In this document: positions 1-64,000 of the stretch, one piece after another | Layout of the letters: every line of letters starts with the position of its first letter | Position numbering within the stretch: the first letter of the stretch is position 1 | Assembly (NCBI RefSeq): GCF_025947185.1 | Contig: NZ_CP110001.1 | Span: forward strand, 62,001 to 126,000 | Direction: 5' to 3' | Length of the DNA: 64,000 nt | Origin: Flavobacterium sp. N2038 | GTDB lineage: Bacteria > Bacteroidota > Bacteroidia > Flavobacteriales > Flavobacteriaceae | Notes under the pieces: generated by a model | The model's database searches: none | Told to the model about the DNA's origin: nothing | What the model saw: the letters and a program-made list of their open reading frames with translations, nothing else | Position numbers and translations under genes: made by a program

Positions 1-203
1 AATTAAGCCCTCAGAATAGTTTTTCCTAATTATTTTTAATTATTCTAAATAAGAATAGTAATTAACTTTTTAACCTAAATATCAATAAAAAATAGAATGG
101 TTCTTAGACAAAAACCATCTTTATCTTAAGATTTGCTTAAGATAATTAAATGAAAAAGTTAAATTTTCAAGCCGATTTTTAACTCTAAAATCTGAAAATG
201 GCA

Positions 204-236
204 TAAAAAAAGCCCATTTACAAAATAAATGGGCTT
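204..236 (-). terminator. Intrinsic terminator after the decarboxylase gene
   Basis: An 11-bp perfect stem (210-220 with 226-236, 5-nt loop) is followed on the minus strand by a run of Ts (209-204). It lies 20 nt beyond the stop of the minus-strand decarboxylase gene. The first 200 bases of the window are AT-rich and show no gene. Confidence 0.8.
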
Positions 237-255
237 CTAAAAATTCTATACTTTT

Positions 256-1665
256 TTAGATCTCCAGATCTAAAAGTGTTTCTTTCATCTCTTCTATAAT
301 AATTTTAATATCATTCTCTGTAGTACGCCAATTTACAAAAGACGCTCTGATTCCTTTACGGTTCTGATAAACTGTTGGTGTCATAAATACTTTTCCCTTA
401 TCATTTAAACGTGCCAAAAACTCACTTACATTTTCCTGGTTCTGATTGCCTTTTAATGTAAAACAAACGTTATTAAGATGAATTGGGGCCATTAATTCAA
501 AACCTTCTGCTTCAATTAAGGCATTTCCAAAATGAAGTGCCAATGCCGTACTGTTTTCAATAATATCTTTGTATCCTTCTTTTCCATATGCTTTTAAAGA
601 AAACCAGGCTGGAAGTGCTCTTAATCGTCTGGAATTTTCAGGCAATACATTTAAGTAATTAAAATTCTCTAACGGATTTCCTAAATACGGTGCATTAGAA
701 TTCTGAAAAGTTTCAATCTGTAACATTACATGCTCTTTTTTAATGAGATAAAAAGCACTTTCATATGGTACATTTAGCCATTTATGGCAATCAATTGTAA
801 TACTGTCTGCTCCATCCCAACCCTCAACCAAATGTTTAAACTTATCTGAAACCGCTGCAAAACCACCAAATGCAGCATCAATGTGCCACCAGAATTTGTA
901 CTTTTCTCTTAGCTTACCAATAGCTTCAAAATCATCAAAGTCTGCTGTATTAACGGTTCCTGCACTCGAAATCAAAATAAAAGGTTGACCATTTAACTGT
1001 TTTATTTTTTCTTCTAAATCTACCAGATCAATTGCTTCACGATTATCTTCTATCGTTTTTACAACAGTATAGTTTTGGCTTCCGATACCTAACATAGATA
1101 AGCATTTTACAGAAGAGGAATGTGGTGTAGCTGTCAAAATATGAACTGGTATTGAAATTCCTTCCTTTGCAAAATCCTTTCCGGATTGTTTTCCAAACCA
1201 TTGTCTTGCAACTCCCAAACAAGTGAAGTTTGACATTGTTGCTCCGGTTACAAAACCACCTAAAAAAGTTTCCGGTAATGCTAACAACTGCAACAATAAG
1301 CTAATTGTTTCAAATTCTATAAGTGCCGAAGCTCCACCTTGTGCTTTTATTGCCTGTGTATTTTGATCGTACACTGCCGCTAACCAATCACCTACAACAG
1401 ATGCCGGCGTTGAACCTCCTGTAACAAACCCTAAATATCGTGGTCCGGGTGACGATACCATCAAAGGTGCTAATCTTTCATTAAATTCTTTCAGTGTTTC
1501 TAATGATCCTAAACCGAATTCATTCAGAATCTGATTGGGGTCAACAGATGCTTTACTCGAAGTGGGAATTGTATCCAGGTTATTTAAAAATTTAATTCCT
1601 TGCTGTTTTGCTTTTTCTAAGATATTTTCAAAATCGTTTAGATCTTGTTGCAGTATTGAATTCAT
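256..1665 (-). CDS. PLP-dependent decarboxylase (group II, aromatic-L-amino-acid / glutamate type)
   Basis: The 469-residue protein is a cytosolic fold-type I PLP enzyme of the group II amino acid decarboxylase family. The lysine that would bind PLP sits in the motif DCHKWLNVPYES near residue 295, and an HIDAAFGG motif (the aspartate that pairs with the PLP nitrogen) is about 30 residues before it. The length is normal for the family. The substrate cannot be read from sequence: tyrosine, DOPA, tryptophan, glutamate or a diamine are all possible. The gene lies 84 nt downstream of a dicarboxylate/amino acid symporter on the same strand, so transport and decarboxylation of an amino acid may be linked; this is inference from position only. 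Confidence 0.85.
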   Translation of the reverse strand: MNSILQQDLNDFENILEKAKQQGIKFLNNLDTIPTSSKASVDPNQILNEFGLGSLETLKEFNERLAPLMVSSPGPRYLGFVTGGSTPASVVGDWLAAVYDQNTQAIKAQGGASALIEFETISLLLQLLALPETFLGGFVTGATMSNFTCLGVARQWFGKQSGKDFAKEGISIPVHILTATPHSSSVKCLSMLGIGSQNYTVVKTIEDNREAIDLVDLEEKIKQLNGQPFILISSAGTVNTADFDDFEAIGKLREKYKFWWHIDAAFGGFAAVSDKFKHLVEGWDGADSITIDCHKWLNVPYESAFYLIKKEHVMLQIETFQNSNAPYLGNPLENFNYLNVLPENSRRLRALPAWFSLKAYGKEGYKDIIENSTALALHFGNALIEAEGFELMAPIHLNNVCFTLKGNQNQENVSEFLARLNDKGKVFMTPTVYQNRKGIRASFVNWRTTENDIKIIIEEMKETLLDLEI

Positions 1666-1749
1666 AAGTTTGTTGTATTAGTTATGTTCACGCAGATTGC
1701 GTGGATAAAAGCAGATTTATAAAGATTTTATAATTTTAGTTAAAAAAAA

Positions 1750-2973
1750 CTACCATTTGGTTTTTTCAGAAAACCTTGAAACAAGCATAGATGAAATCAC
1801 ATCTCCATTGGCATTTAACAAAGTAGCGATTGGATCAACCAAGGTGCCTAAAATCATGGCAACAGGTAAAGCCTGCTCCATTGGGAAACCATAAACAGTA
1901 ATTGCCAGAACTTCACCAATATAACCTCCGTTTGGGATTCCGCCTTCTACAATGGAAACAATAATAGTAATTCCTAATGCCAGAAGTATGGTTGAAGGCT
2001 CTGTAAAATCTTTTCCAAACATGGCAAACAGAAAAGTGATTTTAAGAATCGATGACATACTCGAACCGTCTTTATGCAATGGTGCTCCGAGCGGAATAAC
2101 CAGATTTCGAACGTGCGCCGGAATTCCCATTTTTTGTGCTGCATCCAGATTGGCCGGAATCGTTGCAATACTGCTGCAGGTTCCTATTGCGGTTAAAGAA
2201 GGTGTAATGTTATTACTCCAAAAAACTTTAAAAGCTCTTTTTCCGCCAGCAATAAGTGCATATAAACTGAAAAATGTAAAGAAGTAAAATACACAGGCAG
2301 CATAATAAACCGCCATAGGTTTTGCATAAATTCCAAACAATTGAGGTCCAAAAACACCAACCTGGTAGGCAAAATAAGCTCCTAAACCAATTGGCGCAAA
2401 TTTCATTATGATGTTTAAAAGTTGTTTCATAACCTCGTTTCCTGAATCCAGAAAACTTTTGAAAGCATTTCCTTTTTCTCCAGATTGTAAAGTGGCAAAA
2501 CCAATTAGAAATGAAAATATTATCAGCGCCAGCATGCTTTTTCGAGATAACAATTCGAAAAAATCATTTGCAGTAAGCAATTTTGCGATTTGATCTCCAG
2601 CAGATCCTGATTGAATTTCTTCAAACGGAACTTTGGTAATTGCTATATCCTGATGAATTGGAAAAAGATATACAGCACAAATCATGACAATGGCCGAAAT
2701 AAGAAGTGTAGTCAGAAAAACCAATACCATCACAATGAATAGCTTTCCCAGTTTTTCTGTTCGTTCCAGATTAGCAATCGAAGAACCAATTGTAAAGAAA
2801 ATCAACGGAATAATAGCGGTAAAAAGCAAATTCAGAAAAATATCTCCCAATGGTTTTATGACCAAAACTTTTTCTCCAAAAATTAACCCAAAAACACTTC
2901 CGACTACTATACCGCCAAGAAGTAAAAGTATACTGCTGTAACTTTGTAGAAAATTGATTTTTTTAACTTCCAT
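1750..2973 (-). CDS. Dicarboxylate/amino acid:cation symporter (DAACS family)
   Basis: This 407-residue inner-membrane protein has about eight hydrophobic segments and the DAACS hallmarks: a serine-rich re-entrant loop (GTCSSIATIPANL, about residue 265), then PLGAPLHKDGSSM and, near the C-terminus, DPIATLLNANGD, which resembles the Na/substrate-binding NxxxD motif of the glutamate transporter family. The family imports glutamate, aspartate, C4-dicarboxylates or neutral amino acids with Na+ or H+. It starts just upstream of the group II decarboxylase and may feed it. The specific substrate is unknown. Confidence 0.88.
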   Translation of the reverse strand: MEVKKINFLQSYSSILLLLGGIVVGSVFGLIFGEKVLVIKPLGDIFLNLLFTAIIPLIFFTIGSSIANLERTEKLGKLFIVMVLVFLTTLLISAIVMICAVYLFPIHQDIAITKVPFEEIQSGSAGDQIAKLLTANDFFELLSRKSMLALIIFSFLIGFATLQSGEKGNAFKSFLDSGNEVMKQLLNIIMKFAPIGLGAYFAYQVGVFGPQLFGIYAKPMAVYYAACVFYFFTFFSLYALIAGGKRAFKVFWSNNITPSLTAIGTCSSIATIPANLDAAQKMGIPAHVRNLVIPLGAPLHKDGSSMSSILKITFLFAMFGKDFTEPSTILLALGITIIVSIVEGGIPNGGYIGEVLAITVYGFPMEQALPVAMILGTLVDPIATLLNANGDVISSMLVSRFSEKTKW

Positions 2974-3047
2974 GATTTTAATGAGGATTATAATTCAGAA
3001 AGATTAATAATAAAGAATGAAAGTACTAAAAAAAACTGCGAGAATTA

Positions 3048-3120
3048 TTTTTTGCCACAGATTAAAAGATTTAAAAGGATTTTTTAATCTGCGTTAATCC
3101 TTATAATCTGTGGCAAAAAA
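3048..3120. repeat. 17-bp perfect inverted repeat forming a long hairpin
   Basis: The arms 3048-3064 and 3104-3120 are exact reverse complements (core TTGCCACAGATTA). A second 7-bp nested pair sits at 3073-3079 and 3096-3102. T-runs flank both sides, so the hairpin can end the upstream minus-strand methyltransferase transcript. Similar exact long stems built on CAGATT/AATCTG words occur at 34984-35181 and 51678-51747. Confidence 0.8.
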
Positions 3121-3123
3121 CTT

Positions 3124-3777
3124 TTATTTTTCCAGAACAATCGTTGTAAAAGCTCTATCAACCAATTCTCCTGTTTTGCTTTTTACTTTTTCGGTCTGAC
3201 TTTCGGTGTGAACAATTTTAAAAGCTGTTTTCTCAATTAGTTTCTGCGCTTTTTCAGTACTGTAAAGCTCAAATTCAAATTGTGTAAACGGAAGTGTCTT
3301 CATAAAATCTTCTTCAGCAAATGTCAAACAGAATTTTCCATTTGGCTTTAAAACCCGATAAATTTCTGAAAGTAGTTCTTCAGGTTTCTGCCAGAAATAA
3401 AGCGTATTTACTGTAAATATTTTATCGAAAAATTCAGTCTCAAACGGAATTTTGTTTCCATCATAAAGCGAGAAGAAAGCTTGTTTTTGGGAAACAAAAT
3501 TTCGGTTAATCTGGCGTGCTTCCTGAAACATTAGTTCAGACATTTCAAGTCCGTAATATTTTAGGTTTTCAGCCAGTTCGAAAAGAAATTCCAGATGTCC
3601 CCCGTTTCCGTGACCCAATTCCAAAATTTTATTTCCTTTGGATATATTTAGATTTTGGATGGAATGCCGAGTCATATTGATGTTTGTTTCGTGCATCATA
3701 TTGGCCATTTCGATTCCTTTTTCTCCCGATGGATGTTTTAATTGAGAGGCAATGGCTTGTAATTCTTCTTGTTTCAT
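3124..3777 (-). CDS. Class I SAM-dependent methyltransferase
   Basis: The protein of 217 residues has a Rossmann methyltransferase fold: the SAM-binding motif I reads ILELGHGNGGHLEF (about residue 50) and a DKIFTVNTLYFWQKP segment follows where motif II/III is expected. I start it at the internal ATG (MKQEELQ) rather than at a possible start 33 codons upstream, because the upstream stretch is made of intergenic repeat DNA, including the palindrome at 3805-3820. Its substrate is not evident. It is the last gene of the metH-metF string, so a role in disposal or use of SAM is possible but unproven. Confidence 0.8.
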   Translation of the reverse strand: MKQEELQAIASQLKHPSGEKGIEMANMMHETNINMTRHSIQNLNISKGNKILELGHGNGGHLEFLFELAENLKYYGLEMSELMFQEARQINRNFVSQKQAFFSLYDGNKIPFETEFFDKIFTVNTLYFWQKPEELLSEIYRVLKPNGKFCLTFAEEDFMKTLPFTQFEFELYSTEKAQKLIEKTAFKIVHTESQTEKVKSKTGELVDRAFTTIVLEK

Positions 3778-3804
3778 AATCGTTAAAGTTAAATTCCAAA
3801 TAAT

Positions 3805-3820
3805 CCCGATAGCTATCGGG
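3805..3820. repeat. 16-bp palindrome CCCGATAGCTATCGGG, copy 1
   Basis: An exact 16-bp palindrome that recurs at 8168-8183, 12080-12095 and 35097-35112, always between genes. The segment that follows it (3841-3870, GTCATTCCGAGGAACGAGGA) resembles a dispersed flavobacterial spacer repeat. Confidence 0.85.
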
Positions 3821-3928
3821 ACCAAAATCCAAATTAAGCGCTTTCTTGTCATTCCGAGGAACGAGGAAGCACACAAGACTCGAATAACTTTGTCAAAATT
3901 TTAAACTTTGACAAAGTTCAGTGTATCA

Positions 3929-4885
3929 TTAAAAAACCTGGCTGGCGATCTGACGAATATTCTCAGATTTACCCATCGAATAATAATGCAAAAACGGAAC
4001 CCCGGCTGCTTTTAATTCTAATGATTGCTGAACAGCCCACTCAATTCCAACTTGTTTGATCTCAGCGTTATTTTTGCATTTGTCAACCGCATCAATTAAA
4101 TCTTCCGGTAAATCGATTCTAAAAATCTGCGGTAAAATTTGTAAGTGTCTTTGAACAGCAATTGGCTTAATTCCTGGAATAATTGGAATTGTAATCCCCA
4201 TTTCTCTTGCTTTTTCAACAAAGTTGAAATATTTAGCGTTATCAAAAAACATTTGCGTTACCACATAATCGGCTCCGGCATCTACTTTTTCTTTTAATCT
4301 CTTTAAATCCGATTGTAAAGATGGAGATTCTAAGTGTTTCTCCGGATAACCTGCAACACCAATACAAAAATTTGCTTTGTTGTCGATATCCATAACTTCA
4401 TGCAGATATTTTCCGCAATTAAGATCGTTTATTTGTCGAACCAAATCAATGGCATAGTGATTTCCTCCAGCTTTTGGGGTAAAAGATTGCTCATCTTTCA
4501 TGGCATCACCACGAAGTGCCATTACATTGTTGATTCCTAAATATTGACAATCAACCAACATATATTCCGTTTCCTCCTGTGTGAATCCGCCACAAAGCAA
4601 ATGCGGAACAGTATCAACATTATATTTATGTTTTATAGAAGCGCAAATTCCAAGTGTTCCCGGACGCATACGAGTCAATTTTTTATCCAATAGCCCGTTA
4701 CCACGATCAATATAAATGTATTCTTCACGAGAAGTCGTTACATCAATAAACGGCGGATTAAACTCCATCAACGGATCGATATTATCGTACAATTCCTGAA
4801 TACTTTTCCCCTTTTGAGGCGGAATAATTTCAAATGAAAATAATGTTTTCCCTTTGGCGTTTTCTATATGTTCTGTTACTTTCAT
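3929..4885 (-). CDS. metF: 5,10-methylenetetrahydrofolate reductase
   Basis: MetF reduces 5,10-methylene-THF to 5-methyl-THF, the methyl donor used by MetH. The 318-residue protein is the usual bacterial single-domain length, a FAD-binding TIM barrel. Visible motifs are FSEI-like FSFEIIPPQKG at the N-terminus (glutamate near residue 20), PHLLCGG, NVMALRGD (FAD site, about residue 120) and PGIKPI near residue 240. It lies downstream of both metH genes on the same strand, under the same SAM-I-led string, which fits the pathway. The spacers on either side carry heptamer repeats. Confidence 0.95.
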   Translation of the reverse strand: MKVTEHIENAKGKTLFSFEIIPPQKGKSIQELYDNIDPLMEFNPPFIDVTTSREEYIYIDRGNGLLDKKLTRMRPGTLGICASIKHKYNVDTVPHLLCGGFTQEETEYMLVDCQYLGINNVMALRGDAMKDEQSFTPKAGGNHYAIDLVRQINDLNCGKYLHEVMDIDNKANFCIGVAGYPEKHLESPSLQSDLKRLKEKVDAGADYVVTQMFFDNAKYFNFVEKAREMGITIPIIPGIKPIAVQRHLQILPQIFRIDLPEDLIDAVDKCKNNAEIKQVGIEWAVQQSLELKAAGVPFLHYYSMGKSENIRQIASQVF

Positions 4886-4889
4886 TTTT

Positions 4890-5010
4890 AAGTTATGAGT
4901 TATGAGTTATGAATTTTGAGTTTTAGTCTGTGTAAAAAATCTGAAATCAAAAAACGTAAATCAATCTTTATTTAGTTGTCGGTTGATGGTTGTTTGTTGT
5001 TGGTCATATA
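4890..5010. repeat. Degenerate heptamer arrays between metF and the four-helix-bundle gene
   Basis: Two arrays with a 7-nt period are seen. One (4890-4925) has AGTTATG three times followed by two decayed units. The other (4975-5010) has AGTTGTC, GGTTGAT, GGTTGTT, TGTTGTT. The words are different but the period is the same. Confidence 0.75.
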
Positions 5011-5034
5011 GCAACTGAAAAATAGTAACCTCAA

Positions 5035-5391
5035 CTATATTATTTTTTTATAATAGTTAATAAATCCGTTTAACAACTTTTTACAAGTCTGAATCTGGCC
5101 AAGCGCAATGTTAAAATTATTTTCTTCAATATATTTTTGATCAAATGCTAAATAAAATTGGGTTTCCAATTCATATAACGATCCTCTTGAAATATGAAGA
5201 AAATGTATCGTTTCTTTTGATGTTTGTCTTCCACAACCTTCAGCTATATTTGAGGGTATCGAAATTGCTGCTCTTCTCATCTGATTAGTCAACCCGAACA
5301 ATTCCTCTTTCGGAAACAATTTTGAAAAATCATACAATAGATTCACCAACTTCCTAGCCTCAAGCCACACTTCTAATTTACTGTATTCCAT
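5035..5391 (-). CDS. Four-helix-bundle protein (S23-like family)
   Basis: This 118-residue protein belongs to the family first described as the 23S rRNA intervening-sequence (S23-like) protein. Signs are the N-terminal pattern YxKLEVWxEARKLV, the conserved RRAAISIPSNIAEG segment near residue 45, and a helical C-terminus with no membrane segment. Function is unknown; members are scattered singly through Bacteroidota chromosomes. It is flanked by heptamer-repeat spacers on both sides, inside the metH-metF string, so it looks like a small inserted gene rather than a methionine gene. Confidence 0.85.
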   Translation of the reverse strand: MEYSKLEVWLEARKLVNLLYDFSKLFPKEELFGLTNQMRRAAISIPSNIAEGCGRQTSKETIHFLHISRGSLYELETQFYLAFDQKYIEENNFNIALGQIQTCKKLLNGFINYYKKII

Positions 5392-5393
5392 TT

Positions 5394-5473
5394 TAGTTGT
5401 TCGTTAATCGTTGTTGGTTGATGGCCCTTTGAGTTCAAATCTATCAACCAAAAACCATCAACCATCAACCAAA
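5394..5473. repeat. Inverted heptamer-repeat arms
   Basis: The left arm has units such as AGTTGTT, CGTTAAT, CGTTGTT, GGTTGAT (5394-5424). The right arm has the complement type TATCAAC, CAAAAAC, CATCAAC (5448-5473). Together they form a hairpin in the spacer downstream of the large metH gene. Confidence 0.75.
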
Positions 5474-8149
5474 TTAATCTGCTATATTAGGATTCAACCA
5501 TTTCATTGCGTAATCAGTTGGAACATTGCGTCGTTTGGCGTAATCTACTACCTGATCTTCTTTTATTTTTCCTAGTCCGAAATACCTGCTTTTTGGGTTT
5601 CCGAAATAATATCCAGAAACTGATGAAGCCGGCCACATCGCCATACTTTCTGTCAAGGTAACTCCAATTTCTTCGGCTACATTTAAAAGCTTCCAAATCG
5701 TTGGTTTTTCCAAGTGATCTGGACAAGCAGGATAACCTGGCGCCGGACGAATTCCTTTATAATTTTCTTTAATCAATTCTTCGTTGGTTAACGATTCTTC
5801 TGAATCATAACCCCAGAAATCTTTACGAACTCTCTCGTGAAGATATTCGGCGAAAGCCTCAGCAAAACGATCGGCAAGTGCTTTCACCATAATCGAGTTG
5901 TAATCGTCTAAATTCTTTTCATATTCCGCTGCCCATTCATCTACACCAAAACCTGTGGTTACGCAAAAAGCGCCCATATAATCTTCTATTCCGCTTTCTT
6001 TTGGCAGAATAAAATCGGCTAAAGCGATATTTGGAGCGCCTTTCGTTTTTTGTGACTGCTGGCGAAGCGTTAAGAATTTCTCTAAAACTTTTCCTTTTTC
6101 ATCACGCAATTCGATATCGTCATCATCAACCTGATTCGCAGGAAAAATTCCGTAAATACCTTTTGCTTTTAATTTTTTCTCTGCCAAAATCACTTTCAGC
6201 ATCGCCTGAGCATCTGCAAAAACAGAAGTTGCTTGTTCGCCTACAACCTCATCCGTTAAAATCGCCGGATATTTTCCGTACAATTCCCAAGTTTGAAAAA
6301 ATGGTGTCCAGTCAATATACGGAACCAAGACATCTAGTTCTATTTCTATGGTTTGTGCTCCAATTACTTTTGGTTTAGTTGGCTTATATTCAGACCAATC
6401 CAACGGTAATTTATTTTTACGGGCATCTTCAATCGTCAGGAAGTTTTTATCTCTCGAACGATTTAAAAATGTTTCTCTAAAAGAATCATATTCTGCACGA
6501 ATATCTGCCGCATATATTTTTCGGTTATGATCTAACAGATTACCTGCAACGGTAACGGCTCTCGAAGCATCGTTTACGTGAATTACTGTTTCTCTGTATT
6601 GTGGTGCAATTTTCACGGCTGTATGCGCACGCGAAGTTGTTGCCCCACCAATCATAATCGGGATTTTAATTCCTTGTTTATCTAATTCTTTGGCTAAATA
6701 CACCATTTCGTCAAGCGAAGGTGTGATTAGTCCGCTTAATCCAATAATGTCTACTTCATGTTCAATCGCTGCCGCAATGATTTTCTCTGGAGGCACCATA
6801 ACACCAAGATCTACAATCTCGTAATTGTTACAAGCCAAAACTACCGAAACGATGTTTTTACCAATATCGTGAACATCACCTTTTACGGTTGCCATCAAGA
6901 TTTTTCCGTTTCCTTGTTTGTCTCCTGCTTGCTTGCTTGCTTCAATAAAAGGCAATAAATAAGCCACCGCTTTTTTCATTACACGAGCCGATTTTACAAC
7001 CTGAGGCAAGAACATTTTTCCACTTCCGAATAAATCTCCAACGACATTCATTCCCGTCATCAAATTGATTTCGATAACTTCAATTGGTTTTGTTGCGGCC
7101 AAACGTGCTTCTTCAACATCTTCTTCAATAAAAGCATCAATTCCTTTTACTAACGAATGCGTAATACGCTCTTGAACCGTTCCAAAACGCCATTCCTGAA
7201 CCGCTTTTTCATCTGATTTTACTTCTCCTTTTACATTTTCAGCAAAATCCAAAAGTCGTTCTGTGGCGTCGTCACGTCTATCTAAAATTACGTCTTCAAC
7301 GTGTTCTAATAAGTCTTTCGGAATATCATCGTAAATCGTAAGCATCTCGGGATTTACGATTCCCATCGTCATTCCGTTTTTAATTGCGTGGTATAAAAAT
7401 ACCGAGTGCATCGCTTCACGAACCGTGTCATTTCCTCTAAAAGAAAACGAAACGTTACTTACTCCGCCACTGATATGCGCGTGTGGAAGATTTTCACGAA
7501 CCCATTTTGTTCCTCTAAAGAAGTCCAAAGCGTTTAAGCGATGCTCTTCCATTCCCGTTGCAACCGGGAAAATATTCAAATCGAAAATAATATCCTGCGG
7601 AGGAAAACCAACTTTGTTCACCAAAATATCATACGAACGCTGACAAATCTCCACTCGACGATCGTAATTATCGGCCTGACCTACTTCGTCAAAAGCCATG
7701 ATAATTGCCGCCGCTCCGTAACGTTTGATTAGTCGCGCGTGGTGAATAAAAGCTTCTTCTCCTTCTTTTAACGAAATCGAGTTTACAACGCTTTTTCCTT
7801 GTACTACTTTAAGACCCGCTTCGATGATTTCCCATTTCGAACTGTCGATCATAATCGGCACTCTCGAAATGTCTGGTTCTGCCGCAATTAAATTCAAAAA
7901 TTTAGTCATTGCAGTAACTCCGTCAAGCATTCCTTCATCCATATTAATATCGATGATCTGTGCTCCACCTTCTACTTGTTGTCTTGCAATATCAAGTGCC
8001 TCGTCATATTTCTCTTCCTTGATTAATCTTAGGAATTTTCTTGAACCTGTTACGTTTGTACGCTCACCAACATTCACGAAAACACTTTCCGGCGTGATAA
8101 TCAACGGTTCTAATCCTGATAATACAAGGTCTCTTCTTTTTTCTGTCAT
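5474..8149 (-). CDS. metH: Methionine synthase, C-terminal part (pterin, cobalamin and reactivation domains)
   Basis: The 891-residue protein carries the second half of cobalamin-dependent methionine synthase. The order is: methyl-THF binding barrel ([15 protein letters not shown] near residue 25), helical cap and B12 Rossmann domain with the cobalt-ligand motif DVHDIG near residue 430, and a SAM-dependent activation domain ending with [12 protein letters not shown] near residue 820. It lacks the homocysteine/zinc domain, which is encoded separately at 11046-12050 on the same strand. The two proteins should work as a complex. It is unusual that another large gene sits between the halves. Confidence 0.95.
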
Positions 8150-8167
8150 TTCTTTTTAAGTTTCTAC

Positions 8168-8183
8168 CCCGATAGCTATCGGG
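8168..8183. repeat. 16-bp palindrome CCCGATAGCTATCGGG, copy 2
   Basis: Exact copy, here extended by one more C/G pair on each side. It sits just upstream of the large metH gene. Confidence 0.85.
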
Positions 8184-8280
8184 GCTAAGATGCTTAGATT
8201 CTAAGTTTTTTATTCTATTTTCTTTCCTGCGAGGTTTTTAAAACCTTGTAGGTATATTCATTTTCAATATTTTAATTTGG

Positions 8281-8391
8281 GCGTGTTTCGCCGCGGCGAA
8301 CCGGGCTATCCGTTACAAGTCCTCGCACTTCCTTCGTCAGGCTGTGGGCTTTTCACTTCTATCCCTCACGCAAATTTGGTTTCATAAGACA
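8281..8391 (-). repeat. Dispersed GC-richer intergenic element, copy 1
   Basis: Read on the minus strand it contains GATAGAAGTGAAAAGCCC, then an inner hairpin, then GTAACGGATAGCCCG. The same skeleton (GATnGAAGTGrAAAnCC ... AACGnAnAGCnnG) is found at 12216-12310. It is clearly richer in GC than its surroundings and has no open frame. Confidence 0.6.
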
Positions 8392-8498
8392 ATTTCTCTT
8401 TCCCCAGTTTCAATTTTATTTTTTGATGAAATAAATTCTCATCATACATATTTCGTTCCTTACGAACTTTCATTCTTTTATGGCTCTTTTATATAAAT

Positions 8499-10940
8499 TT
8501 AATTCTTTACCCATAAAAGTGACGATGGATTCGTAGGATAGGTGTCTTCTTTAATAGGAAAATCAAAAAGCTTTTCAAATACATTTTCTTTAGGCTTGTA
8601 TCTAAAAAAAACACCGCTTCCAAATTCTCCTCCAAAAGAGGTTACTCCATAAAAATCATTTGAATGATAAGACAATGGCCCCACTAATACGCTCCCTGTT
8701 GTTTTTACATTGAATGTCTCAGCCTTGACAAATCTATTCTTATCATTTTTCACATAAATAGCTGCCAAATCATATGGTTTACCTGAAGTTTCATTCTTTA
8801 ATTCATTAAAATTAACTACATCAGGTACTCCAAAACAAATTACACCTTTCGCAATACCATCTTGCAGAACATTTTTACACAATAGATCAAAATGCATAGG
8901 GAAATTATAAAAAACTTTTTTTCCATATCCGTTGATATATCCCTCTGGTCCTTTTCTTTTATCATCAAAATAATTATTGCTTATAACTGAAGTAGAATCG
9001 ATTTTTCCTTCAGAATTTGCATACAAGAGATTTCCTTTGTTATAAATTAAGTTTCCAGAAACCCCATGCCCAAAATATTCAAGAACTCTAATTTTTTTTG
9101 ATTTCAAATTAAAATTAAAAATTCCCCCATTTTTTGGAGTATCATTTATATCAAATAAACCGTATAAATCTTCCCCTACAATTACTGGAGCTCCAATAGG
9201 TTTCTCAAATAGATATTTAGAATCTTCTTTTCTGCCGATAATTATAACGGCGTCTGCTTCTAATTTTTCTTTATTTAAATCTATATATTTAGGTTTTTCA
9301 GTTATTTTAACTACTACCTGATTATTATTTCTATTTTCTAATATTTTTGAGTCATCTTGAGACATTGATTTATCTGGTAATGCATCGTTTCCAAATTTTA
9401 ATAGCACTACAATTTTATTGTTTTCTGGATTATAATAGAATACTTTAGGCAATGATTTTGGGTCTGAACTTCCTGCAAATCCATACATTTTTCCATCAAA
9501 ATCTAAACTCAATCCATCAGAAGGATTTGAAATATGATAGTCATGTAAATCAATTACTTTTTCAAACTTATTATCTTTTACAGAAATCCTATAAATTGTT
9601 CCTGCATCACTTTTACCTCCTTCGTTAGTTATACCATAAACATAACCTTTCCAGTATAATAGATTTCCGATTGGCTTTCGTCCATCTGCACTATTTTGGA
9701 AATTTAGTAATTGTGTATAGCTCTGATCTTTTAAATTGATCGTAAATATGTTTCCGTAACGTGTAAATTGTCCTCCTTCAGTTGCTACACCAATAACCGA
9801 CCATTGATCTTGAAAAATAAATCCGTTATTAAATTCATAGCCTTTCTGTGTATCAAAATGCATAAGCACCTTAAATTCTTTTTTTACATCACTATAACTA
9901 AATGCTGTCCCGCAATTATAAAGTCCCCCTTTTGATAAAAGACCTAAAACTTCTCCATTATCAGAAAGGCTTAAAACTCCTTTTGATTCCTTACCCGTTT
10001 CTTTTTCAGAAAGATTAAAAAGAACTTTGTAATTAGACTTTTTTAAATCGTATTCAAAAATAACTCCCGAATCATTCTTTCCTCCATAAGTTGTAACACC
10101 AATCAAAGTTGAATCGTTTAAAGAAATTATTTGCGATTGTACAAAACTTCCTTCCACTTTGTCAAAGGATAAGATAGGTGACAAAATATTTTTTTCTGGC
10201 TCAAACTCAAACAATTTCCCATCTTTATTTGAGAGTCCTTGAGAAGTTGATCCTATAATTTTTCCTGATTTAGTAATTGTCAATGGTGCTAAAGGATATG
10301 CTCCAATTTTTCCATCAAAATCAATACATTTTTTATAAATATTCTTTTCTAGATTGTATGAATACAAAGTACCTTTATCATATTCTCCTCCATTTTTTGT
10401 CAAACCATATAACGTATTATTTAATACCACTAATTGCGTTTTAGCCCCAATATTAGAATATTGATTTATTCCATCAAAATTATGCAATACCTTTAAGGTG
10501 TTCGTATACAAATCAAAACAGTAAATAATTCCTTTACGATTTGTTCCTCCTTCATAAGTCACTCCATACAACTTATTATCCAAAAGCAATAATCCTCCTT
10601 CAGGTAACCAGCCGTCATTATTACTAAAATTAAACAGTACTTTATAATTTTTAGACAACGGATCAAATTGAAAAATCAAACCGCCTCTATATAAACCACC
10701 AGAAGCAATTCCGTAATAGGTGTTTTCATTTTTTTTACATAAAACACCTCTTGGCCACTCGCCTACAACTGTTTCAAAAGAATGCTTTACTTTAAAGTTG
10801 TCTCCTTTTTCATTTATGCTATAAACAGATCCACTATAATATTCTCCACCAGTTTCTGATATGCCCCAAAAAGCATTATTTTGTGAATAGACATCGCATT
10901 GAAAAACGACAATAAAAACGATTAGAAATAATCGTTTCAT
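8499..10940 (-). CDS. Secreted GloVer-repeat protein (TIGR03803-like, beta-propeller type)
   Basis: The protein is about 813 residues from the chosen start MKRLFLIVFIVV, which opens a clear Sec signal peptide ending near CDVYSQ; a start 15 codons upstream would bury it. The mature part is a row of about a dozen repeats of the type YG(I/V)T-x-GG-x-(D/N)xGxIFxFD with a hydrophobic L-x-(F/H)-x-F word after each. This is the pattern of the Gloeo-Verruco repeat family, of unknown function and probably propeller-like. I see no type IX sorting domain at the C-terminus. It is placed between the two metH halves, where nothing suggests a methionine role. Confidence 0.8.
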   Translation of the reverse strand: MKRLFLIVFIVVFQCDVYSQNNAFWGISETGGEYYSGSVYSINEKGDNFKVKHSFETVVGEWPRGVLCKKNENTYYGIASGGLYRGGLIFQFDPLSKNYKVLFNFSNNDGWLPEGGLLLLDNKLYGVTYEGGTNRKGIIYCFDLYTNTLKVLHNFDGINQYSNIGAKTQLVVLNNTLYGLTKNGGEYDKGTLYSYNLEKNIYKKCIDFDGKIGAYPLAPLTITKSGKIIGSTSQGLSNKDGKLFEFEPEKNILSPILSFDKVEGSFVQSQIISLNDSTLIGVTTYGGKNDSGVIFEYDLKKSNYKVLFNLSEKETGKESKGVLSLSDNGEVLGLLSKGGLYNCGTAFSYSDVKKEFKVLMHFDTQKGYEFNNGFIFQDQWSVIGVATEGGQFTRYGNIFTINLKDQSYTQLLNFQNSADGRKPIGNLLYWKGYVYGITNEGGKSDAGTIYRISVKDNKFEKVIDLHDYHISNPSDGLSLDFDGKMYGFAGSSDPKSLPKVFYYNPENNKIVVLLKFGNDALPDKSMSQDDSKILENRNNNQVVVKITEKPKYIDLNKEKLEADAVIIIGRKEDSKYLFEKPIGAPVIVGEDLYGLFDINDTPKNGGIFNFNLKSKKIRVLEYFGHGVSGNLIYNKGNLLYANSEGKIDSTSVISNNYFDDKRKGPEGYINGYGKKVFYNFPMHFDLLCKNVLQDGIAKGVICFGVPDVVNFNELKNETSGKPYDLAAIYVKNDKNRFVKAETFNVKTTGSVLVGPLSYHSNDFYGVTSFGGEFGSGVFFRYKPKENVFEKLFDFPIKEDTYPTNPSSLLWVKN

Positions 10941-11045
10941 TATCAATAACAATTTGTCATTATTTTTCAAAGTCTTCAAATTCATAAATGGGAACTACTA
11001 AATTTCTCCTGATTAGATATATTTATATATTATTGGTAATTAAAA

Positions 11046-12050
11046 TTATTCAATAACCGGTGCCACTCTAGGCTTGTAATCCTTCGCAACCTCAGCCATT
11101 AATCGAATATGATCTGGAGTTGTTCCGCAACAACCGCCAATGATATTAATTAAATTATCATCTAAATATTCTTTTATGAAAGCCTGAGTTTGTTCTGGTG
11201 TTTCATCGTATTGTCCGAAAGCATTTGGCAATCCTGCATTTGGATGCGCCGAAACATTAAAACTTGTGTTATGTGCTAATGTTTTTAAATACGGTTTCAA
11301 CAAATCGGCTCCAAGTGCGCAATTGAATCCTACACTTAATAACGGAATATGCGAAACTGAAATCAAAAACGCTTCAACTGTCTGCCCCGAAAGTGTTCTT
11401 CCTGAAGCATCTGTAATCGTTCCTGAAACCATGATTGGAATATCAAGGTTACGTTCTTCTTTCACTTCTTCGATCGCAAAAAGTGCAGCTTTTGCATTTA
11501 AAGTATCAAAAATCGTTTCTACCAAAAGTAAGTCGCAACCACCGTCCATCAATGCTTCTGCCTGTTGTTTATAGGCAATTCGTAAATCGTCAAAAGTTAC
11601 CGCTCTGTAACCTGGATCGTTTACATCTGGTGACATACTTGCTGTACGGTTTGTCGGTCCAATTGAACCTGCTACGAAACGTGGTTTTTCGGGATTTTTT
11701 GCGGTAAATTCATCGGCTACTTGTCTTGCGATTTTTGCCGATTCGTAGTTTAACTCGTAAACCAAATCTTCCATGTGATAATCGGCCATACCGATTGTAG
11801 TTCCGGAGAAAGTATTCGTTTCTACGATGTCAGCACCAGCTTCATAATAAGCGGCATGAACATCGCGAATCGCTTGTGGTTGTGTTAGGGATAGTAAATC
11901 GTTGTTTCCTTTTAACGGATGCGGGAAATCTTTGAAACGCTCTCCTCTGAAATCTTCTTCGGAGAAATTATAGCGTTGCAACATTGTTCCCATTGCTCCG
12001 TCAAGGATTAGGATATTTTTTTTTATTGCTTCTTGAATTGTTATTGCCAT
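11046..12050 (-). CDS. metH: Methionine synthase, N-terminal homocysteine-binding part
   Basis: This 334-residue protein is the zinc/homocysteine module of MetH as a separate polypeptide. It begins with the [10 protein letters not shown] motif, and the zinc ligands are the Cys in GFNCALG (about residue 243) and the Cys pair in [10 protein letters not shown] (about residue 308). It transfers a methyl group from methylcobalamin on the partner protein (5474-8149) to homocysteine. A SAM-I riboswitch lies 357-472 nt upstream of its start, so excess SAM should shut it off. A stand-alone homocysteine methyltransferase is a weaker alternative, since the partner lacks exactly this module. Confidence 0.94.
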
Positions 12051-12079
12051 GGCTTTTTTCTTTTAGCTTCTAAGACTAT

Positions 12080-12095
12080 CCCGATAGCTATCGGG
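12080..12095. repeat. 16-bp palindrome CCCGATAGCTATCGGG, copy 3
   Basis: Exact copy in the leader region of metH, flanked by octamer-like CTAAGAT words. Confidence 0.85.
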
Positions 12096-12139
12096 ACTAA
12101 GATGCTAAGTTTTTTTATTATGATTGTGAAGGTTCTTTT

Positions 12140-12172
12140 AAACCCGACAGGTTTTTAAAACCTGTCGGGTTT
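12140..12172. repeat. 33-bp near-perfect palindrome
   Basis: Arms of 16 bp (AAACCCGACAGGTTTT and its complement) around a single central base. It lies inside the presumed metH leader RNA and could fold as a very stable hairpin, possibly ending transcription on either strand because T-rich DNA follows. Confidence 0.85.
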
Positions 12173-12215
12173 GACCTTCGATATTTTTTTACATTAATTC
12201 CAAAAGTGCCCTATT

Positions 12216-12310
12216 GCTAGCTCATTAGCCCCGATTGAAGTGGAAATCCTTTTGATTTTTTTCTTTAAAAAAGCAAAAGATTGCAACGTAAAGCGGGAAC
12301 TACTGACTGC
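12216..12310 (+). repeat. Dispersed intergenic element, copy 2
   Basis: Contains TAGCCCCGATTGAAGTGGAA, an inner A/T hairpin (ATCCTTTTGAT ... AAAAGATT) and AACGTAAAGCGGGA. The skeleton matches the element at 8281-8391 in the opposite orientation. I recall this word pattern as a common Bacteroidota spacer repeat, but that needs a genome count. Confidence 0.6.
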
Positions 12311-12406
12311 AAAAATGCGCCAATGATTCGCTCCTGATACAGAATCTGTTTCAGTAAATATTGTATGTTGTCTGGAAAAGTTTTGAGAAATACGAGTATG
12401 TATTTG

Positions 12407-12522
12407 TGTTATCTATCTTTAATACTGGAAAATGTCGTATAAAGTAGAATTTAGCACCTTCTTTATGATAAAGGGTTGCTAAGGTTTCATCGGGTCTATC
12501 CCTCCGCCTTTCGTGATAACTG
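12407..12522 (-). ncRNA. SAM-I riboswitch (S-box) upstream of metH
   Basis: On the minus strand the conserved S-box core reads GAAAGGCGGAGGGATAGACC, then CGATGAAACCTTAGCAACC, then GAAGGTGCTAAATTC. The P1 helix closes with GTTATC near 12520 and GATAAC near 12408-12413. The distance to the metH start is long (about 357 nt) and is filled with repeats; I cannot point to one clear terminator as the expression platform, though the 33-bp palindrome at 12140 is a candidate. Confidence 0.93.
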
Positions 12523-12582
12523 ACAATAATTTTAAGAACAGTGCAAAGGTATGAAATAGGGTTTCGATTTGCAAATGTTTTT

Positions 12583-12625
12583 TTTTAAGATGCTGAGAGG
12601 CTAAGATGCTAAGGTTCTAAGTTTA
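12583..12625. repeat. Octamer array (CTAAGATG type)
   Basis: An 8-nt period is visible: AAGATGCT, GAGAGGCT, AAGATGCT, AAGGTTCT, AAGTTTAT. Similar octamers occur at 8184-8212 and 13178-13290. Confidence 0.75.
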
Positions 12626-12630
12626 TAATC

Positions 12631-12924
12631 TTAGTGTTTAGGTTTTTGTTTAGTTCCTCTAAAATTGATAATTGTAATGATATTGGATTCTTTGTCAATG
12701 CTGTAAACCAAATAATTGTTTTTGTCTACAATTGCTTTATATAGTGACTTATTTTTTTCGGATTTTGGGAATTGATTGGGGTTAAGATTGATTTGATTTA
12801 TTACTTGCTAGATTTTATTTTCTAGGTTTAAAATCTCTTTTGATGTCCATTTTGCTTCTAGATAATCAACAACTTTATTAAATCCTTTTACAGCTTGTTT
12901 GGTCCATATAAATTTTAATGCCAT
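12631..12924 (-). pseudogene. RelE/ParE-type toxin gene with an internal amber stop
   Basis: Starting at the ATG that overlaps the end of the antitoxin gene by 10 nt, the frame reads a protein of the RelE/ParE type: ALKFIWTKQAVKGFNKVVDY at the N-terminus and LVYSIDKESNIITIINFRG near the C-terminus, 97 codons in total. Codon 39 (12808-12810) is TAG and nothing else breaks the frame. The toxin would be cut to 38 residues and lose its active C-terminal half. A sequencing error, or amber readthrough, are alternatives. Confidence 0.8.
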
Positions 12925-13142
12925 TTCGAAAATCTTTTCATAACATCTTCGTGGCTTACAACTTCTCCTTTTTCAGCTTGGTCGAGTCCAATCTGAATTT
13001 CAGCTTTCTCTGATTCTGATAAATCATCAAACCAATCATTTTGATTTGCTTTCAAAACCAATTCCAGTTTTTCCAAAACTCTCTCATCTTCCACCTTAAC
13101 CAATTCTTGAATAAATTGATATTTTCTAGCCTCTAAATTCAT
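12915..13142 (-). CDS. Antitoxin of a RelE/ParE-type toxin-antitoxin pair
   Basis: The protein is 75 residues from MNLEARKYQFIQEL; a start three codons earlier (MIIM) is also possible. It is acidic and helical, with WFDDLSESEKAEIQIGLDQA in the middle and EVVSHEDVMKRFSKWH at the C-terminus, the layout of small addiction-module antitoxins that neutralise RelE/ParE toxins by wrapping them. Its last codons overlap the start of the broken toxin gene. With the toxin inactivated, the antitoxin may persist as a remnant or act on a related toxin elsewhere. Confidence 0.75.
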   Translation of the reverse strand: MNLEARKYQFIQELVKVEDERVLEKLELVLKANQNDWFDDLSESEKAEIQIGLDQAEKGEVVSHEDVMKRFSKWH

Positions 13143-13177
13143 GATAATCAAAATTTATAATTACAAAGATACGTTTT

Positions 13178-13290
13178 TTTTTTAGGTTCTGAGATGCTAA
13201 GGGACTAAGCATAAAAAAGCCCAAACTAAAAGTTTGAGCTTTGTATATAAAAACCTTAGCACCTAAGTCCCTTAGAACCTCAGCACCTTC
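13178..13290. repeat. Inverted octamer arrays around a terminator
   Basis: The left arm has AGGTTCTG, AGATGCTA, AGGGACTA, AGCATAAA (13178-13212). The right arm has ACCTTAGC, ACCTAAGT, CCCTTAGA, ACCTCAGC (13252-13285), roughly the complement. The transcription terminator at 13217-13241 is in the loop. Confidence 0.7.
13211..13241 (-). terminator. Intrinsic terminator of the sulfate assimilation operon
   Basis: An 11-bp stem with one mismatch (13217-13227 with 13231-13241) followed by a T-run on the minus strand, 52 nt after the stop of the last operon gene. Confidence 0.75.
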
Positions 13291-13292
13291 GA

Positions 13293-14345
13293 TTAAACTA
13301 TCGCTTTCACGACTGCTTTCGGAGCTTCTTTACGAGTTCCGTCGAAACCGTCAACACCAGAAACTGTTGTATATTTCAATACGTATTTTTTACCTGGGTT
13401 GATGATTTGGTAAGCTGCTTGGCACATTAAAGTTGCTTCGTGGAATCCGCAAAGGATCAACTTTAATTTTCCTGGATAGGTATTAACGTCTCCAATGGCG
13501 AAGATTCCCGGAATGTTTGTTTGGTAATCTAAAGCATTGTTTACTTTGATGGCATTTTTCTCGATTTCTAATCCCCAGTCTCCAATTGGACCTAATTTTG
13601 GTGTTAATCCAAAAAGTGGGATGAAATAATCGGTTTCGATTTTACGGTGTGCACCGTTTTCTTCGATATCTAATGATTCAACGTGCTCAGCACCATTGAT
13701 TCCGATAACTTCTGCCGGAGTGATTAATTTGATTTTTCCAGCTGTTTTTAATTCCTGTACTTTTTCTACAGAATCTAAAGCCCCTCTAAATTCGTTTCTT
13801 CTGTGAATTAAAGTTACTTCTGAAGCTACATTTGCCAAGAAAATACTCCAGTCTAATGCTGAATCTCCTCCTCCTGCAATAACAACTCTTTTGTCTCTGA
13901 ATTTCTCAGGATTTTTGATGAAGTATTTTACTCCTTTATCTTCATAAAACTCGATATCTTCGATAAGTGGTTTACGAGGCTCAAAACTTCCTAAACCTCC
14001 AGCGATTGCAATAACCGGCGCATGAAATTTAGTTCCTTTATTTGATGTTACAATAAATGATCCGTCTTCTTGTTTCTCGATCGTTTCTGCACGCTCACCT
14101 AAAGTAAAACCTGGCTCAAATTGTTTGATTTGCTCTTGCAAACCATCAATTAAATCTCCGGCTAATACTTCTGGGAATCCAGGAATATCATAAATAGGTT
14201 TCTTTGGATATAACTCTGATAGCTGCCCTCCTGCTTGTGGCAAGGCGTCTAAAATGTGGCATTTTAATTTTAACAATCCTGCCTCAAATACGGCAAATAA
14301 ACCTGTTGGTCCTGCTCCAATTATAAGTATATCTGTTTTAATCAT
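13293..14345 (-). CDS. Ferredoxin/flavodoxin-NADP reductase, thioredoxin-reductase-like
   Basis: The 350-residue flavoprotein has an N-terminal FAD motif GAGPTGLFAVFEAG and a central NADP motif GGGDSALDW near residue 158. It lacks the CxxC active site of thioredoxin reductase, which points to the YumC-like ferredoxin-NADP reductase branch. The C-terminal FAD segment IFAIGDVNTYPGK is present. As the last gene of the sulfate operon it may supply reduced ferredoxin to the sulfite reductase encoded at 15918-18008. That coupling is an inference from the operon and from the known electron need of siroheme sulfite reductases. Confidence 0.88.
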   Translation of the reverse strand: MIKTDILIIGAGPTGLFAVFEAGLLKLKCHILDALPQAGGQLSELYPKKPIYDIPGFPEVLAGDLIDGLQEQIKQFEPGFTLGERAETIEKQEDGSFIVTSNKGTKFHAPVIAIAGGLGSFEPRKPLIEDIEFYEDKGVKYFIKNPEKFRDKRVVIAGGGDSALDWSIFLANVASEVTLIHRRNEFRGALDSVEKVQELKTAGKIKLITPAEVIGINGAEHVESLDIEENGAHRKIETDYFIPLFGLTPKLGPIGDWGLEIEKNAIKVNNALDYQTNIPGIFAIGDVNTYPGKLKLILCGFHEATLMCQAAYQIINPGKKYVLKYTTVSGVDGFDGTRKEAPKAVVKAIV

Positions 14346-14440
14346 TATGGTTGTTGTTTATAATCATTCTTAATAATACAAAGGAACGAATAATTTATTC
14401 TATTTTCAATGATTTTTATCATTCATTTCTTTGGAAATTT

Positions 14441-15022
14441 TTACTCTCTATTTTTTAGTGAAGCGGTAATTTCATTCATCCTTTTCACTTTTTCTTCAAA
14501 ATTACCTTTTAGGCTTTTTCGGTATTCATTTAGATTTTCAACCATTTGATTGATATCTTCCGGGATTACTTCCTCAAAAAATTCCCGAAGTCTTTTTGCC
14601 GTTGTTGGTGACTTTCCGTTAGTCGAAATGGCTATTTTCACATTTCCTTTTGTTACGATTCCGCCCAAATAATAATCACATAAATCTGGTGTATCAGCGA
14701 TGTTACAAATCAAATAACGCTTTCTTGCTAAATCGTATACTCTTTTATTTACTTCCAGATTATCCGTACAAGCGATAACCATATGGCGCTTTTTGAGCAT
14801 TTTCTTTTTAAACTTCGATTTTGTCAATGTTATCGAAGGATGATTTTCTGCTAAAACCTGAATTTCTAAATGAAAATTAGGTGCAACAACCTCAACATTT
14901 GCATTCGGACTTGACTTTAGCAAGAAAGAAAGCTTTTCCAGTCCTACATTACCTCCGCCTACAATCAATACATTTAAATTGTGAAGCTTTAGAAATATTG
15001 GATATAATTCGTTTTGTTCCAT
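14441..15022 (-). CDS. Precorrin-2 dehydrogenase / sirohydrochlorin ferrochelatase-like protein
   Basis: The 193-residue protein corresponds to the N-terminal half of CysG (Met8/SirC type). It has a Rossmann NAD motif VLIVGGGNVGLEKL near residue 15, IACTDNLEVNKRVYDLAR near residue 85, ICNIADTPDLCDY and the typical SPTTAKRLREFFEE near residue 140. It oxidises precorrin-2 and may insert iron to give siroheme. It follows cobA in the operon and so completes siroheme for the sulfite reductase. Confidence 0.9.
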   Translation of the reverse strand: MEQNELYPIFLKLHNLNVLIVGGGNVGLEKLSFLLKSSPNANVEVVAPNFHLEIQVLAENHPSITLTKSKFKKKMLKKRHMVIACTDNLEVNKRVYDLARKRYLICNIADTPDLCDYYLGGIVTKGNVKIAISTNGKSPTTAKRLREFFEEVIPEDINQMVENLNEYRKSLKGNFEEKVKRMNEITASLKNRE

Positions 15023-15101
15023 TTTAATTTAATTTCATCTAAACAAAATTAGATGATTTTATTGAACATTAGGAAAATCTAATATTGCAATGTTTATCGT
15101 T

Positions 15102-15150
15102 TTCCCCGGATTAAAATCCGGCGCTACAATATGAATCGTTCTTTCGGAAC
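15102..15150. repeat. GGnTTnAAAnCC...GCTACAATAT element, copy 1
   Basis: Contains a small hairpin CCGGATTAAAATCCGG followed by CGCTACAATATGAATCGTTC and TTCGGAAC. The same series of words recurs twice at 20490-20580. Confidence 0.7.
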
Positions 15151-15151
15151 T

Positions 15152-15925
15152 TTATCTTGCGATTTCTTTTGATAGAAATTCTTCATAAAATCCTTTTAAT
15201 TTATTGCTTTCTCTTACAACTTCTCCAAGAACAATAATGGCTGGCGAACCTAGTTCTTTTTCTTTTACAATATTTAGAATCGAATCTACAGTTCCTACAC
15301 CTACTTTTTCTTCTGCTGTTGTTCCGTTTTGGATGATTGCAACGGGCAAATTCCCTTTATCTTCTTTTTGAAACAAATCGATAATTTGAGGCAATTTGTG
15401 CATTCCCATCAAAATCACAACTGTTGCTGATGATTGCGCCGCTAAAGCCACGTCTGAAGATAATTTTCTATCAGATGTTGTTCCGGTAATCGCCCAAAAG
15501 CTTTCTGAAACGCCTCGTTTTGTAATCGAAATTCCCTGACTTGCAGGAACTGCAACTACAGATGAAATTCCAGGAACTACAATAGTTTCTATTCCAAAAC
15601 TTTCTGCAAATTCTACTTCTTCGCTTCCTCTTCCAAAAATAAACGGATCTCCGCCTTTTAATCGAACCACATTTCCGTAAGTCAAAGCATTATCCACAAT
15701 CAATTGATTGATTTGATCCTGCGTGTAAGCATGATTTCCGATTCTTTTTCCAACAAAAATTCGAATCGCATTTTTAGGCGCATAATCCAGAATTTCTTCA
15801 TTGGCCAAAGCGTCGTACAAAACCACATTAGCTTCAGCCAATGCTTTTACAGCTTTTAGCGTAAGTAAATCGGGATCGCCCGGACCTGCACCGACTAAAG
15901 TTATTTTGGGTTTTATATTAAGCAT
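15152..15925 (-). CDS. cobA: Uroporphyrinogen-III C-methyltransferase
   Basis: The 257-residue SUMT enzyme methylates uroporphyrinogen III twice, using SAM, to make precorrin-2 for siroheme. Motifs are LVGAGPGDPDLLTLKAV at the N-terminus, VRLKGGDPFIFGRGSEE near residue 85 and a VVPGISS segment near residue 122. The length is that of the stand-alone enzyme. Its start overlaps the end of the sulfite reductase gene by 8 nt, so the two are translationally coupled. Confidence 0.94.
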   Translation of the reverse strand: MLNIKPKITLVGAGPGDPDLLTLKAVKALAEANVVLYDALANEEILDYAPKNAIRIFVGKRIGNHAYTQDQINQLIVDNALTYGNVVRLKGGDPFIFGRGSEEVEFAESFGIETIVVPGISSVVAVPASQGISITKRGVSESFWAITGTTSDRKLSSDVALAAQSSATVVILMGMHKLPQIIDLFQKEDKGNLPVAIIQNGTTAEEKVGVGTVDSILNIVKEKELGSPAIIVLGEVVRESNKLKGFYEEFLSKEIAR

Positions 15926-18008
15926 TTTCTAATTCCTGAGCTCTGAAAGTTTCAATTTTGTCAAAGAAAACTACTGCCTGAGCAATGTAATCTTTAGCGA
16001 AAGCTTCTGATGGTTCATTTTTATTGATTTGGTAAACCAAGTCTTTAAAAGTTGAGTTTAATTCGATTTTATTATTTTCAATAAAAACAGTATCAAACAA
16101 GTCTACAATTCCTGCGTGGTGATTTGTTTTTTGGTTTTCTGACAACAATAAAGCTTTTGCTCCATTTACAAATCCTGCGTAAGCATGATAGATTGCATCT
16201 GACCATTTTTTCTCGTCGAAAGATTCCTGAGCTAAAAACAATTTCTCTTTAGCTTCAAACAATAATGTTGCTACTAAATCGATCACAACTCCGGCACATT
16301 CTCCAACTCCAACTGCTTTTACGTAATTGTCTGCGTTACCCCAATCCACAAAATCTGCTTCTGTTAAATTGGTTACATCTGCGAAAGGTTTTAAAATTTC
16401 GTAGAAATATTTTTCTCCTTTTGTATCATAATAATCAAGGAATTTTTGTCCGCTTCCGTTAGCATCAAAATCATTTAAAATGGTACGCAATGCATCAGGA
16501 CCTCTACGACTAGGCACTTTAATTACTTTATCAGCAAAACGTCCCGCTCCATTTCCTAATCTTCCTCCGCCAAGCAAAACCTGTAAAGCCGGAGCTACTA
16601 GTTTTCCTGAGTTGATAGACATTCCTTGGAATCCAATTGCAGACATATTATGTTGTCCGCAAGCATTCATACAGCCTGAAATTTTGATTTCGATTTCGCG
16701 GTTGTTTAAATACTGAGGATATTCAGCCGTTAAAACTCTTTCTAATTCTTCTGCAATACCGGTACTACTTGCAATCCCCAAGTTGCAAGTATCTGTACCC
16801 GGACATGCCGTAATGTCTCCAACTGAATTATATCCTAGCTGAACAAAATCCAACTTGGCTAATTCTTGGTAAAAGAATGGTAAATTGGCTTCTTTTACGT
16901 GACGTATTACAATATTTTGACGCAATGAAAAACGTAATTCATTTGCTGCGTAATTTTTAATTAAAGCGGCTAATAATCTGGCTTTATCAGTATAAAAATC
17001 TCCTAATAAAACCTTGATTCCAATGGCATAATAACCGTCTTGTTTCTGCTTGATAACATTCGAATTTTTCCAAGCTTCATAAGCTGCAGTATCTTCGATT
17101 GTAACTTGCGGAACTTCTAATAATGGTTCTGGGATTGGTCCATCAAAAGCAGTTGTATCAATTTCATATGTTTCAAAAGCGATGGCTTTTTTCTCTTGTT
17201 CAACCAAATCAAGGAAAACATCTCTTCCCATTTCTTTGATTAAGAATTTCATACGCGCTTTCATTCTTTTTGCACGTTCACCGTATCTATCAAAAATACG
17301 GATGATTCCTTCTGCTGTTGGAATGATTTCGTTAACTGGAACAAACTCTGAAAGTAATTCGGCATGTGCTGGCTGAGATCCTAAACCTCCTCCAAACATG
17401 ATTTTGAAACCTTTTTGTCCGTCTTTAATTTTCGGAATAAATCCTAAATCGTGCAAGTAACTCAAAGCGGTATCTTCGTCTGAAGAAGAGAACGAAATTT
17501 TGAATTTACGTCCCATTTCCTGACAAATTGGGTTTCTCAATAAATATTGAAAAAGTCCGTGTGCATAAGGCGAAACATCAAATGGTTCGTTTACGTCAAC
17601 TCCAGCCAATTCACTTCCTGTAATGTTTCTTACTGTGTTTCCACAAGCTTCACGAAGCGTAATATCGTCTTTAGCCAAATCTGCCCAAAGTTCTGGTGTT
17701 CTGTCTAAACTCACATAGTGAATCTGGATATCCTGACGTGTTGTAATGTGCAAACGCCCTGTAGAATATTCATCAGAAACTTGTGTAATACGTACTAATT
17801 GCTCGCTGGTCACTTTTCCATAAGGCAGTTTGATACGAATCATTTGAACACCTTCTTGGCGCTGACCGTAGATTCCACGCGCTAAACGAAGGCTACGAAA
17901 ACGCTCATCATCAATTTTTCCTCCACGGAATAAATGAATCTTTTTTTCTAATTCGATAATTTCCTTCTGAACTACCGGATTTTCTATTTCTGTTCTAAAA
18001 CTTTCCAT
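15918..18008 (-). CDS. Siroheme sulfite (nitrite/sulfite) reductase with C-terminal HEPN-like domain
   Basis: The 696-residue protein reduces sulfite to sulfide with six electrons. The first 560 residues hold two ferredoxin-like/siroheme-binding repeats, and the siroheme-4Fe4S ligands are seen as CPGTDTC (about residue 408) and GCMNACG (about residue 450). The last 130 residues, after a linker, are a helical HEPN-like module (ATLLFEAKEKLFLAQESF ... DAIYHAYAGF). This tail is not part of the classical enzyme. By operon context it is sulfite rather than nitrite reductase. The electron donor is probably ferredoxin, because a ferredoxin reductase closes the operon. Confidence 0.92.
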   Translation of the reverse strand: MESFRTEIENPVVQKEIIELEKKIHLFRGGKIDDERFRSLRLARGIYGQRQEGVQMIRIKLPYGKVTSEQLVRITQVSDEYSTGRLHITTRQDIQIHYVSLDRTPELWADLAKDDITLREACGNTVRNITGSELAGVDVNEPFDVSPYAHGLFQYLLRNPICQEMGRKFKISFSSSDEDTALSYLHDLGFIPKIKDGQKGFKIMFGGGLGSQPAHAELLSEFVPVNEIIPTAEGIIRIFDRYGERAKRMKARMKFLIKEMGRDVFLDLVEQEKKAIAFETYEIDTTAFDGPIPEPLLEVPQVTIEDTAAYEAWKNSNVIKQKQDGYYAIGIKVLLGDFYTDKARLLAALIKNYAANELRFSLRQNIVIRHVKEANLPFFYQELAKLDFVQLGYNSVGDITACPGTDTCNLGIASSTGIAEELERVLTAEYPQYLNNREIEIKISGCMNACGQHNMSAIGFQGMSINSGKLVAPALQVLLGGGRLGNGAGRFADKVIKVPSRRGPDALRTILNDFDANGSGQKFLDYYDTKGEKYFYEILKPFADVTNLTEADFVDWGNADNYVKAVGVGECAGVVIDLVATLLFEAKEKLFLAQESFDEKKWSDAIYHAYAGFVNGAKALLLSENQKTNHHAGIVDLFDTVFIENNKIELNSTFKDLVYQINKNEPSEAFAKDYIAQAVVFFDKIETFRAQELENA

Positions 18009-18013
18009 TTCTC

Positions 18014-18089
18014 TTTAGTTGTTGGTTGTCAGTTGTTGGTTGTTGGTTTGCTGGCAGATAACTATCAACCAAAAACCATCAACTATCAA
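18014..18089. repeat. Inverted heptamer-repeat arms between cysN and sulfite reductase
   Basis: The left arm has AGTTGTT, GGTTGTC, AGTTGTT, GGTTGTT. The right arm has ATCAACC, AAAAACC, ATCAACT. The period is 7 nt and the two arms can pair. Confidence 0.75.
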
Positions 18090-19334
18090 CTAGCGAATGA
18101 ATCCTACTCCTGCTGTTGTGTTTGTTGCTGTATCAATTAAGATGAAAGCTCCGTTTGATTTGTTTTCGTTGTATGAATCAAAATATAACGGTTTGCTTAA
18201 TTTGATCGTTACTTCTCCAATTTCGTTGATGGCTAATTGTGAAGCTTCTGTCGTTCCTGAGTAATCTGTAGCAATTGTATTTTTGATGCTTTCTACTTTT
18301 GCTAAAACTCTGTTTGTATTATGCTGTACTAAATATTTAGTTCCTGGAACCAGTTTTTTACTGTCCATCCAACAAACTGTTGTGGTAATATCTTTTTCAA
18401 TTTTTGGAAGTTCATCTGATTTTACAATCATGTCACCTCTCGTTACATTGATATCATTTTCTAATTCGATTGTAATTGAAGAACCTGCAACGGCTTCATC
18501 AAATGTTTTATCGAAAAAGTGAATTTTAGAAACTTTTGACTCTGTTAAAGAAGGAAGAACCGTTACAGCATCTCCAACTTTGATTGAGTTTCCGTATAAT
18601 TTTCCTGCGTAACCTCTAAAATCGTGGTATTCTTCTGTTTTTGGACGAATAACTGTCTGAACCGGAAAACGTGCTTTTCCTGCTTCAAAAACATCATGAG
18701 CATGCAATCCTTCTAAATGTTCCAATACCGTTTGTCCGTCATACCAAGGCATATTCTCTGATTTATCAACCACGTTTCCGCCGTTGATTGCACTTAACGG
18801 AATGTAACTTACGTTTTGCTCTTTGAATGTGCTTTTTGCATTTAATGCCTGGAAATCTGCTTTGATTTTATTGAAAACTTCTTCAGAATAATCAACTAAA
18901 TCCATTTTGTTAATCGCAACAATTACCTCTTTTACTCGCAATAAATTATTGATGAAAAAGTGACGGTAAGTCTGCTCGATAACGCCTTTTCTCGCATCAA
19001 TTAAAATAATAGAAACCTGAGAAGTTGAAGCTCCTGTAACCATGTTTCTTGTATATTCTACGTGACCCGGAGTATCGGCGATAATGTAACTTTTCTTTGC
19101 AGTCGAAAAATAAATATGCGCAACATCAATCGTGATTCCTTGTTCTCTCTCTGCCACTAATCCGTCAGTTGCCAAAGAAAAATCAAGATAATCATAACCT
19201 TTTTGTTTACTGCTTTTTTCGATTGCTTCTATTTTATCAGTCGTCAATGATTTTGTATCATACAATAATCTCCCGATCAAAGTACTTTTCCCGTCATCTA
19301 CACTCCCTGCTGTTGCTATTTTTAAAACTTCCAT
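18090..19334 (-). CDS. cysN: Sulfate adenylyltransferase subunit 1 (GTPase)
   Basis: The 414-residue GTPase is the regulatory subunit that drives APS synthesis by CysD through GTP hydrolysis. Translation-factor-type G motifs are all present: GSVDDGKST (P-loop, about residue 10), EREQGITIDVAH (switch), DTPGHVEYTRNM (G3), NKMD (G4) and SAING (G5). EF-Tu-like beta-barrel domains fill residues 225 onward. No APS kinase domain is fused, which fits the APS-type reductase next door. It sits 145 nt downstream of cysD; the spacer is heptamer repeat. Confidence 0.95.
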   Translation of the reverse strand: MEVLKIATAGSVDDGKSTLIGRLLYDTKSLTTDKIEAIEKSSKQKGYDYLDFSLATDGLVAEREQGITIDVAHIYFSTAKKSYIIADTPGHVEYTRNMVTGASTSQVSIILIDARKGVIEQTYRHFFINNLLRVKEVIVAINKMDLVDYSEEVFNKIKADFQALNAKSTFKEQNVSYIPLSAINGGNVVDKSENMPWYDGQTVLEHLEGLHAHDVFEAGKARFPVQTVIRPKTEEYHDFRGYAGKLYGNSIKVGDAVTVLPSLTESKVSKIHFFDKTFDEAVAGSSITIELENDINVTRGDMIVKSDELPKIEKDITTTVCWMDSKKLVPGTKYLVQHNTNRVLAKVESIKNTIATDYSGTTEASQLAINEIGEVTIKLSKPLYFDSYNENKSNGAFILIDTATNTTAGVGFIR

Positions 19335-19340
19335 TCTTTT

Positions 19341-19479
19341 TATGTTGTTGGTTGTTGGTTTATGGTTGTTGGTTTTTCTAAAACATCAACTAAAACCATC
19401 AAAATATTTAATCTACTTTTTTATGTTGTTGTAATTATTGAAGTTTTAAGCTATCAACTAAAAACTATCAACCAACAAC
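19341..19479. repeat. Heptamer arrays between cysD and cysN
   Basis: Units such as TGTTGTT, GGTTGTT, GGTTTAT, GGTTGTT (19341-19377) and, at 19451-19479, CTATCAA, CTAAAAA, CTATCAA, CCAACAA. Confidence 0.75.
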
Positions 19480-20379
19480 TTAAAAGTATCCTTGTTGTTT
19501 TCTCTTTTCCATTGCGGCTTCAGAACGTTTATCATCAATTCTGGCTCCTCTTTCTGAAATCGTTGATTCTCTAATTTCACCTACAACTTCTTCTATTGTT
19601 GCTGCGTAAGATTCAACTGCTGCTGTACAACTCATATCTCCAACGGTTCTGAAGCGAACAATTCTTTCTTCGATTTGTTCGTCTTCTTCTTGGTACACAA
19701 AAGGAGAATGCGACCAGATTAAACCGTCTCTCAAAAAAACTTTTCTTTTATGTGAAAAATAGATTGATGGAATTTCGATGTGTTCTTTTTCGATATAACT
19801 CCAAACATCTAATTCTGTCCAGTTTGAAATTGGGAAAACACGAACGTTTTGTCCATTTTCTATTTTTCCATTTAAAATATCAAACAACTCAGGTCTTTGA
19901 TTTTTCTCGTCCCATTGTCCGAAATCATCACGAACTGAGAAAATACGTTCTTTAGCTCTTGCTTTTTCTTCATCACGACGTGCACCACCAATACAAGCAT
20001 CAAACTTAAATTCTTCAATTGCATCTAAAAGTGTTGTTGTCTGCAGGCTGTTTCTACTAGAATATTTCCCTGTTTCTTCTACTACTTTTCCTTCATCAAT
20101 AGCATCCTGTACATTACGAACAATTAACTCTAACCCTAACTCTTCTACCAGTTTATCTCTGAATGCTATTGTTTCAGGGAAATTGTGTCCCGTATCAACG
20201 TGCAATAGAGGAAACGGAATTTTTGCAGGGAAAAATGCTTTTTGTGCTAAACGCACTAATGTAATAGAATCTTTTCCTCCTGAGAAAAGTAAAACCGGTT
20301 TGTCAAACTGTGAAATTACTTCTCTGAAAATGTATATCGCTTCACTCTCTAAAGCGTTTGTTTTTAATACTGAACTCAT
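19480..20379 (-). CDS. cysD: Sulfate adenylyltransferase subunit 2
   Basis: The 299-residue PP-loop ATPase activates sulfate to adenylyl sulfate (APS) together with CysN. The ATP-binding PP-loop is SGGKDSITLVRLA near residue 33, and the conserved CIGGARRDEEKARAKER and ELDVWSYIEKE segments follow. The C-terminus ERGARIDDKRSEAAMEKRK is typical. The length matches E. coli CysD (302 residues). Confidence 0.96.
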   Translation of the reverse strand: MSSVLKTNALESEAIYIFREVISQFDKPVLLFSGGKDSITLVRLAQKAFFPAKIPFPLLHVDTGHNFPETIAFRDKLVEELGLELIVRNVQDAIDEGKVVEETGKYSSRNSLQTTTLLDAIEEFKFDACIGGARRDEEKARAKERIFSVRDDFGQWDEKNQRPELFDILNGKIENGQNVRVFPISNWTELDVWSYIEKEHIEIPSIYFSHKRKVFLRDGLIWSHSPFVYQEEDEQIEERIVRFRTVGDMSCTAAVESYAATIEEVVGEIRESTISERGARIDDKRSEAAMEKRKQQGYF

Positions 20380-20416
20380 TGTTTTTTTGTTTGATATTTT
20401 TGTTGTGGAATTTTTT

Positions 20417-20450
20417 GTTTCAGGTTTAAAGTTTCAAGTTTTTCACCTAA
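20417..20450. repeat. Heptamer array GTTTCAN
   Basis: GTTTCAG, GTTTAAA, GTTTCAA, GTTTTTC in direct succession just upstream of cysD. Confidence 0.7.
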
Positions 20451-20489
20451 CCTAAAATCTCCACTCTTTATTCTATTCTTTTTATTCTC

Positions 20490-20580
20490 CATTGGGTTGA
20501 AACCCAACATTGCAATATAAATCTTCCGTCTCCATCGGGTTGAAACCCGACGCTACAATATAAATTGTCCCTCCGGGACT
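20490..20580. repeat. GGnTTnAAAnCC...GCTACAATAT element, copies 2 and 3
   Basis: Two tandem copies (20490-20531 and 20533-20580). Each has a hairpin (TTGGGTTGAAACCCAA; CGGGTTGAAACCCG), then (T/C)GC(A/T)ACAATATAAAT and a CGG/CCTCCGGGAC end. The spacer is between cysH and cysD, inside the operon, so the element is transcribed. Confidence 0.75.
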
Positions 20581-20630
20581 TAAAATCTATACTCTTTATT
20601 CTATTCTCTATATTCTTGCCTCTTGCTTCT

Positions 20631-21341
20631 TTATTCCTTCTTAGCACTATGCAAACCACACTCCTTATGGCTTGATTCCCACCACCATCTTCCGGCTCTG
20701 ATATCTTCGCCAGGGAAAATCGCTCTCGTACAAGGCGCACATCCAATACTTACGAAACCTTGTTTGTGCAATGCATTTTGCGGAACATTGTTTTCAGATA
20801 AATACGTTTCAACTTCTTCTAAAGTCCATTTTAGTAACGGATTAAATTTTATGATTTCGAAGTTTCCGTCGTATTCAAACAAATGTAAATCTTGTCTGTT
20901 TTCTGATTGTTCTGCTCTTAATCCCGTAATCCAAACTGAATTTCCTGCCAAAGCTTTCCTTAACGGAACCACTTTTCGAATAAAACAGCATTCTTTTCTA
21001 TTTTCAACTGAATCGTAAAAGCTGTTTGGTCCTTTTGCTTTTAGTAAATTCTCTACAGCTGCTGCTTCAGGAAAATAAACTTCAATAGGTCTTTTATACT
21101 TTTTTAATGTTTTGTGAAAAACGTCGTAAGTTTCCTGAAATAATCTTCCAGTATCTAAAGTAAAAATGGTAATGTCAGTATTGCTTTTTGCTATAAAATC
21201 TGTAATTACCTGATCTTCCTGACCGAAAGAAGTAGAAAAAATCACTTTTCCCGGAAATTCTTTTGCTAAAAAAACTAAGGTTTCGTCAAGCGAAAAGTCA
21301 TTAGTTTTCTCTAATAGTTCTTGTACAATAATCGCACTCAT
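20631..21341 (-). CDS. cysH: Assimilatory adenylyl-sulfate (APS) reductase
   Basis: The 236-residue protein reduces activated sulfate to sulfite. The PP-loop-like FSTSFGQEDQVI is near residue 35. Two cysteine pairs, KECCFIRK (about residue 120) and CAPC followed by RAGRWWWE (about residue 210), are the 4Fe-4S ligands that mark APS reductases, and the redox Cys is in KECGLH at the C-terminus. PAPS-type enzymes lack the four cluster cysteines. This fits the absence of an APS kinase in the operon. Confidence 0.95.
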   Translation of the reverse strand: MSAIIVQELLEKTNDFSLDETLVFLAKEFPGKVIFSTSFGQEDQVITDFIAKSNTDITIFTLDTGRLFQETYDVFHKTLKKYKRPIEVYFPEAAAVENLLKAKGPNSFYDSVENRKECCFIRKVVPLRKALAGNSVWITGLRAEQSENRQDLHLFEYDGNFEIIKFNPLLKWTLEEVETYLSENNVPQNALHKQGFVSIGCAPCTRAIFPGEDIRAGRWWWESSHKECGLHSAKKE

Positions 21342-21368
21342 AATCTTTCTTCTTTTCTAAAATTATTT

Positions 21369-22301
21369 TTAAAATAATTTAGATAATGTTTTTAAACTCA
21401 ATAATATAATTAGAATACCAACCGCAATCATCATTGGTTTTCTTTTGATTTTATTTACTAAATATGCTGCTAATGGTGCTGAAATCACTCCTCCTAAAAT
21501 CAGTCCGATAATCACTTGCCAGCCATGAATTCCGCCAAAAAGCATAAATGTTATACCACTCGCAAATGAAATTGCAAACTCAGCTGCATTTACTGAACCA
21601 ATAGTATATCTTGGATTTCTCCCTCTTCCTAATAATGTTGAAGTTACGATTGGCCCCCAGCCTCCGCCTCCAACTGAATCCATAAAACCTCCAAAAAGAG
21701 CCAAAGCGCCTAATTTTTTGGTTTTCTTTTTTACAATACTTTTTTTCAGCGCTTTTTTGATAATGATAACTGCTAAAATAATCATGTAAACTGCAATAAA
21801 TGGCTTGATAACATCTCCATTTATAACATCTGATAATAAATAAGCCCCTATAATAGAACCTAAAACACCCGGAATCAATAAATGTTTTACCAGTTTTTTA
21901 TTGATATTTCCAAATCGGTGATGTGATAGTGCCGACGCCCCCGTTGTAAACATTTCAGATACGTGAACCGCAGTACTACTTACAACCGGCGGAACTCCAT
22001 AAGCCAATAAAAATGAGGTTGAAGTAGCTCCGTAACCCATTCCTAATGTCCCGTCAACTAATTGAGCAAAAACTCCAATGGCAAAAAAGATTAAAAACTC
22101 CTGATTAAATCCCGCTATAAAGCTTTCTATAGAAAACTCTGTATAATGATTGTAAATCAATGTTGATAATAAACCTACTAATAAAACAACAGGAATTACA
22201 ACCCAAAGTTTTTCTTTTATTGACGTGTCTGACTTAAAGCCTGCACTATTTATTTTCAGTTCTTTCTCCATACCAGCGATTGAATTTGTTTTCAAACCCA
22301 T
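21369..22301 (-). CDS. Sulfite exporter TauE/SafE family membrane protein
   Basis: A 310-residue protein with about eight hydrophobic segments and the family words GTLGMGYGATSTSFLL (about residue 95) and GGFMDSVGGGGWGP (about residue 205). Members move sulfite, sulfate or other sulfur anions. As the first gene of the sulfate operon it is a good candidate for sulfate uptake or sulfite relief. I keep the ATG at 22301; a second ATG ten codons on (MEKELKI) is possible, because the first ATG lies against an inverted repeat that may be an operator. Confidence 0.86.
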   Translation of the reverse strand: MGLKTNSIAGMEKELKINSAGFKSDTSIKEKLWVVIPVVLLVGLLSTLIYNHYTEFSIESFIAGFNQEFLIFFAIGVFAQLVDGTLGMGYGATSTSFLLAYGVPPVVSSTAVHVSEMFTTGASALSHHRFGNINKKLVKHLLIPGVLGSIIGAYLLSDVINGDVIKPFIAVYMIILAVIIIKKALKKSIVKKKTKKLGALALFGGFMDSVGGGGWGPIVTSTLLGRGRNPRYTIGSVNAAEFAISFASGITFMLFGGIHGWQVIIGLILGGVISAPLAAYLVNKIKRKPMMIAVGILIILLSLKTLSKLF

Positions 22302-22354
22302 TACCCTATCGGGTTAATAGATTACTTTGCAAAAATACTACTTATTTGTAATAA
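22301..22354 (-). promoter_or_regulatory. Promoter of the sulfate assimilation operon with a candidate operator
   Basis: On the minus strand a TTG box is followed after 18 nt by TATTTTTG, a good Bacteroidota -33/-7 pair (TTG ... TAnnTTTG). Between it and the start codon lies TTAACCCGATAGGGTAA (22301-22317), an inverted repeat with ACCC/GGGT arms. Such a placement would suit a repressor site; the Rrf2 gene 1.1 kb away is a candidate owner. No binding data can be inferred from sequence. Confidence 0.6.
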
Positions 22355-22579
22355 TCAAAACAATATTTCGATTTTTTTAAAGCACTAATTACTCCCATAT
22401 TACATTCTAAAAGAGATATTTAAAACCTGGAGGAATTAATTTCACAAATAATACAGTTTTACCGGATATTTAAACAATATAAATTCTTAAAATGCTTGCG
22501 TATTAAATAGAAATTTTAATCTCTACAACATCTATAGGATAATTATAAAAATGTCGTATTTTAGCGCCAAACTTTTTTT

Positions 22580-23362
22580 ATGGATTTTCAGATTGGTCTT
22601 GTCATTGCGGGTTTAGTCGTTGGATTTATTGTTGGATTAACTGGTGTTGGAGGTGGTTCTTTAATGACTCCCATTTTATTATACTTTGGCATTCCACCAA
22701 CTAAAGCCGTTGGAACCGATTTACTTTATGCGGCTTTTACAAAAGCCGGAGGCGTATTCGTTCACAACAAAAAGGGCAATATCAACTGGAAAATTACTGG
22801 TTGGCTTACTTTAGGCAGTGTTCCTGCAGCACTAGCTACTTTGTGGATACTAAACAGTATTAAAACCGATATTGAAACTATCAATCGCGTAATTAAGTAT
22901 AGTTTAGGTTGGGCGTTATTATTTACTTCAATTGCTATTATATTCAAAAAGAAGCTCTTAAATTTCTCTCAAAAACATGCGGGAGACAAATTCCACAGTG
23001 AAAGTACCACTCAAAACATGCTGACGATTGGAATTGGAATTCTATTGGGCGCAACTGTAACCTTAACTTCTATTGGAGCCGGAGCATTGGGAACTGTAAC
23101 CTTATTTTTCCTTTATCCGCTTTTACCTACACCTCGTTTGGTAGGAACAGAAATCGCTCATGCAGTACCTTTAACACTTGTTGCAGGCCTTGGTCATGCT
23201 TCTATGGGAAATTTAGATTTAGCTTTATTAGGGCAGTTATTACTAGGATCACTTCCCGGAATATATTTAGGAAGTAGTTTAAGCGGAAAAGTTCCTGATT
23301 CATTTCTTAGAAATTCGATCGCTGTAATGCTTTTTATGGCCGGATATAAACTTATCTTTTGA
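22580..23362 (+). CDS. Second TauE/SafE family membrane protein
   Basis: A 260-residue polytopic protein read away from the sulfate operon. The family signature VGFIVGLTGVGGGSLMTPIL (residues 14-33) and the repeat VTLTSIGAGALGTVTLFF near residue 155 are clear. It is only distantly like the TauE protein at 21369-22301, so the two are not a recent tandem duplication. A sulfur-anion transporter (sulfate or sulfite) is likely from context. Confidence 0.87.
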   Translation: MDFQIGLVIAGLVVGFIVGLTGVGGGSLMTPILLYFGIPPTKAVGTDLLYAAFTKAGGVFVHNKKGNINWKITGWLTLGSVPAALATLWILNSIKTDIETINRVIKYSLGWALLFTSIAIIFKKKLLNFSQKHAGDKFHSESTTQNMLTIGIGILLGATVTLTSIGAGALGTVTLFFLYPLLPTPRLVGTEIAHAVPLTLVAGLGHASMGNLDLALLGQLLLGSLPGIYLGSSLSGKVPDSFLRNSIAVMLFMAGYKLIF

Positions 23363-23374
23363 GAATATTACAAT

Positions 23375-23414
23375 AAAAAATGACCATTTCAGAAATGTGA
23401 AATGGTCATTTTTT
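23375..23414. terminator. Bidirectional terminator
   Basis: A 16-bp perfect stem (23375-23390 with 23399-23414), A-rich on one side and T-rich on the other, between the convergent TauE and Rrf2 genes. Confidence 0.9.
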
Positions 23415-23431
23415 ATTTTTAAAGTAAATCA

Positions 23432-23842
23432 TTAAAATGCAATATCTGCCAACGAATTACTTTCTAATATTTTAAGTGTATTATCTCTAACTTCTGTCAT
23501 TAAACGTCTTGCCGCACAGGTTGATTCATCATCACAGTCATCACATCTTTCGTAGAAATTATGACTTGCACAAGGAAGTAAAGCAATTGGCCCTTCAAGA
23601 ATACGATAGACTTTTGCCATACTGATATCCTTAGGATCTTTGATCAGATAATACCCTCCGCCTTTGCCTTTTTTGGCACCAAGAAAACCAGAATTCCTAA
23701 GAAGCAACAGAATACTTTCTAAAAACTTAATCGAAATGTGTTCGCTCTTTGCAATTTCAGCTATTTGTACAGGTTCGTTATTTTCACGTCTGGCTAGGTA
23801 AGTTAGAGCTTTAATTCCGTATTTTGTTTTCTTTGAAAGCAT
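23432..23842 (-). CDS. Rrf2-family transcriptional regulator
   Basis: The 136-residue protein has the Rrf2 winged helix: MLSKKTKYGIKALTYLA at the N-terminus, an HTH around residues 25-45 (IAEIAKSEHISIKFLE) and the wing word GKGGGYYL. Four cysteines lie in the segment PCASHNFYERCDDCDDESTC (residues 91-110), like the cluster-binding region of IscR-type members, so a 4Fe-4S or 2Fe-2S or thiol sensor is possible. CymR, the cysteine regulator of Firmicutes, belongs to the same family. Its place beside the sulfate operon suggests control of sulfur assimilation. Confidence 0.88.
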   Translation of the reverse strand: MLSKKTKYGIKALTYLARRENNEPVQIAEIAKSEHISIKFLESILLLLRNSGFLGAKKGKGGGYYLIKDPKDISMAKVYRILEGPIALLPCASHNFYERCDDCDDESTCAARRLMTEVRDNTLKILESNSLADIAF

Positions 23843-23987
23843 TTTTATATTTTAGATTGTCGACTGCAACTTCTTTGCTGCGCGCATTAAAAAACAGTCT
23901 CCTTATTTTTCTGCAACAAAAATAAACTTTTTAAATGAGATAATAACAGATTGGAAGTTTATATTCTACTAATTTAGTATAGTTTAA

Positions 23988-24491
23988 CTAATTTCCCTCC
24001 TTTATTCCTATCAAATTGAATTCATGAAAAGTTTTCACTTCTTCTGCCAAAGCTTTTTTATTTACTACATAGGTATCAGAAATAGAATCATGCCATCCTC
24101 TTGAACCTCCCAAATAAGTTAAAGCATCAAACGGAATACAACGGCATAGACTTCTTTTAATTATAGTTCCAAAATCCGGTTTTTCTCCATTTTCATCTAC
24201 AACAGCACTTCCGGTCACAAATTTCCCGAGTGTTCTTCCAAAAAACCCTTCCATTAAAATGTAATAAATTAAAGTTAGGATAATCGCGATAACATTCCAT
24301 CCAAAATCTCCTAAGCCATCAATCCATATTGATAAAAAATTCATATCAAATAATGCCGTAAGGATTCCGACACAAACTCCAAACCCGATTAGGAGAACCA
24401 TAATAGCTATCAGATCAATAATATAATTTAGAAAACGTGCCCCAACAGACACCATTAATTTGTCATCTAAGACATAAGTAGAATTGCTCAT
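23988..24491 (-). CDS. RDD family membrane protein
   Basis: A 167-residue protein with three hydrophobic segments. The RDD pattern is seen as GARFLNYIIDLIAI at the start of helix 1 and as FGRTLGKFVTGSAVVDENG after helix 2, with a conserved CRCIPFDALTYLGG region. The function of the family is poorly known; ion or solute exchange has been proposed. It has no visible link to its neighbours. Confidence 0.85.
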   Translation of the reverse strand: MSNSTYVLDDKLMVSVGARFLNYIIDLIAIMVLLIGFGVCVGILTALFDMNFLSIWIDGLGDFGWNVIAIILTLIYYILMEGFFGRTLGKFVTGSAVVDENGEKPDFGTIIKRSLCRCIPFDALTYLGGSRGWHDSISDTYVVNKKALAEEVKTFHEFNLIGIKEGN

Positions 24492-24621
24492 TTGTGGTTA
24501 AATTTATTTGTTTTGATTAGTAAATTTTGTCTTTATTAACAGCAAAAATATATTTTTTACTGAAATAACCACTAAAAGAATTGGCAATTTTTAACACTAA
24601 TTCATTTACAGCAAAAAAAAG

Positions 24622-25149
24622 TTACTTTATGAATGTCAGCATAATGTCATCACAAATTAATTGAGCATTATTATTTTCCAAATACAATTGATGTTTTTGG
24701 TTATCGAAACTTTTATAGGAAACATTTAAATTCAAAAACCATTCGGGATTGGGTTTATTTAAATCTTTCTCCCCAAAATATAATTTGACACTACATTCTG
24801 GCAATTCATTTTCATATCTTAATCTGGTTGATGAAACTGCAAACAAGCAATCTGTTTTTAAACCTTTTAAAGCTGCTTTCCATGCAATTGTTCCGCCAAT
24901 ACTAAATCCCAGAATTGTTACCCTTTTTGTTTCTAATCGAAGTAAACGCTCTACCGCTCTATCCATACCTCCATTTAAAAATTGATTATGAATATCGGTC
25001 TCATCATGTGAAGAATTTATATTAGCTAATTTTAAAACATCATAATATTGAACATCAAATTTGGAATTTAATATCTCAACATAACATTTAATCCATTCGG
25101 GATTACCTCCAAATAAGTCCGACAATAACAGTAATCTTGGTTTTACCAT
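24622..25149 (-). CDS. Small alpha/beta-hydrolase-like protein
   Basis: A 175-residue protein with a nucleophile-elbow motif GFSIGG (about residue 82) in the order strand-elbow-helix (RVTILGFSIGGTIAWKAA), an acidic residue in YFGEKDLNKP near residue 130 and a histidine in NQKHQLY near residue 153, together a possible Ser-Asp-His triad. It is short for the fold and has no lid domain. A serine esterase or thioesterase is possible; the substrate is unknown. Confidence 0.65.
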   Translation of the reverse strand: MVKPRLLLLSDLFGGNPEWIKCYVEILNSKFDVQYYDVLKLANINSSHDETDIHNQFLNGGMDRAVERLLRLETKRVTILGFSIGGTIAWKAALKGLKTDCLFAVSSTRLRYENELPECSVKLYFGEKDLNKPNPEWFLNLNVSYKSFDNQKHQLYLENNNAQLICDDIMLTFIK

Positions 25150-25195
25150 ATTCTACAAAAAACTAAAATGTATTAAAAAAGCTATATTAAAAATA

Positions 25196-25225
25196 CAAAA
25201 AAGGGCTATTAAAAAAATAGCCCTT
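25196..25225 (-). terminator. Intrinsic terminator after metZ
   Basis: A 10-bp stem (25201-25210 with 25216-25225) followed by a T-run on the minus strand, 21 nt past the metZ stop; the likely end of the metX-thrA-metZ unit. Confidence 0.85.
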
Positions 25226-25245
25226 AAATTTATTATATTTTATGT

Positions 25246-26418
25246 TTAATCAAGCGCCTGCTTCAAATCTGCAATAACATCTTCAACAGTTTCTAAACCA
25301 ACAGAAACACGAACTAAACCTTGTGTGATTCCAACCGCTAATTGATCTTCCTCAGATAATTTACTGTGCGTTGTTGATGCCGGATGTGTAACAATCGATC
25401 TTGTATCTCCAATATTTGCTGATAACGAACAAAGTTTTATCGCGTTTAAGAATTTTCGTCCTGCTTCGATTCCACCTTTAATTTCAAATGCGATGATGTT
25501 TCCACCCGCTTTCATTTGTTTTTTTGCAATCTCATATTGTGGATGCGATTTCAGAAACGGATATTTTACACTGTTTACATTTGGATGGCTTTCTAAAAAC
25601 TCAGCCACTTTTAAGGCATTTTCACAATGTCTGTCCACACGAACTGCCAATGTTTCTAAACTTTTAGATAAAACCCAGGCATTAAACGGTGATAAAGCCG
25701 GACCAGTATTTCTTGAAAACAGATAAATCTGTCTGATTAAATCAGCGTTTCCAACTGTAATTCCACCTAAAACTCGTCCTTGTCCGTCGATTAATTTAGT
25801 TGCAGAATGTATTACCAAATGTGCGCCAAATTTAATTGGCTGCTGTAAATATGGCGTCGCAAAACAGTTGTCGATTATTAAAATCAGATTGTGTTTTTTG
25901 GCAATATTACCCAACAATTCCAAATCGATTACATCAACTCCTGGATTTGTCGGAGACTCAGCGTATAATATTTTGGTGTTTGGCTTGATAAAACTTTCAA
26001 TAGTTTCTGGCTTATTAATCTCAAAATAAGAAGTTTCGATGTTCCATTTTGGAAAATAAGTCATAAACAAAGCATGAGTAGAACCAAAAACACTACTAGC
26101 AGAAACAATATGGTCTCCAGAATTTAATAACGCAGCAAACGTAGAATATACTGCAGCCATTCCTGTTGCAAAAGCATATCCAGATTCAGCACCCTCCATT
26201 TTGCAAATTTTCTCTACAAATTCAGTTGTGTTTGGATTGCTGAAACGGCTGTAAATATTCCTTTCTTTTTCTTCTGTAAAAGAAGCTCTCATATCTTCGG
26301 CATCTTCAAATACAAAGCTTGACGATAAGTATAATGGCACCGAATGCTCTAAATACTGAGATCTTTCTAATTGTGTTCTGATGGCTTGTGTTTCAAAACC
26401 AAATTCTTCTGTACTCAT
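25246..26418 (-). CDS. metZ: Cys/Met metabolism PLP enzyme, O-succinyl/acetylhomoserine sulfhydrylase-like
   Basis: The 390-residue enzyme is of the trans-sulfuration fold family. The PLP lysine lies in VIHSATKLIDGQGRVLGG near residue 200, the cofactor-stacking region is YSRFSNPNTTEFVEKI near residue 55, and DTRSIVTHPASTTH near residue 340 binds the carboxylate. It would put sulfide on activated homoserine to give homocysteine, or use cysteine in cystathionine formation. It lies downstream of metX, thrA and an OsmC gene. metY (33086-34390) is a second, longer enzyme of the same family, so substrate roles may be shared or divided. Confidence 0.85.
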   Translation of the reverse strand: MSTEEFGFETQAIRTQLERSQYLEHSVPLYLSSSFVFEDAEDMRASFTEEKERNIYSRFSNPNTTEFVEKICKMEGAESGYAFATGMAAVYSTFAALLNSGDHIVSASSVFGSTHALFMTYFPKWNIETSYFEINKPETIESFIKPNTKILYAESPTNPGVDVIDLELLGNIAKKHNLILIIDNCFATPYLQQPIKFGAHLVIHSATKLIDGQGRVLGGITVGNADLIRQIYLFSRNTGPALSPFNAWVLSKSLETLAVRVDRHCENALKVAEFLESHPNVNSVKYPFLKSHPQYEIAKKQMKAGGNIIAFEIKGGIEAGRKFLNAIKLCSLSANIGDTRSIVTHPASTTHSKLSEEDQLAVGITQGLVRVSVGLETVEDVIADLKQALD

Positions 26419-26440
26419 TGTGTTGTTTTGTTTTTTTTGT

Positions 26441-26560
26441 TTGCTTCGCCAATTCGGCTAAAGCCTCGTGTCAGGTTTCAAGTTTCAAGTTGTTACCGAA
26501 CTTAAAATTCAAACCATTTAGAGAAATTATCTAATTCTCAAATTGACTAATTTTCTAATT
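26441..26560. repeat. Spacer with TTGCTTCGCC element and 7/8-nt arrays
   Basis: Holds TTGCTTCGCCAATTCGGC (26441-26458), which resembles 27117-27146 and, inverted, 44975-45003. It then has a heptamer run (GTTTCAA twice) near 26475 and an 8-nt array AATTATCT, AATTCTCA, AATTGACT, AATTTTCT, AATTCTAT from 26523 onward, reaching into the end of the next gene. Confidence 0.7.
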
Positions 26561-26986
26561 CTATAATTGTTCGTTGTTCAGGACAACCTTGTATTTAATA
26601 GTTGCTGTTGGTTCGATTGTCTTAGAAACTGAGCAGTATTTCTCGAAAGAAAGCTGTGCTGCTTTTTTAGCTTTTTCAGGATTGATATCCCCTTCTAAAT
26701 GAAAAATGACATTAATTTCTTTAAAAGGTTTTGCTTCTCCAACCTGCACACGCTCTCCTTCGACCTCAGCATTAAAAGAAGTGATTTCCTGACGCTGCTT
26801 TTTTAAAATCGAAATCATATCAATAGCACTGCATCCCGCAACTCCCATCAATACTAATTCCATTGGACTTGCACCTAAATCGCTTCCGCCAAATTCGGCT
26901 CTGCTGTCCACATCAACTACATGACCACGTTCATTTTTGAGTTTAAAATGAAACGCGTCGTTTACTCTGTTTAAGGTTACTTTCAT
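26561..26986 (-). CDS. OsmC family protein
   Basis: The 141-residue protein has the OsmC/Ohr fold layout, with the conserved sequence GASPMELVLMGVAGCSAIDMISILKK in the middle (the reactive Cys at about residue 52; the motif is split here only for reading) and a second Cys in SFEKYCSVSKT near residue 119. This is the YhfA-like branch of the family, with thiol peroxidase-type chemistry possible. It lies between thrA and metZ. An oxidative-stress role near thiol-producing enzymes is plausible but unproven. Confidence 0.85.
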   Translation of the reverse strand: MKVTLNRVNDAFHFKLKNERGHVVDVDSRAEFGGSDLGASPMELVLMGVAGCSAIDMISILKKQRQEITSFNAEVEGERVQVGEAKPFKEINVIFHLEGDINPEKAKKAAQLSFEKYCSVSKTIEPTATIKYKVVLNNEQL

Positions 26987-27034
26987 TGTGTTGTTATTTT
27001 TTTGTTTTGTTTTTCCTGTGTGGTTTTCACAATC

Positions 27035-27208
27035 TTGTCATTTCGACTGAAAGGAGAAATCACACTCGGGATTCGACAAAGATTGGCGATTTTGATTACG
27101 GAGTTTCGTGTGAGATTTGCTTCGCCTATTCGCTATCGCTCGAGTCTCGTTCCTCGAAATAACAAACTAGACTCAATCTAAAATCTGCAATCTATAATCT
27201 AAAATCAA
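27035..27208. repeat. Dispersed inverted element and heptamer array
   Basis: From 27035 to 27168 an element opens with TTGTCATTTCGAC and closes with CTCGAAATAACAA, with an inner pair AAATCACAC / GTGTGAGATTT. It includes TTGCTTCGCCTATTCGCTAT. A heptamer array AATCTAA, AATCTGC, AATCTAT, AATCTAA follows at 27175-27208. Confidence 0.7.
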
Positions 27209-27209
27209 A

Positions 27210-29624
27210 TTATCCTTTATCAGACAATCTCAAAATATCTCCAAAAACTCCTCTCGCTGTTACCGCAGAACCTGCACCGGCTCCCTGAATAACGATTGGA
27301 CGATCTCCGTATGATTCGGTGTAAATTTCAAAGAAAGAATCAGAACCTTTTAATCCGCCTAAAGCCGTATCTGATGGTACTGAAACTAATTTTACTTCCA
27401 GGTTTCCTTTGTCATTTTGTAAATCACCAGACAATTCACCAATGTATCTTAATACATGATTTGGCTGTTGATCTGCTTTTATTTTAGCATAAATTGGGTC
27501 AAACTCTTTTAATTTTGTTAAGAAATCAGCAGCGCTTCCTTCACGTAAATGTTCTGGAATTAAGTTTTGAATTGAGATTTCTTCAAACTCATTTTGCAAA
27601 TCTAATTCTCTTGCCAAAATCAATAATTTTCTTCCTACATCATTTCCGCATAAATCCTCACGAGGATCTGGTTCTGTATATCCGTTATCGATCGCTTCCT
27701 GCAGAATTTCGCTAAACGGAGCGTCTTTTGCAGAGAAATTATTGAATAAGTAACTCAATGTTCCAGAGAAAACTCCTTTAATCTTAGTGATGTTTTCACC
27801 TGAAAGATGCAGTAACTTTATCGTATCAATTAATGGCAACCCTGCACCAACATTGGTTTCGTACAAATAATTTTTCTGGTTTTCTGCTAAAGCTTTTCTC
27901 AATTCTTTATAAAAACCATACGTCAATGTATTGGCTACTTTATTTGAAGAAATTAAGTCGAAACTGCTTTCTACAAGCGGAATATAGTTTTCTACGAAAG
28001 TTGCACTTGCTGTATTATCAATCGCAATTAAGTTTTCTAAATGATATTCATTTGCATAAGCAATAATATCTTGTATTGTGTAAGCTTCACCCTTTGCTGC
28101 AATATCATTTTTCCAGCTTGAAGTTACGCCATTTTTATTTAAAAGCAATTTTTTAGAATTTGCAATTGCAAATACATTCAGCTTAACATCTTTACGCTTT
28201 TCGATCGCTGCAGCCGATTCTAAAATCTGATTGATTAAAGTTCCGCCAACTAATCCGTGACCAAAAATAGCGATGTTGATTTTTTTAGAAACTCCAAAAA
28301 TCTCCCCGTGAATTACATTAAGTGCTTTGTTTAATTCTTCTTTTTTGACAACCAAACTCACGTTTTTACCTGTGACAGTGTTGTTGAATAAAATTGGAAC
28401 TATTTTATTTTTGATTAATGCTGTGTATGGTTTGTGAAAAGTGCTCAAGTCCTGCCCGATAATTGAAATTACCGAAACATTATCTGTTACTGTAATCTGG
28501 TTTACATCTTTAGAATAAAAGTCGTTTTCAAACTCTTTTTCTAACTCAACCATTGCAAGTGTAGCTTTATCTTTTGCCACAACCAATCCGATTCCTCTTT
28601 CTGAAGAACCTTGTGAAATGATACTTACACTGATATTGTGATCACCCATCACCTTAAAGATTCGGGCATCAACTCCAGATTTCCCTAATAATCCACGACC
28701 TTCCAAATTCACCAATGATACATTTTCTAAAACAGAAAGTGTTTTGATTCCTTCTTTTTGAGAATTTGAAGTAATTAATGTCCCGTGATTTTCGTGATTA
28801 AACGTATTTAAAATACGAAGCGGAATATTTTTTTCTAATAATGGAATAATGGTTTTGGCATGCAAAATTGTTGCTCCAAAATTTGCTAATTCATTTGCTT
28901 CATTAAACGACAAAAATTCGATCTTTTTAGCGTCGGCAACCAAATCTGGATTTGCTGTGTAAATTCCGTCTACGTGTGTAAAGTTTTGCAACTCTTCGGC
29001 ATCTAGATAATTTGCAATCAACGAAGCCGTATAGTTACTTCCGTTTCTTCCCAAAGTTGTAGTGTCGTTGTTATTGTTTGAACCAATGAAACCTGTAACG
29101 ATATTTACCGTTTCTCCGTTATGAAGTTTAAAATAATTGATTACGTTTTTCTTAGAAAGCTGCTCTAAAGGCTGAGCATCTCCAAATTTCGAATCGGTTT
29201 TAAGTAATTCCCGTGTATCAACAAAGTTTGCAGGAATCCCTTTTTCAACCAAGATCGCAGTCAATAATTTAGCCGAAAGTAATTCACCTTTAGACAAAAT
29301 CTGATCTTTAATTTTATTGCTGTAATCTCCAATCAGACTCACACCTTCAAAAAGTTTATCCAGAATATTAAATTCTTCAGACAGATCAACCTGAGTAAAA
29401 TCAGAAATCTGATATGCTTTGAAGCTTTCTAATAATGGTTTATAATTTCCGTTTTTAGCTGCAATTCTCAAGATATCTTCCAATTCGTCTGTAGCATTTC
29501 CGCGTGCAGAAACTACTACGGCTATTTGCTCACCTTGATTTATTTTATCTGAAATGATTGAAACTACTTTATTTAACCCTTCTCCGTTTGATAACGATTT
29601 ACCTCCAAATTTTAATACTTTCAT
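27210..29624 (-). CDS. thrA: Bifunctional aspartokinase / homoserine dehydrogenase
   Basis: The 804-residue protein combines two steps of the aspartate pathway. The kinase starts with MKVLKFGGKSLSNGEG, followed by ACT-type regulatory repeats (about residues 300-450). The homoserine dehydrogenase begins at IAIFGHGLVGGTLINQIL near residue 455 and shows NVGAGLPLIDT, the active-site GYTEPDPREDLCGND (catalytic Glu and Asp) and ARELDLQ. The length is close to E. coli ThrA (820). It begins 1 nt after the metX stop, so both are translated together. Allosteric control by threonine is expected from the family but not visible. Confidence 0.95.
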   Translation of the reverse strand: MKVLKFGGKSLSNGEGLNKVVSIISDKINQGEQIAVVVSARGNATDELEDILRIAAKNGNYKPLLESFKAYQISDFTQVDLSEEFNILDKLFEGVSLIGDYSNKIKDQILSKGELLSAKLLTAILVEKGIPANFVDTRELLKTDSKFGDAQPLEQLSKKNVINYFKLHNGETVNIVTGFIGSNNNNDTTTLGRNGSNYTASLIANYLDAEELQNFTHVDGIYTANPDLVADAKKIEFLSFNEANELANFGATILHAKTIIPLLEKNIPLRILNTFNHENHGTLITSNSQKEGIKTLSVLENVSLVNLEGRGLLGKSGVDARIFKVMGDHNISVSIISQGSSERGIGLVVAKDKATLAMVELEKEFENDFYSKDVNQITVTDNVSVISIIGQDLSTFHKPYTALIKNKIVPILFNNTVTGKNVSLVVKKEELNKALNVIHGEIFGVSKKINIAIFGHGLVGGTLINQILESAAAIEKRKDVKLNVFAIANSKKLLLNKNGVTSSWKNDIAAKGEAYTIQDIIAYANEYHLENLIAIDNTASATFVENYIPLVESSFDLISSNKVANTLTYGFYKELRKALAENQKNYLYETNVGAGLPLIDTIKLLHLSGENITKIKGVFSGTLSYLFNNFSAKDAPFSEILQEAIDNGYTEPDPREDLCGNDVGRKLLILARELDLQNEFEEISIQNLIPEHLREGSAADFLTKLKEFDPIYAKIKADQQPNHVLRYIGELSGDLQNDKGNLEVKLVSVPSDTALGGLKGSDSFFEIYTESYGDRPIVIQGAGAGSAVTARGVFGDILRLSDKG

Positions 29625-29625
29625 T

Positions 29626-30615
29626 TTATTTTGCTATTGTTTCTGCCTTAAAAATATCGGCAAGTAAATGATCTAATTGTTTGTACTCGATTAAAAAAGC
29701 ATCATGCCCGTGAACAGAATCAATCTCGCTGTACGTAACATTTTCTTTAAACTTTTTTAATTCATTATAAGTTTCCAGATTTTCCTTTGGTGTAAAAAAC
29801 AAATCTGAGTTTATGGCAACGATATGAATCGATGCATTTGATTTAGACAGTAAGGTTTCAAAATCATCACTATTTCTGGTAATATCGATGGTTTTCAGCA
29901 ATTGATTCATCAATTTATAAGATGACAATTGATACCGTTTCTGCAATTTCCTGCCGTGGTGTGCCAACCAGCTTTCTATATTAAAGATTGAAAGATCAGA
30001 ATGAACGGTTCTCTTAAATTTTTCTTTGAATGATTCCGGAGAACGATAACACAACATGGCATGAATTCTGGCGTCTTCAACCGGTTTTGAAGAATTGTTC
30101 AGGATTTGCTCCTGCAGGTAACAATTGGCAATCATCCAGTCGGTCGATTTCCAGTCGGTTGCAATCGGAATTAAGTGTTCTGTAATGTTTGGCTCTAATG
30201 CAAGGATTTCCCATGCAATTCCGCCTCCAACAGAGCCTCCAATTATGGCAAACACCTGCTCAATTTTTAAAGCCTTTAAACCTTTAATAAAAATGCTCGC
30301 AATATCTCTTGTTGTAAAGTCCAGATAATTTTCGATTTCAAACGAATCGTTTCCGTTTCCGGGAACATTAAATGCCAAAACGGTATATTTAGTAGTGTCG
30401 ATCGTTTTTTCATCGCCAATTAAATCATTCCACCAGCCATTTTCTCCGGTAACTTGCGCATTTCCTGTTAAGGCATGATTTACCAAAACGATTGGAGCGG
30501 TATGCAAAGGCAAGCCGGAAAGTGTAAAACTTAACGGTAATGATGAATATATCGCACCACTTTCTGTGATGAAATCCTGAATTATAATGGGACTTGGTAT
30601 ATTTTCCAATTTCAA
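29626..30615 (-). CDS. metX: Homoserine O-acetyltransferase
   Basis: The 329-residue alpha/beta-hydrolase-fold enzyme acylates homoserine, the first committed step to methionine. The nucleophile elbow is AIIGGSVGGGIAWEI near residue 125 and the Asp/His of the triad are in AINSDLFF and VHGHDAFL close to the C-terminus. NHALTGNAQVTGENGWW matches the family. It is preceded by a SAM-I riboswitch about 75 nt upstream and followed 1 nt later by thrA. The acyl donor (acetyl or succinyl) cannot be read with certainty; acetyl is the usual choice for MetX. Confidence 0.93.
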   Translation of the reverse strand: MKLENIPSPIIIQDFITESGAIYSSLPLSFTLSGLPLHTAPIVLVNHALTGNAQVTGENGWWNDLIGDEKTIDTTKYTVLAFNVPGNGNDSFEIENYLDFTTRDIASIFIKGLKALKIEQVFAIIGGSVGGGIAWEILALEPNITEHLIPIATDWKSTDWMIANCYLQEQILNNSSKPVEDARIHAMLCYRSPESFKEKFKRTVHSDLSIFNIESWLAHHGRKLQKRYQLSSYKLMNQLLKTIDITRNSDDFETLLSKSNASIHIVAINSDLFFTPKENLETYNELKKFKENVTYSEIDSVHGHDAFLIEYKQLDHLLADIFKAETIAK

Positions 30616-30689
30616 ATCTTTTTATTATTGATTTGTATGTGGAAATATTAGAAAGAAAGTCTAGAAGTTGAAACTAGAAAAATTCTTGT

Positions 30690-30796
30690 TGTTATCTTTC
30701 CACGTTTGGGCGTGGTAGAATGCAGCACCTTCTTCGACTTAACGAAGGGTTGCTAAGGATTCATCGGGTCTAATCCCTCGTCCTTTCTTTATAACA
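30690..30796 (-). ncRNA. SAM-I riboswitch (S-box) upstream of metX-thrA
   Basis: The minus strand carries AAGAAAGGACGAGGGATTAG, ACCCGATGAATCCTTAGCAA, an AAGTCGAAGAAGGTGC block and the closing helix GTTAT (30792) with ATAAC (30691). The core agrees with the SAM-binding S-box and is about 107 nt. The leader between it and metX has only a weak CTAG stem and no T-run, so control could be at translation. Above it lie a small gene (30985-31188), a terminator and a leader peptide. Confidence 0.93.
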
Positions 30797-30984
30797 TTTC
30801 AATACGTTTTTGAACTTAAAGGTACAAATTAACTACTAATTTCTTAAACAAACAAATTTTATTGAAACGATTCCTCGATTTCTTAAACATTATTCAATCA
30901 AAAACTATTATACGCAAAAATTTACCGAACAATTTGCCCAGTAAAATTATGCAGGTTTCACCCTATTTTATGATACTTTTTAAT

Positions 30985-31188
30985 TTAAATAAAAAGTGTT
31001 TCATTCTCTTTTGAATACATCAAAAACAATAAAGAATCAGCTTCTTTTTTCACCTCTTTTTTGTCTGTCTCAGTTATTCCGAATCTAGGATGAACTAATT
31101 CATTGGTTGGCGGTGGCGGATTGTTTCTTTTAGCTCTCAAGCTTTTCAATGTCAAAAATGTTTTTGATAAGTAGTTTAATGTGCTCAT
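30985..31188 (-). CDS. Small protein of 67 residues, family with the 34.5-kb protein
   Basis: I do not recognise this protein. It is basic in the first half (KSLRAKRNNPPPPTNELVHP) and acidic towards the end. The C-terminal 19 residues match those of the 55-residue protein at 34493-34660 at the positions E-x-x-S-L-L-F-x-M-Y-x-x-E-x-E-x-L-F. No membrane segment, signal peptide or metal motif is seen. Both genes follow a leader-peptide attenuator and precede methionine genes, so a small regulatory or adaptor protein for homocysteine synthesis is one guess. The shared C-terminal end suggests it is the functional part. Confidence 0.65.
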   Translation of the reverse strand: MSTLNYLSKTFLTLKSLRAKRNNPPPPTNELVHPRFGITETDKKEVKKEADSLLFLMYSKENETLFI

Positions 31189-31261
31189 GATATTTAAGTT
31201 TAAGTTAGTTTGCGTTTTATAATCTTTACTTTTTCTTTAATTCTTTGTTATGCCAGATAAA

Positions 31262-31305
31262 TGGAATAAAAAAACCCTTTTGGGTTTTTAATACCAAAAG
31301 GGTTT
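31262..31305 (-). terminator. Attenuator-type terminator downstream of leader A
   Basis: A 12-bp perfect stem (31294-31305 with 31272-31283, 10-nt loop) followed by TTTTTTTATTC on the minus strand. It stands 32 nt after the stop of the leader ORF and before the small gene at 30985, so it would end most transcripts early unless antitermination occurs. Confidence 0.85.
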
Positions 31306-31337
31306 AAGTTTTTTACAACTTATATATACTTTTAGTA

Positions 31338-31439
31338 TCAACAGACGCATACACAAATACGTGCGACGTTAAACATCTTGTTCATCTGTAGGGATTTATT
31401 CATCTGTGATTTATTTGCTATTTTAAAAAAATCTTGCAT
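31338..31439 (-). CDS. Cys-rich leader peptide A (metX unit)
   Basis: An ORF of up to 33 codons. In-frame ATGs are also present at 31403, 31385 and 31376. The end reads RICVCVC then TGA, so three of the last five codons are Cys. It is followed at 32 nt by a strong terminator. The layout is that of a ribosome-mediated attenuator, in which low charged tRNA-Cys would stall the ribosome at the end of the ORF. It is not a recognised family, and no product function is claimed. Confidence 0.55.
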   Translation of the reverse strand: MQDFFKIANKSQMNKSLQMNKMFNVARICVCVC

Positions 31440-31743
31440 TTATTTTTTCTATTAGTTGGCTTTTTGATTTGATTAAGATCTAAAAGCAATCATTTTATTT
31501 AACAATTAAGCGACTGTTTTTAACAGATCTTACTTGCCTTACAAATTTGCGATTTTTTTTTTTATTTACCAAGTTATAAAAGCTTAATTATTCGAAAAAA
31601 ACGTTAAAAAACATCTTTTTATCGTTAAAAAACATCTTACAAAATTAACATTTAACAATAAAGAAGTTTTATCTTACAAAAAATTAACTAACTTTTCTGT
31701 CTCAATCTGTCAAAGAACTATTATTCTATTATTTTAAAACCAC
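31440..31743. other. AT-rich 5' region of the leader A unit
   Basis: About 300 bp with no gene. It holds the promoter (31542-31572), a 16-bp direct repeat (CGTTAAAAAACATCTT at 31602-31617 and 31623-31638, 21 nt apart) and a box at 31639-31662 that resembles 34911-34936 in unit B. The very high A/T content makes small-motif matches less telling. Confidence 0.55.
31542..31572 (-). promoter_or_regulatory. Promoter A: TTGG, 20 nt, CAAATTTG
   Basis: On the minus strand TTG (31572-31570) is followed after 20 nt by CAAATTTG (31549-31542), close to the -7 box TAnnTTTG. The spacing and the flanking TTGG and TCGCAAATTTG words agree with promoter C. It is 103 nt upstream of the first possible start of leader A. 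Confidence 0.5.
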
Positions 31744-32832
31744 TTAAAGCCAAACTGCTTCCTTATTTTTTATTTTCTCTGCTACTTTTAAAATATCAGT
31801 GATTATACCTCTGGAAATTGCCTGTTTGCATGGTGAAGCGCTTTTAATTACTATTGGAACCTCAGCATAAGATTGCGTGTAAATTTCGAAAATAGAATCT
31901 GAACCTTTTAACTGACCTATCGCAGATGTAACAGGTTCTGATACTAATTTTACTTCGAGTTTATTTTTAGCTACATCAAATTCTCCTATATATCGCAGCA
32001 CATGATCGTCTGATTGCGCAATTTTTTCAATTTTAAACGATTTGTCAATGGCATCTTTATTAAGGATTCCGTTTTTCTCTAAATGCTCTTCCTTAATAAT
32101 AGAATTGATTTTTATATCTGAAAGGTCAAAATCCTTCCCAATTTCTCTTGTCAAAATCAGTAGTTTTCTTGCAGTATCATTTCCAGATAAATCTTCTTTA
32201 AAGGTCGAACGCATTAATCCTAATAAGCTGGCATCTTTTAATATGGACGAAAAAGAATTATCCTCGTTGGAAAAACGATTAAAAACATAACTCAGATGAT
32301 CCGAGAAAACGCCTCTGATCTTGGTGATTTTTTCGCCCGAATAATACAAATCTCTTAAAGTTTGTAAAACCGGAAAACCTGTATCTACCGAAGTTTCATA
32401 CAAAAACTCTTTGTCGTATTTTTTTAGATTTTCTCTTAATTGTTTATACAAATCAATTGGCAATGTATTGGCTTTTTTATTTACCGCTACAATATTGAAT
32501 CCGTTTTCTATTAAGGTATTATAATGGCCAATCAGTTCATCGCTGGCTGTGGCATCTACTGCAATAAGATTTTCAAATTCATTCTCTTTTGCAAACCCAA
32601 CAATATCTTCGACCTTAAAAGGAACAGCTAATTCTCTGAAATTAGTTTCCCAGGCATATCCAACACCTTCTTTCTCGAAAAAAGCAACTGTAGAATTGGT
32701 AATAATTGGAAAGTGGAAATCGATATTTTTACTCTGAAGAAAAAACTCCTGACTTTCAATAATTTGATTAATTAATGTACTTCCGATATTCCCAATCCCG
32801 AAAAGGATAATATTTATTTTAAGCTTTGACAT
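31744..32832 (-). CDS. Homoserine-dehydrogenase paralogue, active site altered
   Basis: The 362-residue protein aligns with the C-terminal half of the ThrA at 27210-29624. It has a Rossmann start IILFGIGNIGSTLINQI, the ETSVDTGFPVLQTLRDL segment and EDLSGNDTARKLLIL. The Asp (219) and Lys (223) of the homoserine dehydrogenase site remain, but the catalytic Glu (in ThrA within GYTEPDPRED) is Arg208 here (GLMRSTFKED), and SGTLSY is SDHLSY. Loss of activity, or a new substrate, is likely. It lies downstream of metY in unit B and the 24-nt inverted repeat separates them. Confidence 0.85.
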   Translation of the reverse strand: MSKLKINIILFGIGNIGSTLINQIIESQEFFLQSKNIDFHFPIITNSTVAFFEKEGVGYAWETNFRELAVPFKVEDIVGFAKENEFENLIAVDATASDELIGHYNTLIENGFNIVAVNKKANTLPIDLYKQLRENLKKYDKEFLYETSVDTGFPVLQTLRDLYYSGEKITKIRGVFSDHLSYVFNRFSNEDNSFSSILKDASLLGLMRSTFKEDLSGNDTARKLLILTREIGKDFDLSDIKINSIIKEEHLEKNGILNKDAIDKSFKIEKIAQSDDHVLRYIGEFDVAKNKLEVKLVSEPVTSAIGQLKGSDSIFEIYTQSYAEVPIVIKSASPCKQAISRGIITDILKVAEKIKNKEAVWL

Positions 32833-32869
32833 AATTTTAATTTTTTTAAAACATATCTAATTTTATTGA

Positions 32870-32990
32870 ACCATATAAGTGATGTAAGTTCATTTAATAT
32901 CAATGTTTATAATTTTAGACGCACTGTGTTTTCGAATTAGACGCACTTCAGTGCGCCTCTACTAAGATGAACTTATATTACTTATATGGT
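32870..32990. repeat. Imperfect 24-bp inverted repeat with internal GACGCACTT repeat
   Basis: The arms 32870-32893 and 32967-32990 pair with two mismatches. Between them TAGACGCACT occurs twice, and the second copy is the start of a short hairpin CGCACTTCAGTGCG. The spacer lies between metY and the dehydrogenase paralogue. Confidence 0.75.
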
Positions 32991-33085
32991 AAATTGTTAT
33001 ATGGTGAAAAATCTTTTCATAAAAAATCACCTCTAGCAGAACTCACACTGCTAAAGGCAATTTTTCAAACAAAAAACAAAAAAAC

Positions 33086-34390
33086 CTAATTTTTATTGAT
33101 GCTATATTGTGACTGCGTGATGTTTTCAAAAACAGTTTGCAGATCAGCAATTAAGTCATCGATGTCCTCAATCCCAACAGAAAGGCGAATCAAATCTTTT
33201 GAAACTCCGGTTTCCAGTTGCTCTTCATCAGACAATTGTTGGTGGGTTGTGCTCGCCGGGTGAATAATGAGTGATTTTGTATCACCAATATTGGCTAAGA
33301 GTGAGAAAAGTTTTGTTTCGTCTACCACTTTTTTGGCTGCATCAAACCCGCCTTTTAGTCCAAAAGTGATAACGCCACTTTGACCTTCCGGTAAATATTG
33401 TTTGGCTAAATCATTGTATTTACTTGATTTTAAACCCGGATAATTTACCCATACCACCTCTTCTCGTTTCTCTAACCATTCAGCCAGAGCCAAAGCATTT
33501 TCGCTGTGTTTTTTAATTCGAATGGGAAGTGTTTCTAATCCCTGAATAATCTGAAAGGCATTAAACGGACTCAAAGCAGCACCAAAATCACGCAGACCTT
33601 CAATTCGGGCTTTTGCAATAAAGGCCGCATTTCCTAAAGCTTCATGATATACTAATCCGTGGTATCCTGCTGATGGTTCCGTAAACTCAGGAAATTTTCC
33701 GTTAGACCAGTCAAAATTTCCGGCATCGATAATAACACCTCCTAATGAAGTTCCGTTTCCGGAGATATATTTAGTTAAGGAATGAATTACAATATCGGCG
33801 CCATATTTAATTGGGTTTAATAAATAAGGTGTCGCAACTGTATTATCTACAATAAATGGCACTTTGAATGCTTTGGCTTCTGCCGAAATTCCTTTCAGGT
33901 CCAAAACATCTAATTTTGGATTCCCCAATGATTCAACAAAAAATGCTCTTGTGTTTTCTTTAGCCGCCTTAGTAAAATTTTCCGGTTTTGAAGGATCTAC
34001 AAAAGTGGTCGTAATTCCTAATCTTGGCAAAGTCACTTTTAAAAGGTTATATGTTCCTCCATACAAACTATTAGAAGCTACTATATGATCGCCTGCTTTT
34101 AGCAAAGTCAATAATGTTGTAGAAATTGCAGAAGCTCCAGAGGCTGTAACCACTGCTCCTATTCCGCCTTCAAGTGCTGCGAGTCGTTGTTCTAAAATAT
34201 CGTTTGTTGGATTGTTTAATCTGGTGTAAATAAATCCAGCTTCGGCAAGACCAAATAAATTGGCAGCGTGATCAGAATTATTAAAGACATAAGATGATGT
34301 CTGATAAATTGGCACTGCTCTTGTTCCTGCATTTTTGGTAACGTCGTGTCCTGCGTGTAGTGCGTTTGTTGCAAATTTTTGTGTACTCAT
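33086..34390 (-). CDS. metY: O-acetylhomoserine sulfhydrylase (aminocarboxypropyltransferase)
   Basis: The 434-residue PLP enzyme makes homocysteine directly from O-acetylhomoserine and sulfide. It is longer than the metZ-type protein, as expected for MetY. The PLP lysine is in DIVIHSLTKYISGNGTSLGG near residue 205, with IYTRLNNPTNDILEQRLA near residue 55 and DTKSLIIHPASTTH near residue 375. It is preceded by the 55-residue protein and the leader B attenuator, which suggests that its expression responds to sulfur amino acids. Confidence 0.93.
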   Translation of the reverse strand: MSTQKFATNALHAGHDVTKNAGTRAVPIYQTSSYVFNNSDHAANLFGLAEAGFIYTRLNNPTNDILEQRLAALEGGIGAVVTASGASAISTTLLTLLKAGDHIVASNSLYGGTYNLLKVTLPRLGITTTFVDPSKPENFTKAAKENTRAFFVESLGNPKLDVLDLKGISAEAKAFKVPFIVDNTVATPYLLNPIKYGADIVIHSLTKYISGNGTSLGGVIIDAGNFDWSNGKFPEFTEPSAGYHGLVYHEALGNAAFIAKARIEGLRDFGAALSPFNAFQIIQGLETLPIRIKKHSENALALAEWLEKREEVVWVNYPGLKSSKYNDLAKQYLPEGQSGVITFGLKGGFDAAKKVVDETKLFSLLANIGDTKSLIIHPASTTHQQLSDEEQLETGVSKDLIRLSVGIEDIDDLIADLQTVFENITQSQYSINKN

Positions 34391-34424
34391 GATTTCTTAG
34401 TTTTTAGATATTGTTAATACTATA

Positions 34425-34470
34425 TATTGTTATTGTAATTGTAATTGATATTGTTATTGTTATTGATTTT
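34425..34470. repeat. Hexamer array (TATTGT/AATTGT)
   Basis: A 6-nt period over about 45 nt: TATTGT, TATTGT, AATTGT, AATTGA, TATTGT, TATTGT, TATTGA. It lies between the 55-residue protein gene and metY. Confidence 0.75.
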
Positions 34471-34492
34471 TGAAATTGTCACAGAGATCGAT

Positions 34493-34660
34493 TTAAACAA
34501 AAAGATCTTCTTCTTCATGATCGTACATTTGAAAAAGAAGTGAACTTGATTCATTTGAATAAATTTCTCCTTTTAAAAGATTCGTTTTTTGTGTATAATT
34601 TTCGTCTGTTTCTATGTTTTCAGGAAAAACACTTTCTTCGATTTTATATATTGATTTCAT
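34493..34660 (-). CDS. Small acidic protein of 55 residues, family with the 31-kb protein
   Basis: I start it at MKSIYKIEES; upstream codons fall in the terminator stem. The protein is acidic and hydrophilic, and no known domain is visible. The end (ESSSLLFQMYDHEEEDLFV) matches the 67-residue protein at 30985-31188 at about ten of nineteen positions. Both genes are downstream of a Cys leader and an attenuator-type terminator and upstream of homocysteine synthesis genes. It could be a regulator, or a precursor of some kind; no maturation enzymes are near. Confidence 0.65.
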   Translation of the reverse strand: MKSIYKIEESVFPENIETDENYTQKTNLLKGEIYSNESSSLLFQMYDHEEEDLFV

Positions 34661-34681
34661 GGTTTTAATTTTAAATAAATG

Positions 34682-34720
34682 AATAAAAAAAGCCCTTTCG
34701 GATGGCAACCAAAAGGGCTT
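34682..34720 (-). terminator. Attenuator-type terminator downstream of leader B
   Basis: A 9-bp stem (34712-34720 with 34690-34698) with a 13-nt loop and a T-run, 30 nt past the leader stop, just before the 55-residue gene. A second short palindrome, ATAGTTTAACTAT (34721-34733), lies between the leader stop and the stem and may form an alternative pairing. Confidence 0.85.
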
Positions 34721-34750
34721 ATAGTTTAACTATAACAAAGATTTTATCTT

Positions 34751-34831
34751 TCACTTTTGGCAACAGCAGGTCGGGACACACATTGGCATCATTCTACAAC
34801 ACATCATATTTCTTCCTGCTATTGTTTTCAT
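34751..34831 (-). CDS. Met/Cys-rich leader peptide B (metY unit)
   Basis: An ORF of 26 codons. The middle reads NMMCCRMMPMC and the end TCCCQK, giving six Cys and six Met in 26 residues, far above chance. The NMMxC(R/K)M pattern recurs in leader C, so the two are probably homologous. A strong terminator begins 30 nt after the stop. I take it as a translated attenuator leader for Met and Cys; a metal-binding peptide is the main alternative. Confidence 0.6.
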   Translation of the reverse strand: MKTIAGRNMMCCRMMPMCVPTCCCQK

Positions 34832-34879
34832 TTTAATTAAAATTTAATCTCATTTTTAAATTCGACTAATTCGATAGAG

Positions 34880-34910
34880 TAAATGTAGTAAGTATTTATT
34901 TAACTGCCAA
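34880..34910 (-). promoter_or_regulatory. Promoter B: TTG, 20 nt, TACATTTA
   Basis: TTG (34910-34908) is followed after 20 nt by TACATTTA (34887-34880) on the minus strand; the context TTTTGTTTGGCAG equals that of promoter C (TTTTGTTTGGCTG). The leader ATG is 49 nt downstream. Confidence 0.55.
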
Positions 34911-34983
34911 ACAAAATTTTAATATTTAACAATAAAATTTTTATAGGTCTGTAAAATAAGATCTTCCTCTTTAAAAAATAGCC

Positions 34984-35181
34984 CAAAGATTATACGGATT
35001 AAACAGATTATTACGGGTTTTCTCTTTTATTTAATTTAATACTGAACCTGTGTATTATAAAAAACCATTTACATGGGTTGAAAAATTTTAGGCACTCCCG
35101 ATAGCTATCGGGAGCGGCCTGTTTTTTCAATTACATTGATTCAAAAATCAGCATTAATCTGTTTAATCCGTATAATCTTTG
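34984..35181. repeat. 27-bp perfect inverted repeat around a 16-bp palindrome (copy 4)
   Basis: The arms 34984-35010 and 35155-35181 are exact reverse complements with the words CGGATTAAACAGATTA. Between them lies CCCGATAGCTATCGGG (35097-35112). The 360 bp between leader B and the receptor gene hold only this and promoter B. Confidence 0.85.
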
Positions 35182-35194
35182 AGCTACTTATTAT

Positions 35195-38040
35195 TTAGAA
35201 CTTAAAGCTCAAACGAGCAAAACCAAATCTTCCGTTCAATCCAAATTGAGATACTGCTCTCGAATATGCAAACTGGTTTGCATTACTCAAGTCTGTACTT
35301 GGTGCCGGAGATAATGTTGGCGTTGTATTGGTAAATGCCGGAGTTGCAGGATTGTTTCTGTCCGGATAAACATCACCTATATTATTAAACCCGATTGTAG
35401 CTCTAAAATGTTCGTTGATTTGATATCCTAAAGATAAATCTGTTACTAATTTTGCGCTGTATTCCGGATGTTCGTACACAGATGAAAATCCGTCCAGGTT
35501 TACATCTGTTGCTCCGGGATCTGTCACTTTACCAAAATAACTGTTTCTCAAATAAATATCCAGTTTCTTGATGCTAAAAGTGGTCATTAAATTTGCTTTT
35601 AATTTCGGAATTGCTTCTTCTAAATACACTCTGCTTGACTCTGGGAAAAACGAATATTTATATGGCTCTCCACCTGCGTCAATAATAGATTGCGGAACAT
35701 TTAAATCTCCCACTCTTTTAGTTTCGTTATAACTTAAAGCAAAATCATTTCTGATTATAAAATCGGGAATAACATCATATTTTTGAGAAATTACCAAATC
35801 AATCCCTTTTGTTTCAGAGTTGATTCCGTTGGTCCAGAAAGATGCTCTTTCGACTCCTTTTGTATCAAATGCCTGTTGAAATAAAGTTAATGCTTCAGCT
35901 TGTTCAGGAGTTGTAGCTGCAGCAATCTGTGCATCTGTTGGTCTTGAATACTGACCTGTTAAAACGATTCTGTCGTCGATTCTTGTAAAATAAGCATCTG
36001 TTGCAATTGTTATGTTTGCCTCCGGAATTTTAAATGTAAATCCTGTACTGATACTTTTTGATTTTTCTGGTTTCAAGTTTTCTACTCCAATACTTTTTGC
36101 TGCTTCAGAATCATTTGTAAAATAACCTACCTGATATGGCGCACCGTTTATGAATTGTGTCGAGCTTGATTCAAAATATTTTTGCTGTAATGAAGGCGCC
36201 CTAAAACCTGTTTGTCCTGAAATTCTCCAGTTAATATTGTCGTTTAATTTTAAAAGAGAAGCTAATTTAAAGATTACTGTACTTCCAAAATCAGAATAGT
36301 TTTCATAACGTAATGCTCCGTTTACAAGCCATTTTTCGGTTGCATTTAATTCCAGATCAACATAAGCCGCACCACTTTTTCTATCTTTCTCTTTAGCATC
36401 TGAAGGCTGAAATCCTGAAAATCCCTGCGCTCCTGCTCCACGTTTGTTTCCAAAAAAGTCAGTAACGATTAAAGGAGAATTACTTGGCAAAATTCCCGAA
36501 ACAAAATCTCCGTTTACATCATACAATCCGTAAGAGGCTTCTTCTCCAGCTTTAATCTGGTAATTTTCATATCTGAATTCACCTCCAAAAGCAACATTCA
36601 GACCAGCAAGAACATCATATTTTTTACTAAAATCTAAATTGGTTGTACTTTGTAGAAATGAAACTTTTCCGGCATCAAAACTAAAAGGAGAGTTGGTTCC
36701 TAAAGTTGCATTAATAGTATTGTTTACATCATACTTAAAAGAATTTGTCCCGAGGTTTGTACTCAAATCGGTATCAAATCCAAACAATTCTGTATTAACA
36801 CCTACGGCAGCAGAAGCATCTAAGATGTCTGATTCAATTTCTGGTAAAAATCCGTTTTCATAAACCTGAGTAAAAGTTCCTGAACCATTTGGCAGCCTGT
36901 TAAAAGCATATGATTTACCATTTCTATAAGATACTCCACCAAAAGAATATAAAGATGTTGTTTCTGTTAATGGATATTTTGCATTATAATAGGCTTGTCC
37001 TGAGGCTAGTTCTGACTGTCCTACACTCATATTATAATCACTTCTTTCCTGCCCTCTGTAAGCAAGTTCATTATTAGTTACATCAAAATTCAATGCGGTT
37101 TGCATTTGTGTAAGTGTTGTAGCTCCGGCGATAGCGGTTTGTTGTGCCGCAGTAAAATAACTTACCTGAGGCGCATATTGCTTTAATGAAGTTAGAATTT
37201 GTGCCGAATTTGGTGTTGTATTAATATTACTAAACAAGGAGTTTATTTCAACACCATTTTGTGCAGCTCTGTTCTCGACAGCATTATAGGCATTAAAAAT
37301 CGCATTGCTTCTAATTCCTGCTCTGCTGGTGGTTTGTCTTGTTACAGCACTACCGGTAACATTTAGGAAACTTCCCGTTTGCCTAATGAAGTTCCGTAAT
37401 TTAAATCGACTTGTACGGTTTGTCCGTCTGCTCCACCTTCAAAATTATTTGATCCTGAAGATAAATTAGCTCCATATTGGATTCCTCCCGAAATAAAATT
37501 AGCATTCTTTTTAAGCACGATATTGATTACTCCCGCAATAGCATCAGAACCGTATTGTGCAGCGGCACCATCTCTTAAAACCTCAATTCTTTCGATGGCA
37601 AAAGACGGAATAGCATTTAAATCTGTACCTACAGATCCTCTTCCCGGTGATCCGTTTATATTTACCAAAGAGCTTGTATGTCTTCGTTTACCATTTACCA
37701 AAATTAAAACCTGATCGGGTCCCAAACCTCTTAATTGCGCTGGATCGACGTGGTCTGTTGCATCTGCTGTTGATGTTGCATTACTGGTAAACGACGGTGC
37801 AACGTAGTTTAAAATTTGTGTTACGCTCGTTTGCGGCGCACCTTTTGTTATTTCGGTTACGTTAAAAACATCAACCGGAACCGGTACATCTGTCTTAACT
37901 CTATTTTTACTTCTGGATCCTACAATAGTAACTTCAGATAATTCATTGTTTTTCAAAGTATCCTGCTCTTTTTTATTTTCCTGAGCTTTAATCCCCGAAA
38001 ATGTCAAAAGACCTAAAATTATTAGTACATTTTTCTTCAT
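35195..38040 (-). pseudogene. TonB-dependent receptor, frameshifted in the barrel
   Basis: The N-terminal frame (37363-38040) gives a signal peptide, a plug domain with QLRGLGPDQVLILVNGKRR, HTSSLVNINGSPGRGSVG and IEVLRDGAAAQYGSDAIAG, and then stops at GKREVS. In the +1 frame the reading continues as GSFLNVTGSAVTRQTTSRAG and joins the 680-residue second frame (35195-37237), a 16-22 strand barrel ending in RFGFARLSFKF. One A too few in the AAA run at 37378-37380 explains the break; with it restored the protein is about 949 residues. Outer-membrane import of an unknown ligand; the leader C attenuator suggests a sulfur compound. It is either a pseudogene or a sequencing error. Confidence 0.85.
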
Positions 38041-38101
38041 TTCTTTAACTGATTAATTAGTGTTTTTGGCTTTAAAAAAAATTATGGTATTCCTGTTTTT
38101 G

Positions 38102-38134
38102 AACAAAAAAAAACCTCTGCAATCTGCAGAGGTT
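38102..38134 (-). terminator. Attenuator-type terminator downstream of leader C
   Basis: A 10-bp perfect stem (38125-38134 with 38112-38121) with a 3-nt loop and nine Ts on the minus strand; 23 nt after the leader stop, and about 70 nt before the receptor start. Confidence 0.9.
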
Positions 38135-38157
38135 CTATATGAATTTTTGAAAAAAAA

Positions 38158-38226
38158 TTACAATAGTGTCTCTGCGGAGAACTCCGGCATCTTACAAGAC
38201 ATCATATTGCAAATTGTTGTTTTCAT
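38158..38226 (-). CDS. Leader peptide C (TonB receptor unit)
   Basis: An ORF of 22 codons starting MKTTICNMMSCKMPEF. It has two Cys and four Met residues. The block NMMSCKMP matches NMMCCRMMP of leader B and both begin with MKT. It is followed at 23 nt by a very strong terminator and lies upstream of the receptor gene. Its Cys codons are farther from the terminator (57 nt or more) than in A and B, which a stalling model has to explain. Confidence 0.55.
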   Translation of the reverse strand: MKTTICNMMSCKMPEFSAETLL

Positions 38227-38247
38227 TTTTTTTCTATTTTGATGAGG

Positions 38248-38278
38248 CAAATTTGCGAACTATTTTTCAATCAGCCAA
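38248..38278 (-). promoter_or_regulatory. Promoter C: TTGG, 20 nt, CAAATTTG
   Basis: TTG (38278-38276) and CAAATTTG (38255-38248) on the minus strand are 20 nt apart, as in A and B. The upstream word TTTTTGTTTGGC matches promoter B. The leader ATG lies 22 nt downstream. It is back to back with the metK promoter on the plus strand. Confidence 0.55.
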
Positions 38279-38369
38279 ACAAAAACCAAAATAATTTCTA
38301 TTACCCTATCAATTTAGTATGTTTATGTTAAATTTCTGCCTATAAAAATAAAAAAAGTTGAACTTTAAT

Positions 38370-38398
38370 TTGCAAATCAAAATGGTTTTATACCTTTG
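38370..38398 (+). promoter_or_regulatory. metK promoter
   Basis: TTG (38370-38372), an 18-nt spacer and TACCTTTG (38391-38398) on the plus strand fit the Bacteroidota -33/-7 boxes. Transcription would begin near 38404, a few bases before the first helix of the riboswitch. Confidence 0.7.
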
Positions 38399-38409
38399 CA
38401 CCCGAATAC

Positions 38410-38506
38410 AGAGGAAAAATTTGAACTGATTGCAACCTCTTCATAATGAAATGATTCGTTGTGAATGCTGAAAGATTCATTTCAGTAGTAAAAAATGCTA
38501 AAGCAG
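38410..38506 (+). ncRNA. Probable SAM-II riboswitch upstream of metK
   Basis: The leader has a P1 helix GAGG (38411) / CCTC (38436), a loop ATTTGAACTGATTGCAACC and, after an inserted hairpin (38447-38457 with 38474-38484, 10 of 11 pairs), AAAAAATGCTAAAGCAG. These words match the SAM-II pseudoknot pattern I remember (AUUU...UUGCAA...GCUAAA). Two alternative pairings look like an expression platform: GCTAAAG (38497-38503) with CTTTAGC (38515-38521), followed by a T-run, and GAGGAAAA (38411-38418) with TTTTCCTC (38537-38544), which would break P1. Gene context (SAM synthetase) supports it. Confidence 0.75.
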
Positions 38507-38570
38507 AAACTCTTCTTTAGCCCTTTTTAGCAATTATTTTCCTCGCTTAATTTTAAATTTAATCATTATT

Positions 38571-39821
38571 ATGGCTTATTTATTTACGTCAGAATCTGTT
38601 AGTGAAGGGCATCCAGACAAAGTTGCAGATCAAATTTCGGATGCATTAATTGATAACTTTCTGGCATTTGATGCTGACTCAAAAGTAGCTTGTGAAACTC
38701 TTGTTACAACTGGTCAGGTAATTTTAGCAGGTGAAGTAAAATCAAATACTTATCTTGATGTACAACAAATTGCTCGCGAAGTAATCCGTAAAATTGGATA
38801 TACTAAAAGTGAGTATATGTTTGAAGCGAATTCTTGTGGAATTTTATCTGCTATTCACGAGCAGTCTGCAGACATTAATCAAGGTGTTGACAGAGCTAAG
38901 CCAGAAGAACAAGGTGCTGGTGACCAGGGAATGATGTTTGGTTACGCTACAAACGAAACTGAAAACTACATGCCATTGGCATTAGATTTATCTCATAAAT
39001 TATTACAAGAGTTAGCTATTTTAAGACGTGAAAACAAAGAAATCACGTATTTGCGTCCAGATGCTAAATCTCAGGTTACTTTAGAATACAGCGATGATAA
39101 CAAACCAACTCGTATTGATGCGATTGTTATCTCTACTCAACATGATGATTTTGATGAAGAAGCTACAATGTTGGCTAAAATCAAAAAAGATATTATCGAA
39201 ATTCTTATTCCAAGAATTATCGCTAAAAATCCAACACACGCACATTTATTCAACGATAAAATCAACTACCATATTAACCCAACAGGAAAATTCGTTATTG
39301 GAGGACCTCACGGAGATACTGGTTTAACAGGAAGAAAAATCATCGTTGATACTTATGGTGGAAAAGGTGCTCACGGTGGTGGTGCATTCTCTGGAAAAGA
39401 TCCAAGTAAAGTAGACAGAAGTGCTGCTTATGCTACACGTCATATCGCTAAAAACTTAGTAGCTGCCGGTGTTGCTGACGAAATCTTAGTTCAGGTTTCT
39501 TACGCAATTGGAGTTGCTGAGCCAATGGGAATTTTCATTGAACCTTACGGAACTTCTAAAGTAAACTTAACAAACGGTGAAATCGCTAAAAAAGTAGAAG
39601 CTATCTTTGATATGCGTCCTTACTTTATCGAGCAACGTCTAAAATTAAGAAATCCTATTTATAGCGAAACTGCTGCTTACGGACACATGGGACGTAAACC
39701 AGAAACTGTAACCAAAACTTTCTCTGCTCCGGGTGGAAACGAAAAAACAGTTACTGTTGAATTGTTTACATGGGAAAAACTTGATTTTGTTGACCAGGTA
39801 AAAGCTGCTTTTGGATTATAA
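38571..39821 (+). CDS. metK: S-adenosylmethionine synthetase
   Basis: The 416-residue enzyme makes SAM from methionine and ATP. Hallmarks are [19 protein letters not shown] at the N-terminus, the ATP-binding [18 protein letters not shown] near residue 120 and the P-loop-like [21 protein letters not shown] near residue 245. The length is slightly longer than E. coli MetK (384), as in other Flavobacteriia. It has its own promoter and a probable SAM-II riboswitch in the leader, so the end product would control its maker. Confidence 0.97.
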
Positions 39822-39880
39822 AATTTAGATCTGTAGACTAACTTAGATCGTTAGACATCTTCGCATTAGCTGAACATAAA

Positions 39881-39914
39881 AAAGCCGATTTCTAAAATAT
39901 TAGAAATCGGCTTT
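39881..39914. terminator. Bidirectional terminator after metK
   Basis: A 14-bp perfect stem (39881-39894 with 39901-39914) with T-runs on both strands, between metK and the convergent gene at 39938-42172. An octamer-like run (TTAGATCT, GTAGACTA, ACTTAGAT, CGTTAGAC) lies just upstream at 39826-39857. Confidence 0.9.
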
Positions 39915-39937
39915 TATTTTAGGCTGAAAATCCTTTA

Positions 39938-42172
39938 TTAATAAGTTCCGTTTTGCATTTTAGCCAGAACTTCTTTAATTTCATTTACTGTTTCCTCATC
40001 AACATTGCTGTCTAAATATTTTACTGCCAAAGTTTGTATTGCAATCGCTTTTTCTTTCTGACCGTCTTTATAATATAGTTGTGCCAATGTATCTAAATAA
40101 TAAGGATTGTTTTTGGTTACCACTAAGCTGTATTCAGACCATTTAATAGCATCTTTAATAAAGTTTGCATTTTCAGGTTTTAAAACAACAGTCCATGCTG
40201 CCGAATTACACAAATTAGAGTGATATTCTTTAAATGAATTCCATCCGTTATAAGAATAATCAGAATTTGAATCTAAAGCAGAAAACATGGTGTCTAACTT
40301 TTCGATTGGACTTACAGAAGCTAAGTTTGCATCAAAGTATATATTGAATTCTTTTAAGAAATCTGCGAATGCTCCTTCTTTATTCTCTGCTCCTTCTAAA
40401 TAAGAAAAATAATTTCGGTAGGATTCAAAATTACCTTTTCCGGCATCAATTATCTTTTTGTAAACTGAATTTACTTTGTCCTTATTAATATCTCCCGAAA
40501 TATCATCCTGAGTTACATAAAGATTTTGCTGCATAGCATTAGATACTTCAGATATCACATTTCCTACACTATGTACTTCTCCTTCTTTACCGTTGAATGC
40601 AGCACGATTGTTTTCAATTTCTTCTGAATGTTTCAGTAAATAGTCAATCGCAAGAAAATCAGTATCGTTTAAAATTTTGTCTGTATTAAATATTTGCTTT
40701 GTAAATCCTTGATTTTGGATTTCTTTCAAAATGGTTTCCACCAGATACATATTTGGTTTTGTATCTTTTTGGTGTGCTTCGATTAACTTTTTCCAGGTTT
40801 GCGCCACTTCTTTTTTATCTAAACCTAGTTTAGTTACAACAAATTCCGTTGTATTTGGATCGCTCACAGTATAATCCGGATCATAATCATAATTAGTCTC
40901 TAGAACGGAAGCCTTATTAAAAGCTGCAATTAAATCTGCATCTGTTGCTTTTTTATTTTTTAAGGTTTTATCGATTGAAATAAAAGCATCTGTTCTTAAA
41001 AGTTTACGGTAAAAATCTCCATAATAACTAAACTCGTACTGTTTATCTTCTATACTTGATTTTGAAACTGCCAATACATCTCCGTTTCCGTTTACAACAA
41101 AAGTGCTTGGATCATCCTTAATTTTATTGTTTTTTAGCCATTTTTTATCATCAGCATCCGTCAGGTAAAAATTAAAAACATCATAAAGCGGATTGTATGC
41201 ATCATACATATTGTATCCTATTTGTGTTTCCTGATCTTTTACGAAAGTATCAAATCCTGCTTTATTTTTACTGTCAACAGCAACTACTAAAAACTTTGTC
41301 TTTGCTGTTTTTGTTGCTTCGAGTGCATTTTTCAGGCTCTTTTCGATCTTTAGTTTAAAGTCATATTTAGTATAACTTGAATCAACCGTATAGTCTGCTA
41401 CTGCAGCGGCACTATCAACTGCAACAGCAGCTGCTCCAAAATCTTCATTTAACAAAGGTGCTTTTCCGGGATAAGTCCAGTTTGAAATGGTCTTATTTTC
41501 AAGAGGAAGAACTTTTGAAGCGCTATCCGGCTGAGCATCTTTTTCATTTACAAAAACTAAAGGATTTTTTCCTGAATGTTCAGAAATTTCCAACTTGTTA
41601 GTCTTTCTGTCAAAAAAACCGGCAATATTTAAATCTCCCAGAACTTCCATTTCATAACTAATTGTTACCTGAGCAACATCTTTTGGAAGTGCATATTTAC
41701 ATACATTACTCTGTCCTGTATAATCTTCATATACCAAATACAAAAAGTCTGCTTTTTCGATATCAAATTCTAAATCAGTATTTACCCAATTTGGATCTAC
41801 TTTGCCTCTTATATCAGATACATTCTGATATTGAACTTCTTCTGTTCCTTTTTGTGTACCAACATAAAAGGTATAATAGGAAGGATCTAAGAATTTAATT
41901 TTTATGTTTTTTGCTTTTTTATCTGTTGTAAAAGAAAGATTAAAATTATTCTCTGATTTTATTTTCTTAGTAAACAAAAGTGAATCTCCTTTTATCTCAT
42001 ATTCACCAGAATAAAAAACCAATTCATACTTATTATTTTCTGATAAGTTTAGTTTGATTTTTTGACCTTTATTGGTAGATAAGTAAGTTCCCTTTTCTAT
42101 TCCTTTTGTCTGAGCAAAAGAAGAAAACGTTAAACAGAAAAGCACAGAGAAACTCCAGATAATATTGCGCAT
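39938..42172 (-). CDS. Secreted protein of 744 residues with a thioredoxin-like segment and TPR-like end
   Basis: Not firmly recognised. A Sec signal peptide ends near SSFAQ (residue 20). The first part (residues 22-230) is beta-rich and reads like an envelope protein; the middle (about 260-390) has the pattern FLVVAVDSKNKAGFDTF, then KKWLKNNKIKDDPSTFVVNGNGDVLAV, as in a degenerate thioredoxin/peroxiredoxin fold without a CxxC. The end (about 690-735) is a TPR-like unit NPYYLDTLAQLYYKDGQKEK. It may be a periplasmic scaffold or stress protein; it ends 24 nt from the metK terminator. Confidence 0.7.
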   Translation of the reverse strand: MRNIIWSFSVLFCLTFSSFAQTKGIEKGTYLSTNKGQKIKLNLSENNKYELVFYSGEYEIKGDSLLFTKKIKSENNFNLSFTTDKKAKNIKIKFLDPSYYTFYVGTQKGTEEVQYQNVSDIRGKVDPNWVNTDLEFDIEKADFLYLVYEDYTGQSNVCKYALPKDVAQVTISYEMEVLGDLNIAGFFDRKTNKLEISEHSGKNPLVFVNEKDAQPDSASKVLPLENKTISNWTYPGKAPLLNEDFGAAAVAVDSAAAVADYTVDSSYTKYDFKLKIEKSLKNALEATKTAKTKFLVVAVDSKNKAGFDTFVKDQETQIGYNMYDAYNPLYDVFNFYLTDADDKKWLKNNKIKDDPSTFVVNGNGDVLAVSKSSIEDKQYEFSYYGDFYRKLLRTDAFISIDKTLKNKKATDADLIAAFNKASVLETNYDYDPDYTVSDPNTTEFVVTKLGLDKKEVAQTWKKLIEAHQKDTKPNMYLVETILKEIQNQGFTKQIFNTDKILNDTDFLAIDYLLKHSEEIENNRAAFNGKEGEVHSVGNVISEVSNAMQQNLYVTQDDISGDINKDKVNSVYKKIIDAGKGNFESYRNYFSYLEGAENKEGAFADFLKEFNIYFDANLASVSPIEKLDTMFSALDSNSDYSYNGWNSFKEYHSNLCNSAAWTVVLKPENANFIKDAIKWSEYSLVVTKNNPYYLDTLAQLYYKDGQKEKAIAIQTLAVKYLDSNVDEETVNEIKEVLAKMQNGTY

Positions 42173-42264
42173 AATTAAGTTTTTGGTTGTTAATATTCCA
42201 GCGCAAAGATATTCGATTCTTATCGAAAAAACGTATCAAAAACCCGAAAATTGTACTTAAAATA

Positions 42265-44952
42265 CTATAAATTGTATTTCATAGAAAAGATGATATATCG
42301 AGGCTGTACGGTATACTGAGACACTCTTGTAGAGAACTGTGAAAAGCTATCGTCGTTGAGATAAGTAGTGTTTAATAAATTGGTTGCTGATACTTTATAC
42401 TCCCATTTACTGTTTTTCTTTTGATAAATTAAACTGGCGCTCAAAAAATCATATTCATTATCAACCGATTTATTTCCGTTGTAATAATGATAAAATTCGT
42501 ATTCTGAAACAAAAGAAAAACTGTCCAGAAAGTAATAATCTAATCTCGCAAAAGGTTTATCTGTGTAATAGGTTGAACCACTATATTTATTAATCAAAGC
42601 ATTGTAACCCAATTCTAAATTGGGGAAGTTTTTATAATTTGTTGCTGCTTTGACGGTATAACTTTGGCTAAAACTTTCAGTCGTTGCTAAAACATTATTC
42701 TGAATATTATTAAATTTTGACCAGTTGAAAGTGGCATTTACAGATGCTTTATAATTCTTAAGAAATGAACGTCCATAATTTCCCATTCCGGTAAAAGTTT
42801 CATCTGCTAAATTTGAATTATAAGGCATTGAGGATTGATTAATTCCGTCAAAATTGGCTTTTGTTTTAATAGCATCAACTTTTTTGGTGTAAGTTGCGTT
42901 GGCAAAAATGTTCTCAAAATTGAACATATTGTATTTAAAATAACGAAGTGAATGCACTTGCGAAGTTGCATTTTCGAGGAAACGATTTCCTCTGAACAAA
43001 CTACTGTAATCTGACAATACATAACCCGCCGCAAGCTGATTTATATCGGTAAAATCATTTGATAAGGAGAAATTATACGTCAATGTCTCTGATTTTTTAA
43101 TTTGATATAAGGCAAAGAAATCCGGTAGTACTTTTGTAAAATTTTGAGAATAATTGGTTCCCAGCTGCGTATTTGTCATTGTGTACGAATGCAGACTTAT
43201 TCCCGGTGTCAAAGTAAATTTTCCTGTCAGGATTTTGTAATGAAACCCAAGAAAAGCATCATTAAAATTATAATTTACCTGATTATTATTTTCCGGAGTA
43301 TTTAAATCATTTCTATCTCCATTATCCAACATTTGAAAAATATGCGAATTAAAATCCTGATACGAATAGGTATTCCCTAAAGTAATATTGATATTACTTT
43401 TTGGCGTTACCATATAATAGTAATCCAGTTTAGCATCTAATTTATTGGTTTTCACAAATCGATCCTGATTCAGATCATTGCGATTCTGTCCTGAAATGTA
43501 ACCTGATAAATCAAATGGCTGGGTTCTTAAATTAGCATTATAAAACGGATTTTCTTCCTGATACAAATGCTGCATTTCAAAAGCAAAAATATTTTTATCA
43601 CTTTGCGTATAATACAAACTCAAATTTTGATTTATAGAAGTTGGATCTTGTTTTTTAGTCGTAAAAATAGTCTCGACTGAAGAAACATTATTTACGACTG
43701 ATTCTCTCAATAAATCTCCGTTCTCATCCTGTTTTGACAATTTGGTCAGGATATCATAATCGAACTGAAATTTGTCGTTTGGTTTATAGGTCGAGCTTAA
43801 TTTAAAAAGTCCCAGATTATTTTTCTGATGCGTTAACTCATCTCGTTTTTGCTGATCTCCGGAATCTAAAATCGTCGTTTGTGACTTAGTTTCCAAATCT
43901 GTTTTTGAAGCAGAGAGAATTCCAAAACCACTAATATTCCATGTTTTTGTAACCGAATAAGCAAAGTTTGTTGCGCCAAATTTTGTCTCGATTTCTTTAG
44001 CGCGATTGTTTCTTAAAATTGAGATTCCCAGATCATTTGATGAAACATTAAAATTGCTTCCGCCTTTTTTCATCATGTTTTTAAATCCCCCTGTGAACTT
44101 AAAATAATCCTGAGCTGTTAAAGGCAGTTCGCCAATATTATTAAAATTGGTAATCAGATTTATACTGTACTTTGGACTGTAATAAAATAATTTCGGATTA
44201 ATAATATAACGGCTGTCAAGTTCTCCAACACCAATTCCTGCTGTAATATCTCCAAACCAAAAGTTCTTTTTACCCTCCTTCAGCTTAATATTCATGGCAA
44301 CATTATCCTGATCGTTTTCAAGACCTTTTAATGCACTGACTTCATTATAGTTTCTAAGAACCTGAACTTTATCAATCGCATCGGCTGGAATATTTTTAAC
44401 GCCAAGTTTAGTGTCTCCGTCAAAAAAATCTTTTCCCTCCACCATTAATTTACTCACTTTTTTGCCTTCAACTTCAATTTCTCCATCTGCATTTACCTCA
44501 ACTCCGGGCAGCTTTTTCAAGACATCTTCGAGTTTCTTTTCAGTTCCGGATTTAAAAGAATCTGCATTATAAACAATGGTATCACCTTTTATAGAAACGG
44601 GCATTTCGCGAACAATTTCAACACCTTCAAGTTCTATTCCGCTACCATCCATGACAATATTCTGAGCTATATTTTCAGATTTAGTCAAAAGCGTAATTTC
44701 TTTCGATTTCATTCCCAGATAACTTACTTTTATCGAATACGAAGTGTTTGGCTTTAGCGTTAACTGAAACTTTCCTTTATCATTGGTAATTCCGTACGAA
44801 TCCATTGCTTTGGTTCCATTATTTACAGCCATAATATTGGCCATTTCTAACGGATTCTTTTGCTCGTCCTGAATAAATCCATCAAAACGGATACTTTGAG
44901 AAAAGCATATAGAAGTAAAAAGAAAGGCAAATACAATAAGTGTCTTATTCAT
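42265..44952 (-). CDS. Outer membrane receptor-like beta-barrel protein with carboxypeptidase regulatory domain
   Basis: The 895-residue protein starts at MNKTLIVFAFLF (signal peptide); codons upstream of it run into the spacer repeat at 44975-45003. A CarboxypepD_reg-like domain (DGFIQDEQKNPLEMANIMAV) is followed by a plug-like segment and a long beta-barrel ending in YIIFSMKYNL. It is of the TonB-dependent-like family that is often seen next to GLPGLI proteins. The GLPGLI gene is 76 nt upstream on the same strand. Ligand or role unknown. Confidence 0.82.
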   Translation of the reverse strand: MNKTLIVFAFLFTSICFSQSIRFDGFIQDEQKNPLEMANIMAVNNGTKAMDSYGITNDKGKFQLTLKPNTSYSIKVSYLGMKSKEITLLTKSENIAQNIVMDGSGIELEGVEIVREMPVSIKGDTIVYNADSFKSGTEKKLEDVLKKLPGVEVNADGEIEVEGKKVSKLMVEGKDFFDGDTKLGVKNIPADAIDKVQVLRNYNEVSALKGLENDQDNVAMNIKLKEGKKNFWFGDITAGIGVGELDSRYIINPKLFYYSPKYSINLITNFNNIGELPLTAQDYFKFTGGFKNMMKKGGSNFNVSSNDLGISILRNNRAKEIETKFGATNFAYSVTKTWNISGFGILSASKTDLETKSQTTILDSGDQQKRDELTHQKNNLGLFKLSSTYKPNDKFQFDYDILTKLSKQDENGDLLRESVVNNVSSVETIFTTKKQDPTSINQNLSLYYTQSDKNIFAFEMQHLYQEENPFYNANLRTQPFDLSGYISGQNRNDLNQDRFVKTNKLDAKLDYYYMVTPKSNINITLGNTYSYQDFNSHIFQMLDNGDRNDLNTPENNNQVNYNFNDAFLGFHYKILTGKFTLTPGISLHSYTMTNTQLGTNYSQNFTKVLPDFFALYQIKKSETLTYNFSLSNDFTDINQLAAGYVLSDYSSLFRGNRFLENATSQVHSLRYFKYNMFNFENIFANATYTKKVDAIKTKANFDGINQSSMPYNSNLADETFTGMGNYGRSFLKNYKASVNATFNWSKFNNIQNNVLATTESFSQSYTVKAATNYKNFPNLELGYNALINKYSGSTYYTDKPFARLDYYFLDSFSFVSEYEFYHYYNGNKSVDNEYDFLSASLIYQKKNSKWEYKVSATNLLNTTYLNDDSFSQFSTRVSQYTVQPRYIIFSMKYNL

Positions 44953-45028
44953 TATCAGAATATTGGAAGTTTGGACCCGAGCGATAGCGAACAGGCGAAG
45001 CAATTTGAGATTTAGATTTTTATAAATT

Positions 45029-45916
45029 TTATCTTCCCATTGGCGGTGGCCCTCCAACACGACCACGATTCATCTCTCTAAATTCTTCCATCTTTTTTAT
45101 AACGGTATCATCATAATCTTTCTGAGAGATTACTTTTCCTTTTTTAGAGGGTTTTATTTCTGCTTTATCTTTAGCATTCAAAACGATTTTCGAACATAAA
45201 ATGGTTGTTTTCCCGTCATTGATTTCTAAAATCAATCCAGGTAAACCCCAATAATTTTCCGGCCCCTGATTTACAGGGATTTCCGGTGAGTACCATGCTG
45301 TTACCGTAATTTCTTTTGGCATCTCAAAATTATCCTCAAAATTGGTTTTGGTCTCTCCGGAAGTCTTTTTTACTTCCACTTTTTTATCGTCATTATTCTT
45401 AGGTCTGAAATTTCTAAAATCGGTCTTGCTGGCTTCTTTTACTGCTGTTGCCTTATAACAATTGTAACCCCCAATTTGTTTGGTTTCAGATTCTAATTTC
45501 CAGTTTAATTTTGGCAGAGAATCAACAACCAGAAATTCTTTACCCATAAATTCTTTATCAACCGTGTACGTTTTGCTTTTTACATCTTTGTAAAATGTTC
45601 CGCCTCCACCCATAAAAGAATTCATCATAATACGCATTCCGCCTCCTTGTTGTCCCGGAGTTTCGAGCTTTTCTTCCTCTTTATAAATTGATGCTGATTT
45701 GTCAAAGTTTAGAATGAATGTTTTTTCTAACATTTTTTTCATGCGCTCTTCCATGTTCTTTTGCATTTCGGGTGTGATATCGCGATTTCCTGGTCGCATT
45801 CCATCAAACTTTGGCGCCTGAGTTTTAGACTCATAAACGGCCATTCCCTGAAAATCTTTTTGAGCCTGAACCTGAAAGAAAGCAAGAAGTAAAATTATAT
45901 AGGATAGTTTTTTCAT
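45029..45916 (-). CDS. GLPGLI family protein
   Basis: The 295-residue envelope protein has a signal peptide ending near FFQVQA and the name-giving motif YWGLPGLILEINDGKT near residue 226. The C-terminus is Gly/Pro/Arg-rich (GRVGGPPPMGR). The family is found in Bacteroidota beside receptor-like barrels, as here, and its function is unknown. The two probably form one two-gene unit. Confidence 0.9.
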   Translation of the reverse strand: MKKLSYIILLLAFFQVQAQKDFQGMAVYESKTQAPKFDGMRPGNRDITPEMQKNMEERMKKMLEKTFILNFDKSASIYKEEEKLETPGQQGGGMRIMMNSFMGGGGTFYKDVKSKTYTVDKEFMGKEFLVVDSLPKLNWKLESETKQIGGYNCYKATAVKEASKTDFRNFRPKNNDDKKVEVKKTSGETKTNFEDNFEMPKEITVTAWYSPEIPVNQGPENYWGLPGLILEINDGKTTILCSKIVLNAKDKAEIKPSKKGKVISQKDYDDTVIKKMEEFREMNRGRVGGPPPMGR

Positions 45917-46148
45917 TTTATCTGGTTTGTTTTAATGAAAAGTTTAGAAAAACTTATTCTTCAAAATTATTATTAATTTTAAGATCCTGAAAGTTAAATA
46001 TATCAATCCCAAAATGACATCGACAAAATGCTGTCTTTGTAAGACTATTGGAACTTGTAAAGGTTTAAAACTAAAAAAGCTAAATCTCTAATTTTAAGTC
46101 AGTCTTTAAACTGGATTTTGTAATTTGGCCTTTCGAAATAATAACCCA

Positions 46149-46964
46149 ATGAGAAAAAAAGTGCGCCAAATTTTATTACTGCTATATATTGCATGCTCTT
46201 TTTCAAATTTTTACGGGCAAAGCCAAAAAATAAATCCTACTCTGATTTCAAAACTTAAAACGGATGTGGATGAATTTGTGGGCTATGATTCTTTTGGCTA
46301 TAAATATCAGATACTGAACAACGTTTTTAGTAAAATAAAAGGAAGTGAGATTTTCGAATACAAAAACGTTTCTTTAGGAAACATTACTAAAGTTGATATT
46401 CAAAACCCTCTTAAAATTGTTTTATTTTATGAAGATTTTAATAGCGTTGTTTTGCTGGATAATCAACTGAATAAAATGACCGAAATTAACTTTTCGCAAA
46501 ATACAATTCCAATTGTTGTAAGCGCTATTGGCATGTCGACACAAAATCAGCTTTGGATTTACAACACACTGAATCAGCAAATTGGGCTTTTTGATTATTT
46601 AAAAAATGAATACAAAACTGTCTCTGTTCCGTTAACCGAAAGCTTTAAATATTACCAAACCGACTTTAATACTTTTTATTGGATTGATAAAAACAACCAT
46701 TGGTTCTCATGCGATATTTTCGGAAAAATCTCTAATCTTGGGAATGTATCCGATTTTGATAAAATCGAAATAATTGATTCTCAAAAGTATCTTTTTAGCA
46801 AAGCTAATTTGTTGTATATAAGTAACATTAGTAAATCGAATATGAGGACAATTTCAGAAATTGAAATTTTAGAAAAATCGTTTGACAAATTTTATTACAA
46901 AGACCAAATTTTATCTATTTTTACGGATAAAGAAATTGTAAATTATAAAATCGTAACACCGTAA
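46149..46964 (+). CDS. Secreted beta-rich protein of unknown function
   Basis: A 271-residue protein that I start at MRKKVRQILLLLYIACSF; the ORF could extend upstream to a TTG but this start gives the signal peptide (cut near FYGQ). The rest is beta-rich with regular aromatic/Asp turns, such as YDSFGYKYQ, LWIYNTLNQQIGLFDY and HWFSCDIFGKI, like a small beta-propeller. No family is recognised. Its stop overlaps the start of the deoxynucleoside kinase by 1 nt (TAATG), so the two are translated together. Confidence 0.75.
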   Translation: MRKKVRQILLLLYIACSFSNFYGQSQKINPTLISKLKTDVDEFVGYDSFGYKYQILNNVFSKIKGSEIFEYKNVSLGNITKVDIQNPLKIVLFYEDFNSVVLLDNQLNKMTEINFSQNTIPIVVSAIGMSTQNQLWIYNTLNQQIGLFDYLKNEYKTVSVPLTESFKYYQTDFNTFYWIDKNNHWFSCDIFGKISNLGNVSDFDKIEIIDSQKYLFSKANLLYISNISKSNMRTISEIEILEKSFDKFYYKDQILSIFTDKEIVNYKIVTP

Positions 46965-47578
46965 TGCACATAGCGATAGCAGGAAATATAGGCGCAGGAA
47001 AAACAACTTTAACTAAATTATTAGCTAAACATTTTAAATGGGAACCTCATTACGAAGATGTTGTTGACAATCCGTACTTAGATGATTTTTACCACCAAAT
47101 GGAACGTTGGTCGTTTAATTTACAAATTTATTTCCTTAACAGCCGTTTTCGTCAAGTGCAGCAAATTCGCGAAAGCGGAAAAAAAATCATTCAGGACAGA
47201 ACGATTTATGAGGATGCTTATATTTTTGCTCCCAATTTGTACTCAATGGGATTGATGACAAGCCGTGATTTCGAGAATTATACTTCTTTGTTTGAATTGA
47301 TGGAATCTCTTGTAAAAGCTCCGGATTTATTGATTTATTTAAGAAGTTCTATCCCGAATTTAGTGGGACAAATTCACAAACGCGGACGCGAATATGAAAA
47401 TTCAATTTCTATCGATTATTTAAGCCGTCTGAACGAAAGATATGAAGCCTGGATTCAGACTTACACAAAAGGAAAGCTATTAATTATTGACGTTGACAAT
47501 ATTAACTTTGTTGATAATCCGGAAGATTTAGGAAACATCATTAATAGAATTGATGCTGAATTAAACGGATTGTTTTAA
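46964..47578 (+). CDS. Deoxynucleoside kinase (dNK family)
   Basis: The 204-residue enzyme phosphorylates deoxynucleosides for salvage. The P-loop is IAGNIGAGKTTLTKLL at the N-terminus, then the catalytic E of HYEDVVDNPYLDDFY, the DRTIYED(A) motif near residue 88, and the lid RGREYENSISIDYL near residue 145. The size and motifs fit the deoxyguanosine/deoxyadenosine kinase branch but substrate cannot be told apart from sequence. Confidence 0.92.
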   Translation: MHIAIAGNIGAGKTTLTKLLAKHFKWEPHYEDVVDNPYLDDFYHQMERWSFNLQIYFLNSRFRQVQQIRESGKKIIQDRTIYEDAYIFAPNLYSMGLMTSRDFENYTSLFELMESLVKAPDLLIYLRSSIPNLVGQIHKRGREYENSISIDYLSRLNERYEAWIQTYTKGKLLIIDVDNINFVDNPEDLGNIINRIDAELNGLF

Positions 47579-47610
47579 ACACGAATTACACAGATTTAAA
47601 TGAAATAAAA

Positions 47611-47640
47611 AAATGCCTCTAAATAATTTTAGAGGCATTT
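47611..47640. terminator. Bidirectional terminator
   Basis: A 13-bp stem (47611-47623 with 47628-47640) with a 4-nt loop between the kinase gene and the end of the pyrophosphatase gene; A and T runs flank it. Confidence 0.85.
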
Positions 47641-47690
47641 TCTTTTGATTATCACAACAGATTTCTTAAACCTGTCAGGATAATGATTAT

Positions 47691-50243
47691 TTATTTTACA
47701 GCATCAATTTTTGCCTGAACTTCTTCTTCTGTACCTTCATAAACTTCTGTAGTCGTTTTACCATTTTCAGTTTTAGTTACAGTTCCTTTAGTTTTTCCGT
47801 CTATGTTTGTAATTTCAACACGAACAGATTTTTTCTCATATTTACTGGTATCAAAACAATCTGTTTTTTGATGCACATATTTTCCGTTTTCATCATAATG
47901 TGCCAGACATTTTGCAGTTTCTTCTGCAGAACATCCTTTTTCTTTGCACATTTTAATACATTCTTCTTTTGTCATTCCAGATATGTCACCACATTTAGAA
48001 ACTCCACTTGCATGCATCTCCATTTTAGCACAACAAGAACCTTTTTCTGTCATACCAGAAGACGAATGTCCGTCACCTAAAATTGGTGCAACAACTAATC
48101 CAATCAAACAAGTCAATTTGATCAAAATATTCATAGAAGGTCCTGAGGTATCTTTAAACGGATCCCCAACTGTATCACCGGTTACTGCAGCTTTATGTGC
48201 ATCTGAACCTTTATAAGTCATTTCACCGTTGATCATAACTCCGGCTTCAAAAGATTTCTTAGCGTTGTCCCAGGCTCCGCCGGCATTGTTTTGAAAAACA
48301 GCCCAAAGTACGCCCGAAACCGTAACACCTGCCATGTATCCGCCCAACATTTCAGCAATCAACTGATTGTTATCTGAGTAAACTAATTTTCCTAAAAGTA
48401 CAATTGCAATTGGAAAACCAATAGTTAATATTCCTGGAAGCATCATTTCGCGTAACGCAGCTTTTGTCGAAATTTCAACACATTTTCCGTATTCCGGTTT
48501 TCCGGTTCCTTCCATAATTCCCGGAATTTCCTTGAATTGGCGACGAACTTCATACACCATATCCATTGCTGCTTTCCCAACAGAATTCATCGCTAAGGCT
48601 GAAAAAACCACCGGAATCATTCCACCAACAAACAACATGGCCAAAACTGGCGCTTTGAAAATATTAATTCCGTCAATTCCTGTAAAAGTTACATAAGCCG
48701 CAAACAATGCCAAAGAAGTTAAAGCTGCTGATGCAATTGCAAATCCTTTTCCTGTTGCTGCTGTAGTATTTCCAACAGAGTCTAAAATATCTGTTCTTGT
48801 ACGAACTTCTTTTGGCAATTCGCTCATTTCAGCGATTCCTCCTGCATTATCAGAAATTGGTCCGAAAGCATCAATTGCTAATTGCATTGCAGTTGTAGCC
48901 ATCATTGCCGAAGCTGCCAGCGCCACTCCATAAAATCCAGCTAGAGCATAAGAAATCCAAATGGCGCCCGCAAACAATAATACGGTTGGGAAAGTAGAAA
49001 TCATTCCAGTTGCTAAACCTGCAATAACGTTTGTTCCCGCTCCTGTTGACGATTTTTGAACAATTGCCATAACTGGTTTTGTTCCTAATCCCGTATAATA
49101 TTCTGTTACTGATGAAATAGCTCCACCAACAACCAATCCAACTAAAGTAGCATAGAAAACACGCATAGAAGAAATTTGCTGTGATCCTTCTCCAAAAAAT
49201 TCCATTGTCATTACTTCAGGCAACATGTGCTGTACCAAGAAATAACAAGCAATTGCAGTTAAACCAATAGAAACCCAGTTCCCTATATTTAATGCTTTTT
49301 GAACCTGAGCTTCTTTAGCATTATCATCTGAAATTTTCACCAACATTGTTCCAATAATCGAAAATAAAATTCCGAAACCGGCAATTGACATCGGAAGTAA
49401 AATTGGTCCAATTCCGCCAAAAGCATCATTAATGCTTCCTCCCATATCTTTTATAACATAGTTTCCAAGAACCATTGCAGCCAAAACGGTGGCCACATAA
49501 GATCCGAATAAATCAGCTCCCATACCGGCAACATCTCCCACATTATCCCCTACGTTATCTGCAATTGTCGCAGGATTACGCGGATCATCTTCCGGAATTC
49601 CAGCTTCAACTTTACCAACTAAATCGGCTCCAACATCAGCTGCTTTAGTGTAAATTCCACCTCCAACTCTTGCAAATAATGCAATTGATTCTGCACCTAA
49701 TGAAAACCCTGCTAAAGTCTCTAAAACAACCGTCATTGTTTCGGTATCTTTCCAGACACCGCCAGATAATAAATGAAAGAATATTATAAAAAAAGCCGTT
49801 AGGCCTAAAACTGCCAATCCTGCAACACCAAGTCCCATTACAGTTCCTCCGCCAAAAGAAACTTTCAAGGCCTGCGGCAAACTTGTACGAGCTGCCTGTG
49901 TTGTTCTAACGTTTGTTTTGGTTGCGATTTTCATACCTATGTTTCCTGCATAAGCTGAAAATAATGCGCCAAATATGAATGCAATTACTATAAATAAATG
50001 TGTTTTTACTCCTGGAATAAAAGTAATCCCTGCCAAAGCTAAACTTGCAATAATTACAAAGATGGTTAATAGTTTATATTCTGCTTTTAGAAAGGCTAAG
50101 GCTCCTTCGTAAATGTAATCTGAAATCTCTTTCATCTTACCATCTCCAGCATCTTGTTTTAAAACCCAAGTCCTTTTTATTCCCATGAAAAGTAATCCTA
50201 AAATTGCCATGACAATTGGCAAGTAAATCATAAATGCATTCAT
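47691..50243 (-). CDS. hppA: Membrane-bound ion-pumping pyrophosphatase with Cys-rich C-terminal tail
   Basis: The 850-residue integral membrane protein hydrolyses pyrophosphate to pump Na+ and/or H+. Core motifs are DVGADLVGKVE (PPi/Mg site), DNVGDNVGDVAGMGADLFGS and DTVGDPFKDTSGPSMNI. The Ala in GNTTAATGKGF suggests a K+-dependent type. After about residue 720 there is a tail of about 130 residues with CCAKMEMHAS, SKCGD, EECIKMCKEKGCSAEE and TDCFDTS that is not part of the core pump. The soluble pyrophosphatase gene is just upstream. Confidence 0.95.
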   Translation of the reverse strand: MNAFMIYLPIVMAILGLLFMGIKRTWVLKQDAGDGKMKEISDYIYEGALAFLKAEYKLLTIFVIIASLALAGITFIPGVKTHLFIVIAFIFGALFSAYAGNIGMKIATKTNVRTTQAARTSLPQALKVSFGGGTVMGLGVAGLAVLGLTAFFIIFFHLLSGGVWKDTETMTVVLETLAGFSLGAESIALFARVGGGIYTKAADVGADLVGKVEAGIPEDDPRNPATIADNVGDNVGDVAGMGADLFGSYVATVLAAMVLGNYVIKDMGGSINDAFGGIGPILLPMSIAGFGILFSIIGTMLVKISDDNAKEAQVQKALNIGNWVSIGLTAIACYFLVQHMLPEVMTMEFFGEGSQQISSMRVFYATLVGLVVGGAISSVTEYYTGLGTKPVMAIVQKSSTGAGTNVIAGLATGMISTFPTVLLFAGAIWISYALAGFYGVALAASAMMATTAMQLAIDAFGPISDNAGGIAEMSELPKEVRTRTDILDSVGNTTAATGKGFAIASAALTSLALFAAYVTFTGIDGINIFKAPVLAMLFVGGMIPVVFSALAMNSVGKAAMDMVYEVRRQFKEIPGIMEGTGKPEYGKCVEISTKAALREMMLPGILTIGFPIAIVLLGKLVYSDNNQLIAEMLGGYMAGVTVSGVLWAVFQNNAGGAWDNAKKSFEAGVMINGEMTYKGSDAHKAAVTGDTVGDPFKDTSGPSMNILIKLTCLIGLVVAPILGDGHSSSGMTEKGSCCAKMEMHASGVSKCGDISGMTKEECIKMCKEKGCSAEETAKCLAHYDENGKYVHQKTDCFDTSKYEKKSVRVEITNIDGKTKGTVTKTENGKTTTEVYEGTEEEVQAKIDAVK

Positions 50244-50301
50244 AATATATTAATGGTTTTGGTTAATAGTCAATAAACTAACTAAAACGAATTTAAACAA
50301 A

Positions 50302-50331
50302 AAAGCAATACTCCTAACGGAGTATTGCTTT
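50302..50331 (-). terminator. Intrinsic terminator between ppa and hppA
   Basis: A 13-bp perfect stem (50302-50314 with 50319-50331), 4-nt loop, T-rich on the minus strand, 25 nt after the ppa stop. The hppA transcript therefore probably has its own promoter. Confidence 0.85.
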
Positions 50332-50355
50332 TTTTATAAATTATGAAGGCTAAAA

Positions 50356-50886
50356 TTATTTAATGCTAAATAATCCTTCTGGTTTGTTTTCGATATCATC
50401 AAAACGTTTTGTGCACTCAGCAATAATTGCATAAGCTTCGTTAACGTCTCCCCATCCTTCTACATCAACTTTTTTGTTTTCAAGATCTTTATAAACCTGG
50501 AAGAAATGCTCGATTTCTTTTACTAAGTGTGGGTTCATATCTGAAAGATCATTTAATGAATTCCAGATTGGATCTGAAACTGGTACACAAATAATTTTTT
50601 CGTCTGGTCCTTTATCGTCTGCCATGTGGAAAACACCAATTGGCTTAACTTCCATTACACAACCAGGAAAAGTTGGTTCGTTTACTAAAACCAATACATC
50701 AAGAGGATCACCGTCTAAAGCTAAAGTTTCAGGAATAAATCCGTAATCTGCAGGGTACATCATTGAAGAGAATAACATTCTGTCGAAACGCATTCTTTTG
50801 ATTTCAAAATCGTACTCATATTTATTTCTGCTTCCTCTTGGTATTTCGATTAATACATCGAAAGTCGTTAGTTTGTCTGCGGTCAT
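50356..50886 (-). CDS. ppa: Inorganic pyrophosphatase (family I)
   Basis: The 176-residue cytosolic enzyme has the family I site DYGFIPETLALDGDPLDVLVL, split here only by the reading, with the Asp residues of DGDPLD near residue 65 as metal ligands, and KPIGVFHMADDKGPDEKI near residue 95. The length is that of E. coli Ppa (176). Paired with hppA upstream of the ion pump, it deals with PPi. Confidence 0.95.
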   Translation of the reverse strand: MTADKLTTFDVLIEIPRGSRNKYEYDFEIKRMRFDRMLFSSMMYPADYGFIPETLALDGDPLDVLVLVNEPTFPGCVMEVKPIGVFHMADDKGPDEKIICVPVSDPIWNSLNDLSDMNPHLVKEIEHFFQVYKDLENKKVDVEGWGDVNEAYAIIAECTKRFDDIENKPEGLFSIK

Positions 50887-50997
50887 TTTCGTTTTTTATT
50901 ATATCTATAATTTCGGTTGCAAAAGTAACCAAACATTCTATTTTTACAATAAAAAAACAGGTTAAATTATCTCTATTATCTATTAAAAAACAAGCAT

Positions 50998-51597
50998 TTA
51001 ATACGTAATTGTCCGATTTCGCTTTTTTAGGTAATAATGCCAAAGCAAATATGTAGCATAAGAGCGATACGGACTCCATTGTTCTGCATGAATTTCCATT
51101 TCCTGCTTGTCATGAATATTCAATAATTCCTTGATTGTATTTATAACCGCAATATCACCCAGCGGAATTAAATCCGGCTCCTGAAGGCAAAACATTAAAT
51201 ATATATCTATAGTCCAGTTCCCTATTCCTTTTAGTCTGATAAGTTCTTCACGAACTTGTTTTGCAGATTTCTCAGCCAAACTTTCAATATCTAATTCTTT
51301 GCTTAAAACAGCCTCTGCCAGTATTTTAATATATTTTGTTTTCTGACGGCTTACGCCCAAATTTCGAAACTCTTCATCAGAAAGCAAAACCATATTTTCC
51401 GGATTACACGTTGTGTAAGATTTAATTTTCAAAAATGTGGCTTTAGCCGAATCTATAGACACCTGCTGTTCGAGTATCAATAATACCAAAGTTTCAAAAC
51501 CCTGAGGACGTTTTGGAATTAGAGGTAATCCGTATTTTTCGATTATTTCCTGAAATATCGGGTTTTTATTCGTTAGAAAATCGATGGCTTCCTGCAT
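50998..51597 (-). CDS. DNA-3-methyladenine glycosylase-type protein (HhH-GPD family)
   Basis: The 199-residue protein removes alkylated bases from DNA. The helix-hairpin-helix is LIRLKGIGNWTIDIYLM near residue 120 and the catalytic Asp is in DLIPLGDIAVINTI near residue 148. It is a short AlkA-like enzyme without the N-terminal domain. Position gives no further clue. Confidence 0.88.
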   Translation of the reverse strand: MQEAIDFLTNKNPIFQEIIEKYGLPLIPKRPQGFETLVLLILEQQVSIDSAKATFLKIKSYTTCNPENMVLLSDEEFRNLGVSRQKTKYIKILAEAVLSKELDIESLAEKSAKQVREELIRLKGIGNWTIDIYLMFCLQEPDLIPLGDIAVINTIKELLNIHDKQEMEIHAEQWSPYRSYATYLLWHYYLKKRNRTITY

Positions 51598-51677
51598 TAC
51601 TTTGGTTTTTAAGTCTATTCCAAAATTAGATAAAAAAAGAATCTCGCAAAGTCACAGAGGCGCAAAGTTTTTTCTCT

Positions 51678-51747
51678 CGCAGATTTTGCAGATAAAGCTG
51701 ATTAATTACGATTTTAAATAAATCTGCTTTATCTGCAAAATCTGCGT
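51678..51747. repeat. 21-bp perfect inverted repeat
   Basis: The arms 51678-51698 (CGCAGATTTTGCAGATAAAGC) and 51727-51747 match exactly as reverse complements. Next to it are the terminator of the following gene and a CGCAAAGTTT run. Compare 3048-3120 and 34984-35181. Confidence 0.9.
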
Positions 51748-51752
51748 GAAAC

Positions 51753-51787
51753 AAAAAAAGCCGCAAAGATTTTAAACCTTTGCGACT
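51753..51787 (-). terminator. Intrinsic terminator after the DUF5686 gene
   Basis: A 9-bp stem (51779-51787 with 51761-51769, one G/T pair) followed by a T-run on the minus strand, 32 nt after the DUF5686 stop. Confidence 0.75.
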
Positions 51788-51818
51788 TTGTAGCTTTGTA
51801 TCTTTGCAACTAAGAATA

Positions 51819-54323
51819 TTAAAAATAGAACCCGAAAGATCCTTTTACTGCAAATTTATTAGCATCCGGAGCGTTTAAGTAACTTCCTCTCCAGGAGAAA
51901 TCAATCCTAAATACTTTGAATATATTTCCTATTCCGGCATTATATTCCCAGTATACATTTTCTGGCGCATTATACGGTTGTCCTGAAGCATTGATTGCAC
52001 GGTTTGCATCAGAAATTGTTCCGTGAACGGCTTTAATACCAACAAATTCTCTCCAGTTGAGCTTTCTCATAAAAGGAACTCTGGCAAATAATCTTCCTCC
52101 AAAATCATGATTCCACTGCAAAGTGGTATACTGATCGGTTATAAATTCGTAGAAATTCAGGTTACTAAACGTGTTTTCAATTGTAAAGTAGGTTTGGTTT
52201 CCAGGAATTACACTCATTAAACCTAACGGAATTGTTCCAAATGTTTTTCCTGTTTCCAGGATAATATTTGATCTTCCTAATGGTCCAATTATAATAGGTT
52301 GTTTGTAGTATATCTGAATTTTTTCGTAAGCAAAATCGCTATTTAAAACTCCTTTTAAACCATAGCTGAAATTTATGAAGAAATGACTAAAAGGACTGTC
52401 AACAATATCACGTTCTACACCAAAACCAATAGTTTTGCGATTTGGCATATATTCAAACTGAATGTTTGCTTCAGATTGAGTTACCATACTTTCTACAACT
52501 CCGGCTGGATTAGCAGCACTTGGCAACGTTGTATAATAATCCAGACTAAATGTTGGCGACGCAGATTCGAGCGTTCGATATGAAAGACCTGTCTGAATAA
52601 TAAAATTCTTTTTGGCCTCTATTTCAAATGATATATTACTCAGATTGATATTGGTTAATTTTCCGTTACTGCCTGTTGTAAATAAAGCCGAAGACGCAAA
52701 ACTTCGTCCCAAAATATCATTGGTTGTAGTTAAACTGGCACCTATTTGTTCTATATCACGCCTGTTTCCTCCGGAAATAATGATTCGGTTTTTCTTATCG
52801 ATCATCCATTTTCCCGAAACTCCGTATTTAAATTTGTTATCGTCAAAACCATAAGCGGTATAAGCTTGTATACGCCAAGGATCATTTGGTCCAAAATATG
52901 TTCTTCCTCCGGCACGAATTCTCAAACCTTCGACTTCATTATAACCAAAGGTTGAAAAAATAGGTCCAAAATCAAAGTTCTTAAACTCGACATAACCACT
53001 TCCTAAAATAGAGACGAGACTATACAATTGCTTAAATCGTTTAACAGTCTGCAAGGTGTCGAGCATTTTATAAATACCCTGTTCATCTTTATTTAATTTC
53101 TCGAAACGATTTTCTTCCCAGAATTCAGGAGGCCTGTCATATACGGCATTATCTATAAAATTGACTTCCTCTTTATAGAACTTCTCGGGCTTTTGAATAT
53201 TGAATTTATGGTTGCGATATAAAGTGGTTCGTTTTCCATAAACTCCTTTTGATTTTTCTTTTTTATTCAAAGCAAAATCAGACATCATATAATCACGTGT
53301 CAGAAGAAAAACAGAATCGTTTTCGACTTCAAATTCCTGCTCGATATAAATATCTTTTACCCAGTTAATATTGGCGCTTTTGGTTACACCCATATTAATT
53401 TTCTTGATCGCAAAAGTGGTATCGTTAACCCAAAAATCTCCTTTAAACGTTAATTCGTTTTTACGTCTGGGATAAAAAACAATATTATAACACCATTTTT
53501 TGTCAATGTAGGCACTATCTTTCAGGACATAATTATACACATCGATTCCCGTTTTTGAAAGCGGACTTGTAAAACTCTTATCAAAAAATTTAAGGTGATT
53601 GTCGTAAATATTATAATCTGAATAAAGATCTTTTACGAAAGATAAAATCTGTTGATTTCCATTGAAACCGGACATTTTATTTCCATTCAGATTTTCTTTT
53701 ACTTTCTTTAATTTATTATCACCATAAACATCGTAAACAGATTCATTAATAAAAATCGGAAGATATGTTTTTCCGGTAACCTCAGAAGTATCAACGTGAT
53801 TAAAGACAAACTCCATTCCTTTGAACAGCTTGTTTTTCATAAAAGCACTATCAATCGTGTTCATATCAAACTCGACTTTTTCGTACTTCTCCATCTGATA
53901 TTGATTGAATTGGTAAAGTCCGTTTTTACGCTTTCTTTCCCAAATTTTTCTCAAAATATCTAATGCGGGATTATTCTTTTTAGATGTTTTTCCGGTATAA
54001 ATTACAACTTCGTTTAACACTTGTTCTTCAAATAAAACAATTTTAAAATTGTAATTAACTGCTTTTTCCAGAGGAACTTCTTTATCTGTAAACCCTGCTG
54101 ATGTAACTAATAATGCTGTATAGGTATTAGGCGATTCAAGATAAAAACGTCCGTCTTCATTAGAAACGATTCCGGTATTTGAACCTTTGAAAACAATATT
54201 TGCAAAAGGTACTGGCTGATTAGATTTGTCCAAAACAATTCCACTCACTTTTGTTTGTGCAGTTCCAAGATTCACAAAGGCGAATACAAAAAATAGGCTG
54301 AGTAAAATTATTCTTTTTATCAT
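51819..54323 (-). CDS. DUF5686-type outer membrane protein with carboxypeptidase regulatory domain
   Basis: The 834-residue protein has a signal peptide ending near LGTAQ, a CarboxypepD_reg-like domain (VSGIVLDKSNQPVPFANIVF, residues 26-105), a middle region with DILRKIWERKRKNGLYQFNQY and a barrel-like second half with alternating strands to the end (FAVKGSFGFYF). This is the DUF5686 layout, of unknown role in the outer membrane. No partner gene is apparent. Confidence 0.88.
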   Translation of the reverse strand: MIKRIILLSLFFVFAFVNLGTAQTKVSGIVLDKSNQPVPFANIVFKGSNTGIVSNEDGRFYLESPNTYTALLVTSAGFTDKEVPLEKAVNYNFKIVLFEEQVLNEVVIYTGKTSKKNNPALDILRKIWERKRKNGLYQFNQYQMEKYEKVEFDMNTIDSAFMKNKLFKGMEFVFNHVDTSEVTGKTYLPIFINESVYDVYGDNKLKKVKENLNGNKMSGFNGNQQILSFVKDLYSDYNIYDNHLKFFDKSFTSPLSKTGIDVYNYVLKDSAYIDKKWCYNIVFYPRRKNELTFKGDFWVNDTTFAIKKINMGVTKSANINWVKDIYIEQEFEVENDSVFLLTRDYMMSDFALNKKEKSKGVYGKRTTLYRNHKFNIQKPEKFYKEEVNFIDNAVYDRPPEFWEENRFEKLNKDEQGIYKMLDTLQTVKRFKQLYSLVSILGSGYVEFKNFDFGPIFSTFGYNEVEGLRIRAGGRTYFGPNDPWRIQAYTAYGFDDNKFKYGVSGKWMIDKKNRIIISGGNRRDIEQIGASLTTTNDILGRSFASSALFTTGSNGKLTNINLSNISFEIEAKKNFIIQTGLSYRTLESASPTFSLDYYTTLPSAANPAGVVESMVTQSEANIQFEYMPNRKTIGFGVERDIVDSPFSHFFINFSYGLKGVLNSDFAYEKIQIYYKQPIIIGPLGRSNIILETGKTFGTIPLGLMSVIPGNQTYFTIENTFSNLNFYEFITDQYTTLQWNHDFGGRLFARVPFMRKLNWREFVGIKAVHGTISDANRAINASGQPYNAPENVYWEYNAGIGNIFKVFRIDFSWRGSYLNAPDANKFAVKGSFGFYF

Positions 54324-54333
54324 TTGGCAAAAA

Positions 54334-54369
54334 AAAACTTCATCAATTAATTATGACTGATGAAGTTTT
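54334..54369 (-). terminator. Intrinsic terminator after pdhB
   Basis: A 12-bp perfect stem (54334-54345 with 54358-54369) followed by a T-run on the minus strand, 20 nt past the pdhB stop. Confidence 0.85.
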
Positions 54370-54388
54370 ATAAGTATTGTTGATTTTT

Positions 54389-55366
54389 TTATTTGTACAT
54401 TACTTTCTTTACTGCTTTTACTACATCAGCTGCATTTGGCAACCAGTCTTTTAGTAAAACAGGAGAGTAAGGTGCAGGAGTATCAGCAGTTGTAATGCGC
54501 TGAATTGGCGCATCAAGAAAATCGAAAGCCTGTTCCTGAACGATATAAGTGATTTCAGAAGAAATACTGGCAAATGGCCAAGCTTCCTCAAGAATTACTA
54601 GACGGTTTGTTTTCTTAACAGAAGTAAGAATAGCATCTTTATCCATAGGACGAACTGTTCTTAAATCGATAATCTCGCAAGAGATACCTTCTTTAGCTAA
54701 TTCATCAGCAGCGATAAAAGCTTCTTTGATGATTTTTCCAAAAGAAACAATTGTTACATCTTTTCCTTCACGCTTAACATCTGCAACTCCTAATGGAATT
54801 GTATATTCTCCGTCTGGCACTTCTCCTTTATCACCATACATTTGCTCAGATTCCATAAAAATTACAGGATCGTTATCGCGAATTGCAGATTTTAAAAGCC
54901 CTTTTGCATCATAAGGAGTTGAAGGTACAACAACTTTAAGTCCCGGAGTATTAGCAAACCAGTTTTCTAAAGCCTGAGAGTGAGTAGCTCCTAATTGACC
55001 TGCAGAAGCAGTTGGTCCGCGGAAAACGATAGGCACATTAAATTGTCCCCCTGTCATTTGACGCATTTTAGCAGCATTATTTATAATTTGATCAATACCA
55101 ACTAAACAGAAGTTAAAAGTCATGTACTCTACAATTGGTCGGTTACCATTCATAGCTGAACCTACCGCAATTCCTGTAAAACCAAGCTCAGCAATTGGAG
55201 TATCGATTACTCTTTTTTCGCCAAACTCAGCAAGCATTCCTTTTGAAGCTTTGTATGCTCCGTTGTATTCCGCAACTTCTTCGCCCATTAAATATATGGA
55301 TTCATCGTGACGCATTTCTTCGCTCATCGCTTCGCAAATGGCCTCTCTAAATTGTATTGTTCTCAT
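54389..55366 (-). CDS. pdhB: Pyruvate dehydrogenase E1 component, beta subunit
   Basis: The 325-residue thiamine diphosphate-linked subunit of the pyruvate dehydrogenase complex begins with REAICEAMSEEMRHD and shows the usual ETMY/IAELGFTGIAVGSA, RGPTASAGQLGATHSQALE and DLRTVRPMD motifs. The alpha subunit is not in the window. A TA-rich, TATTTTTG-like box at 55398-55405 may be its -7 element. A related 2-oxo acid dehydrogenase E1-beta is a weak alternative. Confidence 0.93.
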   Translation of the reverse strand: MRTIQFREAICEAMSEEMRHDESIYLMGEEVAEYNGAYKASKGMLAEFGEKRVIDTPIAELGFTGIAVGSAMNGNRPIVEYMTFNFCLVGIDQIINNAAKMRQMTGGQFNVPIVFRGPTASAGQLGATHSQALENWFANTPGLKVVVPSTPYDAKGLLKSAIRDNDPVIFMESEQMYGDKGEVPDGEYTIPLGVADVKREGKDVTIVSFGKIIKEAFIAADELAKEGISCEIIDLRTVRPMDKDAILTSVKKTNRLVILEEAWPFASISSEITYIVQEQAFDFLDAPIQRITTADTPAPYSPVLLKDWLPNAADVVKAVKKVMYK

Positions 55367-55857
55367 ATTTATATTGTATGTTGAATTTTCTGAAGAGCAA
55401 AAATAAATATTTTAAATCACTTAAAAGCATAAATTGAATTTAAAATCTTACTTCCCTATCCTTCAATTCTGCTTTTTCTGATGTAACTTTTAATGTAACT
55501 TTTACGAAATCGATATAATTGTTCTTATTTCTTCCTAAAAAGCATTTTTCAGACAAACTCAGCTTTTTTTGTTTGATTCTGATTCTTCAAATTCTTTTGG
55601 TATAACTCAACAATTCATAAAATATTATAATCCTTACAAATTTTAACACCTACCCCTTACCAGGGCATTACGAAATTACTAACAATCAGATAAAATGAAT
55701 GCATTTTTGCTTTTTTACCAAGATAAATCACCCTGTAAATTTCACAATCTTCGAAAACGTAATAGTTTTAAAAAAATATTATGCACGCATAGTATATTAT
55801 TTCGATTTTAATTTCTAAATTTGTCAAAGCATATTATAAATTATAAAATATATACTT
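55367..55857. other. Divergent spacer of about 490 bp between pdhB and etfB
   Basis: No gene, RNA or repeat is seen. AT-rich DNA. Possible -7 boxes are at 55398-55405 (minus) and TAAATTTG at 55816-55823 (plus, for etfB). Confidence 0.6.
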
Positions 55858-56604
55858 ATGAAAATATTAGTTTGCATCAGCCATGTGCCTGATACTACTT
55901 CAAAAATCAACTTCTCCAATGGTGATTCAGAATTTGATACCAATGGTGTACAATATGTAATTAATCCTAATGACGAGTTTGGTTTAACACGTGCAATCTG
56001 GTTTCAGGAACAACAAGGTGCAACGGTAACTGTTGTTAATGTTGGAGGACCGGATACTGAACCAACTTTGCGTAAAGCACTGGCAATTGGAGCAAACGAA
56101 GCTATTCGTGTAAACGCTAATCCAACTGATGGATTTTTTGTTGCAAAACAACTTGCCGAAGTAATTAAAAATGGAGGTTACGATCTTGTAATTGCAGGAA
56201 AAGAATCTTTAGATTATAATGGTGGAATGGTTCCTGGAATGATTGCAGGAATTTTAGGTTCTAACTTTTTAAACTCTTGTACAAGTTTAACTGTTGATGG
56301 AAACAACGTAAAAGCGGTTCGTGAAATTGATGGTGGAAAAGAAACTGTAAGCACTACTCTTCCTTTGATTATTGGTGGTCAAAAAGGTCTTGTAGAAGAA
56401 AAAGATTTACGCATCCCAAACATGAGAGGGATTATGACTGCCAGAACAAAAGCCTTAACTATTCTTGAGCCAGTTGACGCTCCAGTAAATACAAAAGCAG
56501 TAAAATTTGAAAAACCAGCTCCAAAATCAGCAGTGAAATTAGTTTCTGCAGATAATTTAGATGAGTTAATCAATTTATTACACAACGAAGCAAAAGTAAT
56601 CTAG
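55858..56604 (+). CDS. etfB: Electron transfer flavoprotein subunit beta
   Basis: The 248-residue AMP-binding subunit of ETF. It starts MKILVCISHVPDTTSKI and has PNDEFGLTRAIW and the signature-like VREIDGGKETVSTTLPLIIG and GIMTARTKALTILEPVD near the C-terminus. Partner of etfA 74 nt downstream; the pair takes electrons from acyl-CoA dehydrogenases. Confidence 0.95.
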   Translation: MKILVCISHVPDTTSKINFSNGDSEFDTNGVQYVINPNDEFGLTRAIWFQEQQGATVTVVNVGGPDTEPTLRKALAIGANEAIRVNANPTDGFFVAKQLAEVIKNGGYDLVIAGKESLDYNGGMVPGMIAGILGSNFLNSCTSLTVDGNNVKAVREIDGGKETVSTTLPLIIGGQKGLVEEKDLRIPNMRGIMTARTKALTILEPVDAPVNTKAVKFEKPAPKSAVKLVSADNLDELINLLHNEAKVI

Positions 56605-56613
56605 TAATCAGTT

Positions 56614-56665
56614 TTCAGTCGCAGTTTTCAGCTCACAAACCTGAAACCTGAAACTTTAAACTTTT
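56614..56665. repeat. Heptamer arrays between etfB and etfA
   Basis: AGTAATC, AGTTTTC, AGTCGC, AGTTTTC followed by AACCTGA, AACCTGA, AACTTTA, AACTTTT. The operon stays intact across it. Confidence 0.7.
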
Positions 56666-56678
56666 AAACAAAAACATT

Positions 56679-57647
56679 ATGTCTATATTAATATATGCAG
56701 AATCTGCAGAAGGAAAATTTAAAAAAGTTGCTTTCGAATTAGCTTCTTACGCTAAAAAAGTAGCAGAAACTTTAGGAACTACAGTTACAGCTTTAACTGT
56801 AAACATTAGCGACGTTAGCGAATTGGCAAAATACGGAGTTGATAAAGTACTAAAAGTAAACAACGATAAACTAGCTGGTTTTACTGCAAAAGCTTATGCT
56901 GATGTAATTAAACAAGCTGCTCAAAAAGAAGGAACAAAATTGGTTTTACTTTCTTCTACAACAGATAGTATTTACCTTTCATCATTGGTTGCAGTAGCTT
57001 TAGAAGCTGGTTTTGCATCAAATGTTGTGGGATTACCTTTAAGCACTTCTCCTTTTCAGGTAAAAAGAAATGCTTTCTCAAACAAAGCGTTCAATATTAC
57101 AGAAATCAGTACAGATGTAAAAGTTCTTGGACTTGCTAAAAACTCTTACGGAATTTTTGAAAGTGCAGGATCTGCGACTGAAGAAGATTTTAACCCTACA
57201 ATTGGTGATAATGACTTTGGTGTAAAAGTAGAATCTGTTGAAAAAGTAACCGGAAAAGTTTCTATTGCAGATGCAGATATCGTAGTTTCTGGCGGACGTG
57301 GATTAAAAGGCCCTGAAAACTGGGGATTAGTTGAAAATCTTGCTGCTGTTTTAGGCGCTGCAACGGCTTGTTCTAAACCAGTTTCTGATTTAGGATGGAG
57401 ACCTCACAGTGAGCACGTTGGACAAACAGGAAAGCCGGTTGCAACAAACTTATATATTGCAATAGGTATTTCAGGAGCGATTCAGCATATTGCCGGAATC
57501 AACTCATCTAAAGTAAAAGTGGTTATCAATAACGATCCGGAAGCTCCTTTCTTTAAAGTTGCAGACTACGGTATTGTTGGTGATGCATTCGAAATTGTAC
57601 CTCAATTAACAGAGAAATTAAAAGCATTCAAAGCGCAACATTCTTAA
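56679..57647 (+). CDS. etfA: Electron transfer flavoprotein subunit alpha
   Basis: The 322-residue FAD-binding subunit. The C-terminal FAD domain shows VSGGRGLKGPENWGLVENLA near residue 210, GATRAVTDLGW-like SKPVSDLGWRPHSEHVGQTG, and AIGISGAIQHIAGI. Together with EtfB it is the normal ETF heterodimer. Confidence 0.95.
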   Translation: MSILIYAESAEGKFKKVAFELASYAKKVAETLGTTVTALTVNISDVSELAKYGVDKVLKVNNDKLAGFTAKAYADVIKQAAQKEGTKLVLLSSTTDSIYLSSLVAVALEAGFASNVVGLPLSTSPFQVKRNAFSNKAFNITEISTDVKVLGLAKNSYGIFESAGSATEEDFNPTIGDNDFGVKVESVEKVTGKVSIADADIVVSGGRGLKGPENWGLVENLAAVLGAATACSKPVSDLGWRPHSEHVGQTGKPVATNLYIAIGISGAIQHIAGINSSKVKVVINNDPEAPFFKVADYGIVGDAFEIVPQLTEKLKAFKAQHS

Positions 57648-57668
57648 TCTAAGAATTCTCTATAATAT

Positions 57669-57712
57669 AGCTGCCTAAAAACAAGATAATCGTATCTTTG
57701 TTTTAGGTAGCT
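57669..57712 (+). terminator. Intrinsic terminator after etfA
   Basis: A long imperfect stem (57669-57688 with 57693-57712) followed by CTTTTTTGTT; 22 nt past the etfA stop. Confidence 0.9.
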
Positions 57713-57809
57713 TTTTTGTTCCATATTTTTTGATTAAAATTGCACCATTATTTTCCAATCAAAAAAAGTATTAAAATGAGGCATTAAATGCCCTTTTTTA
57801 CCCATATAT

Positions 57810-58433
57810 ATGAGTCTAGTAAAATTATCTATAAAAGGAATTTCATACAGTCAAACTCAAAATGGCGCTTATGCCTTAATTTTGAATGAAGTTGATGGCG
57901 AAAGAAAGCTGCCAATTGTAATTGGCGCTTTTGAAGCTCAATCTATTGCCATTGCCTTAGAAAAAGAAATTAAACCACCTCGCCCATTAACACACGATTT
58001 ATTCAAAAACTTTGCAGAAAGATTTGATATTGTGGTAAAACAAGTGATTATCCATAAACTTGTTGACGGTGTCTTCTACTCTAGTCTGATTTGCGAGAGA
58101 GACAAAATTGAAGAAATTATTGATGCCCGAACTTCTGATGCAATTGCTTTAGCGTTGCGTTTCAATGCTCCAATTTTTACTTATAAAAACATTTTAGATA
58201 AAGCTGGTATTTATTTAAAATCGAATACAGCAGATGCAGATCAGGGTTCTCAGGAAATAGATGATGTACTTTCTAATCCTGAAACTTTTGGACACGAAGA
58301 AGAAAGCAACCAATCTGGAGATGTATATGCAAAACATAGCCTACAAGAACTTAACGAACTTTTAGATCAGGCAGTTTCTCAGGAAGACTATGAAAAAGCA
58401 GCAAAAATTAGAGACGAAATCTCTCGAAGATAA
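57810..58433 (+). CDS. Bifunctional nuclease domain protein with UvrB/C motif
   Basis: The 207-residue protein has the DUF151 bifunctional nuclease fold (KLPIVIGAFEAQSIAIALE, DARTSDAIALALRF) in residues 1-140, an acidic linker and, at the end, a UVR motif helix LQELNELLDQAVSQEDYEKAAKIRDEI, split by the reading. This pairing is common in Flavobacteriia. DNase/RNase activity is known for some DUF151 proteins; it is not shown for this one. Confidence 0.9.
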   Translation: MSLVKLSIKGISYSQTQNGAYALILNEVDGERKLPIVIGAFEAQSIAIALEKEIKPPRPLTHDLFKNFAERFDIVVKQVIIHKLVDGVFYSSLICERDKIEEIIDARTSDAIALALRFNAPIFTYKNILDKAGIYLKSNTADADQGSQEIDDVLSNPETFGHEEESNQSGDVYAKHSLQELNELLDQAVSQEDYEKAAKIRDEISRR

Positions 58434-58437
58434 ATAT

Positions 58438-58504
58438 GTTTAATCGTTAAACCGTTTATTCGTTAAGTCGATTAAACGATTAAACAATTAACCGAATAAA
58501 CAAT
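58438..58504. repeat. Octamer array (CGTTAAAC / CGATTAAA)
   Basis: An 8-nt period over about 67 nt: TGTTTAAT, CGTTAAAC, CGTTTATT, CGTTAAGT, CGATTAAA, CGATTAAA, CAATTAAC, CGAATAAA. The first half is roughly the complement of the second, so the spacer could form a hairpin between the nuclease gene and thyA. Confidence 0.8.
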
Positions 58505-58505
58505 C

Positions 58506-59357
58506 ATGAAGCAATACTTAGATTTAGTAAAACACGTTTTAGAAAACGGCAATCAAAAAGGAGACAGAACCGGAACCGGAACTAAAAGCGTTTTTGGTTA
58601 CCAGATGCGTTTTGATTTAAGTGAGGGTTTCCCAATGGTTACAACTAAAAAACTTCATTTAAAATCTATCATTTACGAATTGCTTTGGTTTTTAAAAGGC
58701 GATACAAATATCAAATACCTTCAGGAAAACGGAGTTAAAATCTGGGATGACTGGGCTGATTCTAATGGTGATTTAGGACCTGTTTACGGACATCAATGGA
58801 GAAACTGGAACAGTGAAGAAATCGATCAGATTTCTGAATTAATTACAGAATTAAAAACGAATCCAAACAGCCGCAGGATGCTGGTTTCTGCCTGGAATCC
58901 TTCGGTTTTACCAGACACAAAAAAATCATTTGAAGAAAATGTAGCAAACAACAAGGCCGCTTTGCCTCCTTGTCATGCTTTTTTTCAGTTTTATGTTTCG
59001 AGTCCCGATCTTGAAAAAGGGGAGACAAAAGGCAAACTTTCCTGTCAGTTATATCAAAGAAGTGCTGATATATTTTTGGGAGTTCCCTTTAATATTGCTT
59101 CTTACGCGTTATTGACTATGATGATTGCCCAGGTATGTGATCTTGAAGCTGGTGATTTTATTCACACCTTTGGAGACGCACATATCTACAATAATCATTT
59201 TGATCAATTAGAATTGCAACTTTCAAGAGAGCCAAAACCACTACCAAAAATGATTTTAAATCCAGAGATTAAAAACATCTTTGATTTTGATTTTAATGAC
59301 TTCACACTTGTAGATTACGAACCACACCCTGGCATAAAAGGAAGTGTTGCTGTATAA
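58506..59357 (+). CDS. thyA: Thymidylate synthase
   Basis: The 283-residue enzyme makes dTMP with methylene-THF. The catalytic Cys is in [12 protein letters not shown] near residue 157, with [17 protein letters not shown] at the N-terminus, [21 protein letters not shown] and [12 protein letters not shown]. It is a little longer than E. coli ThyA because of insertions near residues 140 and 175. It is followed, after one small gene on the other strand and a 2TM gene, by folA, the usual partner that restores THF. Confidence 0.96.
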
Positions 59358-59366
59358 ATAAAATTC

Positions 59367-59399
59367 AAAAAGAATCCGCTATTTGAGCGGATTCTTTTT
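59367..59399. terminator. Bidirectional terminator after thyA
   Basis: A 14-bp perfect stem (59367-59380 with 59386-59399), 5-nt loop, between thyA and the convergent small gene. Confidence 0.9.
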
Positions 59400-59694
59400 A
59401 TACAACTAATACGCCATTTTCGCTTCCGGCAAAATCATTCCATTTATAAGAATCTGCTTCCGGATCGTTGATATAGATCCCATCAATTACATACTTAAAC
59501 TCGTAAATTGCATCTTTTACTAAGTCGTAAGTTGCTTTAAAAGTTCCGTTTTTTAATTTACTCAGCGCCCCTTCTTCTGCATTCCAATTATTAAAATCCC
59601 CTACCACAGCTGCTGAATTTGCGTCTTTGGCTTCTACAGAAAATGTAACTTTACATACTGGCTTTGTTTTGATAAATTGCTTCTTTAAAGACAT
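59398..59694 (-). CDS. Isoamylase early-set (CBM48-like) domain protein
   Basis: The 98-residue protein is a single beta-sandwich resembling the glycogen-binding domain of AMPK and branching enzymes: VKVTFSVEAKDANSAAVVGD-like start, FNNWNAEEGALSKLKNGTF and YEFKYVIDGIYINDPEA. No catalytic domain is attached. It may bind glycogen or act as a small regulator; no glycogen genes are nearby. Confidence 0.85.
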   Translation of the reverse strand: MSLKKQFIKTKPVCKVTFSVEAKDANSAAVVGDFNNWNAEEGALSKLKNGTFKATYDLVKDAIYEFKYVIDGIYINDPEADSYKWNDFAGSENGVLVV

Positions 59695-59937
59695 AACTAT
59701 TTAGTTTTTAGATTTATACATCTAAATTACATAAAAGCCCCTGAACTTTCAATAGACCAATGTTCGATTTGTGACTATAGCAAAAACACAATATATTTTT
59801 TACAGTACCCATAAATTAATCTGTTAAAAATTCTGAAATTCAGATTCTTAACTACCGTTAATCCAAATATTCTATTGACAGAATACCGTGATTTCAAAAT
59901 AAATTCTAACTTTATAACCTCATTCATTTATTATCTT

Positions 59938-60276
59938 ATGGAAAAAGAAGTACACGAGCAATATGAATATGCAAGAAGAAGACTCAGACAAAAGAAAATC
60001 TTATATTTTCATTTTGTACTTTTTCTAATAGGCAGTCTGTTTTTATTTGTTGCCAACAGATTTTTTGGCTTTGGAGCCAATACAAACCAAAACTGGTGTA
60101 TCTGGGGAATTACGATATGGCTTTTTCTGTTTATTCTACACTTTATAAAAGTATATATTACAGACCGATTCATGAATAAAAAATGGGAAAGAGAGCAAAT
60201 TGACAGACTTGTTGCTTTACAGCAAAAAAGAATTAGTCAATTAGAATCAAGAGTAAATGAGGATACTGAAAAATAA
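59938..60276 (+). CDS. 2TM domain-containing protein
   Basis: The 112-residue protein is started at MEKEVHEQYEYARRR (a TTG 21 codons upstream is less likely). It has two hydrophobic helices (ILYFHFVLFLIGSLFLFVAN and WGITIWLFLFILHFI) separated by FGFGANTNQNWCI, and then a charged tail KKWEREQIDRL. This is the 2TM domain layout, common in Bacteroidota and sometimes attached to sensor proteins; here it is alone. Function unknown. Confidence 0.85.
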   Translation: MEKEVHEQYEYARRRLRQKKILYFHFVLFLIGSLFLFVANRFFGFGANTNQNWCIWGITIWLFLFILHFIKVYITDRFMNKKWEREQIDRLVALQQKRISQLESRVNEDTEK

Positions 60277-60295
60277 AATTTAGTTTTAGAATGCC

Positions 60296-60778
60296 ATGAT
60301 TATAATGATAGCGGCTGTTGCCGAAAATAATGCCCTTGGAAAAAACAATGAATTAGTTTGGCACTTGCCAAATGATTTTAAGAGATTCAAATCACTTACA
60401 ACGAATCACCACATCATAATGGGAAGAAAAACTTTTGAAAGTTTCCCAAAACCGCTCCCAAACAGAGTTCACATTGTGATAACGCGCCAAAACGATTATA
60501 ATCCTGAAGGATGTATTGTAGTTGACAGTATTGAAAAGGCGATCGCTATGTGCCCGGAAGATGAAGATTCATATATTATTGGAGGAGGTGAAATCTATAC
60601 TCTTGGATTACCTTACAGCGACATTATAGAAATAACTAAAGTGCATCACACGTTTGATGCTGATACTTTTTTCCCAAAAATTAATGATAACGAATGGCTT
60701 CTGGTAGAATCTGAAGAAAATTTCAAAGATGAAAAACATCTTTATGATTACACTTACGAAACCTACATTAGAAAATAA
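60296..60778 (+). CDS. folA: Dihydrofolate reductase
   Basis: The 160-residue enzyme has the expected MIIMIAAVAENNALGKNNEL start, the folate site HLPNDFKRFK (Asp near residue 27), the NADPH-binding IIMGRKTFES and YIIGGGEIYTLGLP. It reduces the dihydrofolate produced by ThyA to THF. It begins 20 nt after the 2TM gene. Confidence 0.96.
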   Translation: MIIMIAAVAENNALGKNNELVWHLPNDFKRFKSLTTNHHIIMGRKTFESFPKPLPNRVHIVITRQNDYNPEGCIVVDSIEKAIAMCPEDEDSYIIGGGEIYTLGLPYSDIIEITKVHHTFDADTFFPKINDNEWLLVESEENFKDEKHLYDYTYETYIRK

Positions 60779-60780
60779 AA

Positions 60781-60809
60781 AAAAACATCCTCTTTTGAAG
60801 GATGTTTTT
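60781..60809 (+). terminator. Intrinsic terminator after folA
   Basis: An 11-bp perfect stem (60781-60791 with 60799-60809) that starts right behind the folA stop, followed by T/A-rich DNA. Confidence 0.85.
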
Positions 60810-60810
60810 T

Positions 60811-61375
60811 AAAAAAGATTGATTTTTTTGATTGAACTTACTCAGGAAATAATTTTGATAAAAAAAATCACAAATGTTAAAAACATTTGAAAACTGAATA
60901 ACATTTAAAATTGAGAATTAATCTCAAAAAGGGCCTTTAATAACAAATACCACTAAGATATTAAAGGCAAGAAAATTAAAATTTCCAAAAACAAATTTAA
61001 TCCTAAGAACGTACTTTTGCACTTTAAAAAAATAGTATTGTAATTTAAGTAACAACACTTCCAAAACTACTTACAAGAACAAATGAATTACCAGCGCAAA
61101 AAAAAGCATTCATTTGATTTAAGTTCTTTCTGTTTAATCAATCATTAAAATTTTCATCATTTTATCTTTAGCAAATGTGGGCATAAATTCAGCATCCCAC
61201 AATACCCACTTTTAGTGATTTTTTACAAATACCAACATTTAGCTAGGCCTGATAAGCACTAAAAATCAAAAGACAAACCCGGCTTAAATCTCTTCTTTTT
61301 AAACATTTAGTTTACAATTTAAAAAAGCCAATTACAGTTAAGTCAGATTGTATTATATTTGCGTAAATAAAAAAA
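60811..61375. other. Spacer of about 565 bp upstream of menG
   Basis: AT-rich and without a gene or repeat that I can see. TATATTTG at 61354-61361 is a good -7 box for menG; no clear TTG box is seen at the usual distance. Confidence 0.6.
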
Positions 61376-62107
61376 ATGTCTGAAAAAATAACTCCATATA
61401 AAGACTCTTCTTTAGGTAAAAAAGAGCAGGTTGCCCAAATGTTTGACAACATCTCCGGGAACTACGATAATTTAAACCGTGTTATATCATTTGGTATCGA
61501 TGTCAAATGGCGCAAAAAAGTATTAAAAATAGTATCTGATACTAAACCAAAAATTATTCTTGACATTGCAACTGGAACTGGTGATCTTGCTATTTTAATG
61601 GCGCAGACTAAAGCTGAAAAAATTATCGGTTTAGATATTTCTGCCGGAATGCTTGAAGTTGGAAAAAAGAAAGTTGAAGAAAAAAAGTTATCCAATATTA
61701 TTGATTTAGTTTTAGGCGATTCCGAAAACATTCCTTTTGAAGACAATTATTTTGATGCGATAACTGTGGGATTTGGAGTTCGAAATTTTGAAAACTTAGA
61801 AAAAGGTTTTGCCGAAATATTGAGAGTTTTAAAACCAAATGGTGTTTTTGTTATCCTGGAAACTTCGGTTCCTGATAAAACTCCTTATAAACAAGGTTAC
61901 AACTTTTACAGTAAAAACATCCTTCCAATTATCGGAAAACTATTTTCAAAAGACAACTCAGCTTACGGATATTTATCAGAATCAGCAGCAGCTTTTCCTT
62001 ATGGTGAAGCGTTGAACAATATTTTGAGAAAAATTGGGTTTATAGATGTTGTGGCTATGCCTCAAACCTTTGGAGTTGCAACCATTTATTCTGCTTCTAA
62101 AAAATAG
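61376..62107 (+). CDS. ubiE: Demethylmenaquinone / ubiquinone C-methyltransferase
   Basis: The 243-residue SAM-dependent enzyme carries out the last methylation in menaquinone synthesis (also called menG). Motifs are [53 protein letters not shown] (signature 2), [20 protein letters not shown] and NNILRKIGF. Downstream it is followed 1 nt after its stop by porT. Confidence 0.95.
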
Positions 62108-62108
62108 T

Positions 62109-62831
62109 ATGAGAAAAACAGTAATCGTAATTTTATTAGTCTTATCGACAAAAGGATATTCGCAATTTGCTAAAAGCATGTTTAGCAAAGATCCCATTAT
62201 TAATTTAGAGAACTGGCAAAAACAACGCCTGTACTTTGGTTATTACTTAGGCTTTAATAGTTTTGACTTTAAATTCGATTACAAAAATCCTGTTCAGGAA
62301 GATATTCAGGTAAAAAAAACTACCGGCTTTAATGTTGGTGTTGTTGCCGATCTAAGATTGCAGGAATATATCAATTTACGTTTTGAACCGGGTTTATACT
62401 ATACAAAACGTGATTTATATTTTCCTGGAGTTGGCAATTTAGAGAAAGATTATTTAAGAGAAGTAAACAGTACATACATCCATTTTCCTTTATTACTGAA
62501 ATTTTCAGCTTTACGTACGGGAAATATTCGTCCTTATTTAGTGGGCGGAATGTCTACTACTTTAAACTTATCAAGTAACTCAAAATCTCAGGATGATAAC
62601 TGGCAGCAAAAATTCAGAGTTAAACCATGGACAGCTGCTTATGAACTTGGTTTTGGAATAGATATTTTTACCGAATATTTTATTTTCTCGCCTTCTGTAA
62701 GAGGTATGTTTGGCATTACCGATGAGTTAATTCGCGACAATGTGACTGCTGAACATCCTGTAAGTCCATACACAGATAATATAGACTCCATGAAATCCAG
62801 AGCTATTTTAATAAATTTCACTTTTCATTAA
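62109..62831 (+). CDS. porT: PorT family outer membrane barrel (type IX secretion)
   Basis: The 240-residue protein has a signal peptide (MRKTVIVILLVLSTKGYSQ) and an eight-stranded barrel pattern with YYLGFNSFDFKFDYK, NLRFEPGLYYTKRDLYF, YIHFPLLLKFSALRTG, PYLVGGMSTTLNLS and SPSVRGMFGI. In Flavobacterium the gene next to ubiE is the T9SS component sprT/porT, a function supported here by location and size. The start one nt behind the ubiE stop fits co-expression. Confidence 0.85.
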   Translation: MRKTVIVILLVLSTKGYSQFAKSMFSKDPIINLENWQKQRLYFGYYLGFNSFDFKFDYKNPVQEDIQVKKTTGFNVGVVADLRLQEYINLRFEPGLYYTKRDLYFPGVGNLEKDYLREVNSTYIHFPLLLKFSALRTGNIRPYLVGGMSTTLNLSSNSKSQDDNWQQKFRVKPWTAAYELGFGIDIFTEYFIFSPSVRGMFGITDELIRDNVTAEHPVSPYTDNIDSMKSRAILINFTFH

Positions 62832-62840
62832 AACAATTGC

Positions 62841-63569
62841 TTAACTATTTCGTTTAAACTCACTAAGAATAATTGCTGTTGCGGTGGCTACATTTAAACT
62901 TTCGGTTTTTTGAAGTTCCCCAAATCTTGGAATTGTAAGTCGGCTGGTTACCATTTTTTCAATTTCTGCAGAAATACCATTTGCTTCATTACCCATAATA
63001 ATGATACCATCTTGTGGCAAATCTGTCTGATAAATGTTATCTCCGTCCATAAAAGTTCCAAAGACAGGTAGTTTCGCTTGACTGATAAAGGTTTTCAGAT
63101 CAACATAATTTACATTTACTCTGGCAATAGACCCCATTGTAGCCTGAACCACTTTTGGGTTATAAATATCTACTGTTTCTTTAGAGCAAATAATTTGTTT
63201 AATTCCAAACCAGTCACAAAGACGCAAAATTGTTCCTAAATTTCCGGGATCACGTATATCATCTAAGGCAACAATTAAGCCGGAATCGATTATTTTGTTT
63301 TCGGCAGGAATTTTGAAGACTGCCAAGCAGGAATTTGGAGTCGACAAAGCACTTATTTTTTTAAGTTCCTGGTCATTAATAAGTGTTCGTTTTGAAGACT
63401 GAACAGTTTCAAAATCATTTTGTGTGGTGTATAAATGCTCTAATTCAAAATTGGATTGCAACAATTCTTGAATTACTTTTACTCCTTCAGCAAAGAATAA
63501 TTGATTTGCAAAACGTTGCTTTTTTTGATGTAAACCTGAGATAAGTTTTATTTGGTTTTTACTAACCAT
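62841..63569 (-). CDS. TrmH-family (SPOUT) RNA 2'-O-methyltransferase
   Basis: The 242-residue protein has the SPOUT knot motifs ALDDIRDPGNLGTILRLCDW (near residue 110), GIIIMGNEANGISAEI (near residue 185) and LQKTESLNVATATAIILSE at the end, and an N-terminal ribosomal L30-like RNA-binding part. It methylates rRNA or tRNA 2'-OH groups. The exact target (23S G2251 for RlmB-like enzymes) is not certain. Confidence 0.9.
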   Translation of the reverse strand: MVSKNQIKLISGLHQKKQRFANQLFFAEGVKVIQELLQSNFELEHLYTTQNDFETVQSSKRTLINDQELKKISALSTPNSCLAVFKIPAENKIIDSGLIVALDDIRDPGNLGTILRLCDWFGIKQIICSKETVDIYNPKVVQATMGSIARVNVNYVDLKTFISQAKLPVFGTFMDGDNIYQTDLPQDGIIIMGNEANGISAEIEKMVTSRLTIPRFGELQKTESLNVATATAIILSEFKRNS

Positions 63570-63606
63570 AAAATAATGTACTTTTGAATTAAATATTTAA
63601 AATCAC

Positions 63607-64000
63607 TTGAAAAAGAATTCCACAAAAATAATAGCATTTATCCTAATAGCAATATTTATTTCTGCTTGTAATGCCATAAAAAGAGTTCCCGATGGAAAAA
63701 ATCTTCTTGTAAAAAATAATATTCTGGTTAATGGAAAGTCGTCAAACGACGAAACTGCAGCTAACCAAATGTACCAAAAACCAAATGGAAAGTTATTAGG
63801 CTTCAAATTACGTTTAAATTTATACAATTTAGCCAATTTACATCCTGATTCTACCTACAAAGCAAGATTTGACAATCATCCGGGCAGATATGAACAATGG
63901 TCAAAAGTATTATCTGCAAAACAAGTAGATCGTCTTGGACAATCTTTTTTATATAAAGGTATTCACGAATTCTTAAAAAACACCGGAGAACCACCAGTAG
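63607..64000 (+). CDS. TamL-like lipoprotein BamA/TamA homologue, start only (runs off the window)
   Basis: A frame opens at a TTG start (63607) because no ATG precedes it in frame close by. It reads a signal peptide ending in a lipobox ISACNAIKRVPDG, then LVKNNILVNGKSS, like the POTRA-type start of the Omp85-family protein TamL of Bacteroidota. At least 131 codons are present. It is transcribed divergently from the TrmH-like gene. Membership is an inference from the short N-terminus. Confidence 0.75.
   Translation, partial: MKKNSTKIIAFILIAIFISACNAIKRVPDGKNLLVKNNILVNGKSSNDETAANQMYQKPNGKLLGFKLRLNLYNLANLHPDSTYKARFDNHPGRYEQWSKVLSAKQVDRLGQSFLYKGIHEFLKNTGEPPV

Follow-up and report, generated by a model that had tools for sequence, protein, structure and literature searches.

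Short leaders rich in methionine and cysteine codons as putative ribosome-mediated attenuators of sulfur amino acid genes in Flavobacterium

In the classical attenuators of trp, his, phe and leu operons, a leader open reading frame (ORF) with control codons is combined with a 1:2 helix, an antiterminator and an intrinsic terminator, and a stalled ribosome frees the antiterminator. Polycysteine leaders in mycobacteria have reportedly been the subject of later experimental work. The account of actinobacterial cys leader peptides, in the part consulted, describes runs of Cys codons before sulfur genes; these runs lie close to the stop codon, a conserved terminator hairpin is lacking, and Rho-dependent termination was suggested (PMC1262725). 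The uORFC-8-2 motif combines an intrinsic terminator with a tandem pair of Cys codons, most often at positions 14 and 15, and the arrangement is read as ribosome-mediated attenuation; the sections consulted place it only before cysS in Rhodobacterales and mention no Met codons (PMC8632094). In the extracts that made up the literature searched, we saw only this Rhodobacterales cysS motif as a Cys leader with an intrinsic terminator. Among Bacteroidota, strong clues for leader-peptide attenuation before amino-acid biosynthesis operons come from Flavobacterium psychrophilum, where the conserved 5' elements named in the main text include those of pheA, hisG and others; the word methionine is absent from that main text and cysteine occurs once, for a protease, while its Table S7 may list a metY leader (PMC9723704). 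In Bacteroides thetaiotaomicron, short ORFs in long 5' UTRs, exemplified by the BT_4401 5' UTR, are reminiscent of attenuating leader peptides, and the part of the account consulted mentions no Met/Cys leader (PMC7366714). The same extracts yielded neither a Met/Cys leader attenuator in Bacteroidota nor an attenuator with Met control codons, the sole match being, by its title, on pyrrolysine systems.

The window analysed here, 64,000 nucleotides from Flavobacterium sp. N2038, contains three units, C, B and A, which with the genes behind them lie on the minus strand. All three are present where a preliminary description had placed them, and each consists of a promoter, a short Cys/Met-rich ORF and a strong terminator; as described, the TTG and the -7 box are 20 nt apart throughout and the ORFs have 22 (C), 26 (B) and 33 (A) codons. 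We consider it highly probable (roughly 0.88), on the evidence of the sequence, that all three work as ribosome-mediated transcription attenuators of the classical kind, with mixed Met and Cys control codons. An intrinsic terminator stands between leader and gene, a short distance past the stop codon in all three units, although by our hairpin boundaries that distance ranges over 21-32 nt, not the 23-32 nt first given.

In unit C, the promoter (TTG, 20 nt, CAAATTTG; 38248..38278) precedes the leader ORF (MKTTICNMMSCKMPEFSAETLL; 38158..38226), with a gap of 21 nt to the terminator hairpin (38110..38136, U-tract from about 38109). The 5' strand of the antiterminator, GCAGAG (38170..38175), lies within the ORF and is predicted to pair with CTCTGC (38126..38131) in the 5' arm of the terminator. 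C was assigned in 73 of 80 relatives, and a promoter match was present in 80/86 C units, with a spacer of 20 in 69 of them, compared with 80/860 random control windows. In the assembly of the window the TonB gene behind C is interrupted, leaving ORFs of 225 and 680 aa, whereas in relatives the frame stays open over 948 aa. C had been described as the leader of a TonB receptor gene; among 74 C units counted, window included, 29 precede a TonB-size ORF, the window is the remaining one, and 44 stand in tandem upstream of B and metY. We therefore reject control of a TonB receptor as the general purpose of C.

Unit B has its promoter (TTG, 20 nt, TACATTTA) at 34880..34910 and its leader ORF (MKTIAGRNMMCCRMMPMCVPTCCCQK) at 34751..34831, 30 nt from the hairpin; it was assigned in 78/80 relatives, and promoter matches were found in 61/102 B units versus 98/1020 control windows. 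Region 1 (CAAUAGCAGG, codons 3-6; 34815..34824) pairs with CCUGCUGUUG (34770-34761), whereas the antiterminator core GCCAAAAG (34761-34754), at the end of region 2 (CCUGCUGUUGCCAAAAG; 34754..34770), has its partner CTTTTGGT (34715-34708) in the terminator (34690..34720), 99.5% of whose cells are paired. Between terminator and metY lies an ORF for a 55-aa small protein without known family (34493..34660); used as query it gave a match at E <= 1 in 13/60 genomes, convincing only in its own genome and in one other (G004, 1.1e-8). The gene behind B, metY, encodes O-acetylhomoserine sulfhydrylase (33086..34390; TIGR01326, 649.7 bits, cut-off 495.1).

The promoter of unit A (TTG, 20 nt, CAAATTTG; 31542..31572) is more distant, its box ending 102 nt before the leader ORF (MQDFFKIANKSQMNKSLQMNKMFNVARICVCVC; 31338..31439). 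Promoter matches occur within 230 nt in 54/58 A units, a range that carries no random-window control, and within 120 nt in only 2/58; A was assigned in 57/80 relatives. The ORF is 32 nt from the hairpin, whose coordinates are approximate (31272..31305, U-tract from about 31271), and the antiterminator is formed by TTGATACTAAAAG (31329..31341) with CTTTTGGTATTAA (31300-31288). An ORF for a 67-aa small protein of no family follows (30985..31188); at its C-terminus it is similar to the small protein of B. Next come a SAM-I riboswitch (30689..30797; RF00162, 76.2 bits) and the gene behind A, for a metX-like homoserine O-acyltransferase (29626..30615; best family TIGR01392, 180.8 bits, under its 500-bit cut-off).

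The preliminary description had stressed Cys in the leader ORFs. Both residues are enriched, and Met is at least as enriched and the more constant signal: Cys/Met contents in distinct leader ORFs are 17.7/20.2% for B (93 ORFs), 9.2/15.0% for C (75) and 7.1/10.4% for A (53), compared with 0.48/0.69% for seven genes of the window. The leaders are thus rich in codons for the amino acid of the operon (Met 10-20%, Cys 7-18%), metY and metX serving Met synthesis. That Cys alone is sensed was rejected, some leaders (L132, L141 and L142) being Met-rich with little or no Cys. Among 543 pairs of a short ORF and a terminator in 80 metY loci (2.93 Mb, both strands counted), 197 have at least five internal Cys and Met codons, and 194 of these are assigned leaders; one of the three unassigned pairs (L083) resembles a C-type leader.

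No Rfam family matches the leader units at gathering score. Matches below it, at a lax threshold (trpB motif, OmrA-B, Phe leader and others), were taken as terminator similarity. SAM-I and SAM-II aptamers fall at 30689-30797, 12406-12522 and 38405-38511, none inside a leader unit, and the Rfam searches, at gathering score over the window and with E up to 5 over 30000-39000, gave no T-box. Searches of NCBIfam and Pfam with leader and small-protein peptides gave no family, 25 of the 26 residues of leader B having been used in one of them.

The pair of ORF and terminator, whose absence from related genomes had been named beforehand as counting against attenuation, is conserved in relatives. Of at least 558 candidate loci the best 80 were taken, and all 80 have one or more leaders before metY. 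In many relatives leaders are in tandem, C before B and a further leader, D, before A; in 36/52 tandem C-B pairs no promoter match separates the two, and the assignment cut-off misses at least four other D-like leaders (L069, L086, L092, L097). Across the phylum, 14/50 sampled metY loci have a leader: 3/30 in a first set and 11/20 in a second set chosen towards families with earlier matches. SAM-I lies between leader and gene in all 13 tested of these 14 (L237 left out). An order search covered 55 metY places, 50 of which were examined, our own genome included (G052, at a contig edge, G057, the second of G223, G074 and G132 were left out); L118 is weak, yet was counted as a leader. SAM-I precedes metY in 19/20 leaderless loci tested versus 0/20 with a leader. 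A model of B units only (R2) gave B, A and C as its top matches in the whole own genome, with rough E-values of 7.1e-24, 3.2e-6 and 0.0014, and the next two (0.040 and 0.057) show no convincing Met/Cys-rich leader. A model of C (R1), run over 41 genomes, gave strong matches, with equally rough E-values down to 7.1e-27, but since most genomes have a background of about 1e-3 to 1e-2, no site count was drawn; three further R1 matches in the own genome show no convincing Met/Cys leader.

In all three units the end of the ORF is predicted from the sequence to pair with the terminator 5' arm, and this pairing is the antiterminator. Anchored on the alignment, the pairing in B (34 sequences) holds in 96.0% of cells versus 28-65% when slid; anchored on the best run, an approach that favours the result and drops units without anchor motif or pairing run, it holds in 92.7% in B and in A versus 30-62% slid. 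The mean fraction of leader-segment shuffles giving as good a contiguous helix is 0.007 in A (45 units), 0.053 in B (82), 0.052 in C (82) and 0.120 in D (6). Elsewhere the helix is re-made with other letters: UGCUAUUGCCAG:CUGGUAAUAGCG in L117, AGAUAUUGCC:GGUAAUAUCU in L070, GGUAUUACC:GGUAAUACC in L139, CGCAGCG:CGCUGCG in L140, GCAGGG:CCCUGC in the C unit L132 and GGGAGGU:ACCUCCC in D. Conversely, letters are kept while the frame changes, with CCCQK in B becoming LLLPKVKE in L061 and L073, and constant antiterminator letters in C being read as SAE-like in 69, PQR-like in 16 and otherwise in one of 86 units.

Because the letters are so conserved, arms swapped between units still pair (90.5% in B, 89.6% in A). 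Two-sided changes number five in B, reached by 24/500 shuffles, and six in A (1/500); alignment-anchored, B has no cells with two-sided change within the genus. With so little change within the genus, compensation is seen mainly between classes and distant lineages. By duplex energy, A and B pair weakly: simple shuffles do as well in 14% of cases for A and 16% for B (from a set that included some non-leaders), compared with 4% for C and 2% for D. When the stretch from the ORF end to the 5' arm of the terminator is folded, the antiterminator forms in each of the three window units, but the fold in B is no better than shuffles (z -1.04, 31/200). The minimum-energy fold of the complete window unit A keeps the antiterminator and leaves a short 7-bp hairpin before the U-tract. 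Antiterminators are weak in L141 and L142, which belong to the Cys-free leaders.

The 1:2 helix of B covaries at 7/9 pairs, with 34 two-sided cells versus 9.0 in shuffles and a score of 0.320 versus 0.174 (0/500). Its overlap with the antiterminator is limited to a few bases, and in the folds both can be present together; RNAalifold drew it in one run and not in another. In A and C this helix is a prediction only.

The position of the control codons was examined in 33 units, hand-picked for diversity, relative to a boundary defined as the furthest codon where a stalled ribosome would not yet block the antiterminator. Met and Cys make up 154/264 (58%) of the eight codons up to this boundary versus 92/574 (16%) elsewhere, a difference reached in 0/5000 shuffles. 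In a scan of ribosome positions, the mean maximum antiterminator probability over codons is 0.96-0.98 in A, B, C and D, and with the ribosome at the stop codon it is 0.00. The control codons are thus placed such that a stall would free, and completion would block, the antiterminator. Exceptions are the final Cys codons of A and B, which fall beyond the boundary (for Cys, 29.6 vs 14.0% in B and 47.0 vs 4.3% in A, with 17.4 vs 6.4% in D). We attribute these to RNA pairing, although a stall there would favour termination. Without a ribosome, the mean antiterminator probability is 0.93 in A, 0.76 in B, 0.62 in C and 0.94 in D (0.92, 0.88 and 0.09 for window units A, B and C), so that readthrough would be expected in A, B and D if the leader were left untranslated.

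The attenuation proposed at the outset is supported by the antiterminator in all three units, the deep conservation, the covarying 1:2 helix of B and the control-codon placement. The ORFs, terminators, alternative pairings, conservation, codon placement and stacking seen in the DNA suggest how translation, stalling and readthrough may operate and in which direction the response would run. A ribosome would trail RNA polymerase through the leader. With charged Met-tRNA and Cys-tRNA it would reach the stop codon and cover the antiterminator element, allowing the terminator to form; were either tRNA short, it would stall in the Met/Cys cluster, and the element left free would pair with the terminator 5' arm, letting transcription proceed into metY, metX or, in this clade, the TonB receptor gene. 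As leaders are stacked (C-B, D-A, and elsewhere in the phylum leader and SAM-I), the genes could read both aminoacyl-tRNA supply and SAM. Stacking is presumably the older state. With less confidence, we favour a phylum-wide class of sulfur amino acid attenuators in Bacteroidota, in which mixed Met/Cys codons would report general sulfur shortage, stacking of C-B, D-A and SAM-I would provide two or three termination checkpoints per transcript (Met-tRNA, Cys-tRNA and SAM), and leaders would have replaced SAM-I before metY around Flavobacterium, with SAM-I in that place in sister genera. If correct, this would imply tight coupling of transcription to translation in these organisms.

The same RNA switch could also be used by nascent-peptide arrest as in TnaC, with a Cys/Met-rich peptide sensing metal, thiol or redox state in the tunnel and not tRNA charging. 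Both residues do react with metals and in redox chemistry, and mixed control codons are unusual among amino-acid attenuators; however, the peptides differ between lineages save in Met/Cys content and its position, the leaders L132, L141 and L142 contain much Met but little or no Cys, and it is Met-synthesis genes that stand behind metY leaders. We regard arrest as improbable. Still less likely are functional small peptides or sRNAs that are neighbours of met genes but exert no control over them. B and C in the window do have their own promoter and terminator, C being a complete short transcription unit, but such molecules do not account for letters at leader end and terminator arm that stay constant despite frame changes, for the many tandem C-B pairs that lack an intervening promoter match, or for metY leaders that alternate or stack with SAM-I across the phylum.

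It is scarcely credible that the hairpins are plain terminators of upstream TonB and HDH genes accompanied by chance Cys-rich ORFs. Genes on the same strand do lie upstream of B and A, as this would predict, but the C terminator ends no upstream gene, because C is flanked by a divergent ORF on the plus strand (38571-39821) and by the TonB gene. Furthermore, leader and terminator are conserved together, and Cys/Met-rich ORF-terminator pairs are nearly absent elsewhere (3/197 in 2.93 Mb, one leader-like).

Under the preferred reading of ribosome-mediated attenuation, C, B and A are like the classical amino-acid attenuators in leader ORF, antiterminator, terminator and codon placement, and B has in addition a covarying 1:2 helix that may coexist with its antiterminator; they differ in mixing Met and Cys, in belonging to Bacteroidota and in often standing in tandem or before SAM-I. 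In a further contrast with trpL, readthrough is predicted for A, B and D leaders that are not translated. From uORFC-8-2, as far as the consulted sections define it, they are set apart by their genes (metY, metX or TonB) and codon positions, and from the actinobacterial cys leaders, as characterised in the part consulted, by their intrinsic terminators. The pattern helps to find leader ORFs without protein-family match in Bacteroidota, and a conserved switch that needs a ribosome close behind RNA polymerase would make transcription-translation coupling testable in this phylum with an everyday laboratory strain. The SAM-I riboswitch (S-box) occupies the same place before metY in related genera and, unlike the leader units, senses SAM by an aptamer; alternation of SAM-I and leader peptide at one gene, with stacking in other genera, offers a clear case of exchange or addition of RNA sensors.

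The anatomy proposed for the three minus-strand leader units C, B and A in the preliminary description (promoter, short Cys/Met-rich ORF, terminator) is present in all three, and the 20-nt promoter spacer is likewise borne out: a promoter match occurs in 80 of 86 C units (69 of these with a spacer of 20) versus 80 of 860 random control windows, and for B the promoter is matched in 61 of 102 units versus 98 of 1020 control windows. Named genomes were searched for metY, and of at least 558 loci the best 80 were taken; all 80 carry at least one Cys/Met-rich ORF plus terminator before metY. Excluding the window, leader types could be assigned as B in 78 of the 80 loci, C in 73, A in 57 and a fourth type, D, in 6. 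L092 and L097, counted among the 78 B loci, carry an A-type peptide, and in L086 and L088 the C-type is the only leader before metY. Both strands of the 80 loci contain 543 short-ORF/terminator pairs; 197 have at least five internal Cys plus Met, and 194 of these are assigned leaders. Terminators B (34690-34720, minus strand) and A (31272-31305, minus strand) have the core CCCTTTTGG in common, which, together with the A-type leaders that occupy the B position ahead of metY in L092 and L097, suggests that leaders A and B are duplicates of each other.

By sequence comparison, the upstream part of the leader ORF is conserved as protein code. Gaps are multiples of three in columns 31-107 of alignment A1 and 13-62 of A2, apart from a single-base shift at one position in each alignment and one gap of 4 bases; TGT and TGC replace each other as Cys codons; and the two other frames contain stops in 53/53 and 53/53 distinct ORFs for A, 93/93 and 75/93 for B, and 75/75 and 44/75 for C. 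At the end of the ORF it is the letters that are conserved and not the reading frame: GCAGAG in C is read in an SAE-like frame in 69 of 86 units and a PQR-like frame in 16, and in L061 and L073 TTGCCAAAAG of B encodes LPK instead of CQK.

This end element is complementary to the 5' arm of the terminator, and folding from ORF end to that arm predicts the resulting antiterminator for each of the three window units, the z-scores against shuffles being -2.8 (C) and -2.1 (A); the fold of B is no better than shuffles (z -1.0). On the alignment, 96.0% of B antiterminator cells pair, against 28-65% when slid, with no two-sided changes in these cells. Taking all units together and anchoring on the best run, 92.7% of cells pair in both B (52 distinct blocks) and A (29 blocks), and 30-62% do when slid. 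Exchanging arms between units still leaves about 90% paired, owing to the conservation of the letters; in distant units and different classes the pairing is rebuilt from other letters. A 1:2 helix in B, joining codons 3-6 and 21-24, shows strong covariation, and the B terminator is likewise supported by sequence comparison. Folded without a ribosome, leaders A, B and D are predicted to read through, and the best fold of the complete window unit A retains the antiterminator.

We then placed a ribosome at each codon and folded the RNA between it and the terminator 5' arm just made. A ribosome on the stop codon gives an antiterminator probability of 0.00 in all four classes (55 A units, 93 B, 84 C and 6 D), against a mean maximum of 0.96-0.98 at earlier codons. 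Codons where a stalled ribosome leaves the antiterminator free (permissive codons, the last being the boundary) are Met in 11.1% (A), 26.5% (B), 24.0% (C) and 6.4% (D) of cases, against 0.0, 1.9, 2.0 and 2.2% of non-permissive codons. Cys follows Met in C (15.0 versus 0.8%), and is not richer in permissive codons of B (14.0 versus 29.6%), A (4.3 versus 47.0%) or D (6.4 versus 17.4%), where the last Cys codons sit past the boundary. In 33 hand-picked, diverse units, the eight codons ending at the boundary are Met or Cys at 154 of 264 positions, versus 92 of 574 elsewhere, a cluster equalled by none of 5000 codon-order shuffles.

The window's genome is 4.67 Mb in one contig, and its nearest named metY, among the 80 top loci from at least 558, is that of Flavobacterium branchiicola (L019; 99% identical). 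Around the leaders lies a sulfur island with a SAM-I and split metH, MTHFR (metF), cysH, cysD, cysN, siroheme genes, metX, HDH, metY and a sulfite/nitrite-reductase-like gene. Two riboswitch classes adjoin the leaders within this island: SAM-I before metX (30689-30797, minus strand) and before metH (12406-12522, minus strand), and SAM-II (38405-38511, plus strand) before a divergent ORF (38571-39821) which, judging by its sequence, we take to be metK. Between the two metH genes (5474-8149 and 11046-12050, minus strand) lies an 828-aa ORF with a match to a tandem-repeat family; SAM-I is found upstream, and the other strand carries a Flavo-1 RNA. Directly 3' of terminators B and A are unnamed small proteins of 55 aa (34660-34493, minus strand) and 67 aa (31188-30985, minus strand), which share a C-terminal pattern like SLLF.MY..E.E.LF and have no match in Pfam or NCBIfam; at least 12 distinct small ORFs of similar kind follow B in relatives.

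Leaders also occur in series. Among 74 C units, window included, 44 are the first leader of a tandem with B ahead of metY and 29 stand before a TonB-size ORF, at least 900 aa in 29 relatives (948 aa in L019). The remaining one is the window's, where the frame of the TonB receptor gene after leader C is interrupted near 37360, giving ORFs of 225 aa (37363-38040) and 680 aa (35195-37237), both on the minus strand; this reflects either an assembly slip or a recent mutation. A promoter match between the leaders is absent in 36 of 52 tandem C-B pairs. Leader D (e.g. MKFNLCNMSKKAIQVKTCKGRCI) lies upstream of A in all six loci to which it was assigned (L072, L074, L082, L087, L032 and L066), with no promoter match between the two in these loci; at least four more D-like leaders fall below the cut-off (L069, L086, L092, L097), those of L092 and L097 preceding an A-type leader at metY. 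We infer that the tandem arrangement is the older state.

An order-wide metY search of 246 genomes gave matches in 54, at 55 places; 50 places, own genome included, divide into 25 with a leader (weak in L118) and 25 without. SAM-I directly precedes 19 of 20 leaderless metY genes tested and none of 20 leader-bearing ones tested in this set. Phylum-wide, 190 of 247 genomes had a match and 50 loci were taken: three of the first 30 have a leader, as do 11 of a further 20 picked towards promising families, and all 14 (e.g. MKFSKPNTACKPACTCMCMCMMCT) belong to the same phylum, outside the window's class. SAM-I lies between leader and metY in all 13 of these tested, an order matched by window unit A (leader, SAM-I, metX). 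Cys and Met account for 13.5% and 20.7% of the permissive codons in 17 distant units (these 14 together with L140-L142), and for 3.2% and 2.2% of the remaining codons. In the 30 genomes whose coordinates were compared by eye, metX follows metY on one strand of one contig, within 400 nt in 25 and at 750-1210 nt in five; a single leader can therefore serve both genes.

Judged from codon content, Met is the constant signal of the leaders; L132, L141 and L142 have one Cys or none, though L141 and L142 have weak antiterminators. Leaders of Flavobacterium and family f37 mix Met and Cys. Since sulfide is a substrate of MetY as it is of Cys synthesis, a leader with both codons would signal a lack of sulfur no matter which of the two amino acids runs out first. 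Taken together, the sequences point to conserved leaders that would work by ribosome-mediated attenuation, with Met and Cys as control codons: a mechanism already known, which would here combine a new lineage, a new codon signal and the stacking of leaders.
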